From assembly GCA_028554795.2 (NCBI GenBank), contig JAPYKE020000568.1, positions 36,395 to 100,394 of the forward strand: a stretch of 64,000 nt of DNA. The letters run 5' to 3'. Below the pieces are notes generated by a model. That model saw nothing but the letters and a program-made list of their open reading frames with translations. It searched no databases and was not told where the DNA came from. A program made the translations under genes and the position numbers. Origin of the DNA: Sinohyriopsis cumingii (taxonomy: Eukaryota; Mollusca; Bivalvia; Unionida; Unionidae). Below, piece after piece: positions 1 through 64,000 of the stretch. Within the stretch, counting starts at the first letter, position 1, and the number at the start of each line of letters is the position of its first letter.

Positions 1-98
1 GATCGAGACAAGTGGAGGGAACTGGTCAGATGTTCAGCAGCACAGTGCCTCAACGACCACACTAGGTCATGAGACTAATGATGATGATGATGATGATC
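1..98 (+). mobile_element. 3' end of a non-LTR (LINE) retrotransposon with (ATG)n tail
   Basis: The first 23 codons are open and end in TGA at 70-72. They begin DRDKWRELVR, which resembles the extreme C-terminus of RTE/Jockey-type LINE reverse transcriptases (family resemblance from memory, not a search). The stop is followed directly by (ATG)n at about 81-98, the simple-repeat tail common on such elements. The body lies outside the window. The tail ends where the inverted gene segment begins. Confidence 0.55.
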
Positions 99-834
99 TA
101 GTTAATTTTACCTAACTCTTTCTAGAGACCGACCAATTCCAAACATCGAACTTAAAGAAAAAAGATCCAGTTAACAACCGAAAATAGTTTAAATAAATTT
201 CGAGAGTAAGGTTTAGATAAGAATCAAGAAAGATCCAATGTTTGACCAGATGCTAGCACTGCTGAATGATTTGTTCCCCAGCCATCAAGGAAAACATTTA
301 TAGCCTCGCAAAACATTTTTTCTCAACTGATCACCGAGTCGAGGGATGTCAAAGGAGGAATCATGATCATGTAACTAATACCGATGGTCATACCACGCCG
401 AATGTTAGACCATACCTCTTATCACTATGCCGGTTCGTGCATATTGTAAATTGCAATAAATTGCAATAAATCTCCATCGAGTGCCAAGTTGTGTCATTTA
501 GCTGAAGCGATAACTTTGCATTTCTATGACAATGGTCTTGCAAACTTTGATAGAAAATTTTCAGTTCTCAAGATGTTTCTGTACAAATGAGTAGATATAG
601 GCATGTCAATTGTCTTTAAGGTTACAACATCAAAACAGACATGTATGTTAAAAGCAATAACATCGGTTTGATCGTATTGGTCGCTAGTTAATTTAGATCA
701 ACCGAATGAGGAAGTAGGAACTGTATATATTGGGATGTTTCAAACGGTGTCAGAAAGCATTGGGTGGAGGGAAAGAGGACACGTGAAAGAATCATTTGTA
801 TTTCTGGTAAAGGTGAAGTTAATATGGTATGTGG

Positions 835-962
<128 letters not shown>

Positions 963-1344
963 GTGTATTATTACATCTCAAAATTAGGAATATTCGGATG
1001 ATTTTACCTTATTCTTTGAGATCAAACTTATTATTTTTGTTTAATATTTTTCAGTTTTGTAGTTCTGTAATGGAAGTACCACGTTAACCACATTCCCTAT
1101 AAATACAGTATGAATATGGTTGAGTTTTTCAGAAATAATTGTATACTCTAGCTATGCTAAATGACGAACGTTCTTTGTACTTCTAATACATGCATGTTTT
1201 CACTGACAGCTTTTTTCGTAGATATAGATTACCATCACATTTATTTAGTTATTCTTTCTCCAAAGACAATTAAGTGTATGGGTGTCTAAGATGATTACTA
1301 ATTTTGGTTCACACCATTACAAGGATTTTTTTTTGTCATTCCCT

Positions 1345-1560
1345 GACTTCTGTGATAATCTCTAGTACTTAAATAGTCTCATCACTAGACCACAGTCAGC
1401 ACACAGAACGAATTCTCGTGCGCCTGAAGCCCTTATGGACGAACGTATTGCGCAGAGAATTCGGGCGCGGGAAAGCCAACCGACATGTTCCGTTCCTGGC
1501 GATGCGGGCTTGATTCCAGTAGGAGACGGATTCTTGCTCCCCTTCTGTTTTATTAAATTG
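1345..1560 (+). promoter_or_regulatory. Candidate promoter and 5' non-coding exon of gene copy A
   Basis: A TATA-like TTAAATAG at 1369-1376 is followed about 30 bp later by an initiator-like TCAGCACA, then by a GC-rich stretch of about 150 bp (1,381-1,545) that stands out in AT-rich surroundings. The stretch is well conserved in reverse complement at copy C. Copy A's ATG lies directly after a splice acceptor (ATTTATCAG before 1947), which requires a non-coding exon upstream; this block is the best candidate. The donor was not located. Confidence 0.45.
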
Positions 1561-1946
1561 GTCTCATCCCAGACATAAAGATTCTCAACTCAGTAGATAC
1601 AGCTTTAAAAGGCTCATTATATACACTGACAACAAAAACAAGAATCAATAAACGATAATCATTTTCACCTATGTACCATTTGTTTACCAAATTCAACTTG
1701 TTGTGAAAATTTTCCAAGCTAACTTGCTTTTTACATTTTCCTCTCAAATTGAAAATGAAATTGTTAAAAAATAAAGAATGGCAATTAAGATAAATTGCAT
1801 TTGACAGGAAATGTGAAAGTATGAATAAAATTTCAGATTTTGAAAGAGCGATGCTCTACAATCTTTATTGGCAAAACAGATCCACCGCCCAATCTGTGTG
1901 TTAAACTTTTGTCTTAGTTATGTGTATGGTATTATTTATTTATCAG

Positions 1947-4900
1947 ATGACCTCTATCATGGTTCATCTGACTATGGTTGTTTGCGGTTTACTCTTGACT
2001 TTTGCCATGGATGGTCCAATCGACGAAGGCAGATATATTGGACAAACTAACCTGGAAGATCACCTTGAGGAAAGACTTCTGGACCGACTTGAGGAGACTC
2101 AGAGAAAGACTGCACAGGTAGGTATCAAGGCACATACAATATAATTCCAAGCTTTCGGATTTCGGTGCCAAATTAATTTAGTGATGGGAATTACAATGTC
2201 GTCTAATCTTGGTCATGGCTTCTATGTTATCTCAGAAGACTGTTCAAATTCGATTGTAGAACAGCAACAACAATATTCATCTTATTCTTGATGAGATTGG
2301 AGAATTGAATAACAAATAACAATGAAATGAGATTACTTAGAGTACTATTGAATATAATAGTATTAAGTCTGAAGCCACCTTGTGTATTGGAATTAACCAT
2401 CAATGTATTTGCAAACTGCACAGCTTGGCAGTCTGAGGCTATTCGGTTGTATGTACTTTTTTATTTATAATTAATTTAAGATATTATTTATCCCACGACT
2501 TTATTAATATTATAGTATTAATAGTTATTTGACAATACACGTCAAACTTTAGAAAAGGACTATAATAGATGCATGACTACCGAAATCATATAACAAATAA
2601 TCTTAAAATTGTGGTTGAGAATTAACCACGTGTGTATAGTAAGGACTGCGACACTCACTTTTGCCTTAGAGAATTTTGCACTATGTAAACTGAATTCTGA
2701 CATGACCAAGATCCATATCACTTTGGATAACAAACGATTGAGCATCGTATTCTAGACTGTGAAAAGATATAAATATTGACTCCACATTGTCTTAAAAGTA
2801 AAAATGTTCCTAGAGTGAACTATCTTTCCAGAACCTAAATGTGAATGTCATAGATCTTTAGATAAATGCAACCAACATGATGAATTTCGTCGATTTAAAA
2901 TGATTCTGGAGTTGTAATACTCTAATATATGTTATATTTGATGATGTTGTTCAATCTGAAGGACTCTAACCATAACTGATAAGGATAATAACTAAAGTTG
3001 AATTAATATAGAGAGACACTGGAAACTAGATGTAATGCAACAACAGTGCTAGCAAACATCTTATCATTAAAAGTGCATTTCGCATTTTAATTCACTTTTT
3101 ACATCTTAAGGCAAATAAAATTTTCTTGCATGCTTGCACAGTTCTATGCCTAATCTATGAATAATTTCATGTTGGCATAATTAAAGGGGATAATCCTTGT
3201 TTTAATATTTTCAGTAGTAGTCGGACAACTTTAATGGTCATGCAAAATAGCATACCATAGTGAATTTCGATAATTTTCATCGCATATGTGAACTCTAGTA
3301 GTTATGTAAAACTTTTCAAAATTTCTTTACAATATCAACCAACGTTAGATATTATATATATGAAATACATAAGCCTACGTGAATTCGAATTCGTTATCTT
3401 CTACATGTCATTGCTTTATTGATTCTGATATTTTGTCATCAAATTTTAGATAATATGATTCCATTGTGGCTTGTTACGTGGTTTTAATGTTCCACATTTG
3501 TAGTTTAGGAATCTATTATTGACTCTACCTTATATTAAGAATTATCACATATTATTTTGCAACTGATTTTGCAATTGTTACCAAATATCTTCTTGTGATC
3601 ATTATAAACATGTTTGGACCGTTATGGGACCATTAATCTGGCTTCCTATTTTGCATACTCAACATAATCAACATACAGGAGTACGAGATGATCATCACCA
3701 TTGACAACGGTAGAAGGCAGAGAACTGAAGCTTGTTACCTGCACAAAATGGATCAAGACCTCCTTGATTCTGTCTGTAAGGAAACTGAAGAAAGGCTATG
3801 AATCGAAGATTACTATAATTTTAGTCCTGCTGAGAACACATACAAACATATTTGCCTACAATTCAGATGATATTCATATTGGCACACACTGCTAACTTTA
3901 ATGCAGAAACTCTCCAACTTCAGTTATTTATGTTCGAATGCAACATTTCCATCAAATTGCAATGTATACCTGATATTTAATGTTTCTTTTAAAATTCACG
4001 ATACCTAATATAAGTATCCATTATCATCTACATAATCTAGAAAACTAAACTCAGAAAAGTTTGTGTTGTCGAAGGATTTTTAGTGTAATAAAGCATTATC
4101 ACCGAAAACACGTTGTTATTCAACGAGAAATTAAACATTGTTCCAAAGGGGAGATTTAAAGGCTAGTACACCTTATATGTTTTATATTACAGGATATTAA
4201 AGTCTACAAGATATAGCATGAGATAAAGGACAAAGAGTTCTTATCCCAAGACGGCCCTGACAGCGTCTGCAAGAATCGGCCGATGTTTATGATTGTGCCT
4301 GTAGAAAAACGAAACCCAACAGGTACATGTATATTTACAGCAAGAATATTAACATGTTTTATTAGATACCTCAAGATCCTCTATAGCAAGATCAGGATTT
4401 GTGTCATCGGATACAAATCCAATCTAAACGGTAAAGGTAGTAGTGCTCAGGCTGATTATTTCTTGCGTTGAGTGCCATAAACTTTCACTCGCTATGAATT
4501 TAAAAGTAAATACTATCTAAGAGTCATGGAACATGCGATTAATTACCTTCGAACGTATCTGAAAATGACTAATTGTAGCAAACAAATGATATCTCAGAAA
4601 TATCGAAACGCACCATTAGAAATTTTTTTATACGTACGAAATTGTAACGTTTTATCAGCCCATGTTGACATTTGTCAATTCGTTGGTTTTGTTATCATCT
4701 ACAAAACTAAGATAAAATATATTAGAAAATGGTTGGACTCAATGTAGAAAGAATTTAATTATTGTCTGAGTTTAATAAATAAATCTATACACAATTTGGT
4801 GCCATCATAGAAAGACCACGTTGCACATGCGTACTATATGTTAACATTCATCGGTTTTACGGTTTTTATATACGGGAACTATCTCAAATCAACCACGAAA

Positions 4901-5677
4901 TTATATAGATGTAAATTTTAATATTCATATTTAGTTTGGTCATTTGTGCCCGAGGATAGTGGATTCTTTTCCATTGAATCTTTTCTTGAAATTATTTCAC
5001 AGAAACATAGCAGACTTGTTCCCGTATATTTTCTCTTTAGACCTCCTCATGTACCATTACAATAGCACTAGAATTTGAGGCTCTTGGTCGTGTTTGAACA
5101 GAAAAGTGTTCCTTCTAACCCATATCTTTAGTTGTGTACCCTCCATCTGGTGCATATCGATAGCGAAAAAAGTAATCTCTAGTTCTCCTTTCATCTCTTG
5201 TAACTGCATATGAGCATTATTAAAAAAAAGTTGTACAAATTTAAATGTAAATGAAACATATTTTTACAACGTAAGGTTGTATGACTATCAGTCCCGTTTA
5301 TATTTCCCATCATACTCATGATGCTTATACATGATTAGGTTTTGAATCATTTTAACTTGCCACTTCTTACCACGATTGCACTTACATGGAGATAAAAAGC
5401 TTACACCCTCACAAAATTATATGATTATATTGTTGCGTTTCAAGCAATGTTCATGTATCAGCTTATGTATATTTTATACTATCACGTGACCAGTTGTCCA
5501 TCAGTGAAATAAACTTTTGCTTGTTGGTAAATCAAATGACAAATGACATTATATTTTGTATTTATTCCAGACGCATCCAAGGATAAAAGATCTTGTTCTC
5601 AGTATTGCTGCTCATGGGGCTGGTGGTGGGTGCCGAAATATTTGCAAAGCTCAGTGCATGCAATGCTGAATAACTAA
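1947..5677 (+). pseudogene. BRICHOS-type peptide precursor, copy A (broken)
   Basis: Five exon remnants in the order of copy C. Exon 1, 1947-2117, is open (57 codons) and starts with a signal peptide. Exon 2 survives only as its 3' part, 2690-2766; it is out of frame and its donor GT has become AT at 2767. Exon 3, 3679-3795, is open (39 codons) but its donor reads CT at 3796. Exon 4, 4193-4322, has an in-frame TAG at 4214-4216. Exon 5, 5571-5677, carries an extra T at 5631, so the frame shifts after the tryptophan run and the last three cysteines of the peptide are lost; the original TGA is at 5667-5669 and the shifted frame stops at 5675-5677. A variant poly(A) signal (ATTAAA) lies near 5,760. 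Independent lesions make function very unlikely. Confidence 0.85.
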
Positions 5678-5759
5678 ACAAAAGTGAACATTCACTTTGC
5701 ATGCCTAATTTCAACAAATCTACTGTAAGAAAATGAAAATCATTGTATATCCAAAGAAA

Positions 5760-7930
5760 ATTAAAGTCTTTTAGATTTGAGTATAGAGTATTTTTTATGC
5801 TACCGTATATACTTAGGAAAATATGTCCGAATAGTTATTAGAATACACATTTCATCAGTGGATGTACATTATATAATGATAGATACTGATCAAAATTACT
5901 TACAAAATGAAGCCACTTGTGAAAATTTAATCTGCTATTTGGTTATAATGTTCATAGTGAGCTAGTATGTTCTCTCCTGAACTTTGTGAGATACATCAAA
6001 GAATATTATTCGGTCGGTAAATTTATTATAGCAAATACAGCCACTACATCCTCATACAAGCAACTACTAGCAGGAGCACGAATAGGTTTACGACATAAAA
6101 TGTGAGGACGAAAAACCAGAACAAATTATAAAAGATATAGAAAAGTCTATCACTTTAGACCCACTTAGCTTAAGACAGATATACTTTAATAAAAGCCAAT
6201 ATTTCTATATAATTTGTTACGGAACAAATCTTTCCATTGCAATATATTATTATGGTTCATTTTATTCCTGGACAGTTGCAGCCATTCGCAAAATACTATA
6301 AAGATTCTAAAGGAAATGAAATGAGTACACGTTAGAGTTAAAATGGTCAAGACAAAAAAAAAAATATTGCTAGTCATGAGTAAAACTGTTTTTAGTAGCT
6401 TTGAGTCTAATAATGGTAATGGATGAAGATAGTGAAACCTTTTATATTCCAATACGAATAAATTCTTAATTTCAGAATCTATTTGACGGAAAGTAATAAA
6501 TAAATATACATATGCATAACGTCATTTGTTATGATTTCGTACGACGTAGACAATATGCCATTGAATTTAGCAATAAACACACACACACATACACACACAC
6601 ACAGGGGAAACGTCAGCTATTGAAAACTTTAATGTACCCTCTATCATCTACTGAAGGCTATGTCAAGACGAAGAATATACCTTCAAAATGTAAATTAAGA
6701 CGTTTGTTCGAAGATATGGATTGGTCGTATGTACCTACAAATAGATAAAAGCTGATATTTAAAATAGAAGATAAGAGAATGGATGGAAAAACGTGGAATG
6801 AAGTATACAAATGGCAATTGTCAGCATGCAACATGTGGACTTTCCAGAACTAAACGAATCCCATCAATGATGACATGATTAACAGTGTGATAAGATGATA
6901 CATTTTTTCAATTTATTTCCAGCCAAAAAGGTATAGTAAAGATATAATTTATAAAAATGTTTATCATAATTACAAATATGTACATCAAGATAGAAACAAG
7001 GTAAAAGGAATTATGAAAACAATTGCAAGAGAGAAACAGAAACTAAGAAGCAAGCGAGAAGCAAAATGCATGTATGTCTTTTAGCTCATAAGTTTGTTAA
7101 AGTCTGAGGAATGCTTGACAATTAAATAATGGACTTATGATTTGATGTTAAAGTCAAATTAACAATCATTTCACCTGATCCCACTCCGGCAATTGAGTGT
7201 AAGAATTTAGTGATCCGAAACATTTAACAGAATTTTTTAATCTACTGCACAGGAAACAGCGATTTAACATGCAAGACGGTAAACAGCTTTGACAACTACA
7301 CTTAAAGATCTGATAATGATTATTCTATTGTCGGGTGGAAGACCCGAATGTCATATAAAATTCTGTAAGAATTACCTATATTTGGCAATATGTCAATAAC
7401 TAGTTGTTTAATATCTTATTCGAATGTCAAGGATTACAGGCTATCAACGTTAATAAAGTTTGAATACAATTCTCTTTTTTTACCTGAAATTAGAAAAGTA
7501 GTTTTCTGAACTTGCAGCTGTATTGTTTTACCTGACGATCAGGCCTTTAAGACAACCACGAAGACATATCTGAAACAATATAACATAATTTGCAGTAGTT
7601 TTACGATTCCATAAGACGTAACTGCTTCTTTTATAATAGACATAAAGAGTAATATAAAGTTCACTGAGGTTTTGAACAGCCTCGACCAAACCATACGTTC
7701 AAGACATATACACGCTTATAGAGCTTTGCAGCAGTAACTATGGATACTGGTAACGATTTACGTCTCACTGGAAGATAATTCTGAAAGCCCGATACTAGTA
7801 TCGACATAACATAATAGACTCAATCAAATATGAGTCTCATGACATATTTATTTTGGGTGTTCGGGTCAAGAACATTCGTTTTATCGAATGTATTATAAAC
7901 ACAAAAAACAAGTTGTTATAAGTGCCGTAA
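5760..7930. other. 3' flank of copy A, no gene seen
   Basis: AT-rich non-coding DNA matching, in reverse complement, 24,800-28,980 and 48,340-50,720. It includes a short (CA)n tract at 6,577-6,603. Reading frames here are short and not conserved between the copies. Confidence 0.7.
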
Positions 7931-8556
7931 TAATCAGCGTCGTTATTGATTCCATCTTCTTCAACTTGCATTGTAATGGTCGACGAGTTTCCAAGCTAAT
8001 CATTGGCAATATATGTGCGTTTTCCTCTACAGCGTCCTTTAGAATCTCGTTAATCTGCTACTTATTCTATAATTAATCAACTTCTGGCATCACAGACATT
8101 CTGCAATCACCGGCATCAAATGTCAAAAGCACTACAAAACAAAGTGTAATACGAACATCAAAAAAGGGAAAACGTGTCAAGAGAAGATAAATGAGAGATA
8201 ACATATCAAAACCAGCTGTTGTTCACCAGAAATGCCACCGGCAAAACATGTCACAAAATTACTACATATTTTGTATCTATCCAAATACAAGTACGAATCA
8301 ACGAAATGACTTTTAGTGGAGTGAAGAGAAGCATCTAAACAAAATCGTTTTTGTTATCTCATATTAAGGCAGACTATGGTCGAGAAGAGTTAAGATCATG
8401 TAATATAGAGAGATACGTTCTATCATTGTACTTGTGTACATATATTACATGTTTTGTGTGTGGTATATTCATTAATGTCACTTTGATGTTCCTGTTACTA
8501 TTACATAATAATGAAAATAATTAAATGAAATCTCGTTTGAAGAGGAATAAAGTCAA

Positions 8557-8820
8557 ACATACATACATACATACTACATTGTATACATACATACGTACGA
8601 AGGTACATACATACATATATACATGCATGCATGCATGCATATATACATACATACATACATACATACATACATACATACATACATACATACATACATACAT
8701 ACATACATGCATGCATGCATGCATGCATACATACATACATACATACATACATACATACATACATACCACATTGTATACATACATACATGCGTACAAAGGT
8801 ACATACATACATACATACAG
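8557..8820. repeat. (CATA)n / (CATG)n microsatellite
   Basis: Long tetranucleotide array with internal CATG runs and a short symmetrical interruption near each end (ACCACATTGTATAC-like). Repeating peptides read across it in several frames, on both strands, are artefacts. Confidence 0.95.
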
Positions 8821-8924
8821 CCATCGAGCCATACATGGAATCTGTTTCATACTGTTATCTTTTCGTCTCAAAATAAGACATTCGATGATTTTATATATTC
8901 ATAGACACAGGATCGTGTAACTGT

Positions 8925-9115
8925 TTTTACACTCTCTTCAACTGGAAGAGTAAGATCATGGGAAACGTCGGTAAAAACAACCGACCTAACGGAAGCTACT
9001 GGCAAGCTTTCACACATATCAAGACTGTCCGATCGCAAGACACAAACCCGCGTAGACAGAGGTGAGATGGCAACGATCCGAGGATTGGAGTGCTTGAGGC
9101 CACTCAGTCCCACTG
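8925..9115 (-). mobile_element. tRNA-derived SINE, diverged copy in block Q1
   Basis: In reverse complement this matches the intact SINE at 53,128-53,381 from its tRNA-like head through the central block (for example GAAAGCTTGCCAGTAGCTTC), without the 3' CAA-rich tail. An open frame of about 110 codons across it on the minus strand is a by-product of the SINE and not a gene. Confidence 0.75.
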
Positions 9116-9750
9116 GGCAATATTTTAATATTGTGGGATATGTAAATACACTTACTGAATCAGAGTCGGTTAAGAGAGCATTAAATTGCAATGTTTCCCT
9201 CATCAGCGGAACAGTACAAAGAGATATTACAATGTCTCTCTCTCTCTCTTTCTTTCTCTGTCTCTACATTTTAGACTTCATATCGATTAAACTAGTTTTT
9301 CTCTAGACTTCATAAATTAACTATGATGTTAATACTGGATATAACAATAACAAATTGCATATTAAAATATATAAAGCAAATTTACTTTGCCTATGCACGT
9401 TGAATAAGTGTTAGAAATACCTTTAAGATTCCCCAGTGATTAGTTCTAAATATTAGAGAAACATGAAAATATAAGAGAGACGATGTATTAAGACAGGCAC
9501 TAAGCAATGCCTTAAACTGGAACAGCAGTCGTGTTATAAACTGAGCAGATTCGATAGAAAAGCTGTTGCATCTAATAAAGGTTTTGTGCAGAAACGTGTC
9601 CTTCCCTATACTCCTATGACTTTGGGGAATTATATATTAAAATACATAGAGACAGGGAGAGAAAGTGAACAAATGCCAGCATAAAACGTTTTATAGGCAT
9701 TAATATCTGTCTTTCGATCTGTCTGTCTCTCTGTCTATGCATGCATCTGT

Positions 9751-9765
9751 GTATGTATGTATGTA

Positions 9766-9801
<36 letters not shown>

Positions 9802-9860
9802 TGTATGTATGTATGTATGTATGTATGTATGTATGTGTTTATGTTTGTATGTATGTATGT
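9751..9860. repeat. (TATG)n microsatellite
   Basis: Tetranucleotide array complementary to the CATA array about 0.9 kb upstream. Confidence 0.95.
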
Positions 9861-10499
9861 CTCTACCTAATGTTAATAATATTGATAAGGTGGAATGAAG
9901 CATTGACTAATCGGACAATAGTAAAACTTTTAAAGAGAGTTACATAATAAAACAAATCGTAAACAGTAGAAACATTCGATGTTATAACAAAACATTTGAA
10001 ATTATAAAAAGATAATGAAATGGATAAAATGAATGCAACATTAGTTCAAAGAATTGTTTGAACATAGTAAGTTAATGGGAGCAATTAGTATTTATATTGA
10101 TGTTAGTATTGAAAGGTTGGATGATCAAAATAGTTGGATCGACGATCACAATACAGGGTTGCACAAAATTTGTCCATGAATTAGAGATTTGATCTTCATT
10201 ATAAACCAAAATGTATTGTGCTGATCAGAAGATAGTAAATTTGTCAAACATAGAAATGAAACATTTAAAATATATATTCTCTGCTTTCTTAAACCCAAGA
10301 ACTGCAGCCACAACCTCTATGTACATTTGATTTGACATTTAATATCGTTGTGGTATAAAATTAAGCAAGATTATTGCGACTCTACGGACTAAACCTACGT
10401 AAAAAAGTAGCAAAATCCAACAAGGTTATCAAATGAACACCATTGTTTCAATCCCTTCTTTATCAAAGCGAAATAAACAAAACATATTCGTTAAAGTGT

Positions 10500-10955
10500 G
10501 TGTCATAATCGATCCCACGTCCATTGACTTTCAGGGTGATAGGCAGTTGATTTAAGCTGTTGGAAGCCTAATTCTTGCAATACTTGGTAAACAATTCCAG
10601 AAAGTGGTCAGATTCAATTGATTTAGGAAAGCAACGATCTGTTTAAAAACTTTATCAACGCTTTTACTATGGTTCTAACTGTAGTAATCCTCAATGGAAT
10701 TTCCTCTGGAAATCTTGTAGAAACACACATTAAGAACAAACGCAGTCTGCTATTTCTTGCTAAATGGTTTGTTCAGTGCAGGAATAGATTACAAATGAGC
10801 CTTAGGTATCTCCTGATTGTGTTTTTCTACCATCTGACAAGTGTAAAAAGATTTACGAATATCACTTTTAAGTTTCGGCCAATACAAATTATTGGTGATA
10901 CTTGGATCAGTCTTTTATATCCATAAATTGCTAGCCATCGGAATAAGATGATCTA
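10500..10955 (-). mobile_element. Ty3/Gypsy integrase remnant, block R1
   Basis: Minus-strand frames, with stops and frame changes, follow a Gypsy integrase in order. First come the zinc-binding region (HLIPMAS, then YWPKLKSDIRKSFYTCQ, then a degenerate PIPA-like element). The catalytic-core start (MCVSTRFPEEIPLRITT) follows, and the region ends with the conserved YHPESQ-type segment near 10,525-10,550. No long open frame remains. A parallel copy lies at 44,390-44,845. It lies directly downstream (minus-strand sense) of a gag fragment, so protease, reverse transcriptase and RNase H are missing between them. Confidence 0.75.
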
Positions 10956-10984
10956 GCCAAAGAATTTCCTATCGATTTGACTTA

Positions 10985-11285
10985 TGTGGAGGTCACAATG
11001 GACTCAATTTGTGGACTCTTTAACTTATCAGAGCTGTCTGAGATTACCATAATCTTGATAAACATTGTTTGCTGAGCACTAACTATCACATAATTCTTTT
11101 TCCCTAGCAAAATTGACAAAGGTCTGTCCAGTTGATTTTCTATAATTCTTACACCCTTGTCGATATGCCACAGGTACCAGCTCATAACCCTTTAAAATAC
11201 ATTCGTTAACCACTTTGTCGCCAGCAGTGTGATGTGCTGACTTGTCTGTGAACTTCACGACCTTTGAAGTAGATGGACACAATAT
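10985..11285 (-). mobile_element. Gypsy gag fragment, SCAN-like capsid region, block R1
   Basis: The minus strand reads CILKGYELVPVAYRQG and, in an adjacent frame, FAREKELCD. This matches the SCAN-like capsid segment common in animal Gypsy elements (a pattern like AILKAYELVPEAYRQKFR ... FVEFAREKE). It is broken by frame changes. Confidence 0.7.
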
Positions 11286-11289
11286 TTAA

Positions 11290-11505
11290 ATTGTTGGATG
11301 CCTAACATGTTTGAAAATTCACGACATAATATTTGACCCTTGATCTGATTGTACAGATTTGGGAAGGCCATTTTATGATACAATAGTTATCAAAGCATTT
11401 TCTAGTTAAAGGAATATCGTTGGCAGGAGTAAGAATTCCCTGTCAATACGAGTTAGGAATACCAATTATTTGATAGCACACTGAGTACGCCTTACTCGAA
11501 ACGTA
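11290..11505 (-). mobile_element. Second Gypsy integrase fragment abutting gag, block R1
   Basis: Minus-strand frames contain a GLPKSVQSDQGSN-like segment, the catalytic-Asp region of a Gypsy integrase core, followed directly by the gag fragment at lower coordinates. The element is an integrase-gag-integrase mosaic. Block R1 ends near 11,505, where it joins intron 4 of gene copy B. Confidence 0.6.
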
Positions 11506-12925
11506 TGATGAGAAATACAAACGGGACTGATAGTCATACAACCTTACGTTGTAAAAATATGTTTCATTTACTTTTGAATTTGTGCAACTATTTTTCAATA
11601 ATGCTCATATGCGGTTACAAGCGATGAAAGGAGAACCGGCGATTACTTTTTTCGTTATCGATATCCACCAGATGGAGGGTACACAACTAAAGATATGGGT
11701 TAGAAGAAACACTTTTCTGTTCAAACACGACCACGAGCCTAAAATTCTAGATCTGTTGTAATGGTACATGAGGAGGTCAAAGAGAAAATATACGGGAACA
11801 ACTCTGCTATGTTTCTGTGAAATAATTTCAAGAAAAGACTCAGTGGAAAAGAATCCACTATCCTCGGGCACAAAATGACCAAACTAAATATGAATATTAA
11901 AATTTGGATCTATATGATTTCGTGATTGATTTGCGATAGTTCCCGTATATAAAAACCATAAAACCGATGAATGTTAACATATAGCACGCATGTGCAACGT
12001 GGTCTTTCTATGATGGCACCAAATTGTGTAAAGATTTCTTTATTAAACTCAGACAATAATTAAATTCTTTCTACATTGAGTCCAACCATTTTCTAATATA
12101 TTTTATCTTAGTTTTGTAGATGATAACGAAACCAACGTATTGGCAAATGTTAACATGGGCTCATAAAAGTCACAATTTCTAAAGCGTAAAAGATTTCCAA
12201 TTGTGCGTTTCGATATTTTTGAGATATCATTTGATTGTCACAATTACTCATTTTCAAGTACGTTCGAATGCGTTCGAAGGTAATTAATCGCATTTTCCTT
12301 GACTCTTAGATGGTATTTACTATTAAATTCATAGCGAGTGAAAGTTAATGACACTCAACGCAAGAAAGAATCAACCTGAGCAATGCTACTTTTAGCGTTT
12401 AGATTGGATTTGTATCCGATGACACAAATCCTGATCTTGCTATAGAGGATCTTGAGGTATCTAATAAAACATGCTAATATTCTTGCCGTAAGTATACACG
12501 AACCTGTTGGGTTTCGTTTTTCTACAGGCACAATCATAAACATCGGCCGATTCTTGCAGACGCTGTCAGGGCCGTCTTGGGATAGGAAATCTTTGTCCTT
12601 TATCTCCTGCTATATCTTGTATACTATGATATCCTGTAATATAAAACATATAAGGTTTAATAGACTTTAAACCCCCCCCCCCTTTGGAAGAATGTTTAAT
12701 TTCTCGTTGAATAACAACGTGCTTTCGGTGATAATGCTTTATTACACTAAAAATCTTTGGACAACACAAACTTTAGTTTTCTCGATTATATAGATGATAA
12801 TGGATAATTATATTAGGCATGGTGAATTTTAAAAGAAACATTAGATTTCAGGTATACATTGCAATTTGATGGAAATGTTGCATTCGAACATAAATAACTG
12901 AAGTTTGAGAGTTTCTGCATTAAAG
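11505..12925 (-). pseudogene. BRICHOS-type peptide precursor, copy B (single exon left)
   Basis: Only exon 4 survives, at 12,504-12,633 on the minus strand, with good acceptor and donor. It codes for the end of the BRICHOS domain (DSVCKN, then MFMIVPVEKR) but has an in-frame TAG at 12,610-12,612, at the same codon as in copy A. Flanking sequence is intron 4 down to about 11,505 and intron 3 up to about 12,925. Both edges are deletion junctions: exon 5 is replaced by block R1, and exons 1-3 are removed by fusion to the region upstream of the promoter. A 13-nt C run at about 12,670-12,682 lies in intron 3. Confidence 0.85.
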
Positions 12926-13432
12926 AAAAATATCTAAAAAAATAATAAAGTTTGATCTCAAAGAATAAGGTAAAATCATCCGAATATTCCAATTTTTGAG
13001 ATGTAATAACACACACACACACACACACAAACAAACACATACACACACATATATATATTACCAGATACCATATTAACTTCGCCTTTACCAGAAATACAAA
13101 TGATTCTTTCACGTGTCCTCTTTCCCTCCACCCAATGCTTTCTGACACCGTTTGAAACATCCCAATATATACAGTTCCTACTCCCTTATTGCGTTGATCT
13201 AAATTAACTAGCGACCAATACGATCAAACCGATGTTATTGCTTTTAAAATAATGTCTGTTTTGATCTTGTAACCTTAAAGACAATTGACATGCCTATATA
13301 AACGCATTTGTAGAGAAACATCTTGAGAATTGAAAATTTTCTATCAAAGTTTGCAAGATCAATGTCATAGAAATGCAAAGTCATCGCTTTAGCTAAATGA
13401 CACAACTTGGCACTCAATGGAGGTTTATTGCA

Positions 13433-13433
<1 letters not shown>

Positions 13434-13517
<84 letters not shown>
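13434..13517. repeat. (TA)n microsatellite
   Basis: Perfect TA repeat. The corresponding place in the third copy (34,815) has only a short TATATA, so this tract expanded after duplication. Confidence 0.95.
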
Positions 13518-13519
<2 letters not shown>

Positions 13520-13799
13520 GAGAACTGTTGTAGTGCCAGGTTAGAAACTTATGTACAATATGCACGAACCGGCATAGAGATAACAGGTTTAGTCTAACAT
13601 TCGGTGTGGTATGACCATCAGTATTAGTGACATGATCAAGGGTGATTCCTCCTTTGATATCCCTCGACTCAGTGATCAGCTGAGAAAAAATGTTTTGCGA
13701 GGCTATAAATGTTTTCCTTGATGGCTGGGGAACAAAGCATTCAGCAGTGCTAGCATCTAGTCAAACATTGGACCTTTCTTAATTCTTATCTTAACCTTA

Positions 13800-16700
13800 C
13801 TCTCGAAATTTATTTAAACTATTTTCGGTTGTTAACTGGAATTTTTTCCTATAAGTTCGATGTTTGAAAATAGTCGGTCTCTAGAAAGAGTTAGGTAAAA
13901 TTAGCTAGATATGATTGGTAAAGTTACGTTACCTAAGTTACATAACTTTATCAAACAGTTCAAGGTGCAAATCACACAAGAGAATAATAATTTTATATGT
14001 GCACTGATTACGAGGCCAATTAAACCCCCTCTGTATCTGATTAACAATGACAGTTGGTCAATAAGGTCTTTAAGCTTCAATTGCCAATCACCATAATCGG
14101 TAACGCTGATGTGTAACATTCATTTGGTAAGATTGATATGATTTCAATAAAAGTGTAATAGGAATACTGTTCACTCCGCATAATACAATAGTATCGATGT
14201 ATTTCATGAAAATGACCTGGTGTATGCACGTAGTGAAAATTGGACAATGGAATCTTTGGAATAGATACAAACAGCAAAGTATTAAAGATTTTTGTCGAAT
14301 CTGAATCACTGAAAATATTTCATATGGTGTCAAGGAGACATGAAAAATGTTAAATGCACATTATCATGAATTGCCCGTGTCCTAAGTATTTATAGAACAA
14401 TTAAATCAGACATACTCAGATTGTCAGCACTTGTAGGGCCAGTAATGGGTGACTGTAGTTTGACTCTGTGTTGTTGGAAAGATGATAATTAGCATAAACT
14501 TTGTATACATCAGTTTGTCATATAATCTTTCTCTTTTTTCACTCTTCGAGTGATGTTCATAAAGAAAAATAACATTATGCCGCATACATCAAGACATCTA
14601 TGGACTAACTTAACATTTGAACATGGTGCTTCACGATTTTAAAGAATACAAACAGATGCTGAAGATTATAGAGAGATTAATTATATATTTTGAAATACTA
14701 ATATAAATAAATATACAAACATTCAAATTGTTCCAACAACAGAGATTAAATCTATAGATCGTGCGAGCTAATGAATCAGAGTTTGTGGAAACTATTTAGA
14801 TATTTACTGATGAGAAAAACATATATCCGACTTTGAATCGTCTATCTTTCTTGGTGATAGTCAACATAGACAATCGGACAGTGTAGAGTTCTCTGCATTG
14901 ATAGATGCAAGTCTGTATTACCATAGTTAGACTGTCTGCGATAGAAAGCATTGTTAATTCCACGCATCAAGTCCCTGACATAGATATGGTTGTGTGACTA
15001 GTACCATTTCTAGAACAGTTTCTCTTTTCCTCTTTTCCTTCACTTGCATAAATAAAGGTGCGTGCATTACGAAAAGAACTTGGTACGATGACGTAAATTA
15101 GGCTGATCTATTAACGGAGATGAGTACTTTTCTAAAACTGTATTAGATCTTGTTTGAAGGTAGATACGACCCAAGCCACATACATAAGGCTAACATTGAA
15201 CGCATCTTAATGCAAGGAAACAGTTATTTGTGCTTACTTGTAAAGAAAACAAATATAACAAAATGCTAGCAATTAAATTTCTACGCTAAATAAACGTTCA
15301 AAGAATCCAGATTTTTTGTAGTGGTCATGTTAATTAACTTATTTGAATAGTGTGTTAAAATGATTGAGGAATTTTCTTAAACTTGTTTTCGACCATGGCA
15401 AAAAGCAATATATCAAAAAAGGAAAGTTCTTATACAAGTTTGCACAGAAAATATCTGCAGCACACAACAATAATTTTTTGTGCTAAATACAGATGTAAGG
15501 TGCTTTTGAGTAGAAACAATGTGTCAGAAAAAAAACGAATATCTGATTTAAAAATTCGGAAGGTTGACACAAAATTATTAGCTAAACTTTCAAACTATGT
15601 GATTTTGTTTAACGATTTGGAGTTTGCAGACAATATGGAAAGACATATGCGATGTTTAGATTTAACCGATAACATACACAGGTCTTTAGAAAAGAGTCAA
15701 GGTTTGCTGAACATTGTTAAAATTATGCTGACAAAGCTGTCAAGAAGATGAGGTGGGATAAACCTCTTTCCAATACGTGCAATGAGTGTTTCAAATGAAC
15801 GGAACATGCACATTTATCAGACGACAGAAATACGAATACACAAACAAAATGCAACAATTATTATCTAAAATCTGATAATGTCTTTTTACATTTTGAATCG
15901 GTCTCTTGAGTTCCTAAAATATTTGCTTTTAAATTTGGTATGATTAAACAAAGTACTTCAACCTCACGATTCATTATCCTCAGACGAATAGGAAAATGGA
16001 ATCTTTTATTGTCCAACGGTTTGTATATCATATTGTTATTCTTGATTTTTGTGGGGTATATCGCCAGGTTTTAGTACATGAGAGGCTCTAATCGCGGCCA
16101 CACATATTAAAAATAGCACGGCTGTTAAAGTTTTGGCATAAAGGAATTTGAAATACCAACACTATTCATGTATCAAATTGTGAATCGCCCATGTCGCAAT
16201 AATACGTATATATAAAGATTCTTTCATGTTTAAAAATCAATGATGAATTTCCACTCATTAATCATTAATGACGTATGAAAATAACGATAAAAAATATAAG
16301 ACAGTCCCCATTTTCTAAACAAATTTAACATGGTAATCTCTTTCAACGCAGTCTTTTCTTATTCATGTTCCCCTCTCCTCTCTCATGCATAAGGAACATA
16401 ATACGCAGAAATCTGGAATGAGAGAGAAAAGCAGTTCGAGCTGGATGAAACCATTAAAACTGAACTTGCACCAAACTGCCTACAAGGATATGGTTCGTCC
16501 TAACAAACGGTATGTTTACACTTTCCTTGGGATCTGTCTACACTGTATAGAATATCAATGATGCAAAAATGTAATAACCTGTCGACTCTATACCTTAAAT
16601 ATTCCAGCTACGAGACACACGTACCGTAACGTATTGAATGCTTTGTTGTTGTTGTTGTCGTTGCTTTTAAATCCTATTATAACGTTCTTAAAATCGATTA

Positions 16701-16930
16701 TTATTACTTAAATATGAAAATGTCCAAAAGGCCGCCTTCTCTCTAGATATGGTCGAAAATCCATGAGAATATGAGCGTCGATTATTTTCGTTTTGAATAG
16801 GTTTTGTGCAATAAGGAGCTATATGGAATGGTATTGTCCCGTTTTGTCTGTTTTTGACATTAATGTACATGATTATTATGAAAATGTTGTTGCCATTTCA
16901 CTGTAAATTTGTTCCATGACAAGCAACTTT
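13800..16930. repeat. Block T, first half, unit 1
   Basis: Aligns directly with about 35,060-37,960. It carries the degenerate reading frame described at 15,383-15,751 and, near 16,430-16,510, an exon-like stretch ending in a good donor (AACG before GTATGT) that is conserved at 37,600-37,690. No intact gene was found. Confidence 0.75.
15383..15751 (+). pseudogene. Degenerate recurrent reading frame of unknown function, copy 1
   Basis: 122 codons are open here. The stretch around AKYRCKVLLSRNNVSEK recurs at 36,646-36,855 and, more broken, at 17,760-18,090 and 39,890-40,235. Upstream, a second frame (KFLYKFAQKISAAH) is also shared by the copies but lies one frame off, so the block looks like an old coding region with frameshifts. 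I do not recognise the protein. No signal peptide or familiar domain was seen. It may also be part of an unidentified mobile element. Confidence 0.35.
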
Positions 16931-16952
16931 TATGATAATATTCAAGATTGAG

Positions 16953-17024
<72 letters not shown>

Positions 17025-19642
17025 TTTACATTAGTATTTAAAAATTATATGTTTCTAATTGTTTTAAACGTTCCATTCTACAGTTAAATACAACCATAAA
17101 CTCGAGAAGATATGACGTAGTCCGATATTATTACTGAAATAAAGGATAGAGAGCGAGCAATGCGTTTAACGTAACTATCTTCCTCCTTATTAGTTAACAG
17201 AATCAATCGGACATAGTAAAACTCTCTTAAGTGATATATCCGTGTATAATTGACTGCAATTAGAGAGTCTGCGATTGTAAGCGTAATTATTTCCCTGCAA
17301 CTGATCCCTGAAAGAAAAAATATATGAGTACTTGTGTTTCTGACTCAATCTCTCCACTTTTATCTTCCCCGTATCCCCATAATCAAAGTGCGCACATTAA
17401 AAAATTAGGTTTACTGATATGTTGTAAATTAGGATGATCTGTTAACGAAGATGAACGTTTTTGCTATACTGTATTAGATCTTGACTGTAGGTAGATACGA
17501 CTCACACCACATACAAAAATATAAACAGGGGCACATCTTACAATAAGAAAATGTTGATGCTTTGTTTTTTGTAAGTAAAACAACAAGAAAACAATTTTGT
17601 CAAATGTAGAGAATATAATACCATATTTTGAAATTTTATGCAAATAAAACGTTAAAAAAAATCCAGATTATTTCCGTAGATGATGTTAAATATTTTAACT
17701 GAAGAGTGTGTTAAAATGATTCAAACAGTTCGTGATCGTACTTTCGACCATGTGAGAAAGCGATATATCATGAAACGGAAATTCTTATACAAGTTTCCAT
17801 AAAAAAAATCTGCAGCTCACATAATGATATTACGTGCTAAGTACAGATGTAAGGTGTTTTTGAGTAGAAACAATGTGTCAGAAAAGACGGATATTTGATT
17901 TAAAAATTCTCGCGGCTGAAAGAAATGCATTCATTCAAATTTCAAAATATATGAATCTTTTTAACCATTAAGCGTACGTAGACAATATAGAGGAAACAAA
18001 AGCGATGTTTAGATTAAACCGATAACACCAGTATTTAGAAAAGAGTCAAATTCGCTTAACATTATTCAAGGTATGCTGACAAGAACATGACTTGCAATAA
18101 TAATGAAAAAAGGTTTCTTTTTGGAACTCTCGTTTCATTTAGCAGAATTTAGTCAGACTTATATTGATGTGTCATTAAATGTATTACGCGCGGCTACAAA
18201 GCATCACTTACTTTACTGCTGTAAGCCGTTATATCAAGCCATCCTGAGTCGTCTGCCTTGGGTTGTCCTTGGTAAAGGCATTTAGTTTCCATTTTACACA
18301 GAATGATAGGGCCTATACTGTGTAATAATCGTTGTTGTGTAGAAACAAAACAATCAAATATGTAAGAATACAAGTTTCATGATTACCCGTAGTCATGAGA
18401 TCATTTTTCAAGACATTCGGCAAACATACAAGTTTGTTTTCCAAATGGCATAAATACCATTACACAAACGTGATGCAATATTTATTATCTAACTTCTATG
18501 TTCGTTTCGCTTTGATACCGTTTGTTCAGTTACTGAAATATTTGCTGTCAAATTTGTGTATTCAGACTTGGTATTGCAAGAAAATGAAACAAACAAATGT
18601 GATTCATTGCATCGTCTTTCGAGAAAGCAGAAAATTCACTCTGTTTGCCAATTGTGTCGTACATGATATTCATTATGATACCCATTGCATGTAATGCACA
18701 AAATATCTTCATCATATGCTCAAGAATGATTGTTATATGGTTGTTCTTTGCTCCATGTTCAAATGCATATAATTTCTAGTTTCAATCAGATGACTGCGGG
18801 TAACGACCCACAAACAGACGCCATGTAGATTCCTAGTTATGCAGTTACTCTGATATCTCGGTAATAGAGGAAAAATAATTTTACAATGGCATATACTTGT
18901 GCTAATGTTCGGAACTTGATGTCTATGTTACACAACGTGTAAATTAACTTTAAAATGGACTCTTCTTTCATGGCAATCATTCTGACACTCGTGCCGTCCA
19001 ACAAAATATTATCGGAGATTATTAAAGAAATATATCTATAATCACCTGTGAAGTTGTGCTAGCGCCGTGATTATTAATGGTAGTGGACCTCCAACATGAA
19101 CATGAAAGTACATGTCAGCTATGTTTCAGTGAAAAATAATGTATGGTGTATATCAAAGTTTTAAAGTCAACACCTGACAATTGCAAAGCCACCAGAAAAA
19201 AACAACCGTCTATACATCACATTTCGACTATGATTTGCTTCTATACATTCGATCTATTGGCTCTTGAGCAATACGGTAATCATATGATCTGACTCTTGCT
19301 TAACGTTTGTTGACATTCCCAGATGGCAAACCTTTGACTGACTTATTACAGTAATACCAATCTTAAGAGGATATAGATTCCATTGGAGAACATGGGGGAC
19401 AGCCATTATTTAGAAAGAGTGATATATATATATGAGTGTACTTTTTATAAAATAGTGTACTCTTTGACTAATTCCGACCTTTTCCGGAAATCAGCTCGTG
19501 ATGCAGAACTAGTAACGGATGGTCATCTAGTATATATAAGTACACGATAGCAAAATATAACGAGAATTTGGTACACCGCGAAACTGAAAAACCCGAGATA
19601 TTGTAGTAAGATATCACAACAAACACACACATACAAAACACA

Positions 19643-19673
<31 letters not shown>

Positions 19674-19930
19674 CACATATATATGAATGTATGTGTAACT
19701 GTGTGGGCGTTAAATATTGATGAAAGGAAGGTTTCTTTGGGAGCTTTAATTGTTAATTTCAGTTAGCAGAATATAGCCAGACTTGTGTTGATCTGCCGTT
19801 AACCTAAATACATACAGCTACCTAACATCTTATACTTTACTGACGTAAACCTTATTAATTTATTTTTCTTTGTGTTAACATTCATCACGCGAATTTCTTC
19901 GTCCGATAAAAAACGTTGAAGCTTCGCTTT
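16930..19930. repeat. Block T, second half, unit 1
   Basis: A diverged duplicate of the first half of T (for example 17,440-17,515 with 15,110-15,180, and 17,760-18,090 with 15,390-15,750). It aligns directly with 38,950-40,830. It contains a TA tract (16,957-17,022), a CA/CG tract (19,620-19,680) and two copies of a block of about 120 bp (18,100 and 19,720). No intact gene was found. Confidence 0.7.
19620..19684. repeat. (CA)n(CG)n microsatellite
   Basis: CA repeat running into CGCGCG, followed by a short TATATA. The matching tract at 40,507-40,554 is pure CA. Confidence 0.9.
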
Positions 19931-20251
19931 ACAGAATCGTCATTGATGACATCATCTTCAACTTGCTTTGTAATGGTCGACGAATTTCCAAGCTTGCCAA
20001 AGACAATATGTGTGCATTTTTTTCTACAACTTGCTTTAGAATGTTATTAATCAGCTACTTATTCTATAATTAATCAACTTCTGGCATCACCGAGGGGAAA
20101 ATCAAGATAATCGAATTGCAGACATTCTCCGACATCAAATATCAAAAGCACTACAAAACAAAATGTAATACAAACATCAGAAAAAGAGAAAACATGTGAA
20201 GAGAAAACAACTAAGAGACAGCATTTCAAAACCAGCTATTGGTTAACAGAA

Positions 20252-20545
20252 ATGCCACCGGCAAAACATCGCACAAAATTAACACATATTTTGAATTTAT
20301 GCCAAATACTAGTACGAATCAACGAAATGACTTTCAGTGGAGTGAAGAGGAGCACCAAAACAAAATCGTTTGTGTTATCTCATATTAAGGCAGACTATGG
20401 TCGAGAAGAGTTAAAATCATGTAATATAGAGAGATACGTTCTATCATTGTACTTGTGTACATATATTACATGTCTTGTGTGTTGTATATTCATTAATGAC
20501 ACTTTGATGTTCCGGTTACTATTACATAATAATGAAAATAACTAA
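20252..20545 (+). CDS. Hypothetical 97-codon reading frame in block Q2
   Basis: Open from ATG to stop, starting MPPAKHRTK. The central part (FSGVKRS ... SHIKADYGREELKSCNIERY) is recognisable in the same frame in Q1 (about 8,230-8,520), Q3 (about 41,150-41,440) and a shorter copy at 59,370-59,660, each with stops or frame changes. The C-terminal third is hydrophobic. No domain is recognised. It may be the last intact copy of an old coding segment or a chance survivor in a repeat. Confidence 0.25.
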   Translation: MPPAKHRTKLTHILNLCQILVRINEMTFSGVKRSTKTKSFVLSHIKADYGREELKSCNIERYVLSLYLCTYITCLVCCIFINDTLMFRLLLHNNENN

Positions 20546-20894
20546 ATGAATTCTAGTTTGAAGAGGAATAAAGTCATACATACATGCATACATACATACA
20601 TACATACATACATACATACATACATACATACATACATACATACATAGATACATACATACATACATACATACATACATACATACTTACTTACTTACTTACG
20701 CAGGTACTTACTTACGTAAATACATACTTAGATACCCACATACATACATACATACAACATTATATACATACGTACATACATATAGCCATCCATCCATACA
20801 TTCATGGAAACTGTTTCACATTGATATCTTTTTGCGTCTCAAATTCTGATATTTGATGATTACATATATTATTAGACACAGGATCGTATAACTA

Positions 20895-21090
20895 TTTATA
20901 GTCACTTCAACTGGTGGAGGAAGATCCTGAGAAACCTCCGTAAGAACAACCGACTTAAAGGATGCTACTGGCAAGCTTTCACACATATCAAGACTGTCCC
21001 ATCGCGAGACACGAACCCGCGTGGATAGAGGTGAGATGGCAGTGATTCGAAGAGGGGAGTGCTTTAATCAGTCAGACCAATGGGCCCAAT
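20895..21090 (-). mobile_element. tRNA-derived SINE, diverged copy in block Q2
   Basis: Same element and orientation as at 8,925-9,115, aligned through GCAAGCTTTCACACATATC and the box-B-side sequence. Confidence 0.7.
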
Positions 21091-21210
21091 TTTAATATTG
21101 TGAGATATGTAAATACACTTATAAATCAGAGTCGCTTTAAACAGGATTAAATTGCAAAGTCTCACTGATCAGCGGAACAGTACAAAAAGATATTGCAATT
21201 ACTCTGTCCG

Positions 21211-21261
<51 letters not shown>

Positions 21262-21869
21262 TAGACTTGATATCGATTAAACTACTTTTTTTTATCTTGC
21301 CTTCATAAATCCTTTGCGACGGTAATACTGGATATAACAATTACAAATTGCACATTAAAATATATAAAGCAGATTTACTTTGCCTATGCATGTTGAATAA
21401 GTGACAGAAATACCTTTAAGAGTCCCCAGTGTTTTGTTCTAAATATTATAGAAAGATGAAAATGCAAGAAAGGCGATGTACTAAGACAAGCACTAAGTAA
21501 TGCCTTAAACTGGAACAGCAGTCGTTCTATAAATTGAGCAGAGTGGATAGAAAATCTGATGAAGCTAATAAAAGTTTTGTGCAGAAAAATGTCCTTCCCC
21601 ATACTCCTACAACTTTGGAGAATTATACGTTAAAGATATAGAGACATTGAGAGAAAGTGAACAAATGTTAGCATAAAACGTTTTATAGACATTAATATAT
21701 ATCTTTCCATCTGATTGTCTGACTGTCTATGTATGTATGTATGTACGTATGCATGTATATATGTATGTTTCTTTGTATGTAAAAGACTGGCCATTAAATG
21801 CTCTAAGTAAAGAAGTAATTTCCTGACAACCATCTTTCTCAAAATTTCTTTTTGCCATAGTTAACGCAA

Positions 21870-22790
21870 CTGCAAAAACACGGAATAAATCAAAGACCTA
21901 AATTTTATTGGCATCAAGATTTTGATCCAAGCAAGGCTTGTCAGCTACAAGTGGATTAAACACAACCTTATCTCCAGTTTGGGCATTGCTTAATAAATGA
22001 AAGCCCTCAATGTGCAGATAAGTCGTGAGACTACGTCTGATGACAAAGTATCAGAATGGAGCGGAACATAATGGAGATAAGACAGCGCAAAATGAGATAA
22101 GCATTTGTGCATATTATTGACATCTAAATGTTGTCCTAGATTGAGATTTGGAGGTTCTAATATAAGACAGACGGATTTGTACCAAACCTTTGATAAGAGG
22201 AGGACGTACTCACAAATGAAGCTTTGTGAGTTAGGGAATCATCATCATCATTATGAGCAACTTTTTCTACCGTTTCGATCCCTTGCTCATCAAGGTAAGT
22301 GTCTTGGTCACAATGTAAGCAGTTCATGCCTCTTTAACTAACATTAGCTGTCTGAGGTTATCATAAGCTTGAAACAACTTTCTCAGCTCAGCACCACCTA
22401 TCACATTGATCTTTTTCTCTTGCAAATTCGACAAGGGTATGTTCACTTTATTTTCTACAGTTCCGAAACCCTTGTCGATATGCCAATGGTACCAGCTCAT
22501 AGCAGCTCAAGATACATTCCTTAACTACATCGTGATCAGCATGTTGCTGTACAGACAGGAAAGTGTTGATACGCAGAAGTTGTAAATTCTTGATGCCTAC
22601 TACATGCATAACCTGTTGGAAAATTCCTTACATAATAATTGACCCTTGATCAGATTGGAAAGATTTGGGAAAGCCAAATTGTATAGGAAAAAAATAAAAA
22701 TCAGACTTTATCAAATGTTTTACTAGTCAATGGACTTTCATGGGCTAGACTAAGAATTTCATGTCGATACGACTTAGGGACAACAATTTA
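21870..22790 (-). mobile_element. Gypsy fragments: protease-side, gag and integrase pieces, block S1
   Basis: The minus strand, from high to low coordinate, reads an integrase core piece (FPKSFQSDQGS near 22,660-22,690, then FQQVM), then the SCAN-like gag piece (DVVKECILSCYELVPLAYRQG, about 22,470-22,560), then the gag 3' region (YLDEQ ... SLTHKASFVS, about 22,190-22,300). Last, at 21,870-22,080, is a piece like the linker after the protease (TDKPCLDQ-type sequence). All are interrupted. The order is not that of any intact element, so this is a rearranged derivative. Confidence 0.65.
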
Positions 22791-23099
22791 ATAGCTCACT
22801 TTTCCAGGCATCACCTGAGGTGGTCTACATTTTCGCATAAGGCTCTATGTTAACAAAATCAAAAATAGGCACCTGTGTGGTTTATGTTTCCCTAATGACC
22901 CTTGGAAACAAACAGAAAATCTCAGAATATTGCCTCTGTTCGACAATAAGTCATTATCGTTTGTCATCCTGAATTGAATAAAAAGAATGAGTATTAAAAA
23001 GAGGATCGGAGAGACCAATACCTATTGACTGACCAATTCAACGTGCGAAATGACCTCATGAAAAGCCTGACTTATAAATATGTCATCTAAAGGAATAAT

Positions 23100-23690
23100 T
23101 TTCTAACCAACATCATCCTTAAGGTCTTTCGTTGAACTGTAACTGCACAGGCGGTGTATTTATCAGGGATTTTTTTTCCAGTTGATTGGCTTTCTGATCC
23201 AAGCAAGGCTTGTCAGTAACGAGTGTATTAAACAGAAACATTTTTGAAGCCAGGTCAGTGTCTAGTAATAAATGAATACCCTCGATGGGCAGAAATTTCA
23301 TTGTTCCAATTGTCATGAGGCCAGAGAGTAAGTCTGATGACAAAAAATGTACACAGTGGAGATGAAAATAAAACTGAACCATACACCCCGAATAAGAACG
23401 CTTAAAAGAAGACTTCTCATAAAAGGAAGGAGGAAAGGATAATAAAAAATCTCTAAGAAGCTCTCGTGTTCCTTAAACCTTAAATAGATATATATAATTG
23501 GCAGAACGATTAATATGTGATATAGGACCTGTCGACATGAATGGTTCATTATTCTCCATAATAATATAAAACTGGGGTTTGTTTGAACGAAGAAATGGAT
23601 AACATTCTATACGTGATCGAGCCCTTGACCTCTTAGAAATAAGAACATTTGATGGGTTAGTCACAGTTGAAATATGATTATTTTTCATTA
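23100..23690 (-). mobile_element. Gypsy aspartic protease remnant, block S1
   Basis: The minus strand reads NNEPFMSTGPIS, then a degenerate active site (RNTRAS where RDTGAS is expected, near 23,460), then SSDLLSGLMTIG, LPIEGIHLLL and VTDKPCLDQ, the usual order around a Gypsy protease and its C-terminal side. Frames change several times. The parallel copy at 46,990-47,640 keeps the DTG. Confidence 0.7.
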
Positions 23691-24454
23691 TTTGGTTACT
23701 AACTGCTTCAGTTTATTTGTAACGGGATTGTCTAATTTATAATGCACTTTGTAGTTAAGTTTAAATCATAGCGGAACTATTGTAATAATGTCACATCATT
23801 TTCCTCTTCTGTATTTGTCATTCTGAATTAAAAATAAACTGCGAAGGGCCGTGCAAGACAATTAAAGCACCTTAAAGATATATTGTAATCTTTTATAACT
23901 TGAAAGAAATGTGTGAGATCCTTTCTTTCTGGCTACTTCACTCTAGTAGTTTTGAGTAAGTGACCGATGTACAATTTTCATAATTCCTACGTCAAATTGA
24001 AGCCGGTATTAATTAAGATTTATTCAAAAACCAAATAAACACAATGTAGTACTAATAAACAGGCAACACCCAAAGCAATGTTCCAAAACGGTGGGTCCAA
24101 ATAAACTGTTGGCGCATAACTCTGCAGCCACTACTTTGGTAATTGAATTTATATGATCAGGAACAAACATGAAATAATCCAATCTGCAGGACGTAAAAAA
24201 ACTTTAGAAACTATTGTTGTACAAAATCAAATAAAGGAAAGCTTCCGAGAACAAAAATGAAACCAACGAAACCAATGGAGCCATTCACAAGGAATAAACA
24301 GAAGTCGACACAACATTATATAATTACCACAAACTACATCTCCATGGGTAACTTGGCTAAAACAAAAACTTCTACAACAGCTCTAAAACATAACTTTAAA
24401 GATAATATTAAAATGATTCTAAAGTTAAAGAAGAGTGTGTGATTTGGGATTTTA

Positions 24455-24745
24455 ACGAGTTTTCAGTTATATCGCTACGATGTCTGCAGTGTGCCAGTTT
24501 ATAGTGATGTCTAGCACTGGGGCATCCTGCATCAGACATGAAGCATGATGTCCCACCCAGTCACATTATCCTGACACCAGGTCGACCAGTCCTAACACTA
24601 ACCTATAAATGCTGAGAGCCAAGCGAGGCAGTTGTTAGTACCTTTTTGCAAGTCATTGGTATGACTCGGCCGGGGATCGAACACACGACCTCCCGCATCC
24701 GAGGAGGACGCTCTCAGCATTTGGCGACCTGAGCCGTTTAAAGAA
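24455..24745 (-). mobile_element. tRNA-derived SINE of a second family
   Basis: The minus strand starts with a tRNA-like head (CTGAGAGCG ... GTGTTCGATCCCCGGCC as box B) followed by a body containing GACTGGGTGGGACATCATGC. A truncated copy of the body lies at about 56,935-57,075. The region is absent from the otherwise matching sequence near 48,300, so it inserted after duplication. About 120 bp of extra unmatched sequence lies next to it (24,336-24,450). Confidence 0.7.
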
Positions 24746-26359
24746 GAGCAACTATAACATACAATCAACTTCTCAAATAGAAATGTTTAAAGAGAAAGTT
24801 GCGATAATTAACAAGATTATTACGGCACTTATAACAACTTTTTTTTGTGTGCTTATAATACATTCGTTAAAAGCATTGTTCTTGACCCAAGCACCCAAGA
24901 TTAATATGTCATGAGACTCATATTTGATTCAGTCTATTCTGTTAGGTCTATACTAGTATCGGGGTTTCAGAATTAGCTTCTGCTGGGACGCAAATCGTTA
25001 CTAGTATCCATATGTTACTACTGTAAAGCTCTATAAGCGTGTATATGTCATGAATTTATAGTTTGGTCTATGCTGCTCAAAACCTCAGTGTACTTTATAT
25101 TGCTCTTCCTGTCTATTATAAAAGAAGCAGTTACTTCTTGTGGAATCGTAATGCTACTGCACATTATGTTATATTGTTTCAGATATGTCTTTGTGTCTGT
25201 CTTAAAGTCCTGATCTTCCGATAAAACAATGCTGCTGCAAGTTCAGACAAATATTTTTCTAATTTCATGTAAAAATTAAAATTGTATTCACACTTTAGTA
25301 ACGTTGATAGCCTGTAATTCTTGACATTCGAATAAGATATTAAGCAACTAGTTATTGTCATATTGCCAAATTTAGTTAATTCTTACAGAATTTCATATGA
25401 TACCATGGACATCAACCTGACAATAGAATAATCAGATCTTTAAGTGTAGTTGTCAAAGCTTTATACCGTCTTGCATGTTAAATATTTGTTTCCTGTGCAG
25501 TAGATTTAAAAAATTCTGTTAAATGTTTCGGATCAATAAATTCTTACACTCAATTGTCGGAGTGGGATCAGGTGAAATGATTGTTAATTTGTCTTTAAAA
25601 TCAAATCATAAGTCCATCATTTAATTATCAAGCATTCTTCAGACTTTAACAAAATTATGAGCTAACAGACATACATATATTTTGTTTATCGCTTGCTTCT
25701 TAGATCCTTCTTCTCTCATGCAATTGTTTTCATAATTCATCTTAGGATGTATGTCTCTATTTTGTTGTACATATTTGTAATTATGAAAAATGTTTTATAA
25801 AGTATGTCTTTAATATACTTTTCTTTTGCTGGAAATGTATTGATGAAATTTATCGTTTAATTCTAACAAATCCACAAGTTGTATGCTGACAGTTGCCATT
25901 GGTGGACTTCATTCCACGTTTTTCAATCCATTCTCTGCTCTTCTATTTTATATATCAGCTTGTATCTATTTGTCATAGTAACCTTTAAATTAGTGTAAGT
26001 AAGTAGTGGTAAGATGGTCCATGTGAACAGTCACTTTCTTCTAACATACGTTCAAATTGATACTTTTATGGTATTGTCCCGGTCTTAACGTAATCATCAG
26101 TAACGGATAGAGGGTACGTTTAAGTCTTCAATAGCTGAAAGTGCCTGTGTGCATATGCGCTTGTGTATGTGTAAAGGTTAAATCATCATAAATCTTATTA
26201 CTGTAAGAATTTAGTTGCTGTGTTTCGTTCCTTTATCGGTCAGTTTAGAATCTTTTCTTCTCCAGTGAATATCTAACACCTCTTGTACCTAGAGTTGCTA
26301 GCCAACATCAATGCGTCACTATTTAAGCCCAATGATGAATGATTCCTAACGTGGAGTAC

Positions 26360-26642
<283 letters not shown>

Positions 26643-28990
26643 TAAAGTGTTTTTCCCTGTTTGTATTTCTTCATGTCTAGATAAGGTGTACCCATGTTCC
26701 TAACTTTTGACGAGTTACGATTGGCTGCTTATCAGCTGATAGAATTATATTGCTTAAATCTTGTCACAATAAGCTATCTCAGCAATAACCTTGTTCGACA
26801 AATCTATTATTCTCAATAACTGGCAAACAATGTAGAGTCGAAAGGACTGTGTCAAGGGTTTTGTTTTTGACAGAGTTCCGAAAATAAATTTATCATGTGA
26901 CCGATGTTTCAATTTTGTCTGTTCGGTTAGTGTTGGGGCTATACTATTATCAAGTTTTCAAGATTTGCTTCCTCTCAGACTCAAGATGTCTCCAGTACTC
27001 ATCGGTTACTGCTTCACATCTATTGTAGCGTTTAAAAGCCTGAATGTACCTGTTATAGTTATTTATGTCTCTTAATAATCAAACAGTTGTATATTGTGGA
27101 ATTATATTGTAATTGCACGGTATGTTACATTGTTTCACACTGATCTCCATGGTTGCCATTAAAGCCTGATGTTAAGGAAAACGGTTGCACGTTCAGACAA
27201 AACTTTTCGTAATTTCAGGTAAATATAGGATTATGCACACTTTATTAACTTGGATAGCCTGTGTACTTTCACATTCGAATAAAACATTCGGCATCCAGTT
27301 ATTTTCATATTGCCAAATTTAGTTAATTCTTACATTATTTCATATGACCGCCTGGTCTCCAACCTGATATTCGAGTAATCACTACAAAGATGTTAAAGTG
27401 TAGTTGTCAAAACTGTTAAGCGTCTTGCATATGAACTAGTTGTTTCCTGTGTAGCAGACTTTTAAAATTCTGTTAAATGTTTCGTATAATTAAATTATAC
27501 TGAGTTGTTGGAGTAGTATCAAGTGCAATGATTGTTAATGTGTCTTTAAAATGTTGAGTCCATCACTAATTTTCAAGCATACCTATGAGTTTAACTAAAT
27601 TGTAAACTCTAAGGCATTCAGTATTTTGTTTCTCACTCTCTTCTTAGTTTCTTCTTCTCTCTTGCAATGGTTTTGCTAATTTCTATTTAGCTTGTTTCTC
27701 TCGCTTTGCTTATACTTGTAATTTTGAATTGTATCATCTAATGCGTTCAAGTTTTATACCGTATATATTTAATATATTTTTGTTGGAAATATATGGAGGA
27801 AATTTTCCATCTTGTCACACATTTAATCATGTTATTGATGGCATTCGTTTAGTTCTAAAAGGTCCATATGTTGTAAGCTGACAACTGCCATATGTGTACA
27901 TCATTCCACGTTTTTCCATCTATTCTAGACTCTTCTATCGCATATATCAGCTGATATCTATTTGTCAAAGTAAGCTTTAATATACACGGTGAAGTGTTTG
28001 TAAGTAGCGGTAAGATGGTTCATATGACCAGTCCATTTCTTTGGATAAACGTTTAAATGCATATTTTTAAGGTATAGTCCTCGTCTTGACATAGCATTCA
28101 GTAGATGATAGAGGGTACATTAAAGTTTTCAATAGATGACGTTTCCACTCTCTCTCTCTCTCTGTGTGTGTCTGTGTTTGTAGCTAGATTCAACGGCATA
28201 TTGTCAACGTCGTACGAAATCATAACAAATGACGGCATGCATATGTATATTTACTACTTTCCGACAAATCGATTTTGAAATTAAGAATTTATTCGTATTG
28301 TAATATAAAATTCGCTATCTTCATCCATTACCATTATTAGACTCAAAGCTACTAAACACAGTTTTACTCATGACTAGCAATATTGCTCTTTGTTTTGAAT
28401 ATTTTAACTCTAACGTCTAATCATTGTATTTCCATTAGAACCTTTATAGTATTTTGCGAATGGCTGCAACTGTCCAGGAATAAAATGAACCACACAGAAT
28501 ATATTGCTATGGGAAAAATTTGTTCCGTAACAAATTATATAGAAATATCGGCCTTTATTAAAGCATATCTGCCTTAAATTAAGTGGTGCTAAAGTGATAG
28601 ACTTTCCTATAACTTTTATAATTTGTTCTGGTGTTTCGTCCTAACATTTTATGTCGCAATCCTATTCGTGTTCCTGCTAGTAGGTGCAAGTATGATGATG
28701 TCATGGTTTTATTTGCTATACTGAAGTTACGGACCGAATAATATTCTTTGCTGTATCTCACAAATTCAGGGGAAAACATACTAGCTCACTATGAGCATTC
28801 TAACCAAACAGCAGATTACATTTTGACAAGTGGTTTCATTTTGTATGTAATTTTTTTTTTATCTATCATTAAATAATGTACATCCACTAATGGAATGCGA
28901 ATGATGTGTATTCTTGTAACTCCTCGGACATGTTCTCCTAAGTAGATATATTAGCATAATAAAATACACAATAATCAAGTCTAAAAGACT

Positions 28991-28996
28991 TTTATT
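28991..28996 (-). terminator. Poly(A) signal AATAAA of gene copy C
   Basis: AATAAA on the minus strand about 90 bp downstream of the copy C stop codon. The same signal is at 50,725-50,730 for copy D. Copy A has ATTAAA. Confidence 0.6.
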
Positions 28997-29085
28997 TTCT
29001 TTGGATATACAATGATTTTCATTTTCTTACAGTAGATTTGTTGGAATTGGGGATACAAGGTGAATGTTCACTTTTGTTTTGTTAT

Positions 29086-32000
29086 TCAGCATTGCATGCA
29101 CTGAGCTTTGCAAGTATTTCGGCCCCACCACCAGCCCCATGAGCAGCAATAACTAGAACATGATCTTTTATCCTTGGATGCGTCTGGAATAAATACAAAA
29201 TATAATGTCATTTGTCATTTGATTTACCACCAAGCAAAAATGTATTTAACTGATGGACAACTGGTCACGTGATAGTATAAAATATACATAAGCCGCTACA
29301 TGTTTATTGCTTGAAACACAACAATATAATTATACAATTTTGTGAGGATGTTAGCTTCTTATCTTCATGTAAGTGCAATGGTGGTGGTATGTAGCAAATT
29401 AAAAAGACTCCAAATCTAATCATGTCTAAGCATTATTAGTATGATGGGAAATATAAACGAGACTGATACTCATACAACCTTACGTTGTAAAAATATATTT
29501 CATTTACATTTAAATTTGTACAACTATTTGTCAATAATGCTCATATGCAGTTACAAGAGATGAAAGGAGAACTAGAGATTACTTTTTTCGTTATCGATAT
29601 GTACCAGATGGAGGGCATACAAGTAAAGGTATGGGTTAGAAGAAACACTTTTCTGCTCAAACACGACCAAGAGCCTAAAATTCTAGATCTATTGTAATGG
29701 TACATGAGGAGGTCTAAAGAGAAAATATACGGAAACAACTCTACTGTGTCTGTGAAATAATCTCAAGAAAAGATTCAATGGAAAAGAATCCACTACCTTC
29801 GGGCACAAATGATCAAACTAAATATGAATATTAAAATTTAGGTCTATATGATTTCGTGATTGATTTGCGATAGTTCCCGTATATAAAGACCATAAAACTG
29901 AAGAATGTTAACATAATGTAGCACGCATGTGCAACGTGGTCTTTCTATGATGGCAGCAAATTGCGTAAAGATTTCTTTATTAAACTCAGACAATAATTAA
30001 ATTCTTTCTACATTGAGTCCAACCATTTTCTAATATATTTTATCTTAGTTTTGTAGATGATAACAAAACCAACCAATTGACAAAAGTCAACGTGGACAGA
30101 TAAAACGTGACAATTTCGTACACGTAAAAGATTTCTAATGGTGCGTTTCGTTTATTCTGAGATATCATTTGTTTGCCACAGCTAGTCATTTTCAAATACG
30201 TTCGAACGTAATTAATCGCATGTTCCACGACTCTTAGATAGTATTAACTTTTGAATTCGGAGCGAGTGTAAGTTTATGGCACTCAACGCAAGAAAGAATC
30301 AGTCTGAGTAATACTAGTGTTACCGTTTAGATTGGATTTGTATCTGATGACACAAATCCTGACTTACTACAGAGGACTTTGAGGTTTCTAAGAAAACATG
30401 TTAATATTTTTGCCGTAAATATCCATGTACCTGTTGGGCTTCGTTTTTCTACAGGCACAATCATAAACATCGGCTGATTCTTGCAGACGCTGTCAGGGCC
30501 GTCTTCGGATAGGAAATCTTTGTCCTTTATCTCCTGCTGTATCTTGTAGACTATAATATCCTGAAATATAAAACATATAAGGTTTACTATACTTAAAATC
30601 TCCCCATTGGAAGAATGTTTAATTTCTCGTTGAATAGCAGGGTTCTTCGGTGATAATGCATTATTACACTAAAAATCCTTGGACAACATCAATTTTCTGA
30701 GTTTAGTTTTCTAGATTATGTAGATGTTAATGGATAATTATATTAGGTATGGTGAATTTTAAAAGAAACATTAAATATCTATACACTGCAATTTGTTGGA
30801 CATGTCACATTCGAACATAAATAACAGAAGTTTGAGAATTCTGCATTAAGGTTAGCAGTGTATGCCAATATGAAAAGAATTTGAATTGTAGGCGAATATG
30901 TTTGTATGTGTTTTCAGAAAGGCTAAAATGATAGTAAGGTTAGATTCATACCCTTTCTCCCTTTTCCTTGCAGACATAATCAAGGAGGTCTTGATCCATT
31001 TTGTGCAGGTAACAAGCTTCAATTCCCTTCATTCTACCGTTGTCATTGGTGATGATAATCTCGTACCCCTGTATGTTAAGTATGTTGAGTATACAAAATA
31101 GGAAGCCAGATTAATGGTCCCATAACTGTCCAAACATGTTAATAATGATCACAAGAAGATATTTGGTAACAATTGCAAAATCTATTGCAAAATAATATTG
31201 TGGTAATTCCTAATATTAGCTAGAGTCAATACTCGAGTCCTAAACAACAAATGTGAAACATTAAAACCGTGTAACAAGCGACAATGGAATCATATTATCT
31301 AAAATATGATGAAAAAATGTCAGAATCAATAAAGCAATGACATATAGAACATTACGAATTTGAATTCACGTAGGTTTATATATATCATATATATAATGTC
31401 TAACGTTGGTATATCAAATATTTATAATAATTATTATTTCCAACAAGCATTGTTGGATCAGATAATGTGGTTGAGATATAATCTCAATTTAGCTTTAGAT
31501 TCTGTGAATGCGCAAAATTGTCAGCGAAGACCTATAACATGAGACATGTTAAATAGAGACATTCTAATTCCAATAAGTTAACGTCTCTAAGCTTGTATTG
31601 TACGGATTTGTTTGTATCATCATACTCTAAAAAATCCGGTAAAATGAAATGTCTGGCTTTGCTAACAATGGATCAAATTACGACTTTTTACCCGAGACAA
31701 TAATACAGCTGTCAACAGGGTTTGGAAAGCAATTGATATTGTACAGAAATTTTGAAAAGTTTTACATAACTACTAGAGTTCACATATGCGATGAAGATTA
31801 TCGAAATTCACAATGGTATACTATTTAGCATGACCATTAAAGTTGTCCGACTACGACTGAACATATTAGAACAAGGATTACCCCTTTAATTATGCCAGCA
31901 TGGAATTCTTCACAGATTATGCATAGAACTGTGCAAGACTACAAGAAAATTTTATTTATGATAAGATATAAAAAGTAAATTAAAATGCAAAATGCACTTT

Positions 32001-33381
32001 TAATGATAAGGTGTTTGCTATCACTGTTGTGGCATTACACAGTTTCCAGTGTCTCTGTTTACTAATTCAACTTTAGTTATTATCTTTATCAAAAATGGTT
32101 TGAGTCCTTCGGTTTGAACATCATCAAGTATAACATATAATAGAGTATTACAAGTCAAGAATCATTTTAAATCGACGCAATTAATCAAGTTGGTTGGATT
32201 TATCTAAAGATCTATGACATTCACATTTAGGTTCTGGAAAGATAGATAACTCTAGGAACATTTTTAATTTTATCACAGTGTTCAGTCAATATTTATACCT
32301 TTTCACAGTCTAGAAGACGCTGTTCAATCAGCTTATTGTCCAAAGTGATGTCGATCTTGGTTATGCCAGAATTCAGTTTTTGAATGGTCTGTTTTTCGTC
32401 TCCATTTGTGTCAGAATCCTCCTGTTTCTGTTGAAAAAATAATAAGATATTAGCTAAATAGCTAAAGTTGGTACTCAGTATTACATAGTATAAATTGCCA
32501 TTAAGAAAAAGCGAGTCTTACATACATTATTGTATGTAAGTGGTTGATTCTTACCGACAGCTTTAAGAAAAGAAAGAAAAGAATGTACATAAAGCCGACT
32601 AGCCTCACACTACCATCCTGAACAATTTACAATTACATTGATGGTTTAAACAAATGGACAAGCTGGTTGTAAACTTTTTACTATTGCAATCAATATTCGC
32701 AGATCAGAGAGGTTCCTTGATGTAAGAGGAGATTTCATATTCTACTATATGTGAACTTTCTTCATCATTTTATTTCAACAGCACTCTATCGAAAAACAAT
32801 TTGTTTTCATACGAATATATGAAAAATCTATAGGGCATGAGATAAATAGCTAATTTTGTCTCTCAATATTATTAAGTGTAAAATTCTCTAAGGCTAAAGT
32901 GAGTGTCGCAGTCCTTCTTATACACAAGTGGTTAATTCTCACCCACAATTTTAAGATTATTCGTTACATGATTGCGGTAGTCATGCATCTATTATAGTCC
33001 TTTTCTATTTGTTATTCAATTCTCCAATCTCAGCAAGAATAAGAAGAATATTGCTGTTGATGTTGTCCAATCGAATTTGAACATTCTTCTGAGATAACAT
33101 AGAAGCCACGACCAAGATTAGACGACATTGTAATTCCCATACCTAAATTAATTTGGCCACCGAAATCCGAAACCTTGGAGATATATTGTATGTGCCTTGA
33201 TACCTACCTGTGGTGCAGTCTCCCTCTGAGACTCCTCAAGTCGGGCCAGAAGTCTTTCCTCAAGATGATCATCCAGGTTAATTTGGTCAATATCTCTGCC
33301 TTCGTCGATTGGACCACCCATAGCAAAGGACAAGAGTAAACAGCAAGCAACTATAGTCAGACGAACCATAATAGAGGCCAT
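29086..33381 (-). CDS. Secreted BRICHOS-domain precursor of a Trp-rich six-cysteine peptide, copy C (intact)
   Basis: Five coding exons on the minus strand: 33381-33208, 32427-32299, 31068-30952, 30560-30431 and 29183-29086. All have AG/GT boundaries, and the frame is open to the stop (215 aa). The ATG follows a splice acceptor directly, so a non-coding exon lies upstream. Residues 1-22 are a signal peptide. Residues 23-65 are acidic and helix-like. Residues about 66-180 fit BRICHOS: a beta-like stretch, then EACYLHKMD (Cys120) and DSVCKN (Cys166) as the usual disulfide pair, with extra Cys99 and Cys134. Dibasic KR pairs at 179-180 and 189-190 would release an 8-residue spacer and a C-terminal peptide, 191-215, with cysteines spaced C-x3-CC-x10-C-x3-C-x2-C and a Trp cluster at 199 and 201-203. 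In known BRICHOS proteins the domain is a chaperone for an aggregation-prone C-terminal segment. An antimicrobial or toxin-like role is inferred. The assignment comes from motif reading, not a profile search. Confidence 0.75.
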
Positions 33382-33779
33382 CTGAAAAATAAATAATACC
33401 AAACACATGACTAAGACAAAAGTTTAACACACAGATTGGCTTGTGGGTCTGTTTTGCCAGTCAAACTGACTCAAGATTGTAGAGCATCGCTCTTTCAAAA
33501 TCTGAAATTTTATTCATACTTTCACAACATTTCCTGTCAAATGAAATTTATTTTAATTGCCATTCCTTATTTTCAAACAATTTCACTTTCAATTTGAGAG
33601 GAAAAAGTAAAAAGCATGTTAGCTTGTAAAATTTTCACAACAAGTTGAATTTTGGTAAAAAATGATACATTTGTGAAAATGATCAGCGTTTATTGATTCT
33701 TGTTTTGTTTGTCAGTGCATAATGAGCCTTTTTCAAGTGTATCTACTGAGCTGAGAATATTTATGTCTGAGATGAGACC

Positions 33780-33975
33780 AATTTAATCAAACAGAAGGGG
33801 GCACGAATCTGTCTCGGACTGGTATCAAGCCCGCATCGCCAGGAACGGAACATGTCGGTTGGCTTTCCCGCGCCCGAATTCTCTGCGCAATACGTTCGTC
33901 CATAAGGGCTTCAGGCGCACGAGAATACGTTCTGTGTGCTGACTGTGGTCTCGTGATGAGACTATTTAAGTACTA
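33780..33975 (-). promoter_or_regulatory. Candidate promoter and 5' non-coding exon of gene copy C
   Basis: Reverse-complement counterpart of 1,345-1,560: TTAAATAG at 33,962-33,969 (minus sense), an initiator-like TCAGCACA about 30 bp on, then a GC-rich block down to about 33,796. It lies about 580 bp upstream of the ATG, the same distance as in copy A. Copies B and D lack this block. Confidence 0.45.
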
Positions 33976-34363
33976 GAGATTATCACAGAAGTCAGGGAAT
34001 GACAACAATATTCCTTGTAATGGTGTGAAACAAAATTAGTAATTATCTTAGATACCAACACACTTATTTTTTTTTGAAAGAGAATAACTACATAAATGTG
34101 ATGGTAACCTTTATCTATGAAAACAGATGTCAGTGAAAACATGCATGTAATAGACGTACACAGAACGTTCGTCATTTAGCATAGCTAGAGTCTACAATTA
34201 TTCCTGAATAACACGACCATATTCATACAGTATTGACAGGGAATGTGGTTAACGTGGTTCTTCCTTTCCAGAAGCGTAAAATTGAAAAATGTCTAAAAAT
34301 AATAATAAAGTTTGATATCAAAGAATAAGGTAAAATCATCCAAATATTAATTCTCTTGAGGTG

Positions 34364-34366
<3 letters not shown>

Positions 34367-34422
<56 letters not shown>
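34367..34422. repeat. (TA)n microsatellite
   Basis: TA repeat at the place of the TA/GT tract at 837-962 of the inverted copy. Confidence 0.95.
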
Positions 34423-34426
<4 letters not shown>

Positions 34427-35059
34427 ACAACATTGTATCACATACCATAATACCTTCGCCTTTACCAGAATTACAAATGATTCTTTCACGTTTCCTCTTT
34501 CCCTCCACCCGATGCTTTGTGACACTATTTGAAACATCCCAATATATACAGTTTCTACTTTCTTATTGGGTTGATCTAAGATAACTACCGACCAATACGA
34601 TCAAACCGATGTTATTGTTTGTAACATACAAATCTGCTTTGATCGTATAAGTCTGAAAGACAATTGACATTCTTCTATCTACTCATTTGTATAGAAACAT
34701 CTTAAGAACTGAAACGTTGCTATCAAAGTTTGCAAGACCAATGTCATAGGAATGCAAATTCATCGCTTAGCAAAATGACACAACTTGGCACTTAATGGAG
34801 GTTTATTGCAAGATAAATATATATGTACCGAGAACTATTGTAGTGCCAGGCTAGAAACCCATGTACAATATGCACGAACCGGCATAGAGATAAGTGATAT
34901 GGTCTAACATTCGTTGTGGAATGACCATCAGTATTAGTGAAAAGATCAAGGGTAACACCTTTTTGACATCCCTTGATCCGGTGACCAGTTGAGAAAAACA
35001 CTGGACCTTTATTAATTCTTATCAAAATTTATTTAAACTAATTTCGGTTGTTAACTTGA

Positions 35060-37960
35060 TTTTTTCCCTGAAAGTTCGATGGTTGAAAATGGTAGGTCTC
35101 TAGAAAGAGTTAGATAAAATTAACTAGATATGATTGGTAAAGTTACATAACTTTATCAAACAATTCAAGGTGCAAATCACACAACACAGTATAATAAATG
35201 TATATGTGCACTGATTACGAGGCCAATTAAACCTCCTCTGTATCTGATTAACAATGACAGTTGGTCAATAAGGTCTTTAAGTTTCAATTGCCAATCACCA
35301 TAATAGGTAACGCTGATGTGTAACATTCATTTGGTAAGATTGATATGATTTCAATAAATGTGCAACAGGAACAATATTCACTCCGTGTAATACACTAGTA
35401 TCGATGTATTTCATAAAAATGACCTGGTGTATGCACGTAGTGAAAATTGGACAATGGAATCTTTGGAATAGACACAAACAGCAGATTTTTGTCGAACCTG
35501 AATCACTGAAAATGTTTCAGATGGTGTCAAGGAGACATGAAAAAGTCAAATGCACATAGTCATGAATAGCCCGTATCCTAAGTATTAATAGAACAATTAA
35601 ATCAGATATACTCAGATTGTCAGCAGTTGTAGGGCCAGGAATGTGTGACCGTAGTTAGGCTCTGTGTTGTTGTAAATATACAAATTTTCATAAAGTTTGT
35701 ATACATCAGTTAGTTATACAAGTTTTTCTCTTTTTTCACTCTTCGAGTGATGTTTATAAAGAAAAATAACATTATGCCTCATACATCAAGACAATTATGG
35801 ACGAACTTAACAATTGAACATGGTGCTTCGCGAGTTTAAATAACACAAACAAATACTGAAGATTATAGAGAGATTCATCATATATTTTGAAACACTATGA
35901 TAAATAAATATACAAACATTCAAATTGTTCCAACAACAGAGATTAATTCTATAGATCATGCTAACTAATTAATCAAGAGTTTGTGGAAACTATTTAGACA
36001 TTTAGAGAAACCTGGTTCCGACGACGAGAAATACATATATACCCGCTTTGACTCGTCTATCTCTCGTGGTGTTAGTCAATATAGACAATCGGACGGTGTA
36101 GACTTCTCTGCATTGATAGATGCAAGTCTGTATTACCATTGTTAGACTGTCTGCGATAGAAAGCATTATTATTTCTCCGCATCAAGTCCCTGAAACGGAT
36201 ATGGATGTGTGACTAGTACCATTTCTAGAACAGTCTCTCTTTTTCTCTTTTCCTTCGTTTGCTTAAAAAAGAGGTGCATGCATTACGAAAAGAACTTGCT
36301 ATGATGACGAAAATTAGGCTGATCTGTTAACGGAGATGAATACTTTTCTAAAACTGTATTAGATCTTGCTTGAAGGTAGATACGACTCAGGCCACCTAAT
36401 AAGGCTAAACTTGATCGCAAGGAAACAGTGATTTGTGCTTATTTGCCAATTAACTTCCTACGCTAAATAAACGTTCAAAGAATCCAGATTATTTCTTTAG
36501 GTCATGTTAATTAACTTAATTGAAGAGTGTGTTAAAATGATTGAGGTATATTCTTGAACTTGTGTTCACAATGGCAAAATGCAATATATCAACAAAGAGA
36601 AGTTCTTATACAAGTTTGCACAGAAAATAACTGCAGCACACAGCAATGATATCGTGTGCTAAATACAGATGTAAGGTGCTTTTGAGTAGAAACAATGTGT
36701 CAGAAAAACGAATATCTGATTTAAAAATTCTGAAGGATGACAAAAAATCATTAGCTAAACTTTCAAACTATGTGATTTTGTTTAACGATTTGGCGTATAC
36801 AGACAATATGGAAAAGACAAAAGCAATGTTTAGATTTAACCGATTACATACATAGGTCTTTAGAAAAAAGTCAGGGTTTGTTTAACATTATTAAAATTAT
36901 GCTGACAAAGCTCTCAAGAAGATGACTTGGGATAAACCTCTTTCCAATGCATGCATTGACTGTTTCAAAAGAAGGGAACATGCAGATTTATCAGATGACA
37001 TAAATACGAATACACAAACAAAATGCAACAGTTATTATCTAAAATATGATAATGTGTTTTACATTTTGAATCGGTCCGTTGAGTTCCTAAAATATTTGCT
37101 TTTAAATTTCGTATGATTAAACAATGTATTTTAAGAAAAACCTCACGATTCATTGTCCTCAGAAGAATAGGAAAATGGAATCTGTTTATTGCCCAAATGT
37201 TTGTATATTATATTGTTATTCGTGTTTTTTGTGGCTTATATAGCAAGTTTTTGTACATGAGAGTCTCTAAATCGCGATCACACACATTAACAATAGTATG
37301 GCTTTTAAAGTGTAGGCATAAAGCAATTTGAAATACCAATACTATTGGTGTATCAAATTGTGATTCGTCCATGGCGCAATAGTACTAATATATACAATTT
37401 CTTTCAGGCCTATAAATCAATGATGAATTTCCACTCATTAATCAGTAATGACGTATGAAAATAACGATACAAAGTATAAACAGTCCCCGTTTTCTAAACA
37501 AATTTAACATGGCAATCAATTTCAACGCAATCCTTTCTTATTTCCGTTCTCCTCTCCTCTCTCATGTATAAGGATATAAAGGCAGCAATCTGGAATGAGA
37601 GAAAAGCAGTTTGGGCTGGATGAAACAGCTAAAACTCAACTTGCACCAAACAGCCTACAAGGATATGGTTCGTCCTAACAAACGGTATGTTTACACTTTC
37701 CTTGGGATCTGTCTACAGTGTTCAGAATATCAATGATGCAAAGTTGCAATAACCTGTCGACACTATACCTTAAATTTACCAGCTACGAGACACACGTACC
37801 GTAACGTATTGAAAACTTTTTTGTCGTTGTTGTTGTCGTTGCTTTTCAAACCTATTATAATGTTCTTAATATCGATTATTATTACTTAAATATGAAAATG
37901 TCCAAAAGGCCGCCTTCTCTCTAGATATGGTCGAAAATCCATGAGAATATGAGCGATGGG
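35060..37960. repeat. Block T, first half, unit 2
   Basis: Direct repeat of 13,800-16,900. The degenerate frame with AKYRCKVLLSRNNVSEK lies at 36,646-36,855 and is shorter here because of a stop. Further short frames at 36,922-37,331 include a hydrophobic, membrane-like run but do not form a gene. Confidence 0.75.
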
Positions 37961-38038
37961 GATTTTCGCTTGTGTCTTACGACGATGTCCCTGGACCTAT
38001 GAATGATGGTAAAGTTAAGCCAAACCGATCAAAAGAAA

Positions 38039-38042
38039 ATGA

Positions 38043-38105
<63 letters not shown>

Positions 38106-38112
38106 AGAGAGA
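38039..38112. repeat. (GA)n microsatellite
   Basis: GA repeat lying between the two halves of T in unit 2. About 0.9 kb here (37,970-38,900) has no match in unit 1 and contains nothing I recognise apart from a shared block at about 38,450-38,530. Confidence 0.9.
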
Positions 38113-38949
38113 TGAAATGAAAGGTCGATAGTAATATTAATTAAAGGGGATTTATGACTTAGATCAACTGTAAATATGTTAACATATTGTAATTACCTCT
38201 TCTTGGTTCGTCGTTTCGCTTATATTCTATTCGCACTAATTTCCATACACCAGTTCGTGAATGCCTAATCATTCAGAGTACAAGAAGTTGTGTATTTGTA
38301 TCTGATATAAATAAAATATATGTATAGTATGTACACTGTATCAATGCTAAAGCGCACGTTATATAGCTTTTCAATTAAGAAGAAATTCCGCAAGCCTCGT
38401 TCCCACACACACACATATATATATATATTGTCTGCATGTGTGTGCCGTTAAATAATAAGGAAAAAAAGGCTTCTATTTTGAACTCTCGTTTCAGTTACCA
38501 GAATTTAGTCAGACATATGATGATTTTCCTTTAAACTAATTGCACGCTGCTTCATAGAAGCATATGCTATAATGATGCAATCCTCTATATTATGCCATCC
38601 GGAGTTGTGTGCCTGAGTGAGACCTTGGGTAAGGCACTTAGCTCAGATTTCCACAGCACGATCGAACCTGTACTGTTTAATTACTGTTATTTTAAACCAT
38701 CAGCAACAATCATACCAACAGACCTCAAAGTTTCATGATTACTAGTAGTCACGATATCATTTCTTCTTGAAGACAACAGGAAAACTAACACTTGATTTTT
38801 TTCCTGTATTAATGTTTTGGAGGAAACATAAAACATCATGCTTTGAAAGATTTTATCCAAGAAAAATCACTATACGTTATATTTGCATTTAATGTAACGT
38901 AGGAGTGAGAAACAATCAAAATCATTTAATAACCTTGTGCTGTGAATAG

Positions 38950-39100
38950 GTTTTGTGTAATAAGGAGCTCTGTGGGATGGGATTGTCCAGTTTTGTCTGT
39001 TTTTGACATTAATGTAGATGTATATTCTGAATACATGGTGTCATTTCAGTGCAGATTAGTTCCATAAGAAGCAACTTTCATGATAATAATCAAGATTGAG

Positions 39101-39176
<76 letters not shown>

Positions 39177-40294
39177 CATTAGTATTTAAAAATTATATAT
39201 TTCTAATTGTTTTAAACGTTCCATTCTACAGTTAAATACAACCATAAACTCCAGAAGATATTATGTAGTCCGATATTATTACTGAAATAAAGGATAGAGA
39301 GTGAGCAATGCGTTTGACGTAACTATCTTCCTCGTTATTAGTTAACACAGTCAATCGGACATAGTACAACTTTCTTAAGTGATATATCCATGTATAGTTG
39401 ACTGCAATTAGACAGGCTGCGATCGTAAGCATAATTATATCCCTGCAACTGATCCCTGAAAGAAAAAATATATGAGTAGTTGTGTTTCTGACTCAGTCTC
39501 TTTACTTTTATCTTCCCCTTTATCCCATAATCAGTGTATTAAAAATTATGTTTACTGATATGACGTAATTTAGGATGATCTGTTAACAAAGATGAATGTT
39601 TTTGCTAATGCTGTATTAGATCTTGCCTGCAGGTAGATACGACTCACACCACATACAAAAAATAACCTTGGACACATCGTACAACAAGAAAATGTTGCTG
39701 TTTCCTTATTTGTAAAGAAAACAACAAGAAAACAATGTTGTCAAATATAGAGAACATAATACCATATTTTGAAATATTATGTTAATAAAACGTTCAAAAA
39801 ATACAAATTATTTCAGTAGATGATGTTAATTATTTTAACTGTAGAGTGTGTCAAAATGACTGACGCAGTTCTTAATCGTACGTTCGACCATGTGAAAAAA
39901 CGATATATCATCGAAGTAAAATTCTTATACAAGTTTGCACAGAAAATACCTGCAGCGCACATTAATATCTCGTGCTAAATACAGATGTAAAGTGTTTTTG
40001 AGTAGAAACAATGTGTCAGAAAAGATGGATATCTGATTTAAAAATGCTAGCGGCTGAAACAAATCCATTCGCTCAAATTGCAAAATTTTTGAATCTTTTT
40101 TAACCATTAGGCGTACGTAGACAATATAAAGAAAACAATAGCGATGTTAAGATTAAATCGATAACACAAGCTTTTGGAAAAGAGTCAAGTTTCGCTTAAG
40201 GTTGTTTTGCTGACAAAACTATCAAGGAGATGACTATTCACTATGATACCTATTGCATGTAATGCACAACATATCTTCATCGTATGGTCAAGAA

Positions 40295-40352
<58 letters not shown>

Positions 40353-40505
40353 AACATTTTCCGGAAATCAGCTCGTCATGCAGAACTAGTAACGGATGGT
40401 TGTCTAGTATATATAAGTACACGATAGCTGTCACTATGCAAAATATAAAGAAAACTTGGAACACCGCGATACCGAAGAACCAGAGATATTGTAGTATGAT
40501 ATCAC

Positions 40506-40555
<50 letters not shown>

Positions 40556-40830
40556 ACATTTATATGTTTGTATGTGTAACTGTGTGGGCGTTAAATAATG
40601 ATGAAAGGAAGGCTTGTTTGGGAACTTTAATTGTTAATTTCAGTTAGTAAAATATAGCCAGTCTTGTGATAATGTGCCATTAACCTAACGACATACAGCT
40701 ACCTAACATCTTATACTTTACTCACGTAAACATTATTAATTTGTTCTTCTTTGTGTGAAGTTAAATTTGTTTCTTTCATCGCGCGAATTTCTTCATCTGA
40801 TAAATGACGGTGAAGCTTCGCTTTTCAGCG
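38950..40830. repeat. Block T, second half, unit 2
   Basis: Direct repeat of parts of 16,800-19,930. It contains TA tracts (39,105-39,174 and 40,297-40,350), a CA tract (40,507-40,554) and the broken recurrent frame (39,890-40,235). Unit 1 has extra sequence between 18,290 and 18,660 that is missing here. Confidence 0.7.
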
Positions 40831-41474
40831 TTGTCATTGATGACATCATCTTCAACTTGCATTGTAATGGTCGATGAGTTTCCAAGCCTACCAATGACAA
40901 TATTTGTGCGTTTTCTACTACAACGTCCTTTAGAATGTTGTTAATCTGCTACTCATTCTATAATTAATCAACTTCTGGCGTCAGAGAGAGAAAAATCAAG
41001 TTAATATAATTGCAGACATTCTGCAATCTCCGGCATGAAATTTCAAAAGCATTACAAAACAAAGTGTAATACGAACATCAAAAAAGGGAAAACATGTTAA
41101 GAGAAGATAAATGAGAGACATCATTTCAAAATCAGCTATTGCTCACCAGAAATGCCACCGGCAAAACATGTCACAAAATTACTACATATATGGTATCTAA
41201 CCAAATACAAGTACGAATCAACTAAATGACTTTTAGTGGAGTGAAGAGAAGCATCAAAGCAAAATCGCTTTAGTTATCTCAAAAAAAGGCAGACTATGGT
41301 CGAGAAGAGTTAAAATCATGTAATATACAGAGATACGTTCTATCATTGTACTTGTGTACATATATTACATGTTTTGTGTGTTGTATATTCATTAATGTCA
41401 CTTTGATGTTCCTGTTACTATTACATAATAATGAAAATAACTAAATGAAATCTCGTTTGAAGAGGAATGAAGTC

Positions 41475-42387
41475 ATCCATTCATCCATCCATCCATACAT
41501 ACATACATACATACATACAAACATACAAACATACATACATACATGCATACATATATACCATATTATATACAAACATACATAAATACATACATATATACAT
41601 ACATACATACATGCATATGTACATACATACATGCATACATACATACACACATACATACATATATACACACACATACATAGATACATAGATACATAGATAC
41701 ATACATAGATACATACATACATACATACACACACACATACATACACAGACACATACATACATAGATACATAGATACATAGATACATGCATACATACATAT
41801 ATACACACACACATACATACATAAATACATACATACATACATGCATACATACATATATGCATACATACACAAACATACATACACACATATACATACATAC
41901 ATATATACATACATACATACATATATACATACATACATACATACATACATTCATACATACATACATAGATACATACATACATACATACATACATACATTC
42001 ATAGACACATACATACATAGATACATAGATACATAGATACATACATACATACATACATACACACACATACATACATAAATACATACATACATACATGCAT
42101 ACATACATATATGCATACATACACAAACATACATACACACATATACATACATACATACATACACACACACATACATACATAAATACATACATACATACAT
42201 GCATACATACATATATGCATACATACACAAACATACATACACACATATACATACATACATACATACATACATTCATACATACATACATAGATACATACAT
42301 ACATGCATACATACATACATACATTCATAGATACATACATACATACGTACATACATACATACATACATACATACATACATACATACA

Positions 42388-42417
<30 letters not shown>
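41475..42417. repeat. Long (CATA)n array with higher-order repeats
   Basis: A diverged tetranucleotide array in which a longer string (ACACACACATACATACATAA and about 75 further bases with fixed variants such as ACAAACATAC and ATATATGC) recurs at about 41,803-41,900, 42,059-42,150 and 42,160-42,253. Frames of more than 200 codons with Met-Tyr-Val-Cys repeats are artefacts. Confidence 0.9.
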
Positions 42418-42419
<2 letters not shown>

Positions 42420-42549
42420 AAATTACAGACATTGAAACTTAGAGCCATCCATCCATACATGGAGTGTGTTTCATACTGATATCATTTTCGTCCCAAAATG
42501 TGGCATTCGATTATTTGGATATAATGATAGACACAGGATCGTGTAACTG

Positions 42550-42745
42550 TATTTACATTCTCTTCAACTGCTGGAGGAAAATCCTGGGAAACGTCAGTAT
42601 GAACAACTGACCTAAGGGAAGCTACTGGCAAGCTTTCACACATATGAAGACTGTCCGATCGTGAGATACAAACCCGCGTGGATAGAGGTGAGATGGCAAT
42701 GATCCGAGGAGGGGAGTGCTTGAGGCCACTCTGTCCCACTAGGCA
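42550..42745 (-). mobile_element. tRNA-derived SINE, diverged copy in block Q3
   Basis: Same element and orientation as the Q1 and Q2 copies. A minus-strand open frame of about 115 codons crosses it and is not a gene. Confidence 0.7.
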
Positions 42746-43342
42746 CAATTTTAATATTGTGAGATATGTAAATACACTTACTGAATCAGAGTCGGTTTGC
42801 TGAGCATTAAATTGTAAAGTTTCCCTCATCAGCAGAACAGTACAAAGAGATATTGCAATGACTCTCTCTCTCTCTGTCTCTCCATTTTAGACTTCGTATC
42901 GATTAAACTATTTTTCCTCTCGCCTTCATAAATTCAGTACGATGGTAATGCTAGATATATCAATTACAAATTGCATATTAAAATATATAAAGCAAATTTT
43001 CTTTGCCTATGCACGTTGAACAAGTGACAGAAATATCTTTAAGATTTCCCTGTGATTAATTCTAAATGTTAGAGAAAGATGAAAATAAAATAAAGACGAT
43101 GTACTAAGACAGACACTCAGCAATGCCTTACACTGGAACAGCAGTCGTGTAAAAAACGGAGCAGATTTGATAGAAAAGCTGTTGCAGCTAATAAAGGTTT
43201 TGTGCAGAAACTTGTCTTTCCTTATGCTCCTAAGACTTTGGAGAATTATAGGTTAAATACATAGAGACATGGAGAGCAAGTGAACAAATGCTATCAGAAA
43301 ACGTTTTATAGACATTAATATCTATCTTTCCATTTGAGTGGC

Positions 43343-43720
43343 TATGTATGTATGTATGTATGTATGTATGTATGTATGTATGTATGTATGTATGTATGTA
43401 TTTATGTATGTATGTATGTATGTATGTGTGTGTATATATGTATGTATGTATTTATTTTTGTATGTATGTATGTTTTTATGTATGTATGTATGTATGTATG
43501 AATGTATGTATGTAGTTAATTATGTATGTATGTATGTTTGTGTATGTATGTATGTATTTATTTTTGTATGTTTGTATGTATGTATGTATGTAATTATGTA
43601 ATTATGTATGTATATATGTATGCAATTATGTATGTATGTATGCATATATGTATATATGTATGTTTGTGTGTGTATGTATGTATGTGTATATGTATGCATG
43701 TATGTACGTATGTATCTATC
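43343..43720. repeat. (TATG)n microsatellite
   Basis: Tetranucleotide array with scattered variants, complementary to the CATA array upstream. Confidence 0.95.
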
Positions 43721-44389
43721 TAATGTAATTGTTCATGATATTGATAAGGTGGAATGAAGCATTGACGAATCGGACAATAGTAAAACTTTTAAAGAGTGTT
43801 ACATGATAAAACAAATCGTAAACAGTAGAAACATTCGATGTAAGAACAAAACAGATCAAATGATAAAAAAATAATGAAATGGATAAAATGAATGTATCAT
43901 TAGTTGAAAGAATTGTTTGAACACAGAAAGTTAATGGGAGCAAGCATTATCTATATTGATGTTAGTATTGTAAGGTTGAATGATCATAATAGTTGGATCG
44001 ACGATCACAATACATGGTTGGGTAAAATTTGACCATGAATCAGAGGTTTGATCTTCATTATAAACCAAAATGCATTGTGCTGGTCAGAAGATAGTAAATA
44101 TGTCAAACATAAAAATGAAACGTTTAAAAGATATATTCTCTGCTTTCTTAAACCCAAGAACTGCAGACAAAAATTGACAATGCTAAGCCACGTTTATTTA
44201 AACCTCTTATGTTCATTTGATTTGAAATTTAATATCATTGTGGTATAAAATTAAACGAGATTAATGCGACTCTAGGGACTCAACCTAAGTAAAAAGAGTA
44301 GCAAAATCCAACAAGGTTAGCAAATGAACACCATTGTTTCAATCTTTTCCTTATGAAAGCAAAATGAACAGAACATATTCGTTAAAGTG

Positions 44390-45480
44390 TGTTGTAATCG
44401 TTCCCACGCCAATTGACGTTCAGGGTGATAGGCAGTTGATTTAAGCTGTTGGGTGCCTAATTCTTGCATTACTTGGTGGAAAATTCCAGAAATTAGTAAG
44501 ATTCAGTTGATTTAGAAAAACCATAAACTGTTTTAAACTTTATCAACGCTTTTAATACAGTTCTAATTGTGGTAATCCTCAAAGGAATTTCCTCTGGAAA
44601 TCTTGTAGAAACACACATTAAGGATAAACGCAGTCTACTATTTCTTGCTAAATGGTTTGTTCAATGCAGGAATAGGTTGCAAATGAACCTTAGGTATCTC
44701 CTGATTGGGTTTTCATACCATCTGACAAGTGTAAAAAGATTTACGAATATCACTTATAAGTTTCGGCCAATACAAATTATTGAAGATACTCTGATCAGTC
44801 TTTTTTATCCACAAATGACTAGCCATCGGAATAACATGATTGAGATTTGAAAGTACTTATATGAGTCAGAAACGAGTTTTACCAAACCTTCGATGAGAGG
44901 AAGACTTACTCACAAATGAAACTTTGTGAGTTAAGTAATCATCCACATCTTTATGAGCAGCTTTTTTTCCGAACTTTGCAACCTCTTGTTCATCAAAATA
45001 GGTCTGGAGGTCACAATGGACTCAATTTTTGGACTCTTTAACTAAAATGAACTGTCGGAGATTACCATACTCTTGAAAAACATTCTTTGCTGAGCACTGC
45101 CTATCACATAATTCTTTTTGCATAGCAAAATTGACAAAAGTGATTCCAGTTTATTTTCTATAATTCTTAATCTCTTGTCGATATGCCACAGGTACCAGCT
45201 CATAACCCTTTAACATACATTCATTAACCACTTTGTCGCCAGCATTGTGCTATGCTGACTTGACTGTGAACTTCACGACCTTTCAAGTCGATAGACAGAA
45301 GATTTAAATTGTTGGATGCCTAACATGTTTGAAAATTCCCGACATAATATTTCACCCCTGAACAGATTAGGCAGATTTGGGAAGGCCATATTATTATACA
45401 ATCTTTATCAAAGCAATTTCTTGTCAAAGGAATTCCCTGTCAGTATGACTTAGGAATGCCAATTATTTGATAGCACACTG
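44390..45480 (-). mobile_element. Gypsy integrase-gag-integrase mosaic, block R3
   Basis: Direct repeat of 10,500-11,505. On the minus strand, 44,390-44,845 is the integrase zinc-binding and core region. 44,880-45,285 is gag, including a YFDEQ ... LTHKVSFVSK segment missing from R1. 45,310-45,480 is the second integrase core piece. All frames are interrupted. Confidence 0.7.
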
Positions 45481-45839
45481 AACACGCCTTACCCGTGGGT
45501 ACCACGGGTTGTCTTCATTTTCACACAAGGACCCAATGTTTCACAAAACAACGGAATCAGTACTTGCATGGCTTCAGGTGCTATAATAGCCCTCTGAAAC
45601 AAAAAGGAGATCTCAGGATCTTGTTCCTTGCAAGTAGCGAGTGAATAATTTTAATCACATTAATGAAACTAAAGATGATGAGTAGCAGAATTTTTATCGT
45701 TGTGCCTTTTGATTAATGAGTACCAAGAGGAATCAAAAGACTGGTCATTAAATGCGGTGAATAAGGAAATAATTTTCTGACCACCATCGTTCTCAAAACT
45801 TCTTTATGCCATAGTAAACGCAACTGCAAAAACACGGAA

Positions 45840-46760
45840 TAAATGAGAGACCTAAATTTTAATAGCATCTACATTTTGATCCAAGCAAGGCTTGTCAATT
45901 TCATGTGGATTAAAGACACCCTTATTTCCAATTTGGGCATTGCTGAATAAATGAAAGCCTTCAGTGTGCAGATAAGTCGTGAGACTAAGTCTGATGACAA
46001 TGTATCAGAATGGAGGGGAACAAAATAGAGATAAGAGAGCGCAGAAAGAAATAAGGATTTGTGAACAGTCTTATCATTGATATCTAAATGTTCTGCTAGA
46101 TCGAGATTTGGAAGTTCTCATATAAGACAGAGATGCATTTATACCAAACATTCGATAAGAGGAGGACGTACTCACAAATGAAGCTTTGTGGGTTATTGAA
46201 TCATCATTATAAGCAGCTTTTTCGACAGATTTGATCCCTTGCCAATCCAGTTAGGTGTCTGGGTCACAATGTAGGCAATTCATGCCTCTTTAACTATCAT
46301 TAGCTGTCTGAGGTTATCATAAACTTAATATACTTTCTTGGCTCAGCACCACCTATTACATTGTTCTTTTTCTTTTGAAAATACGACACATTGTCTGTCC
46401 AGTTTATTTTCTACAGTTCCTAAACCCTTCTCGATAGGCCACAGGTACCAGCTCAATATACATTCCTTAACTACATCGTAGTGAGCATGTTGCTGTACAG
46501 ACAGGGAAGTGTAGACTTCAGGAGGTATCAGGTTGATACGCAGAAGATGTAAATTATTGATGCCTACTTCAGGCATAACCTGTTGAAAAAATTCCTTACA
46601 TAATAATTGACCCTTGATCAGATTGGCCAGATTTGGGAAAGCCAAACTGTATAAAATATTTTAAAAAAAGACTTTGTCAAAAGTTTTACTAGCCAATACA
46701 CTTTCATGGACTAGACAAAGAATTTCAAGTCGATACGACTTAGGTACGACAATGTAACAG
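45840..46760 (-). mobile_element. Gypsy fragments, block S3
   Basis: Direct repeat of 21,870-22,790: a protease-side piece (about 45,840-46,040), gag 3' part (46,190-46,300), and integrase-gag junction (46,343-46,645, where a 100-codon frame still runs from FPNL through FQQVM into VYTSLSVQQHA and VVKECILS). That frame spans the junction between two retrotransposon genes and is not a host gene. Confidence 0.7.
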
Positions 46761-46989
46761 CTCACTGGCCAGGTGTCACCAGCGGTTCTCCATTTTCGCA
46801 TAAGGCTCTATGTCAATAAAATCAAACACAGGTACTTGTGTGGTTTACGGTTCTCTAATGACCTTTAGAAACAAATAGAAGATCTTAGGATATTGCACCT
46901 GTTCGACAATGAGTCATTATTGTTTGTCACCCTGAATGGAAAAAAAAATGAATAATTATAATAGGATCGGAGAGACCAATACCTATTGA

Positions 46990-47640
46990 CTGATCAATTC
47001 GATGAGCAAAATGACCTCATGAAAAGGCTGACCAATAAATGTCATCTGAAGGAATAATTTTCTAACCAGCATCATCCTCAATAGCTTTATTTGTACTGTA
47101 ACTGCACAAGGTGGGTTATTATCAGGGATTTTATTTTCAATTGGATTGGCTTTCTGATCCAAACAAGGCTTGTCAGTAACATGTGTATTAACCAGAAACG
47201 TTTCTGAAGCTAGGTCAGTGTCTGGTAATAAATGAATACCCTCGATGGGCAGAAATTTAATTGTTCCAACTGTCACGAGTCCTGAGAGTAAGTCTGATGA
47301 GAACAAAATTTATACAGTGGAGAGGAAAAAAAACTGTACTATACTCCCTGAATAAAAACGCTTAAAAGAAGACTTCTCATAAAGGAAGAAGGAAAGGATA
47401 ATAAAAAAACTCTAAGAAGCTCCCGTGTCCCTTAAACCTTTAATAGATATATGTATGGCAGAACGATTAATATGTGATATAGAACATGTGGACATGAATG
47501 GTTCATTATTCTCCATAATAGTATAAAACTGAGGTTTGTTTGGACGAACAAATGTATAACTTTCTGTTCATGACCGAGCCCTTGACCTCTTAGAAATAAG
47601 AACATTTGATGGGTTAGTCAAAGTTGAAATACGATTATTT
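46990..47640 (-). mobile_element. Gypsy aspartic protease remnant, block S3
   Basis: Direct repeat of 23,100-23,690. The active-site segment RDTGAS is intact at 47,415-47,432 (minus strand) but is followed at once by TAG. Downstream are SSDLLSGLVTVG, LPIEGIHLLP and VTDKPCLDQ, ending in a PPCAV-type segment. Confidence 0.75.
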
Positions 47641-49152
47641 TTCATTTTATTTGGTTACTAACTGCTTCAGTTTACTTACAACGGGATTGACTAATTTATA
47701 ATGTACTTTGTAGTTAAGTTTAATTCATAGCTAAATTATTGTAATAATGTCACATCATTTTCCTCTGCTTTATTTGTCATTCGGAATTAAAAATAAACTG
47801 CGAAGGGCCGTGCAAGACAATTAAAGCACCTTAAAGATATATTGTAATCTTTTATAAATTGAAAGAAATGTGTGAGATCCTTTCTTTCTGGCTACTTCAC
47901 TCTAGTAGCTTTGAGTAAGTGGCCGATGTACAACTTTCATAATTCCTTAATCAAATGGAAGCCGGTATTAATTAAGATTTATTCAAAAGCCGAATAAACA
48001 CATTGTACTACTAATAAACAGGCAAAACCCAAAGCAATGTTCCAAAACGGTGGGTCCAAATAAACAATTGGCACATAACTCTGCAGCCACTACTGTGGTA
48101 ATTGAATTTCAGATGTATATGATCAGGAACAAGCATTAAATAATCTTATCTGCAGGACTTAAAAAACTTATGAAACTATTATTGTACAAAATCACATAAA
48201 TGAAAGCTTCCGAGAACAAAAATGAACCAACGAAACCAATAGAGCCATTCACGAGGAATAAACAGAAGTCGACACAACATTATATAATTACCACAAACTT
48301 CTTAAAGAGAAAGGTTTAAAGAGAAAGTTACGATAATTAACAAGATTACTACGGCACTTATAACAACTTGTTTTCTTTTATGCTTATAATACATTCGATA
48401 AAAACATTGTTCTTGACCCGAGCACCCAAGATTAATATCTCATGAGACTCATATTTGATTCAGTCTATTCTGTTAGGTCTATACTACTATCGGGGTTTCA
48501 GAATTAGCTTCCACTGGGACACAAATCGTTACCAGTATCCATACGTTACTGCTGCAAAGCTCTATAAGCGTGTATATGTCTTGAACTTAGTTTGGTCGAG
48601 GCCGCTCAAAACCTCTGTGTACTTTATATTGCTCTTCCTGTCTATTATAAAAGAAACAGTTACGTCTTGTGGAATCGTAAAGCTACTGCACATTATGTTA
48701 TATTGTTTCAGATATGCCTTCGTGGTTGTCTTAAAGGCCTGATCATCAGATAAAATAATACAGCTGCAAGTTCAGACAAATGTTTTTCTAATTTCAGGTA
48801 AAAATGAGAATTGTATTCACACTTGATTAACATTGATAGCCTGTAATCCTTGACATTCGAATAAGATATTAAGCAACTAAATGTTAACATATTGCCAAAT
48901 TTAGTTAATTCTTACAGAATTTCATATGACACCATGGACTCCAACCTGACAATCAAGTAATCCCTAAAAAGATCTTGTCATAGCTATTTAGCGTCTTGCA
49001 TGTAAACTAGTTGTTTCCTGTGGAGCACATTTTTAAAATTCTGTTAAATGTTTCGGATAATTAAATTCTTATACTGAGTTGCTGGAGTGGGATGAAGTGA
49101 AATGATTGTTAGTGTGTCTATAAAATCTTAAGTCTATCACTAATTGTGAAGC

Positions 49153-49352
49153 ATTGTCATTGTTGTTATCGTTGTACCGTTTAACACAATTTTTCAGCAC
49201 ATGATAGTATACATGGCAGCCAATATTAACGGTAGAGGAAGAACCCTAGAAAAACCCGGAAAGATCCACCGACCCACGAGAAGCTACAGGCAAGCTTTTG
49301 TACATACCCACAATGGGCGAATCCCAGACTAGAATTGCCAAGGAAACCTAAG
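49153..49352 (-). mobile_element. tRNA-derived SINE, 5'-truncated, minus orientation
   Basis: In reverse complement it contains the body of the 53,128 SINE (AAGCTTGCCTGTAGCTTCTC, then the CCGGGTTTTTC region) and ends in a TTGTTGTTAT tract, the complement of the CAA-rich tail. The matching unit-2 sequence near 27,575 is empty. Clean target duplications were not found. Confidence 0.65.
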
Positions 49353-52300
49353 AGTTTAAGTAAGTTATAAACTCTAAGATATTCAGTATTTTTTTTTCTC
49401 GCTCGCTTCTTACTTTCTTCTTCTCTTTTGCAATGGTTTTGCTAATTCCTATTTAGTTGTTTCTCTCGTTTTGCTTATATTTGTAGTTCGGAATTGTATT
49501 TTCTATTGCGCTCAAGTTTTATACCGTATATCTTTAATATATTTTTGGGTGCAAATTTATGGAGGAAGTTTGCAATCTTTTCACACATTTAATTCTATCA
49601 TCATTAATGGTATTCGTTTAGTTCTAAAAAGTCCATATGTTGTATGCTGACGACTGCCATATGTGTACTTCATTCCACGTTTTTCCATCCATTCTCTAGT
49701 CTTCTTTTTTATATATCGGCTTGTATCTATATGTAAGAGGAATCATTAATATACTCGGTGAAGTATATGTAAGTAGTGGTAAGATGGTTCATATGACCAG
49801 TCCATTTCTTCGGACAAACGTTTAAATTTACATTTTTAAGGTATAGTCCTCGTCTTGACATAGCCTTCAGTCGATGATAGAGGGTACGTTTATGGTTTCA
49901 ATAGCTGAAGTTGTCTCAAAGTTGTGTGTTTTGCGTGTGTGTTTGTAGCTTAGAAATCACGTCATACATATGTATATTTAATACTTTCCGACTAATCGAT
50001 CCTGAAATTAAGAATTTATTCATTTTGGAATATAAAAGGTTTCACTATGTTAATCCATTACCATTATTAGACTGAAAGCTACTAAAAACAGTTTTACTCA
50101 TGACTAGCAATATTTTTATTTGTTTTGACTATTGTAACTCTAACATCTACTCATTGTATTTCCTTTAGAACCTTTATTGTATTTAGCGAATGACTGCAAC
50201 TGTCCAGGAATAATTTGAGCCATACAGAACACATTGCTACAGGAAAGATTTGTTCCGTAAAAAATTATATAGAAATATCGGCTTTTATTAAAGTATATCA
50301 GCCTTAAATTAAGTGGGGCTAATGTGACAGACTTTTCTATATCCTTTATAATTCATTGTGGGTTTTTTTGTCCTTACATTTTATGTCGTAAACCTATTCG
50401 TGTTCCTACCAGTAGGTGCTTGTATGACGATGGCGTGGTTTCATTTGCTATATTGAAGTTACCGACCGAATAATATTCTTTGATGTATCTCACAAATTTC
50501 AGGTGAAAACATATTAGCTCACTATGAACATTCTAATCAAACAGCAGATTAAATTATGACAAGTGGTTTCATTTTCTATGTAATTTTGTTTAATATCTAT
50601 CATTAAATAATGTACATCCACTGATGGAATGCATATGATGTGTATTCTTGTAATTATTCGGACATGTTCTCCTAAGTAGATATATTAGCATAATAAAATA
50701 CACAATACTCAAATCTAAAAGACTTTTATTGTCTTCGGATATACAATGATTTTCATTTTCTTACAGCAGATTTGTTGGAATTAGGCATGCAAAGTGAATG
50801 TTCACTTTTGTTTAGTTATTCAGCATTGCATGCACTGAGCTTTGCAAGTATTTCGACCCCACCACCAACCCCATGAGCAGCATTACTGAGAACAAGATCT
50901 TTTATCTTTGGATGCGTCTGGAAATAAAATAAAAATATAATATCAGTTGTCATCTGATTTACCAAGAAGCAAAAATGTATTTAACTGATGTACAACTGGT
51001 CACATGATTGTATAACATATAGATAAGCTGATACATGTACATTGTTTGAAACACAACAATATAATTATATACTTTTGTGAGGATGTTAGCTTTTTATCTT
51101 CATGTATGTGTAATGGTGGTAGTATGTAACATAACTAAAAAGACTCCAAATTTGATCATGTCAAAGCATCATGAGTATGATAAGAAATATAAACTGGCCT
51201 GATAGACATACAACCTTACGTTGTAAAAATATGTCTCATTACATTTAAATTTGTAAAACTATTTTTCAATAATGCTCATATGCGGTTACAAGAAATGAAA
51301 GGAGAACTAGAGATTACTTTATTTGTTATCGATATGTACCAGATGGAGGGTACACATCTAAAGATATGGGTTAGAAGAAACACATTTCTTCTCAAACACG
51401 ACCAAGAGCCTAAAATTCTAGTGTTATTGTAATGGTACACGAGGAGGTCGAAAGAGTAAATATACGAGAACAGCTATAGTATGTACCTGTGAAATAATTT
51501 CATGAAAAGATTCAATGGAAAAGAATCCGATATCCTCGGGCAAAAATGACGAAACTAAATATGAATATTAAAATTTAGGTCTATATGATTTCAAAATTAA
51601 TTTGTGATATTTCCCGTGTAAAAAGGGCATAAAACCTAAGAGTGTTAACATGTAGTACGCATGTGCAACATGGTCTTTCTATGATGGCAGCAAATTGCGT
51701 AAAGATTTCTGTATTCAACTGAGACAATATTTAAATTCTTTCTACATTGAGTCTGGTCATTTTCTAATATATTTTAGCTTAGTTTTGTAGATGATAACAA
51801 AACCAACGAATTTACAAATGTCAACAAGGGCAGATAAAACCTGACTATTTCGTACGCGTAAAAGATTTCTAAAGGTGAATTGCGTTTTTTCTGAGATGTC
51901 ATTTATTTGCCACAATTAGTCATTTTCAAATACGTTCCTAGTTAATTATTTGCATGTTCCACGGCTCTTAGATGGTATTTACTTTTAAATTCTGAGCGAG
52001 TGTAAGTTTATGGCACTCAACGCAAGAAAGAATCAACCTGAGTAATACTAGTTTTACCGTTTAAATTGCATTTGCATCCGATGACACAAATCCTGATCTT
52101 ACTATAGAGGACCTGTTGGGCATCGTTTTTCTACGGGCACAATCATAAACATCGGCCGATTCTTGCAGACGCTGTCAGGGCCGTCTTGGGATAGGAAATC
52201 TTTGTCCTTTACCTCCTGCTTTATCTTGTAGACTATAATATCCTGCAATATAAAACATATAAGGTATACCCGAATTAAAATCCCCACTTTGGAAGAATGT

Positions 52301-53127
52301 TTAATTTCTCGTTGAATAGCAGGGTGCTTTCGGTGATAATGCATTATTACACTAAATATAGTTGGACAACATCAACTGTTCTGCGGTTAGTTTTCTAGAT
52401 TATGTAGGTTTTAATGGATACTTATATTAGGTATGGTGAATTTTAAAAGAAACATTAAATATCAGGTATACATTGCAATTTGTTGTGAATCTTGCATTCG
52501 AACATAAATAACTGAATTTGACAGCTTCTGCGTTAAAATTAGCAGTGTATGCCATAAGACTAAATTTAGAATTGTAGGCCAATATGCTTATGTTTTCAAG
52601 AAGCCTGAAATGATAGTAAAGTTAGGAACATACCCTTTCTCCTTTTTCCTTGCAGACGTAATCAACGAGCGCATGATCCATTTTGTGCAGGTAGCCAGCT
52701 TCAATTATCTTCGTTCTACCATTGTTATTGGTAATGACCATCTCGTACCCCTGTGTGTTGAGTATGTTGATTATACAAAATAGGAAGCGTGAATAATGTC
52801 CCATAACAGTCAAGCATGTTCATAATGATCACAAGAAGATATTTGGTAACAATTGCAAAATCAATTGCAAAATAATATTGTGGTAATTCCTAATATTAGC
52901 TAGAGCCAATAATCGATTCCTAAACTACCAACGTGGAACATTAAAACCATGTAAGAAGCGACAATGGAATCATATTATCTAAAATATGATGACAAAATAT
53001 CAGAATCAATAAAGCAATGACATATAGAAGATTACGAATTCGAATTCACGTAGGCTTATGTATATCATATATATGATGTCTAACGTTGGTATATCAAATA
53101 TTTATAATAATTACTATCTCAAACAAA

Positions 53128-53381
53128 GGGGCCCCGAGTGGCCGAGTGGTCTAAAGCGCTCTTCGTTACGGATCACTGCCATCTCACCTCTGTCTGCGGC
53201 GGTTCGAGTCTAGGATTCAGCCAATGTGGGTATGTGAGAAAGCTTGCCAGTAGCTTCTCGTGGGTCGGTGGTTCTTTCCGGTGTTTTCCTGGGTTTTTCC
53301 TCCACCAATAATACTGGCCGCCATGTATAGCCTATCGTGTGCTGAAAAATGGCGTTAAACCCCACAACAATAACAATAACA
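53128..53381 (+). mobile_element. Full-length tRNA-derived SINE with 12-bp target duplication
   Basis: The head reads as a tRNA-like promoter: box A region GTGGCCGAGTGGTCTAAAGC and box B GGTTCGAGTCT. A central block follows (GAAAGCTTGCCAGTAGCTTC, then TTTTTCCTCCACCAATAATACTGGCCGCC in two parts) of the type shared by lophotrochozoan SINEs, and then an AACAATAACAATAACA tail. The 12-bp ATCTCAAACAAA occurs at 53,116-53,127 and 53,382-53,393. Copy C's intron 2 (near 31,440) lacks the insert. It is the reference copy for the older SINEs in the Q blocks. Confidence 0.9.
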
Positions 53382-54333
53382 ATCTCAAACAAATATTGTT
53401 CGATCAGATATTGTGGTTGAGATATAATCTCACTTTAGCTTTAGATTCCGTGAATGCGCAAAATTGTCAACGAAGATCTATAATATGAGACATGTTAAAT
53501 AGAGACATTCTAATTCCAATAAGTTAAAGTCTCTAAGCTTGTAGTGTACAGATTTGTTGGTAAGTGTCACCATATTCTAAAATATCAGGTAAAAGAAAAC
53601 GTCTGCTTTCACTAAGAAGGGATCAAATTATGTATGTTTATCGGAGACAATAATACAGCTGCATGCATATTTTGGAATGGAACGGAAATTGCTTAAAAAT
53701 TATGAAAATTTATACATAACTACTAGAGTTCACATATGTGATGAAGATTATCGCGATTCACAATGGTATACTATTTAACATGAATTTTAAAATTGTCCGA
53801 ATTCTATTGAAAGACACTTTTAATAACAAAAGCTTTGCTGGCACTGTTGTTGCATTATACCTCGTTTCTAGTGAATCTCTATATTAATTTATCTTCAGTG
53901 ATGTTCATCAATTATGGTTAGGATTATAATGATAAGACATCATCGATTATAACCTATAATAGAGTATTACAAGTCAAGAATCATTTTAAATAGACACAAT
54001 TCATCATGTTGCTTGCATGTATCTAACAATCTAGTGCGTGGGATACCTATTTAGGTACTGGAAAGATGGATAAATGTAGGAAGAATTTTAATTTTATCAC
54101 AGTGTTGAGTCAATATCACTGGACAACAAATTTTTACAAAAGTCATGTTACTGAAATAAAATTAGTCAATTCTTATCAATTTTTATGTGCTGAACACGAA
54201 TATGACAGTCAAATTGCAAAATTGGCTCTAGTTTTTTTGTAATCTGCAAGAAATTAATGTTTACATAACGAAATGCATTCCAATAGTAAAAGGTCAACTG
54301 TAATAGCCTACCTATAAAAAATCAAATCATTGA

Positions 54334-56022
54334 CTACATCTTAGATTTCTTCGCCTGTCTCTTGTACAGCTGTTCGGGAGCATCTCTGAGGAGTGTCCAG
54401 CAGTAGTCAGCCAGCATTGTAGTGGACCATTTTCCCTGGTATCTTTGTTCCACTGTTGCGATATCTTGATGAAAACATTCGCCGTGTTCATCACTAACAA
54501 TACCACAGTTGCTAGGAAAGAAATCCAAATGGGAATGAAGGAAGTGAATCTTTAGAGACATATTGCAGCCAAGTTTCTTATACTTCATCAACATGTCTTC
54601 TACTAGTTCCTTATAGTTTTCTGCCCTAACATTTCCGAGGAAGTTTGTAGAAACTAGGCGAAAAGCATTCCATGCTTGTTTCGCGTCACCTTCCAGCAAG
54701 TTGTTGAACCGGTCATCTTTGAAAAGCTCTCGAATCTGAGGACCCACAAAAACTCCCTCTTTAATCTTTGCTTCGCTGAGTCGAGGGAATTTTTCATGCA
54801 GGTATCGGAATGCTGGCAAAGTCCAGTCAATGGCTTTCACGAAGTTCTTCATCAAACCTAGTTTGATGTGAAGGGGTGGTAGCAAGATTTTCTGAGCCTC
54901 AACCAGAGCTGGGTGTTGGATATTCTTCTCTCCAATGGCTACATTCTGCCTGTGAGTCCATTCCTTCCTCATGTAGTGCATTTCCCTTGCTCGGCTATCC
55001 CACTCGCATAAGAAACACATGTATTTTGTATATCCTTGCTGCAGTCCCATTAAAAGGGCAACTACCTTCAAATCACCACAGAGGTGCCAGCTGTACTTGT
55101 TATACTCAATGGAATTCAGTAGCTGCCTTAAGCTATCGTATGTCTCTTTCATGTGGACAGCATACGCTACTGGAATAGATGGAAGAATGTTTCCATTGTG
55201 CAAAAGCACAGCCTTGAGACTCAGTTTCGAAGAGTCCACAAATAGTCTCCATTCTTGTGGGTCATGAGTGATTTTTAAAGCATTCATGAGGCCCTCAATA
55301 TCGGAACAGAATATCAGATTACTTTCCTTTCTGAAGAAAGGCTCCAATTGCTGGTGGCGCTTTCGATATGCAGTAATTGTGACATCTTCTTCTAGAAGAT
55401 TCCATTGTTGGAGTCTTGATCCTAGCAATTCTGCCTTGTTCTTTGATAAGTCCAAATCACGAATCAGGTCATTTAGTTCTTCCTGTGTTATTCTGTGTGG
55501 GGTTGATGATGCACCACAGTGAAAATCTGGATCACTGCATGCTGATGGACCAGGAGAAGAACAGGTCGACTCACCTTTGTCTTCGTCAGATGAATCAAGA
55601 GAATATTCTGCTGGAGGTTCTGGAATAGGAAGTCCCTCACCATGTGGAACTGGTCTCAATGCAGACGGAATGTTTGGGTAGACTATTCTCGACTTCTTTC
55701 GCTTCGTTATTCCGCCGGAAAGAGGAGGAACCAAGCAGAAGTAACAGTCATTTAGGTGGTTGCTTGGCTCTCTCCACACCATTGGGACTGCAAACGGCAT
55801 TGATGACCTTTTGCAATTCAACCACTGTGAAAGCTGTGTTGTACATGTAGCACAGCATATATGCGGAGCCCAAGGCTTGTCTTGGTCACCAACCTTGCAT
55901 CCGAAGTAAAGATGATATGCCTTCTTCACTTGAGAATTGATACTTTTCTTCTGGTTGGCAAATGTCACTTCCCCACAAATATAGCAAAAATTGTCCGCGG
56001 TATTAACACACTTTCGAGGCAT
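54334..56022 (-). CDS. DDE-type transposase, 562 aa
   Basis: Uninterrupted from ATG to TAG, the only long open frame in the window. The N-terminus has a metal-binding-like cluster (Cys13-x2-Cys16, then Cys57-x2-Cys60) and a further Cys93-x2-Cys96. A Ser/Pro/acid-rich linker follows (about 120-175). Candidate catalytic acids are Asp263 (RLFVDSSK), Asp317 (LCGDLKVV, followed by CFLC at 336-339) and Glu512 or Glu515 (SDEHGECFHQD). The C-terminus is basic (KRQAKKSKM). I recognise the pattern GDLK ... GLQ-G-TKY-C-LC-WDSRA ... PPLHIKLGLMK as that of a widespread animal transposase family often left unnamed in annotation. It would excise and insert its own element. The intact frame suggests recent arrival, but activity is not shown. 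Confidence 0.85.
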   Translation of the reverse strand: MPRKCVNTADNFCYICGEVTFANQKKSINSQVKKAYHLYFGCKVGDQDKPWAPHICCATCTTQLSQWLNCKRSSMPFAVPMVWREPSNHLNDCYFCLVPPLSGGITKRKKSRIVYPNIPSALRPVPHGEGLPIPEPPAEYSLDSSDEDKGESTCSSPGPSACSDPDFHCGASSTPHRITQEELNDLIRDLDLSKNKAELLGSRLQQWNLLEEDVTITAYRKRHQQLEPFFRKESNLIFCSDIEGLMNALKITHDPQEWRLFVDSSKLSLKAVLLHNGNILPSIPVAYAVHMKETYDSLRQLLNSIEYNKYSWHLCGDLKVVALLMGLQQGYTKYMCFLCEWDSRAREMHYMRKEWTHRQNVAIGEKNIQHPALVEAQKILLPPLHIKLGLMKNFVKAIDWTLPAFRYLHEKFPRLSEAKIKEGVFVGPQIRELFKDDRFNNLLEGDAKQAWNAFRLVSTNFLGNVRAENYKELVEDMLMKYKKLGCNMSLKIHFLHSHLDFFPSNCGIVSDEHGECFHQDIATVEQRYQGKWSTTMLADYCWTLLRDAPEQLYKRQAKKSKM

Positions 56023-56140
56023 TACTGTTCTTTATTGTACGTAAATGGATAAAATAATAAGTTTTATGTAACAGTAGCTTGAACTGTCTCGCACAACGTC
56101 TAAAATATTTTAAATGCTAAACCTATCTGATTGGGCTTTA

Positions 56141-56256
56141 TATAGTACACTGCTTACGTCAGCTTCAGCAGCCGCCTGGCATTAGTATAATAGGCCTACA
56201 CATGTATAGTACACTGCTGACGTCAACTTACTTCAGCAGCCGCATGGCATTAGTAT
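56141..56256. repeat. Tandem 45-50-bp repeat upstream of the transposase
   Basis: TATAGTACACTGCT(T/G)ACGTCA followed by CTTCAGCAGCCGC and TGGCATTAGTAT occurs at 56,141-56,188 and 56,205-56,256. The second copy contains a perfect TGACGTCA (56,218-56,225). The pair lies 120-235 bp upstream of the transposase ATG and may be a promoter or transposase-binding element. Confidence 0.7.
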
Positions 56257-56934
56257 TGCATTGCATCAGAAAATGATGCAATCAGCTGTGGATGATGTGA
56301 GCATGATGGTATTATGCAATGTTACATCATTATTCCGGATGTTGCTGCAGTCCTACTGGAGAAATTTACACATTGCAACATAGAAAATGAGGTATATGAA
56401 TATCTTCAAAACGAGAGCCAATACAAATTTTTCACGGTTATATTCGTGTTCGGCACACCAAAATACTACAGATTAGGGCCTTTTCAAGTCAGTAATGATT
56501 TCACTGTTGACCAGTGTATTTATACCTTTTCACAGTCTAGAATACGCTGTTCAATCAGTTTATTGTCCAAAGTGATGTCGATCTTGGTTATCTCAGAATT
56601 CAGTTTTTGAAAGTCTGTTTTTCGTCTCCATTTGTGTCAGAATCCTCCGGTTTCTGTTGAAAAAATAATACGATATGAACTAAATAGCTAATGTTGGTAG
56701 CCAGTATTACATAGTATAAAGTGCCCTTAGGCAAAATGGAGTCTTTCAGGCCTTCTTATACACAAGCGGTTGATTCGTACCGATAGTTTCACTGCCCACC
56801 TGTACATTCTACAAGTACATTGACAGTTTAAACAAATGGACAATGTGGCTTTAAACTTTGCACTATTACAATCAGTCTTCCCAGATGTGTGATGTGATTT
56901 TGATTTAACGTAGCTTTAACAATTTTTCAGTCAT

Positions 56935-57075
56935 ATCGCTACGATGTCTGCAATGTGGCAGTTTATAGTGATGTCTAGCACTGGGGCACCATGCCGCAGA
57001 CATGTAGCATGATGTCCCACCCAGTCACATTATCCTGACACCAGGCCGACCAGTCCTAACACTAACTATATATGA
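56935..57075 (-). mobile_element. Truncated SINE of the 24,455 family
   Basis: Nearly identical to the distal half of 24,455-24,745 (shared GATGTCCCACCCAGTCACAT), without the tRNA-like head. Confidence 0.65.
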
Positions 57076-57139
57076 ACTATCATCATCATTGTATTGCAAA
57101 AGCAGTTACTGCACTCTATCGAAAAACAATTCAAGCTTG

Positions 57140-58780
57140 GATTTTAAGAATGTTGTAAAAGAACCCGAAGTACAGTTAGTAAGAATAAGAATATTAAATA
57201 TTGACTCTGCTAGATAGTCCTATATATCAGTGATCTAAAGGTTTTACAGTTCTAAAAGTTGATATAATCTCTAGAAATGCTGTAGAGAGACCATGTTCAC
57301 TTACTATCATACATTAGTGCAGTTATGTGCAACCTAGACTCCGCGTTCCGCATTCAGCATCGACCTGATTTTATCCGGACACATTTACCCCATAATGGTA
57401 CTTTTAATCATCACTATCCTGAGTAAGCTGCCTACGGCTGCATTATTATAAACTTATTTCATATGATTGATCTGTTACCGGAAGCAGCATAAAATTCGAC
57501 GAATCGTTAATGATCAGTCTGTTAATTAATATTAGCGACCCTTGTTGTGAAGATACCGTTTCGTTTGCTTTTCGACGCAATATGCAGTATTGCATATTGA
57601 TTTTCAATAAGGTCAACTTATACATTTGTTTTCAATTTTGGTTTGTTAATGAGTTTAGCATCAAGCAAATAAAAAGCGAACTTACTTCTTCGATAGGACC
57701 CATTTCGTTAAGCATTAATTAAAATAAGAGTTTTCAGGACTTACTTGTCCATTGGTAACATACATTGGGTACTGTCCTAACGTGTCGTAAAACCGAACAC
57801 AGACAGATATACATACATATACATACATACGAACATACATATATATTATGTCCAAAACAGCACCAGATGGTGGACATGTGTACAAGCTATGCTGAAATAA
57901 GCAATATTTTAGAAGTGCTGATCAGTGTCATTCTCGTGTTAAAATATTTGCTTTGTGAAAAAGTTGAGAACTGAAAGGTGTGAGTACTCTGTAACTAGTG
58001 TTTGTTTACGCTGCCTTTCACTTTCAAGGAAATACAATTTAACTACTGTACTGCGTTCGTCCCATTTCGATGCATCAAGTTATGATGACTTTCTTGTCTA
58101 TCGTGATTTCTTTTAAGTGTATATTTGATCCAATATGATGCTGAATAGATGTTAAGATATTGCGCTAAATATGTATGGTGCCAGCTGTGTGATTGGATGT
58201 AACTATTCGTTTTGTTTTCAGTGTCATTCATTTATGTTCCTCGAGTTGGGCTGAGTTCACTCGTTCCTCCAGAGAACCTCCAGATTGTTCTTATGAACAT
58301 GTAACAGTCTATATTAATGAATGCCTTCCGTGGTTACCGTAATATCGTATTAAGTGTGATAAATATCCTTAAAATTAGGGGTCATCCGTTACTATAAGAT
58401 TCTAAGAATAAGAATTAGCACCCAATATGCAAAAGAGTGTTGTTGCGTGCGCTTCTCTATGACAACATAGTATAAGAGAAAAATATGGCAAATTAGACAG
58501 ACAATCATTCAAGCAAGAGCTATAAAATAGTCCTGATATAACGTCCCGTCGCCATATTCGTAGATCATTATATGATATTGGTAGGCTTAGCTACCTACGG
58601 TATCGCTCTCGTCTCCTGTGAAAGAAAACGCAGCAACCGTTATATATGCAATATTTCATTTTCTAGAGGGTGATATTAACACTAGTTAAGTGAGAGCTTG
58701 TATGACTGGATATGGCAAAAGCAAATAGAGTAGAATCGATGGTCTGAGCTGCATACAGTTTCTGCAAGAAATAGAACAAT
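57140..58780. other. Unique AT-rich stretch, no gene seen
   Basis: Beyond the end of unit 3. It contains a minor CATA-like tract at 57,795-57,845. Short frames lack conserved copies, splice context or recognisable motifs. Confidence 0.6.
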
Positions 58781-58789
58781 ATAATATAT

Positions 58790-59165
58790 TGATATGGATC
58801 AATTGAAAGAGAATGTAAAAAAAACGATTTTGGATGTTAATAGTCAAAATGAGAAAACTGATACCAACATTTCCATATTGCAACATGAAAAGTGTATTGA
58901 TCTAAACAATTTGTGAAGGATACACTAAACGTTAATTCTGCAAATGTTATGGAAAAATGCAGAAATGAGTGTGCTCGTGTGAAAGAGATGATAACAAAAA
59001 AGGATGCGAAAGTTAAGAAAACTCGAATCTAGCATGGGCAAGGCAAGGGAGTCGGAAATACGTTTGGTGGCAGACCTGCGTGCGTTGGCAGTAGTAACAG
59101 TCAAACAATGGTTTATTGGAAAGCTACACGCCAAAAAGAGAAGCAAAATGAAACAGTAAGTGCAA
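58790..59165 (+). pseudogene. Frameshifted coiled-coil coding fragment
   Basis: Three plus-strand frames join by two single-base shifts into one heptad-like sequence. The first segment contains MDQLKENVKKTILDVNSQNE, the second NVMEKCRNECARVKEM and ITKKDAKVK, and the third MGKARESEIRLVADLRALA. The shifts fall near 58,905 and 59,025. The protein is not recognised. It could be a pseudogene, or less likely a real gene if the shifts are sequence errors. Confidence 0.4.
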
Positions 59166-59369
59166 AGATTCATGGAATTCAAGTTCAACTTACAAACTGT
59201 ATACAGCTGTCATGCTCATAGGCAAAGATGGCCAGTTTTTCTTGCCTATCTACGAATTCAACAAATGTACCAAACATAACACCGATTATAAGTGTAATCG
59301 ATAATCATCATCAAATGTCAGACCAAAAGGATTAAGGAAATATCGGCTTCAGACAGTATGAAGTAGAAC

Positions 59370-59700
59370 GACAGAAATGCTGCAATCTCCGGAATCAAAT
59401 ACCCCAAACAAGACAGCACACGGTGTATACGAGCTACAGTTAAAGGTAAAACAGGAGATAAGAAAATAAATCAATATCAGCTATCGATAAATAGAAATGC
59501 CCCAGTCAAAACATTTCAGAGGAATACTACAAATATTGTATCTAACCTAATACATGTACGAAGCAGCGAAATGTCTTTCAGTTGTTATCTCGTTATCTCG
59601 TATTAAGGCATATTATGGCCCAGAGCAGCTAAAGTATGTAATGTACAGACATGCATTGAATCTCGGATTGAATATTACAAACATTCGAATACTACAAAAT
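59370..59700. repeat. Partial, diverged copy of block Q
   Basis: Resembles 8,100-8,460 (CTGCAATCTCCGGAATCAAAT, and the AAGCAGCGAAATG ... TATTAAGGCA region). It stops before the CATA array. It is the only array-derived sequence seen beyond 57.1 kb. Confidence 0.6.
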
Positions 59701-60170
59701 ACACGTCGTGCGGTTGAGTGATTGGTTATAATTTGCATGACTACTCTAAACATATTGACTTGGAAAGCAAAGGATATTATTTCAGGAACGTCCTATATTT
59801 GTTATTTACTCTATAATTTAGATACTTTTTGCATACACGAGCATTTGCCATCGCCATAACAACTTCACATTTTACAAAGCATGCAAAAAATTAATACTTT
59901 TGATACACCGGATAACTAAATTCATATGTGTCCATGGCTAAGTGGATGTCCTTTCGGATTTAAAGGATTTGCAATTCTCTATCGAAACTCACTGCCGTTC
60001 TGTCCTATAAAAACGTCGGTAATGACATAATTATTGCAAGTGAAATTCGTTTGCGCTGTTAGATTATTCATGTTCTGTGTGTAGTTTCCTTCCACCTCTA
60101 GATGAGTATAAGTAATGGAAACTGTGGAATGCCTTTATGATGAGTATGGTCAGATAGGATATTAGATTAT
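59700..60170. other. Unique stretch, no gene seen
   Basis: AT-rich sequence without conserved frame or repeat homology. Confidence 0.5.
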
Positions 60171-60190
60171 TTGTGGTTTATTCAATACAG

Positions 60191-60422
60191 TGCTGCCAAA
60201 AGAAGTTGTTTAGAAAATTCGCACCCTCATTTGATTTATCATTCATGATGTCTTCATTTGGAAATATAGCAACTGAAACATCTGATGTTGATTTCAATAA
60301 ATCGTTTGCAGATGAAATTAGGGGCACGATGAAGAAAATCGAGGACTCAAATATTGAAGAGGGGACATACGATAAATGGTGTGATACCATAAAGCAAAAT
60401 GACACTGAAGAGGCTTTTCTAC
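60191..60422 (+). CDS. Candidate single exon, hypothetical protein fragment
   Basis: An open stretch of 77 codons lies between a fair acceptor (TTTATTCAATACAG ending at 60,190) and a fair donor (CTAC before GTAAGG at 60,423). The peptide is acidic and polar, with MSSFGNIATETSDVDFNKSF and DEIRGTMKKIEDSNIEEGTY. No domain is recognised, and partner exons were not found within the window. It might be an internal exon of a plus-strand gene or a chance frame. Confidence 0.3.
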
Positions 60423-60489
60423 GTAAGGCTTGCCAGACCATATTTTGGATATTCTACGCTAAATTATTATCAATTAAGTGCGAATAATC

Positions 60490-62500
60490 GCTTCTTGGCG
60501 GAATTTCAAAGTTGCCGATAAACCGTATTTACTTTTATTGCGCAGAATTTCTGACCCAAACGGCGCCAAATTTTTACTACGATTTGTTTACATTTCCAAA
60601 TATGGCTTCAGTGTCCTTATATGGCACACAAACAAACGAGGCTGGGAACGGAAGTAATCATTATTTGAAATAATATGGTGGACGATCTAAACGAAAATAT
60701 CGGCTAAAAAAGGTAAACCAGGTTTTACAACTATTTCTACAATGATTTTCGATACTTCCGGTATTAAATAAGAGGACTACTCAATTTATTGGATTATATG
60801 CAAGGACTATGTTTAAAGTGTTATTATTAGGCTAAAAGAATGCCGGGTGTGAATCACACCCGGCTTGCTCCATTAACACGTATATGCTCATGTTAGTACC
60901 CTGTCCACGAGGTACGAGTAAGGGTACTAATATTAGTACTAGGTCTTGATCAGATCTCACCTAAAGAGACAACAGTAAGAAGTCATGGATTATGGTCAAT
61001 AGAAGGATATCTTGATAAAATCAAATTAATTTTCTTATTCTACAGACCTAAGGGTTCCTTGGCATGAAACACTCGTAATCAACAGACGATTTCTTTATTT
61101 CCTGACGCACGAGAGTGACAGCATTGGTTTTGTAAAGATCTATACAGTGTTCAATGAGACTTTTTCCACCAATACGTGAACGCTCTATACTTTATTCCAA
61201 AATATGACACTGTTTCGAAGAGATCTAAACTGGAATGAAGACCTGAACTTTTATATTATGCAACGGTCGATACTTATCATCAACCATTTGCTGTCATAAG
61301 GCTCGGAAAATGTTCGCCCGATGGATTTTGGTAATTTGCAAATCTTGCTTATTTAACAGTGTGTTCAATTTCGTTCTAGCTTGAATAAAACTGTAAACTT
61401 TATAAGTGATTGGTTGCAGACAAAGCCCAGTATATGCTTCTTTGCTGCTAAGCCCTAAAAGATGAGCGCAGTATTATGTCTCAGCAAATAATAGACATAA
61501 TATACATAATAGACTCACACTAGCTTTCATGTCAGGACAGTGACTATGTACATCACATCTTCTTGGGTAAGAGCGTGAGAAACGTTTCGTGTACAGATGA
61601 TCTAACATGTCACAAATTCATGTGTTTGGTGGCAGAAGGAGTAGAATCACAGAACAGAAGAACAAATGAACTTGAACACAATAGCTGCCATTACGCTTGT
61701 GTATTATAGTAGGTCAATAGACTCGCTTTGTTTTTGACTACTATCTATATTATTCACATCTATTTGATTCCTCGTGTTCCGAAGGTGAGCCAGGATTTAA
61801 GATGTATCATTCAAATGTAAATAATTCTATTTATTCCAAGAATTTTGCATTTTCTTTACCATGTTATTCTTGATGGTTGTGCCTTTTTTATTTCATTTCT
61901 ATCTCATGTGCTTTTAAAGTGTCTGTTTTCCTTAAGACGTTTGATTTCTATGCATTTTGTACCCCTTACCTATATATTTATATGCTTTCACGGATACATA
62001 TAAATGTGAACACAAAATGTTAAACAAATATGTTAGAAAGGAATTCTTGTTTTGGGGCAATAATTCCTACCAAAAGGAAACAAAAGATTTTAATGCAGAG
62101 AGATAAAATTCAAATTGCCTTACGCAGCAGATAACAATTTGTTATATAATGCTTAGTTTATAGTGACTAAATATAATAATAATAATAACCACATAAAGAA
62201 TTTCTATTTCCAGCGCTATGGGGAGGCTGCATATGGTAATTTATCATCACAACATTTGCTACTGTACGTGGGAAATAGTCAATAAAGCAAACATTCGAAT
62301 GTATGGAGATCTATACGAAATTAACATTATTTTTGAGATTAATTAATACATTTAGTGTAGGAAACTATGGGGCCCTATAAAAATGCAACATCAATAATGT
62401 CACTAAAGCCCGGTTTTTGAATATTAATCGGACCGGAGAGATAAATAACCAAATATTCGTTTTAAAACACAAAGAAAACACGCTTAAAATTCACTAATGT
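60490..62500. other. Unique stretch with two stem-loops, no gene seen
   Basis: Mostly AT-rich. The only structured part is at 60,842-60,930: a perfect GC-rich hairpin (arms 60,842-60,851 and 60,855-60,864, loop AAT) followed by a second perfect 10-bp stem (60,893-60,902 with 60,921-60,930, 18-nt loop). No open frame here has supporting features. Confidence 0.55.
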
Positions 62501-62604
62501 TATTATGCGTACTCAGTGCCCTTTTCAATATCACAACATAGATACATTGTTACAAGTTATATATCTGTATTACTGTTGAAGTGGGACATTATTCACTGTT
62601 ATTG

Positions 62605-62607
<3 letters not shown>

Positions 62608-62646
<39 letters not shown>
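62608..62646. repeat. (GA)n microsatellite
   Basis: GA repeat immediately before the degenerate tandem repeat region. Confidence 0.9.
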
Positions 62647-62651
<5 letters not shown>

Positions 62652-62659
62652 AGCGGCAA

Positions 62660-63205
62660 GATCTCAGTCTGACTGACCAATACGTATTTTGGCTCATCAA
62701 CCACCATTGCCACGGTCCAGTCACTAATAAACACCGACTAGCCACTATTCCTTCCGACCAATAGATTTTTGTGACTGTCCATCACCTATTTTGAACGGGA
62801 AAACATCTTCTGTGATACGAACATAAGTTATAATGTAGTACAATATATTCGTGACCAATGCCTATTCTGCGGGACCTATACCTGTTTTACTCACTAATGC
62901 ATATAATGTCGCACCATTGCCTATATTGAATGACGATATTCTGATTAACCAATATTTATTGTGAGTGTACTATACCTACTTGTGACTGAATGCCACCTAA
63001 TCTGATTTACCAATATTTAGTCTGTATGTCCAACATCTACTGGGACTATATACTACGAACTCGAGATAATGGTTTTCTATTCTGACTGAACAATTTCAAT
63101 TCTGAGGGATCAACACCTTTTCTTTCTGTCCGGTATTTATTTAGATTGGCCAAGATATATTTTGACAATGTAGAAGTATATCAATATGGAGTTCGCCAAT
63201 ATGTT
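62660..63205. repeat. Degenerate tandem repeat with a unit of about 21 bp
   Basis: A loose motif close to CTGACTGACCAATACCTATTC recurs at roughly 20-23-bp spacing. Examples are TGACTGACCAATACGTATTT, CGTGACCAATGCCTATTCTG, GCACCATTGCCTATATTG, TGATTAACCAATATTTATTG and TGATTTACCAATATTTAGTC. Units are strongly diverged and some are missing. Confidence 0.6.
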
Positions 63206-63570
63206 GCAATCGTTTTACGTTTTATTAGAAATTCTGAATCTAAATTGTATAAGTGACGTCTTATTTCCATCTTTAGCAGTTAGTTGGAAATTACAATGAA
63301 AATTTCCATCCTGCTTTAGAGCCAATGACATGAATGCAAATTTAAAAGAATTATGTGGCAGGAAATGGTGTTGACATTTGTGTATGTTTTATGAGATAAA
63401 TTTGACTACATTAAATATACGCTTTAACACGTATGTTACACATGAGTGTAAGTGCGTATATATTTTTCATGTGAATGTAATGTGTCCACTGTGTAGACAT
63501 ACCTTTTGGGACAAATTATATTGACAACGAATAGTGGCATGATCAGAGTATTTCATCAAATGTGTCAAAC

Positions 63571-63660
63571 TGCAGAAATAGCCCTTGTAGGGATGAATGC
63601 AACTTTTCTCAAACCATATGCATGTGCGAGAAGGTTGGCCCGTGTCAAAAATCCAAATGA
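63571..63660 (+). CDS. Short six-cysteine reading frame, possible peptide exon
   Basis: From 63,571 the plus strand reads 29 codons to TGA with cysteines at 1, 6, 10, 17, 19 and 25 (C-x4-C-x3-C-x6-C-x-C-x5-C), ending in a basic tail (QKSK). The frame is open upstream only to a TAG at about 63,533-63,535. No ATG or convincing splice acceptor lies in between, so if real it is a last exon. The C-x4-C-x3-C start recalls short disulfide-rich peptides, but the end does not match a known fold. It has no match to the BRICHOS-linked peptide. A 64-codon frame in another register (63,506-63,700) overlaps it. Confidence 0.25.
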   Translation, partial: CRNSPCRDECNFSQTICMCEKVGPCQKSK

Positions 63661-64000
63661 AATACGAATGTTCTACAGAAGTTTTCTTATCAGGGACTAA
63701 CGTTCTAACTTGTACATACGGTATTAGGATTAAATGAATATAGTTTAATGGCTTGCAAAAAATAATACTTCTTAATTTTTCTTATCTAATCTATCTTATC
63801 TATCATGCTCATTTTCATGATATATTTGTTCTTAGAAAATTCCGTGCATTTTTAAAACTATATCCAGAATGATCAAATGGTATATTTTTCCTCACGCCAC
63901 TTGACTGAGTCAATTGATCGGACATGCAGTCAGTCATATGCGGTGATGTCAGATAGTGAAACATCGTCTTGTGATTAGAATTCGTACGCAAGTAACTGAA

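Follow-up and report, generated by a model that had tools for sequence, protein, structure and literature searches.

The gene designated copy C, located in the window analyzed here (the whole 64-kb stretch of DNA, C568:36395-100394 of an assembly of 2.9 Gb in 1138 contigs), is, judging from its sequence, one intact member of a dispersed freshwater-mussel family of secreted precursors with a predicted signal peptide. The family may well represent chaperoned, secreted host-defence peptides with a BRICHOS-type prodomain, a reading to which we assign a probability of roughly 0.55. The components of copy C are as follows (window coordinates).

29086-33381, minus strand: copy C gene, five exons encoding a 215-aa precursor
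33208..33381, minus strand: exon 1, 174 bases, 58 aa; ATG, hydrophobic signal-like start, acidic pro-region
32299..32427, minus strand: exon 2, 129 bases, 43 aa; contains the invariant Asp98-Cys99
30952..31068, minus strand: exon 3, 117 bases, 39 aa; BRICHOS-like CYLHKMD, Cys120, Cys134
30431..30560, minus strand: exon 4, 130 bases; BRICHOS-like DKDFLSEDGPDSVCKNQPMF, Cys166, first KR
29086..29183, minus strand: exon 5 (cargo exon), 98 bases; second KR, six-cysteine peptide, TGA stop at 29088-29086
29089..29163, minus strand: predicted mature peptide, 25 aa following the KR (translation; putative cleavage)
28991..28996, minus strand: polyadenylation-like hexamer AATAAA, about 90 bases past the stop

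All introns of copy C (4/4) are of the GT-AG type, with phases 0-0-0-1, and the coordinates, splicing, and open frame agree exactly with the intact 215-aa precursor proposed in the initial annotation. The precursor begins with a signal-like stretch, predicted by eye from its hydrophobic N-terminus, and continues through an acidic region and a domain bearing the CYLHKMD and SVCKN landmarks to EKR and, beyond a short spacer, to DKR and the cargo. An alternative frame of exon 5 was ruled out: among the three frames, the given one is alone stop-free in all the exon-5 sequences compared (7/7), and it retains the cysteines, as originally read. The ATG of copy C is immediately preceded by TTTTTCAG, and those of L031, L045, L048, and L049 by CAG, which suggests a non-coding exon upstream of the ATG in copy C and these relatives. 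By these sequence comparisons, the copy C precursor exceeds chance, since its five exons and their phases recur in nine models and a Potamilus protein aligns with it over its full length.

A database search with the copy C protein (E ≤10) returned one relative, a hypothetical protein of Potamilus streckersoni (E 3.4e-29, full length), and a search with a two-sequence alignment returned seven (P0001-P0007), all of them hypothetical proteins, three from Potamilus streckersoni and four from Sinanodonta woodiana, whose locus tags are consecutive or nearly so. All seven belong to unionid freshwater mussels, and the host is a unionid-like bivalve, which displaces the annelid setting first envisaged. 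A third search, with a 14-sequence alignment, returned P0001 alone and missed known relatives, and therefore says nothing on absence elsewhere.

Within the assembly that contains the window, copy C matches 73 places (E ≤10, only the best candidates being scored). The close copies at the DNA level number ten, half of them on contig C568 and half on C18 (83.27-83.44 Mb). Each of the nine others is 86-91% identical to copy C over its main matched stretch, and none of these nine resembles an allele of it at the DNA level. The frame is intact in 4/10 close copies (C, L045, L048, and L049, the last of which lacks the stop at its usual position and is thereby six residues longer), the remaining six (A, B, D, L044, L046, and L047) being decayed. 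More distant members are distributed over further contigs.

C118: L031
C14: L032
C15: L038 (partial) and L039
C8: L037
C17: L035, and L036 (last exon in L052)
C18: L033 and L034, both decayed

The last exon of L036 was absent from L051 when searched there and was located in L052. P0006 and P0002 have close counterparts on C17, with 8/9 exon matches being 76-92% identical and the ninth 53%. The complete five-exon models from this genome, nine in total, all have intron phases 0-0-0-1. As to individual models, the end of L039 exon 2 was shifted by hand by 3 bases to an observed GT, L035 has one GC-AG intron, and L037 has an ATG without AG immediately before it.

The decay of 6/10 close copies and the dN/dS of 1.9 between copy C and L049, within a range of 0.5-1.9 for the youngest copies, would be in keeping with copy C being a recent duplicate that is heading for decay and yields no peptide itself, with the family function exerted at other loci. 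We regard this as quite unlikely, given that the splice sites, frame, cysteines, KR, and AATAAA of copy C are all intact and that its exons diverge less than its introns in comparisons with L045 (5.1 vs. 11.3%, Fisher p 7e-7), L048 (5.5 vs. 8.4%, p 0.011), and L049 (5.9 vs. 9.6%, p 0.0017). Exons are significantly less diverged than introns (Fisher p <0.05) in five of the six pairs of intact copies, the sixth being L048-L049 (p 0.065). The contrast is modest, since the exon/intron ratios relative to copy C overlap between the six decayed copies (0.46-0.96) and the three intact ones (0.48-0.67). In the more distant comparisons, dN/dS is 0.50 overall and 0.31 in the cargo for L031 (dS 0.43), and 0.36 for L032 (dS 1.2).

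The middle domain is BRICHOS-like, and BRICHOS itself is likely but unproven. In alignment A4, comprising 14 members (L048, L038, L036/L052, and P0007 were left out), Asp98, Cys120, and Cys166 are invariant (14/14), and so are Cys99, Cys134, and the six cargo cysteines. The two strictly conserved cysteines of BRICHOS correspond to Cys120 and Cys166, both spanned by a sub-threshold Pfam match, and the invariant Asp98 would be equivalent to the BRICHOS Asp at the end of beta-2. In a comparison with 24,736 Pfam families, the BRICHOS profile put forward by the initial annotation (PF04089, curated cut-off 25 bits) finds no match in copy C, even at E ≤10, or in the seven database relatives. It matches 3/14 members at 13.9-14.6 bits (E 0.038, 0.052, and 0.065), all below the cut-off, the match running over exons 3-4 (residues 116-173), beginning at profile position 22-24 and ending at 90-91 of 91. 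Two of the three are close paralogues, and therefore about two of the matches are independent. PF04089, named before the comparison was made, is the only Pfam family matching more than one of the 14 members; single chance matches of similar strength to other Pfam families were also seen.

Alignment of A4 by hhalign with the BRICHOS domain of human proSP-C sets CYLHKM against CYIMKI and is not significant (P 0.34), a single-sequence template making this a weak test. The AlphaFold precursor model of P0001 (pLDDT 38) is too poor for the fold to be judged, and PDB sequence searches gave no match below E 0.8. Pfam BRICHOS has no match at E ≤0.001 in the mussel genome or in any of the 14 control genomes, so that the genome search shows no absence. 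The initial reading of the domain thus keeps its landmarks, the invariant Asp and cysteines, and sub-threshold matches in 3/14 members, although the cut-off is never reached; since copy C itself has no match, hhalign is not significant, and the P0001 model is unusable, we name the domain BRICHOS-like rather than assigning it to the family. An unrelated prodomain converging on a layout similar to that of BRICHOS would account for the cut-off being reached by 0/14 members, for the lack of a significant PDB sequence match, and for the hhalign result with proSP-C. It is unlikely, however, in view of three observations: BRICHOS alone matches several members, up to the end of the profile; two cysteines and one Asp are invariant, as stated for BRICHOS in the relevant passage of PMC6265681; and the order of signal, domain, basic site, and nested-cysteine cargo fits the list of BRICHOS proteins in the corresponding part of PMC9714404.

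The dibasic site noted earlier after the domain is present in copy C as KR, and a dibasic pair (KR or KK) stands directly before the cargo in 14/17 cases, the exceptions being P0006, L038, and L039. A conserved 8-residue spacer peptide was rejected, because the upstream KR occurs in only 3/6 intact genes with the copy C cargo layout (C, L045, and L048; it is absent from L049, L031, and L032). Thus, both KR sites predicted for copy C stand, whereas conservation does not extend to the spacer between them. P0001-P0005 and the L036/L052 gene each have a spacer of 5 residues flanked by basic pairs.

The cargos, trimmed manually at the basic site, were tabulated for 17 sequences, 11 from the mussel genome and 6 from the database; the decayed A, D, L033, L034, L044, L046, and L047 were omitted, and B and P0007 are without a full cargo. 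Six cysteines are present in all of them (17/17). Eight cargos are asymmetric, with C-x3-CC-x10-C-x3-C-x2-C (six) or its x7 version (two) and two to four Trp. The copy C cargo, SCSSYCCSWGWWWGRNTCKAQCMQC, has the former layout (spacing 3-0-10-3-2), with Trp at four of five consecutive positions (WGWWW), exactly as first described. The other nine cargos are exactly palindromic, with spacing 3-3-4-3-3 (L035, L037, and P0006) or 2-3-5-3-2 (L036/L052 and P0001-P0005); the decayed L033 and L034 also read as 3-3-4-3-3, but with stops. Such exact palindromes place cysteines 1-6, 2-5, and 3-4 opposite each other in hairpin register, and these cargo types would suit nested three-disulfide hairpins; in the model of P0001, strands 195-199 and 209-213 are in the palindromic register, at low confidence (pLDDT 38).

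The palindromic spacing that marks a three-disulfide nested beta-hairpin is absent from copy C (3-0-10-3-2), and in a single-sequence model of its 31-residue exon (pLDDT 67.7, pTM 0.24) helices 5-15 and 21-28 surround the Trp loop, which together weakly suggest that this cargo may be a helical rather than a beta hairpin. Foldseek with the 31-aa model found no PDB match at E ≤10. The cargo charge is +2 in copy C and ranges from -1 (L038) to +5 across the 17 cargos; L037 combines +4 with Gly as its last residue, an amidation-type C-terminus. In a tree built from 15 precursors after removal of the cargo, the layouts group by clade, requiring three changes, the minimum for four groups; support is strong only for the 2-3-5-3-2 group (100/99), being 63/19 for the CC-x10 group, and 48/0 for the 3-3-4-3-3 group, and the L039 branch is long. 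We tentatively propose, at less than even odds, that one BRICHOS-type prodomain might constitute a swappable-cargo platform, in which the same four exons would be joined to last-exon peptides of differing fold, always with six cysteines: three-rung cystine-ladder beta-hairpins (3-3-4-3-3 and 2-3-5-3-2) and the Trp-tipped, disulfide-tied helical hairpin of copy C. Such a platform would be a molluscan counterpart of the cathelicidins.

Helical hairpins tied by C-x3-C ... C-x3-C are known in plants as alpha-hairpinins. Copy C likewise has two C-x3-C motifs and, in the single-sequence model, two helices, but it differs in its extra vicinal cysteine, terminal cysteine, Trp tip, and animal origin, and has no PDB Foldseek match; among the literature matches listed, none led to a molluscan hairpinin. 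The cysteine spacing of tachyplesin is 3-4-3, and the 3-3-4-3-3 relatives (not copy C) resemble this core with one more rung. For tachyplesin, PMC10745061 prints C-X4-C-X4-C-X4-C in the passage concerned. Theta-defensins are described in the relevant part of PMC13001179 as single beta-hairpins with three disulfides; they are macrocyclic primate peptides, unlike the mussel cargos, and here too the likeness concerns the relatives and not copy C.

The closest overall likeness is to the annelid BRICHOS precursors (arenicins, alvinellacin, capitellacin, nicomicins, and abarenicins), for which the pertinent sections of PMC6265681 and PMC9410094 describe a signal, an acidic BRICHOS pro-region, a dibasic site, and a C-terminal, mostly cysteine-bearing peptide. 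The antimicrobial peptide of preproalvinellacin is encoded by the last exon of a five-intron gene in a partly tandem family (PMC5431198, in part); the mussel cargo also occupies the last exon, and the nine mussel models share one exon-phase plan. The mussel family differs from the annelid precursors in its bivalve host, six cysteines in every tabulated cargo, a Pfam BRICHOS match below the cut-off, and the extra invariant Cys99 and Cys134. The initial view that annelid cargos are limited to one or two disulfides is superseded by Heteromastus HfBRI-75/-91, already published as BRICHOS precursors with weakly cationic cargos of 11 cysteines in 75-91 residues (PMC10745061, in the part on these peptides). 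The mussel precursors share with them a many-cysteine, weakly cationic cargo, yet have 6 cysteines in about 21-31 residues. The same part of that source reports nine cargo families in one worm and mentions the cysteine-rich Arenicola AmIMP1/2, which resemble the mussel cargos by description only.

The middle of the precursor (approximately residues 73-180) would most likely fold as a divergent BRICHOS-type chaperone, which, on the annelid and vertebrate BRICHOS model from which this step is taken, would keep the aggregation-prone Cys/Trp-rich C-terminus soluble and aid the formation of three disulfides in the secretory pathway. A furin/kexin-type convertase would cut after the Lys-Arg just before the cargo, freeing a weakly cationic (+2) peptide of 25 residues, whose Trp cluster would form the tip of a disulfide-tied hairpin and could insert into membranes. 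In the relevant section of a survey of beta-hairpin antimicrobial peptides (PMC13001179), the loops are without Trp, unlike the copy C tip. The most likely role of the freed peptide would be host defence, because the array expands and decays, the cargos are short and rich in Trp and Cys, and relatives are cationic (e.g., L037 with +4 and a terminal Gly); against this reading stand the low charge for an antimicrobial peptide in most members and the decay of six of the ten close copies.

It is rather unlikely that the BRICHOS-like precursor carries a signalling, protease-inhibiting, metal-binding, or extracellular structural peptide in place of an antimicrobial one. The charge is weak in most members and -1 in L038, as such cargos would allow, and we know of no antimicrobial role for BRICHOS proteins such as OAF, but the expanded, decaying array with short Trp/Cys-rich cargos would resemble defence-peptide families. 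Nested-cysteine cargos are common to BRICHOS proteins of the OAF kind, which also favors such a cargo; OAF and BRI2 are described in the corresponding part of PMC9714404 as having, downstream of a furin-type site, a predicted C-terminal hairpin that contains nested cysteines, with a 70-residue cargo in OAF. They resemble the mussel precursors in the nested cysteines after a convertase-type site, and differ in cargo length and cysteine layout, not being short six-cysteine peptides.

Returning to the host-defence reading, none of the matches listed in the literature search describes a BRICHOS antimicrobial peptide from a bivalve, subscription journals and bioRxiv being largely outside its scope. 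A 2022 mini-review, in the passage concerned, places BRICHOS antimicrobial peptides only in polychaetes (PMC9756803), and for Mytilus a BRICHOS domain-containing protein appears in a table of upregulated toxin-responsive genes (PMC4203926, in part). Because many-cysteine annelid BRICHOS cargos are already published, the novelty is, within the searchable literature and as far as the sequences indicate, confined to the bivalve family and its cargo layouts. A bivalve family on the same plan, if real, would mean that the system is older or more widely used in Lophotrochozoa. Since the mussel cargos vary the disulfide layout while keeping six cysteines, the cargo range of the BRICHOS chaperone becomes testable on natural variants; the cargos also offer small stable scaffolds. 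Unionid mussels are a threatened group, and to our knowledge little is known of their peptide defences.

Three further copies in the window were identified by tblastn of the copy C exons.

1947..5666, plus strand: copy A, decayed; exons 2 and 5 are frameshifted and exon 4 has a stop
12505..12633, minus strand: copy B, fragmentary and decayed; exon 4 is interrupted by a stop, and flanking DNA matches too
50823..56653, minus strand: copy D, decayed; exon 2 is frameshifted and exon 5 has a stop

The exon-4 stop is identical in copies A and B, which therefore probably descend from one decayed ancestor. Exon 1 of copy D was not found at its locus, and intron 2 of this copy contains a 565-aa open reading frame.

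The decayed relatives of the intact five-exon BRICHOS-like gene include two copies, A and B, with an identical stop codon in exon 4, which encodes part of the BRICHOS-like region:

Window 4193-4321, (+) strand: exon 4 of copy A, with stop codon
Window 12505-12633, (-) strand: exon 4 of copy B, with stop codon

Since the same stop is present in both, the sequences suggest that copies A and B were duplicated after the onset of decay. Another decayed pair, L033 and L034 on contig C18 (70.49 and 82.84 Mb, about 12 Mb apart), is very similar in sequence, yet different lesions underlie the decay of each. Four near-identical exon-1-like signal/pro-region sequences (L040-L043) lie at 82.98-83.10 Mb of C18; no convincing BRICHOS or cargo exon was found in the stretches examined around them, and this leader is perhaps part of another gene.

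Intron 2 of decayed copy D contains a 565-aa open frame (window 54334-56031, (-) strand). It matches no Pfam family with an E-value of 1 or below and looks, as a guess, like a mobile-element or domesticated gene.

Judged by its predicted cargo peptide, locus L037 is, in our impression, the most antimicrobial-looking family member:

L037 5358-5470: cargo VCRNVCNRVCTWRSCNLICKVIC-G, palindromic 3-3-4-3-3 cysteine spacing, charge +4, terminal Gly

Locus L035, otherwise an intact gene resembling the unionid relative P0006, has a GC-AG intron at the end of exon 2.
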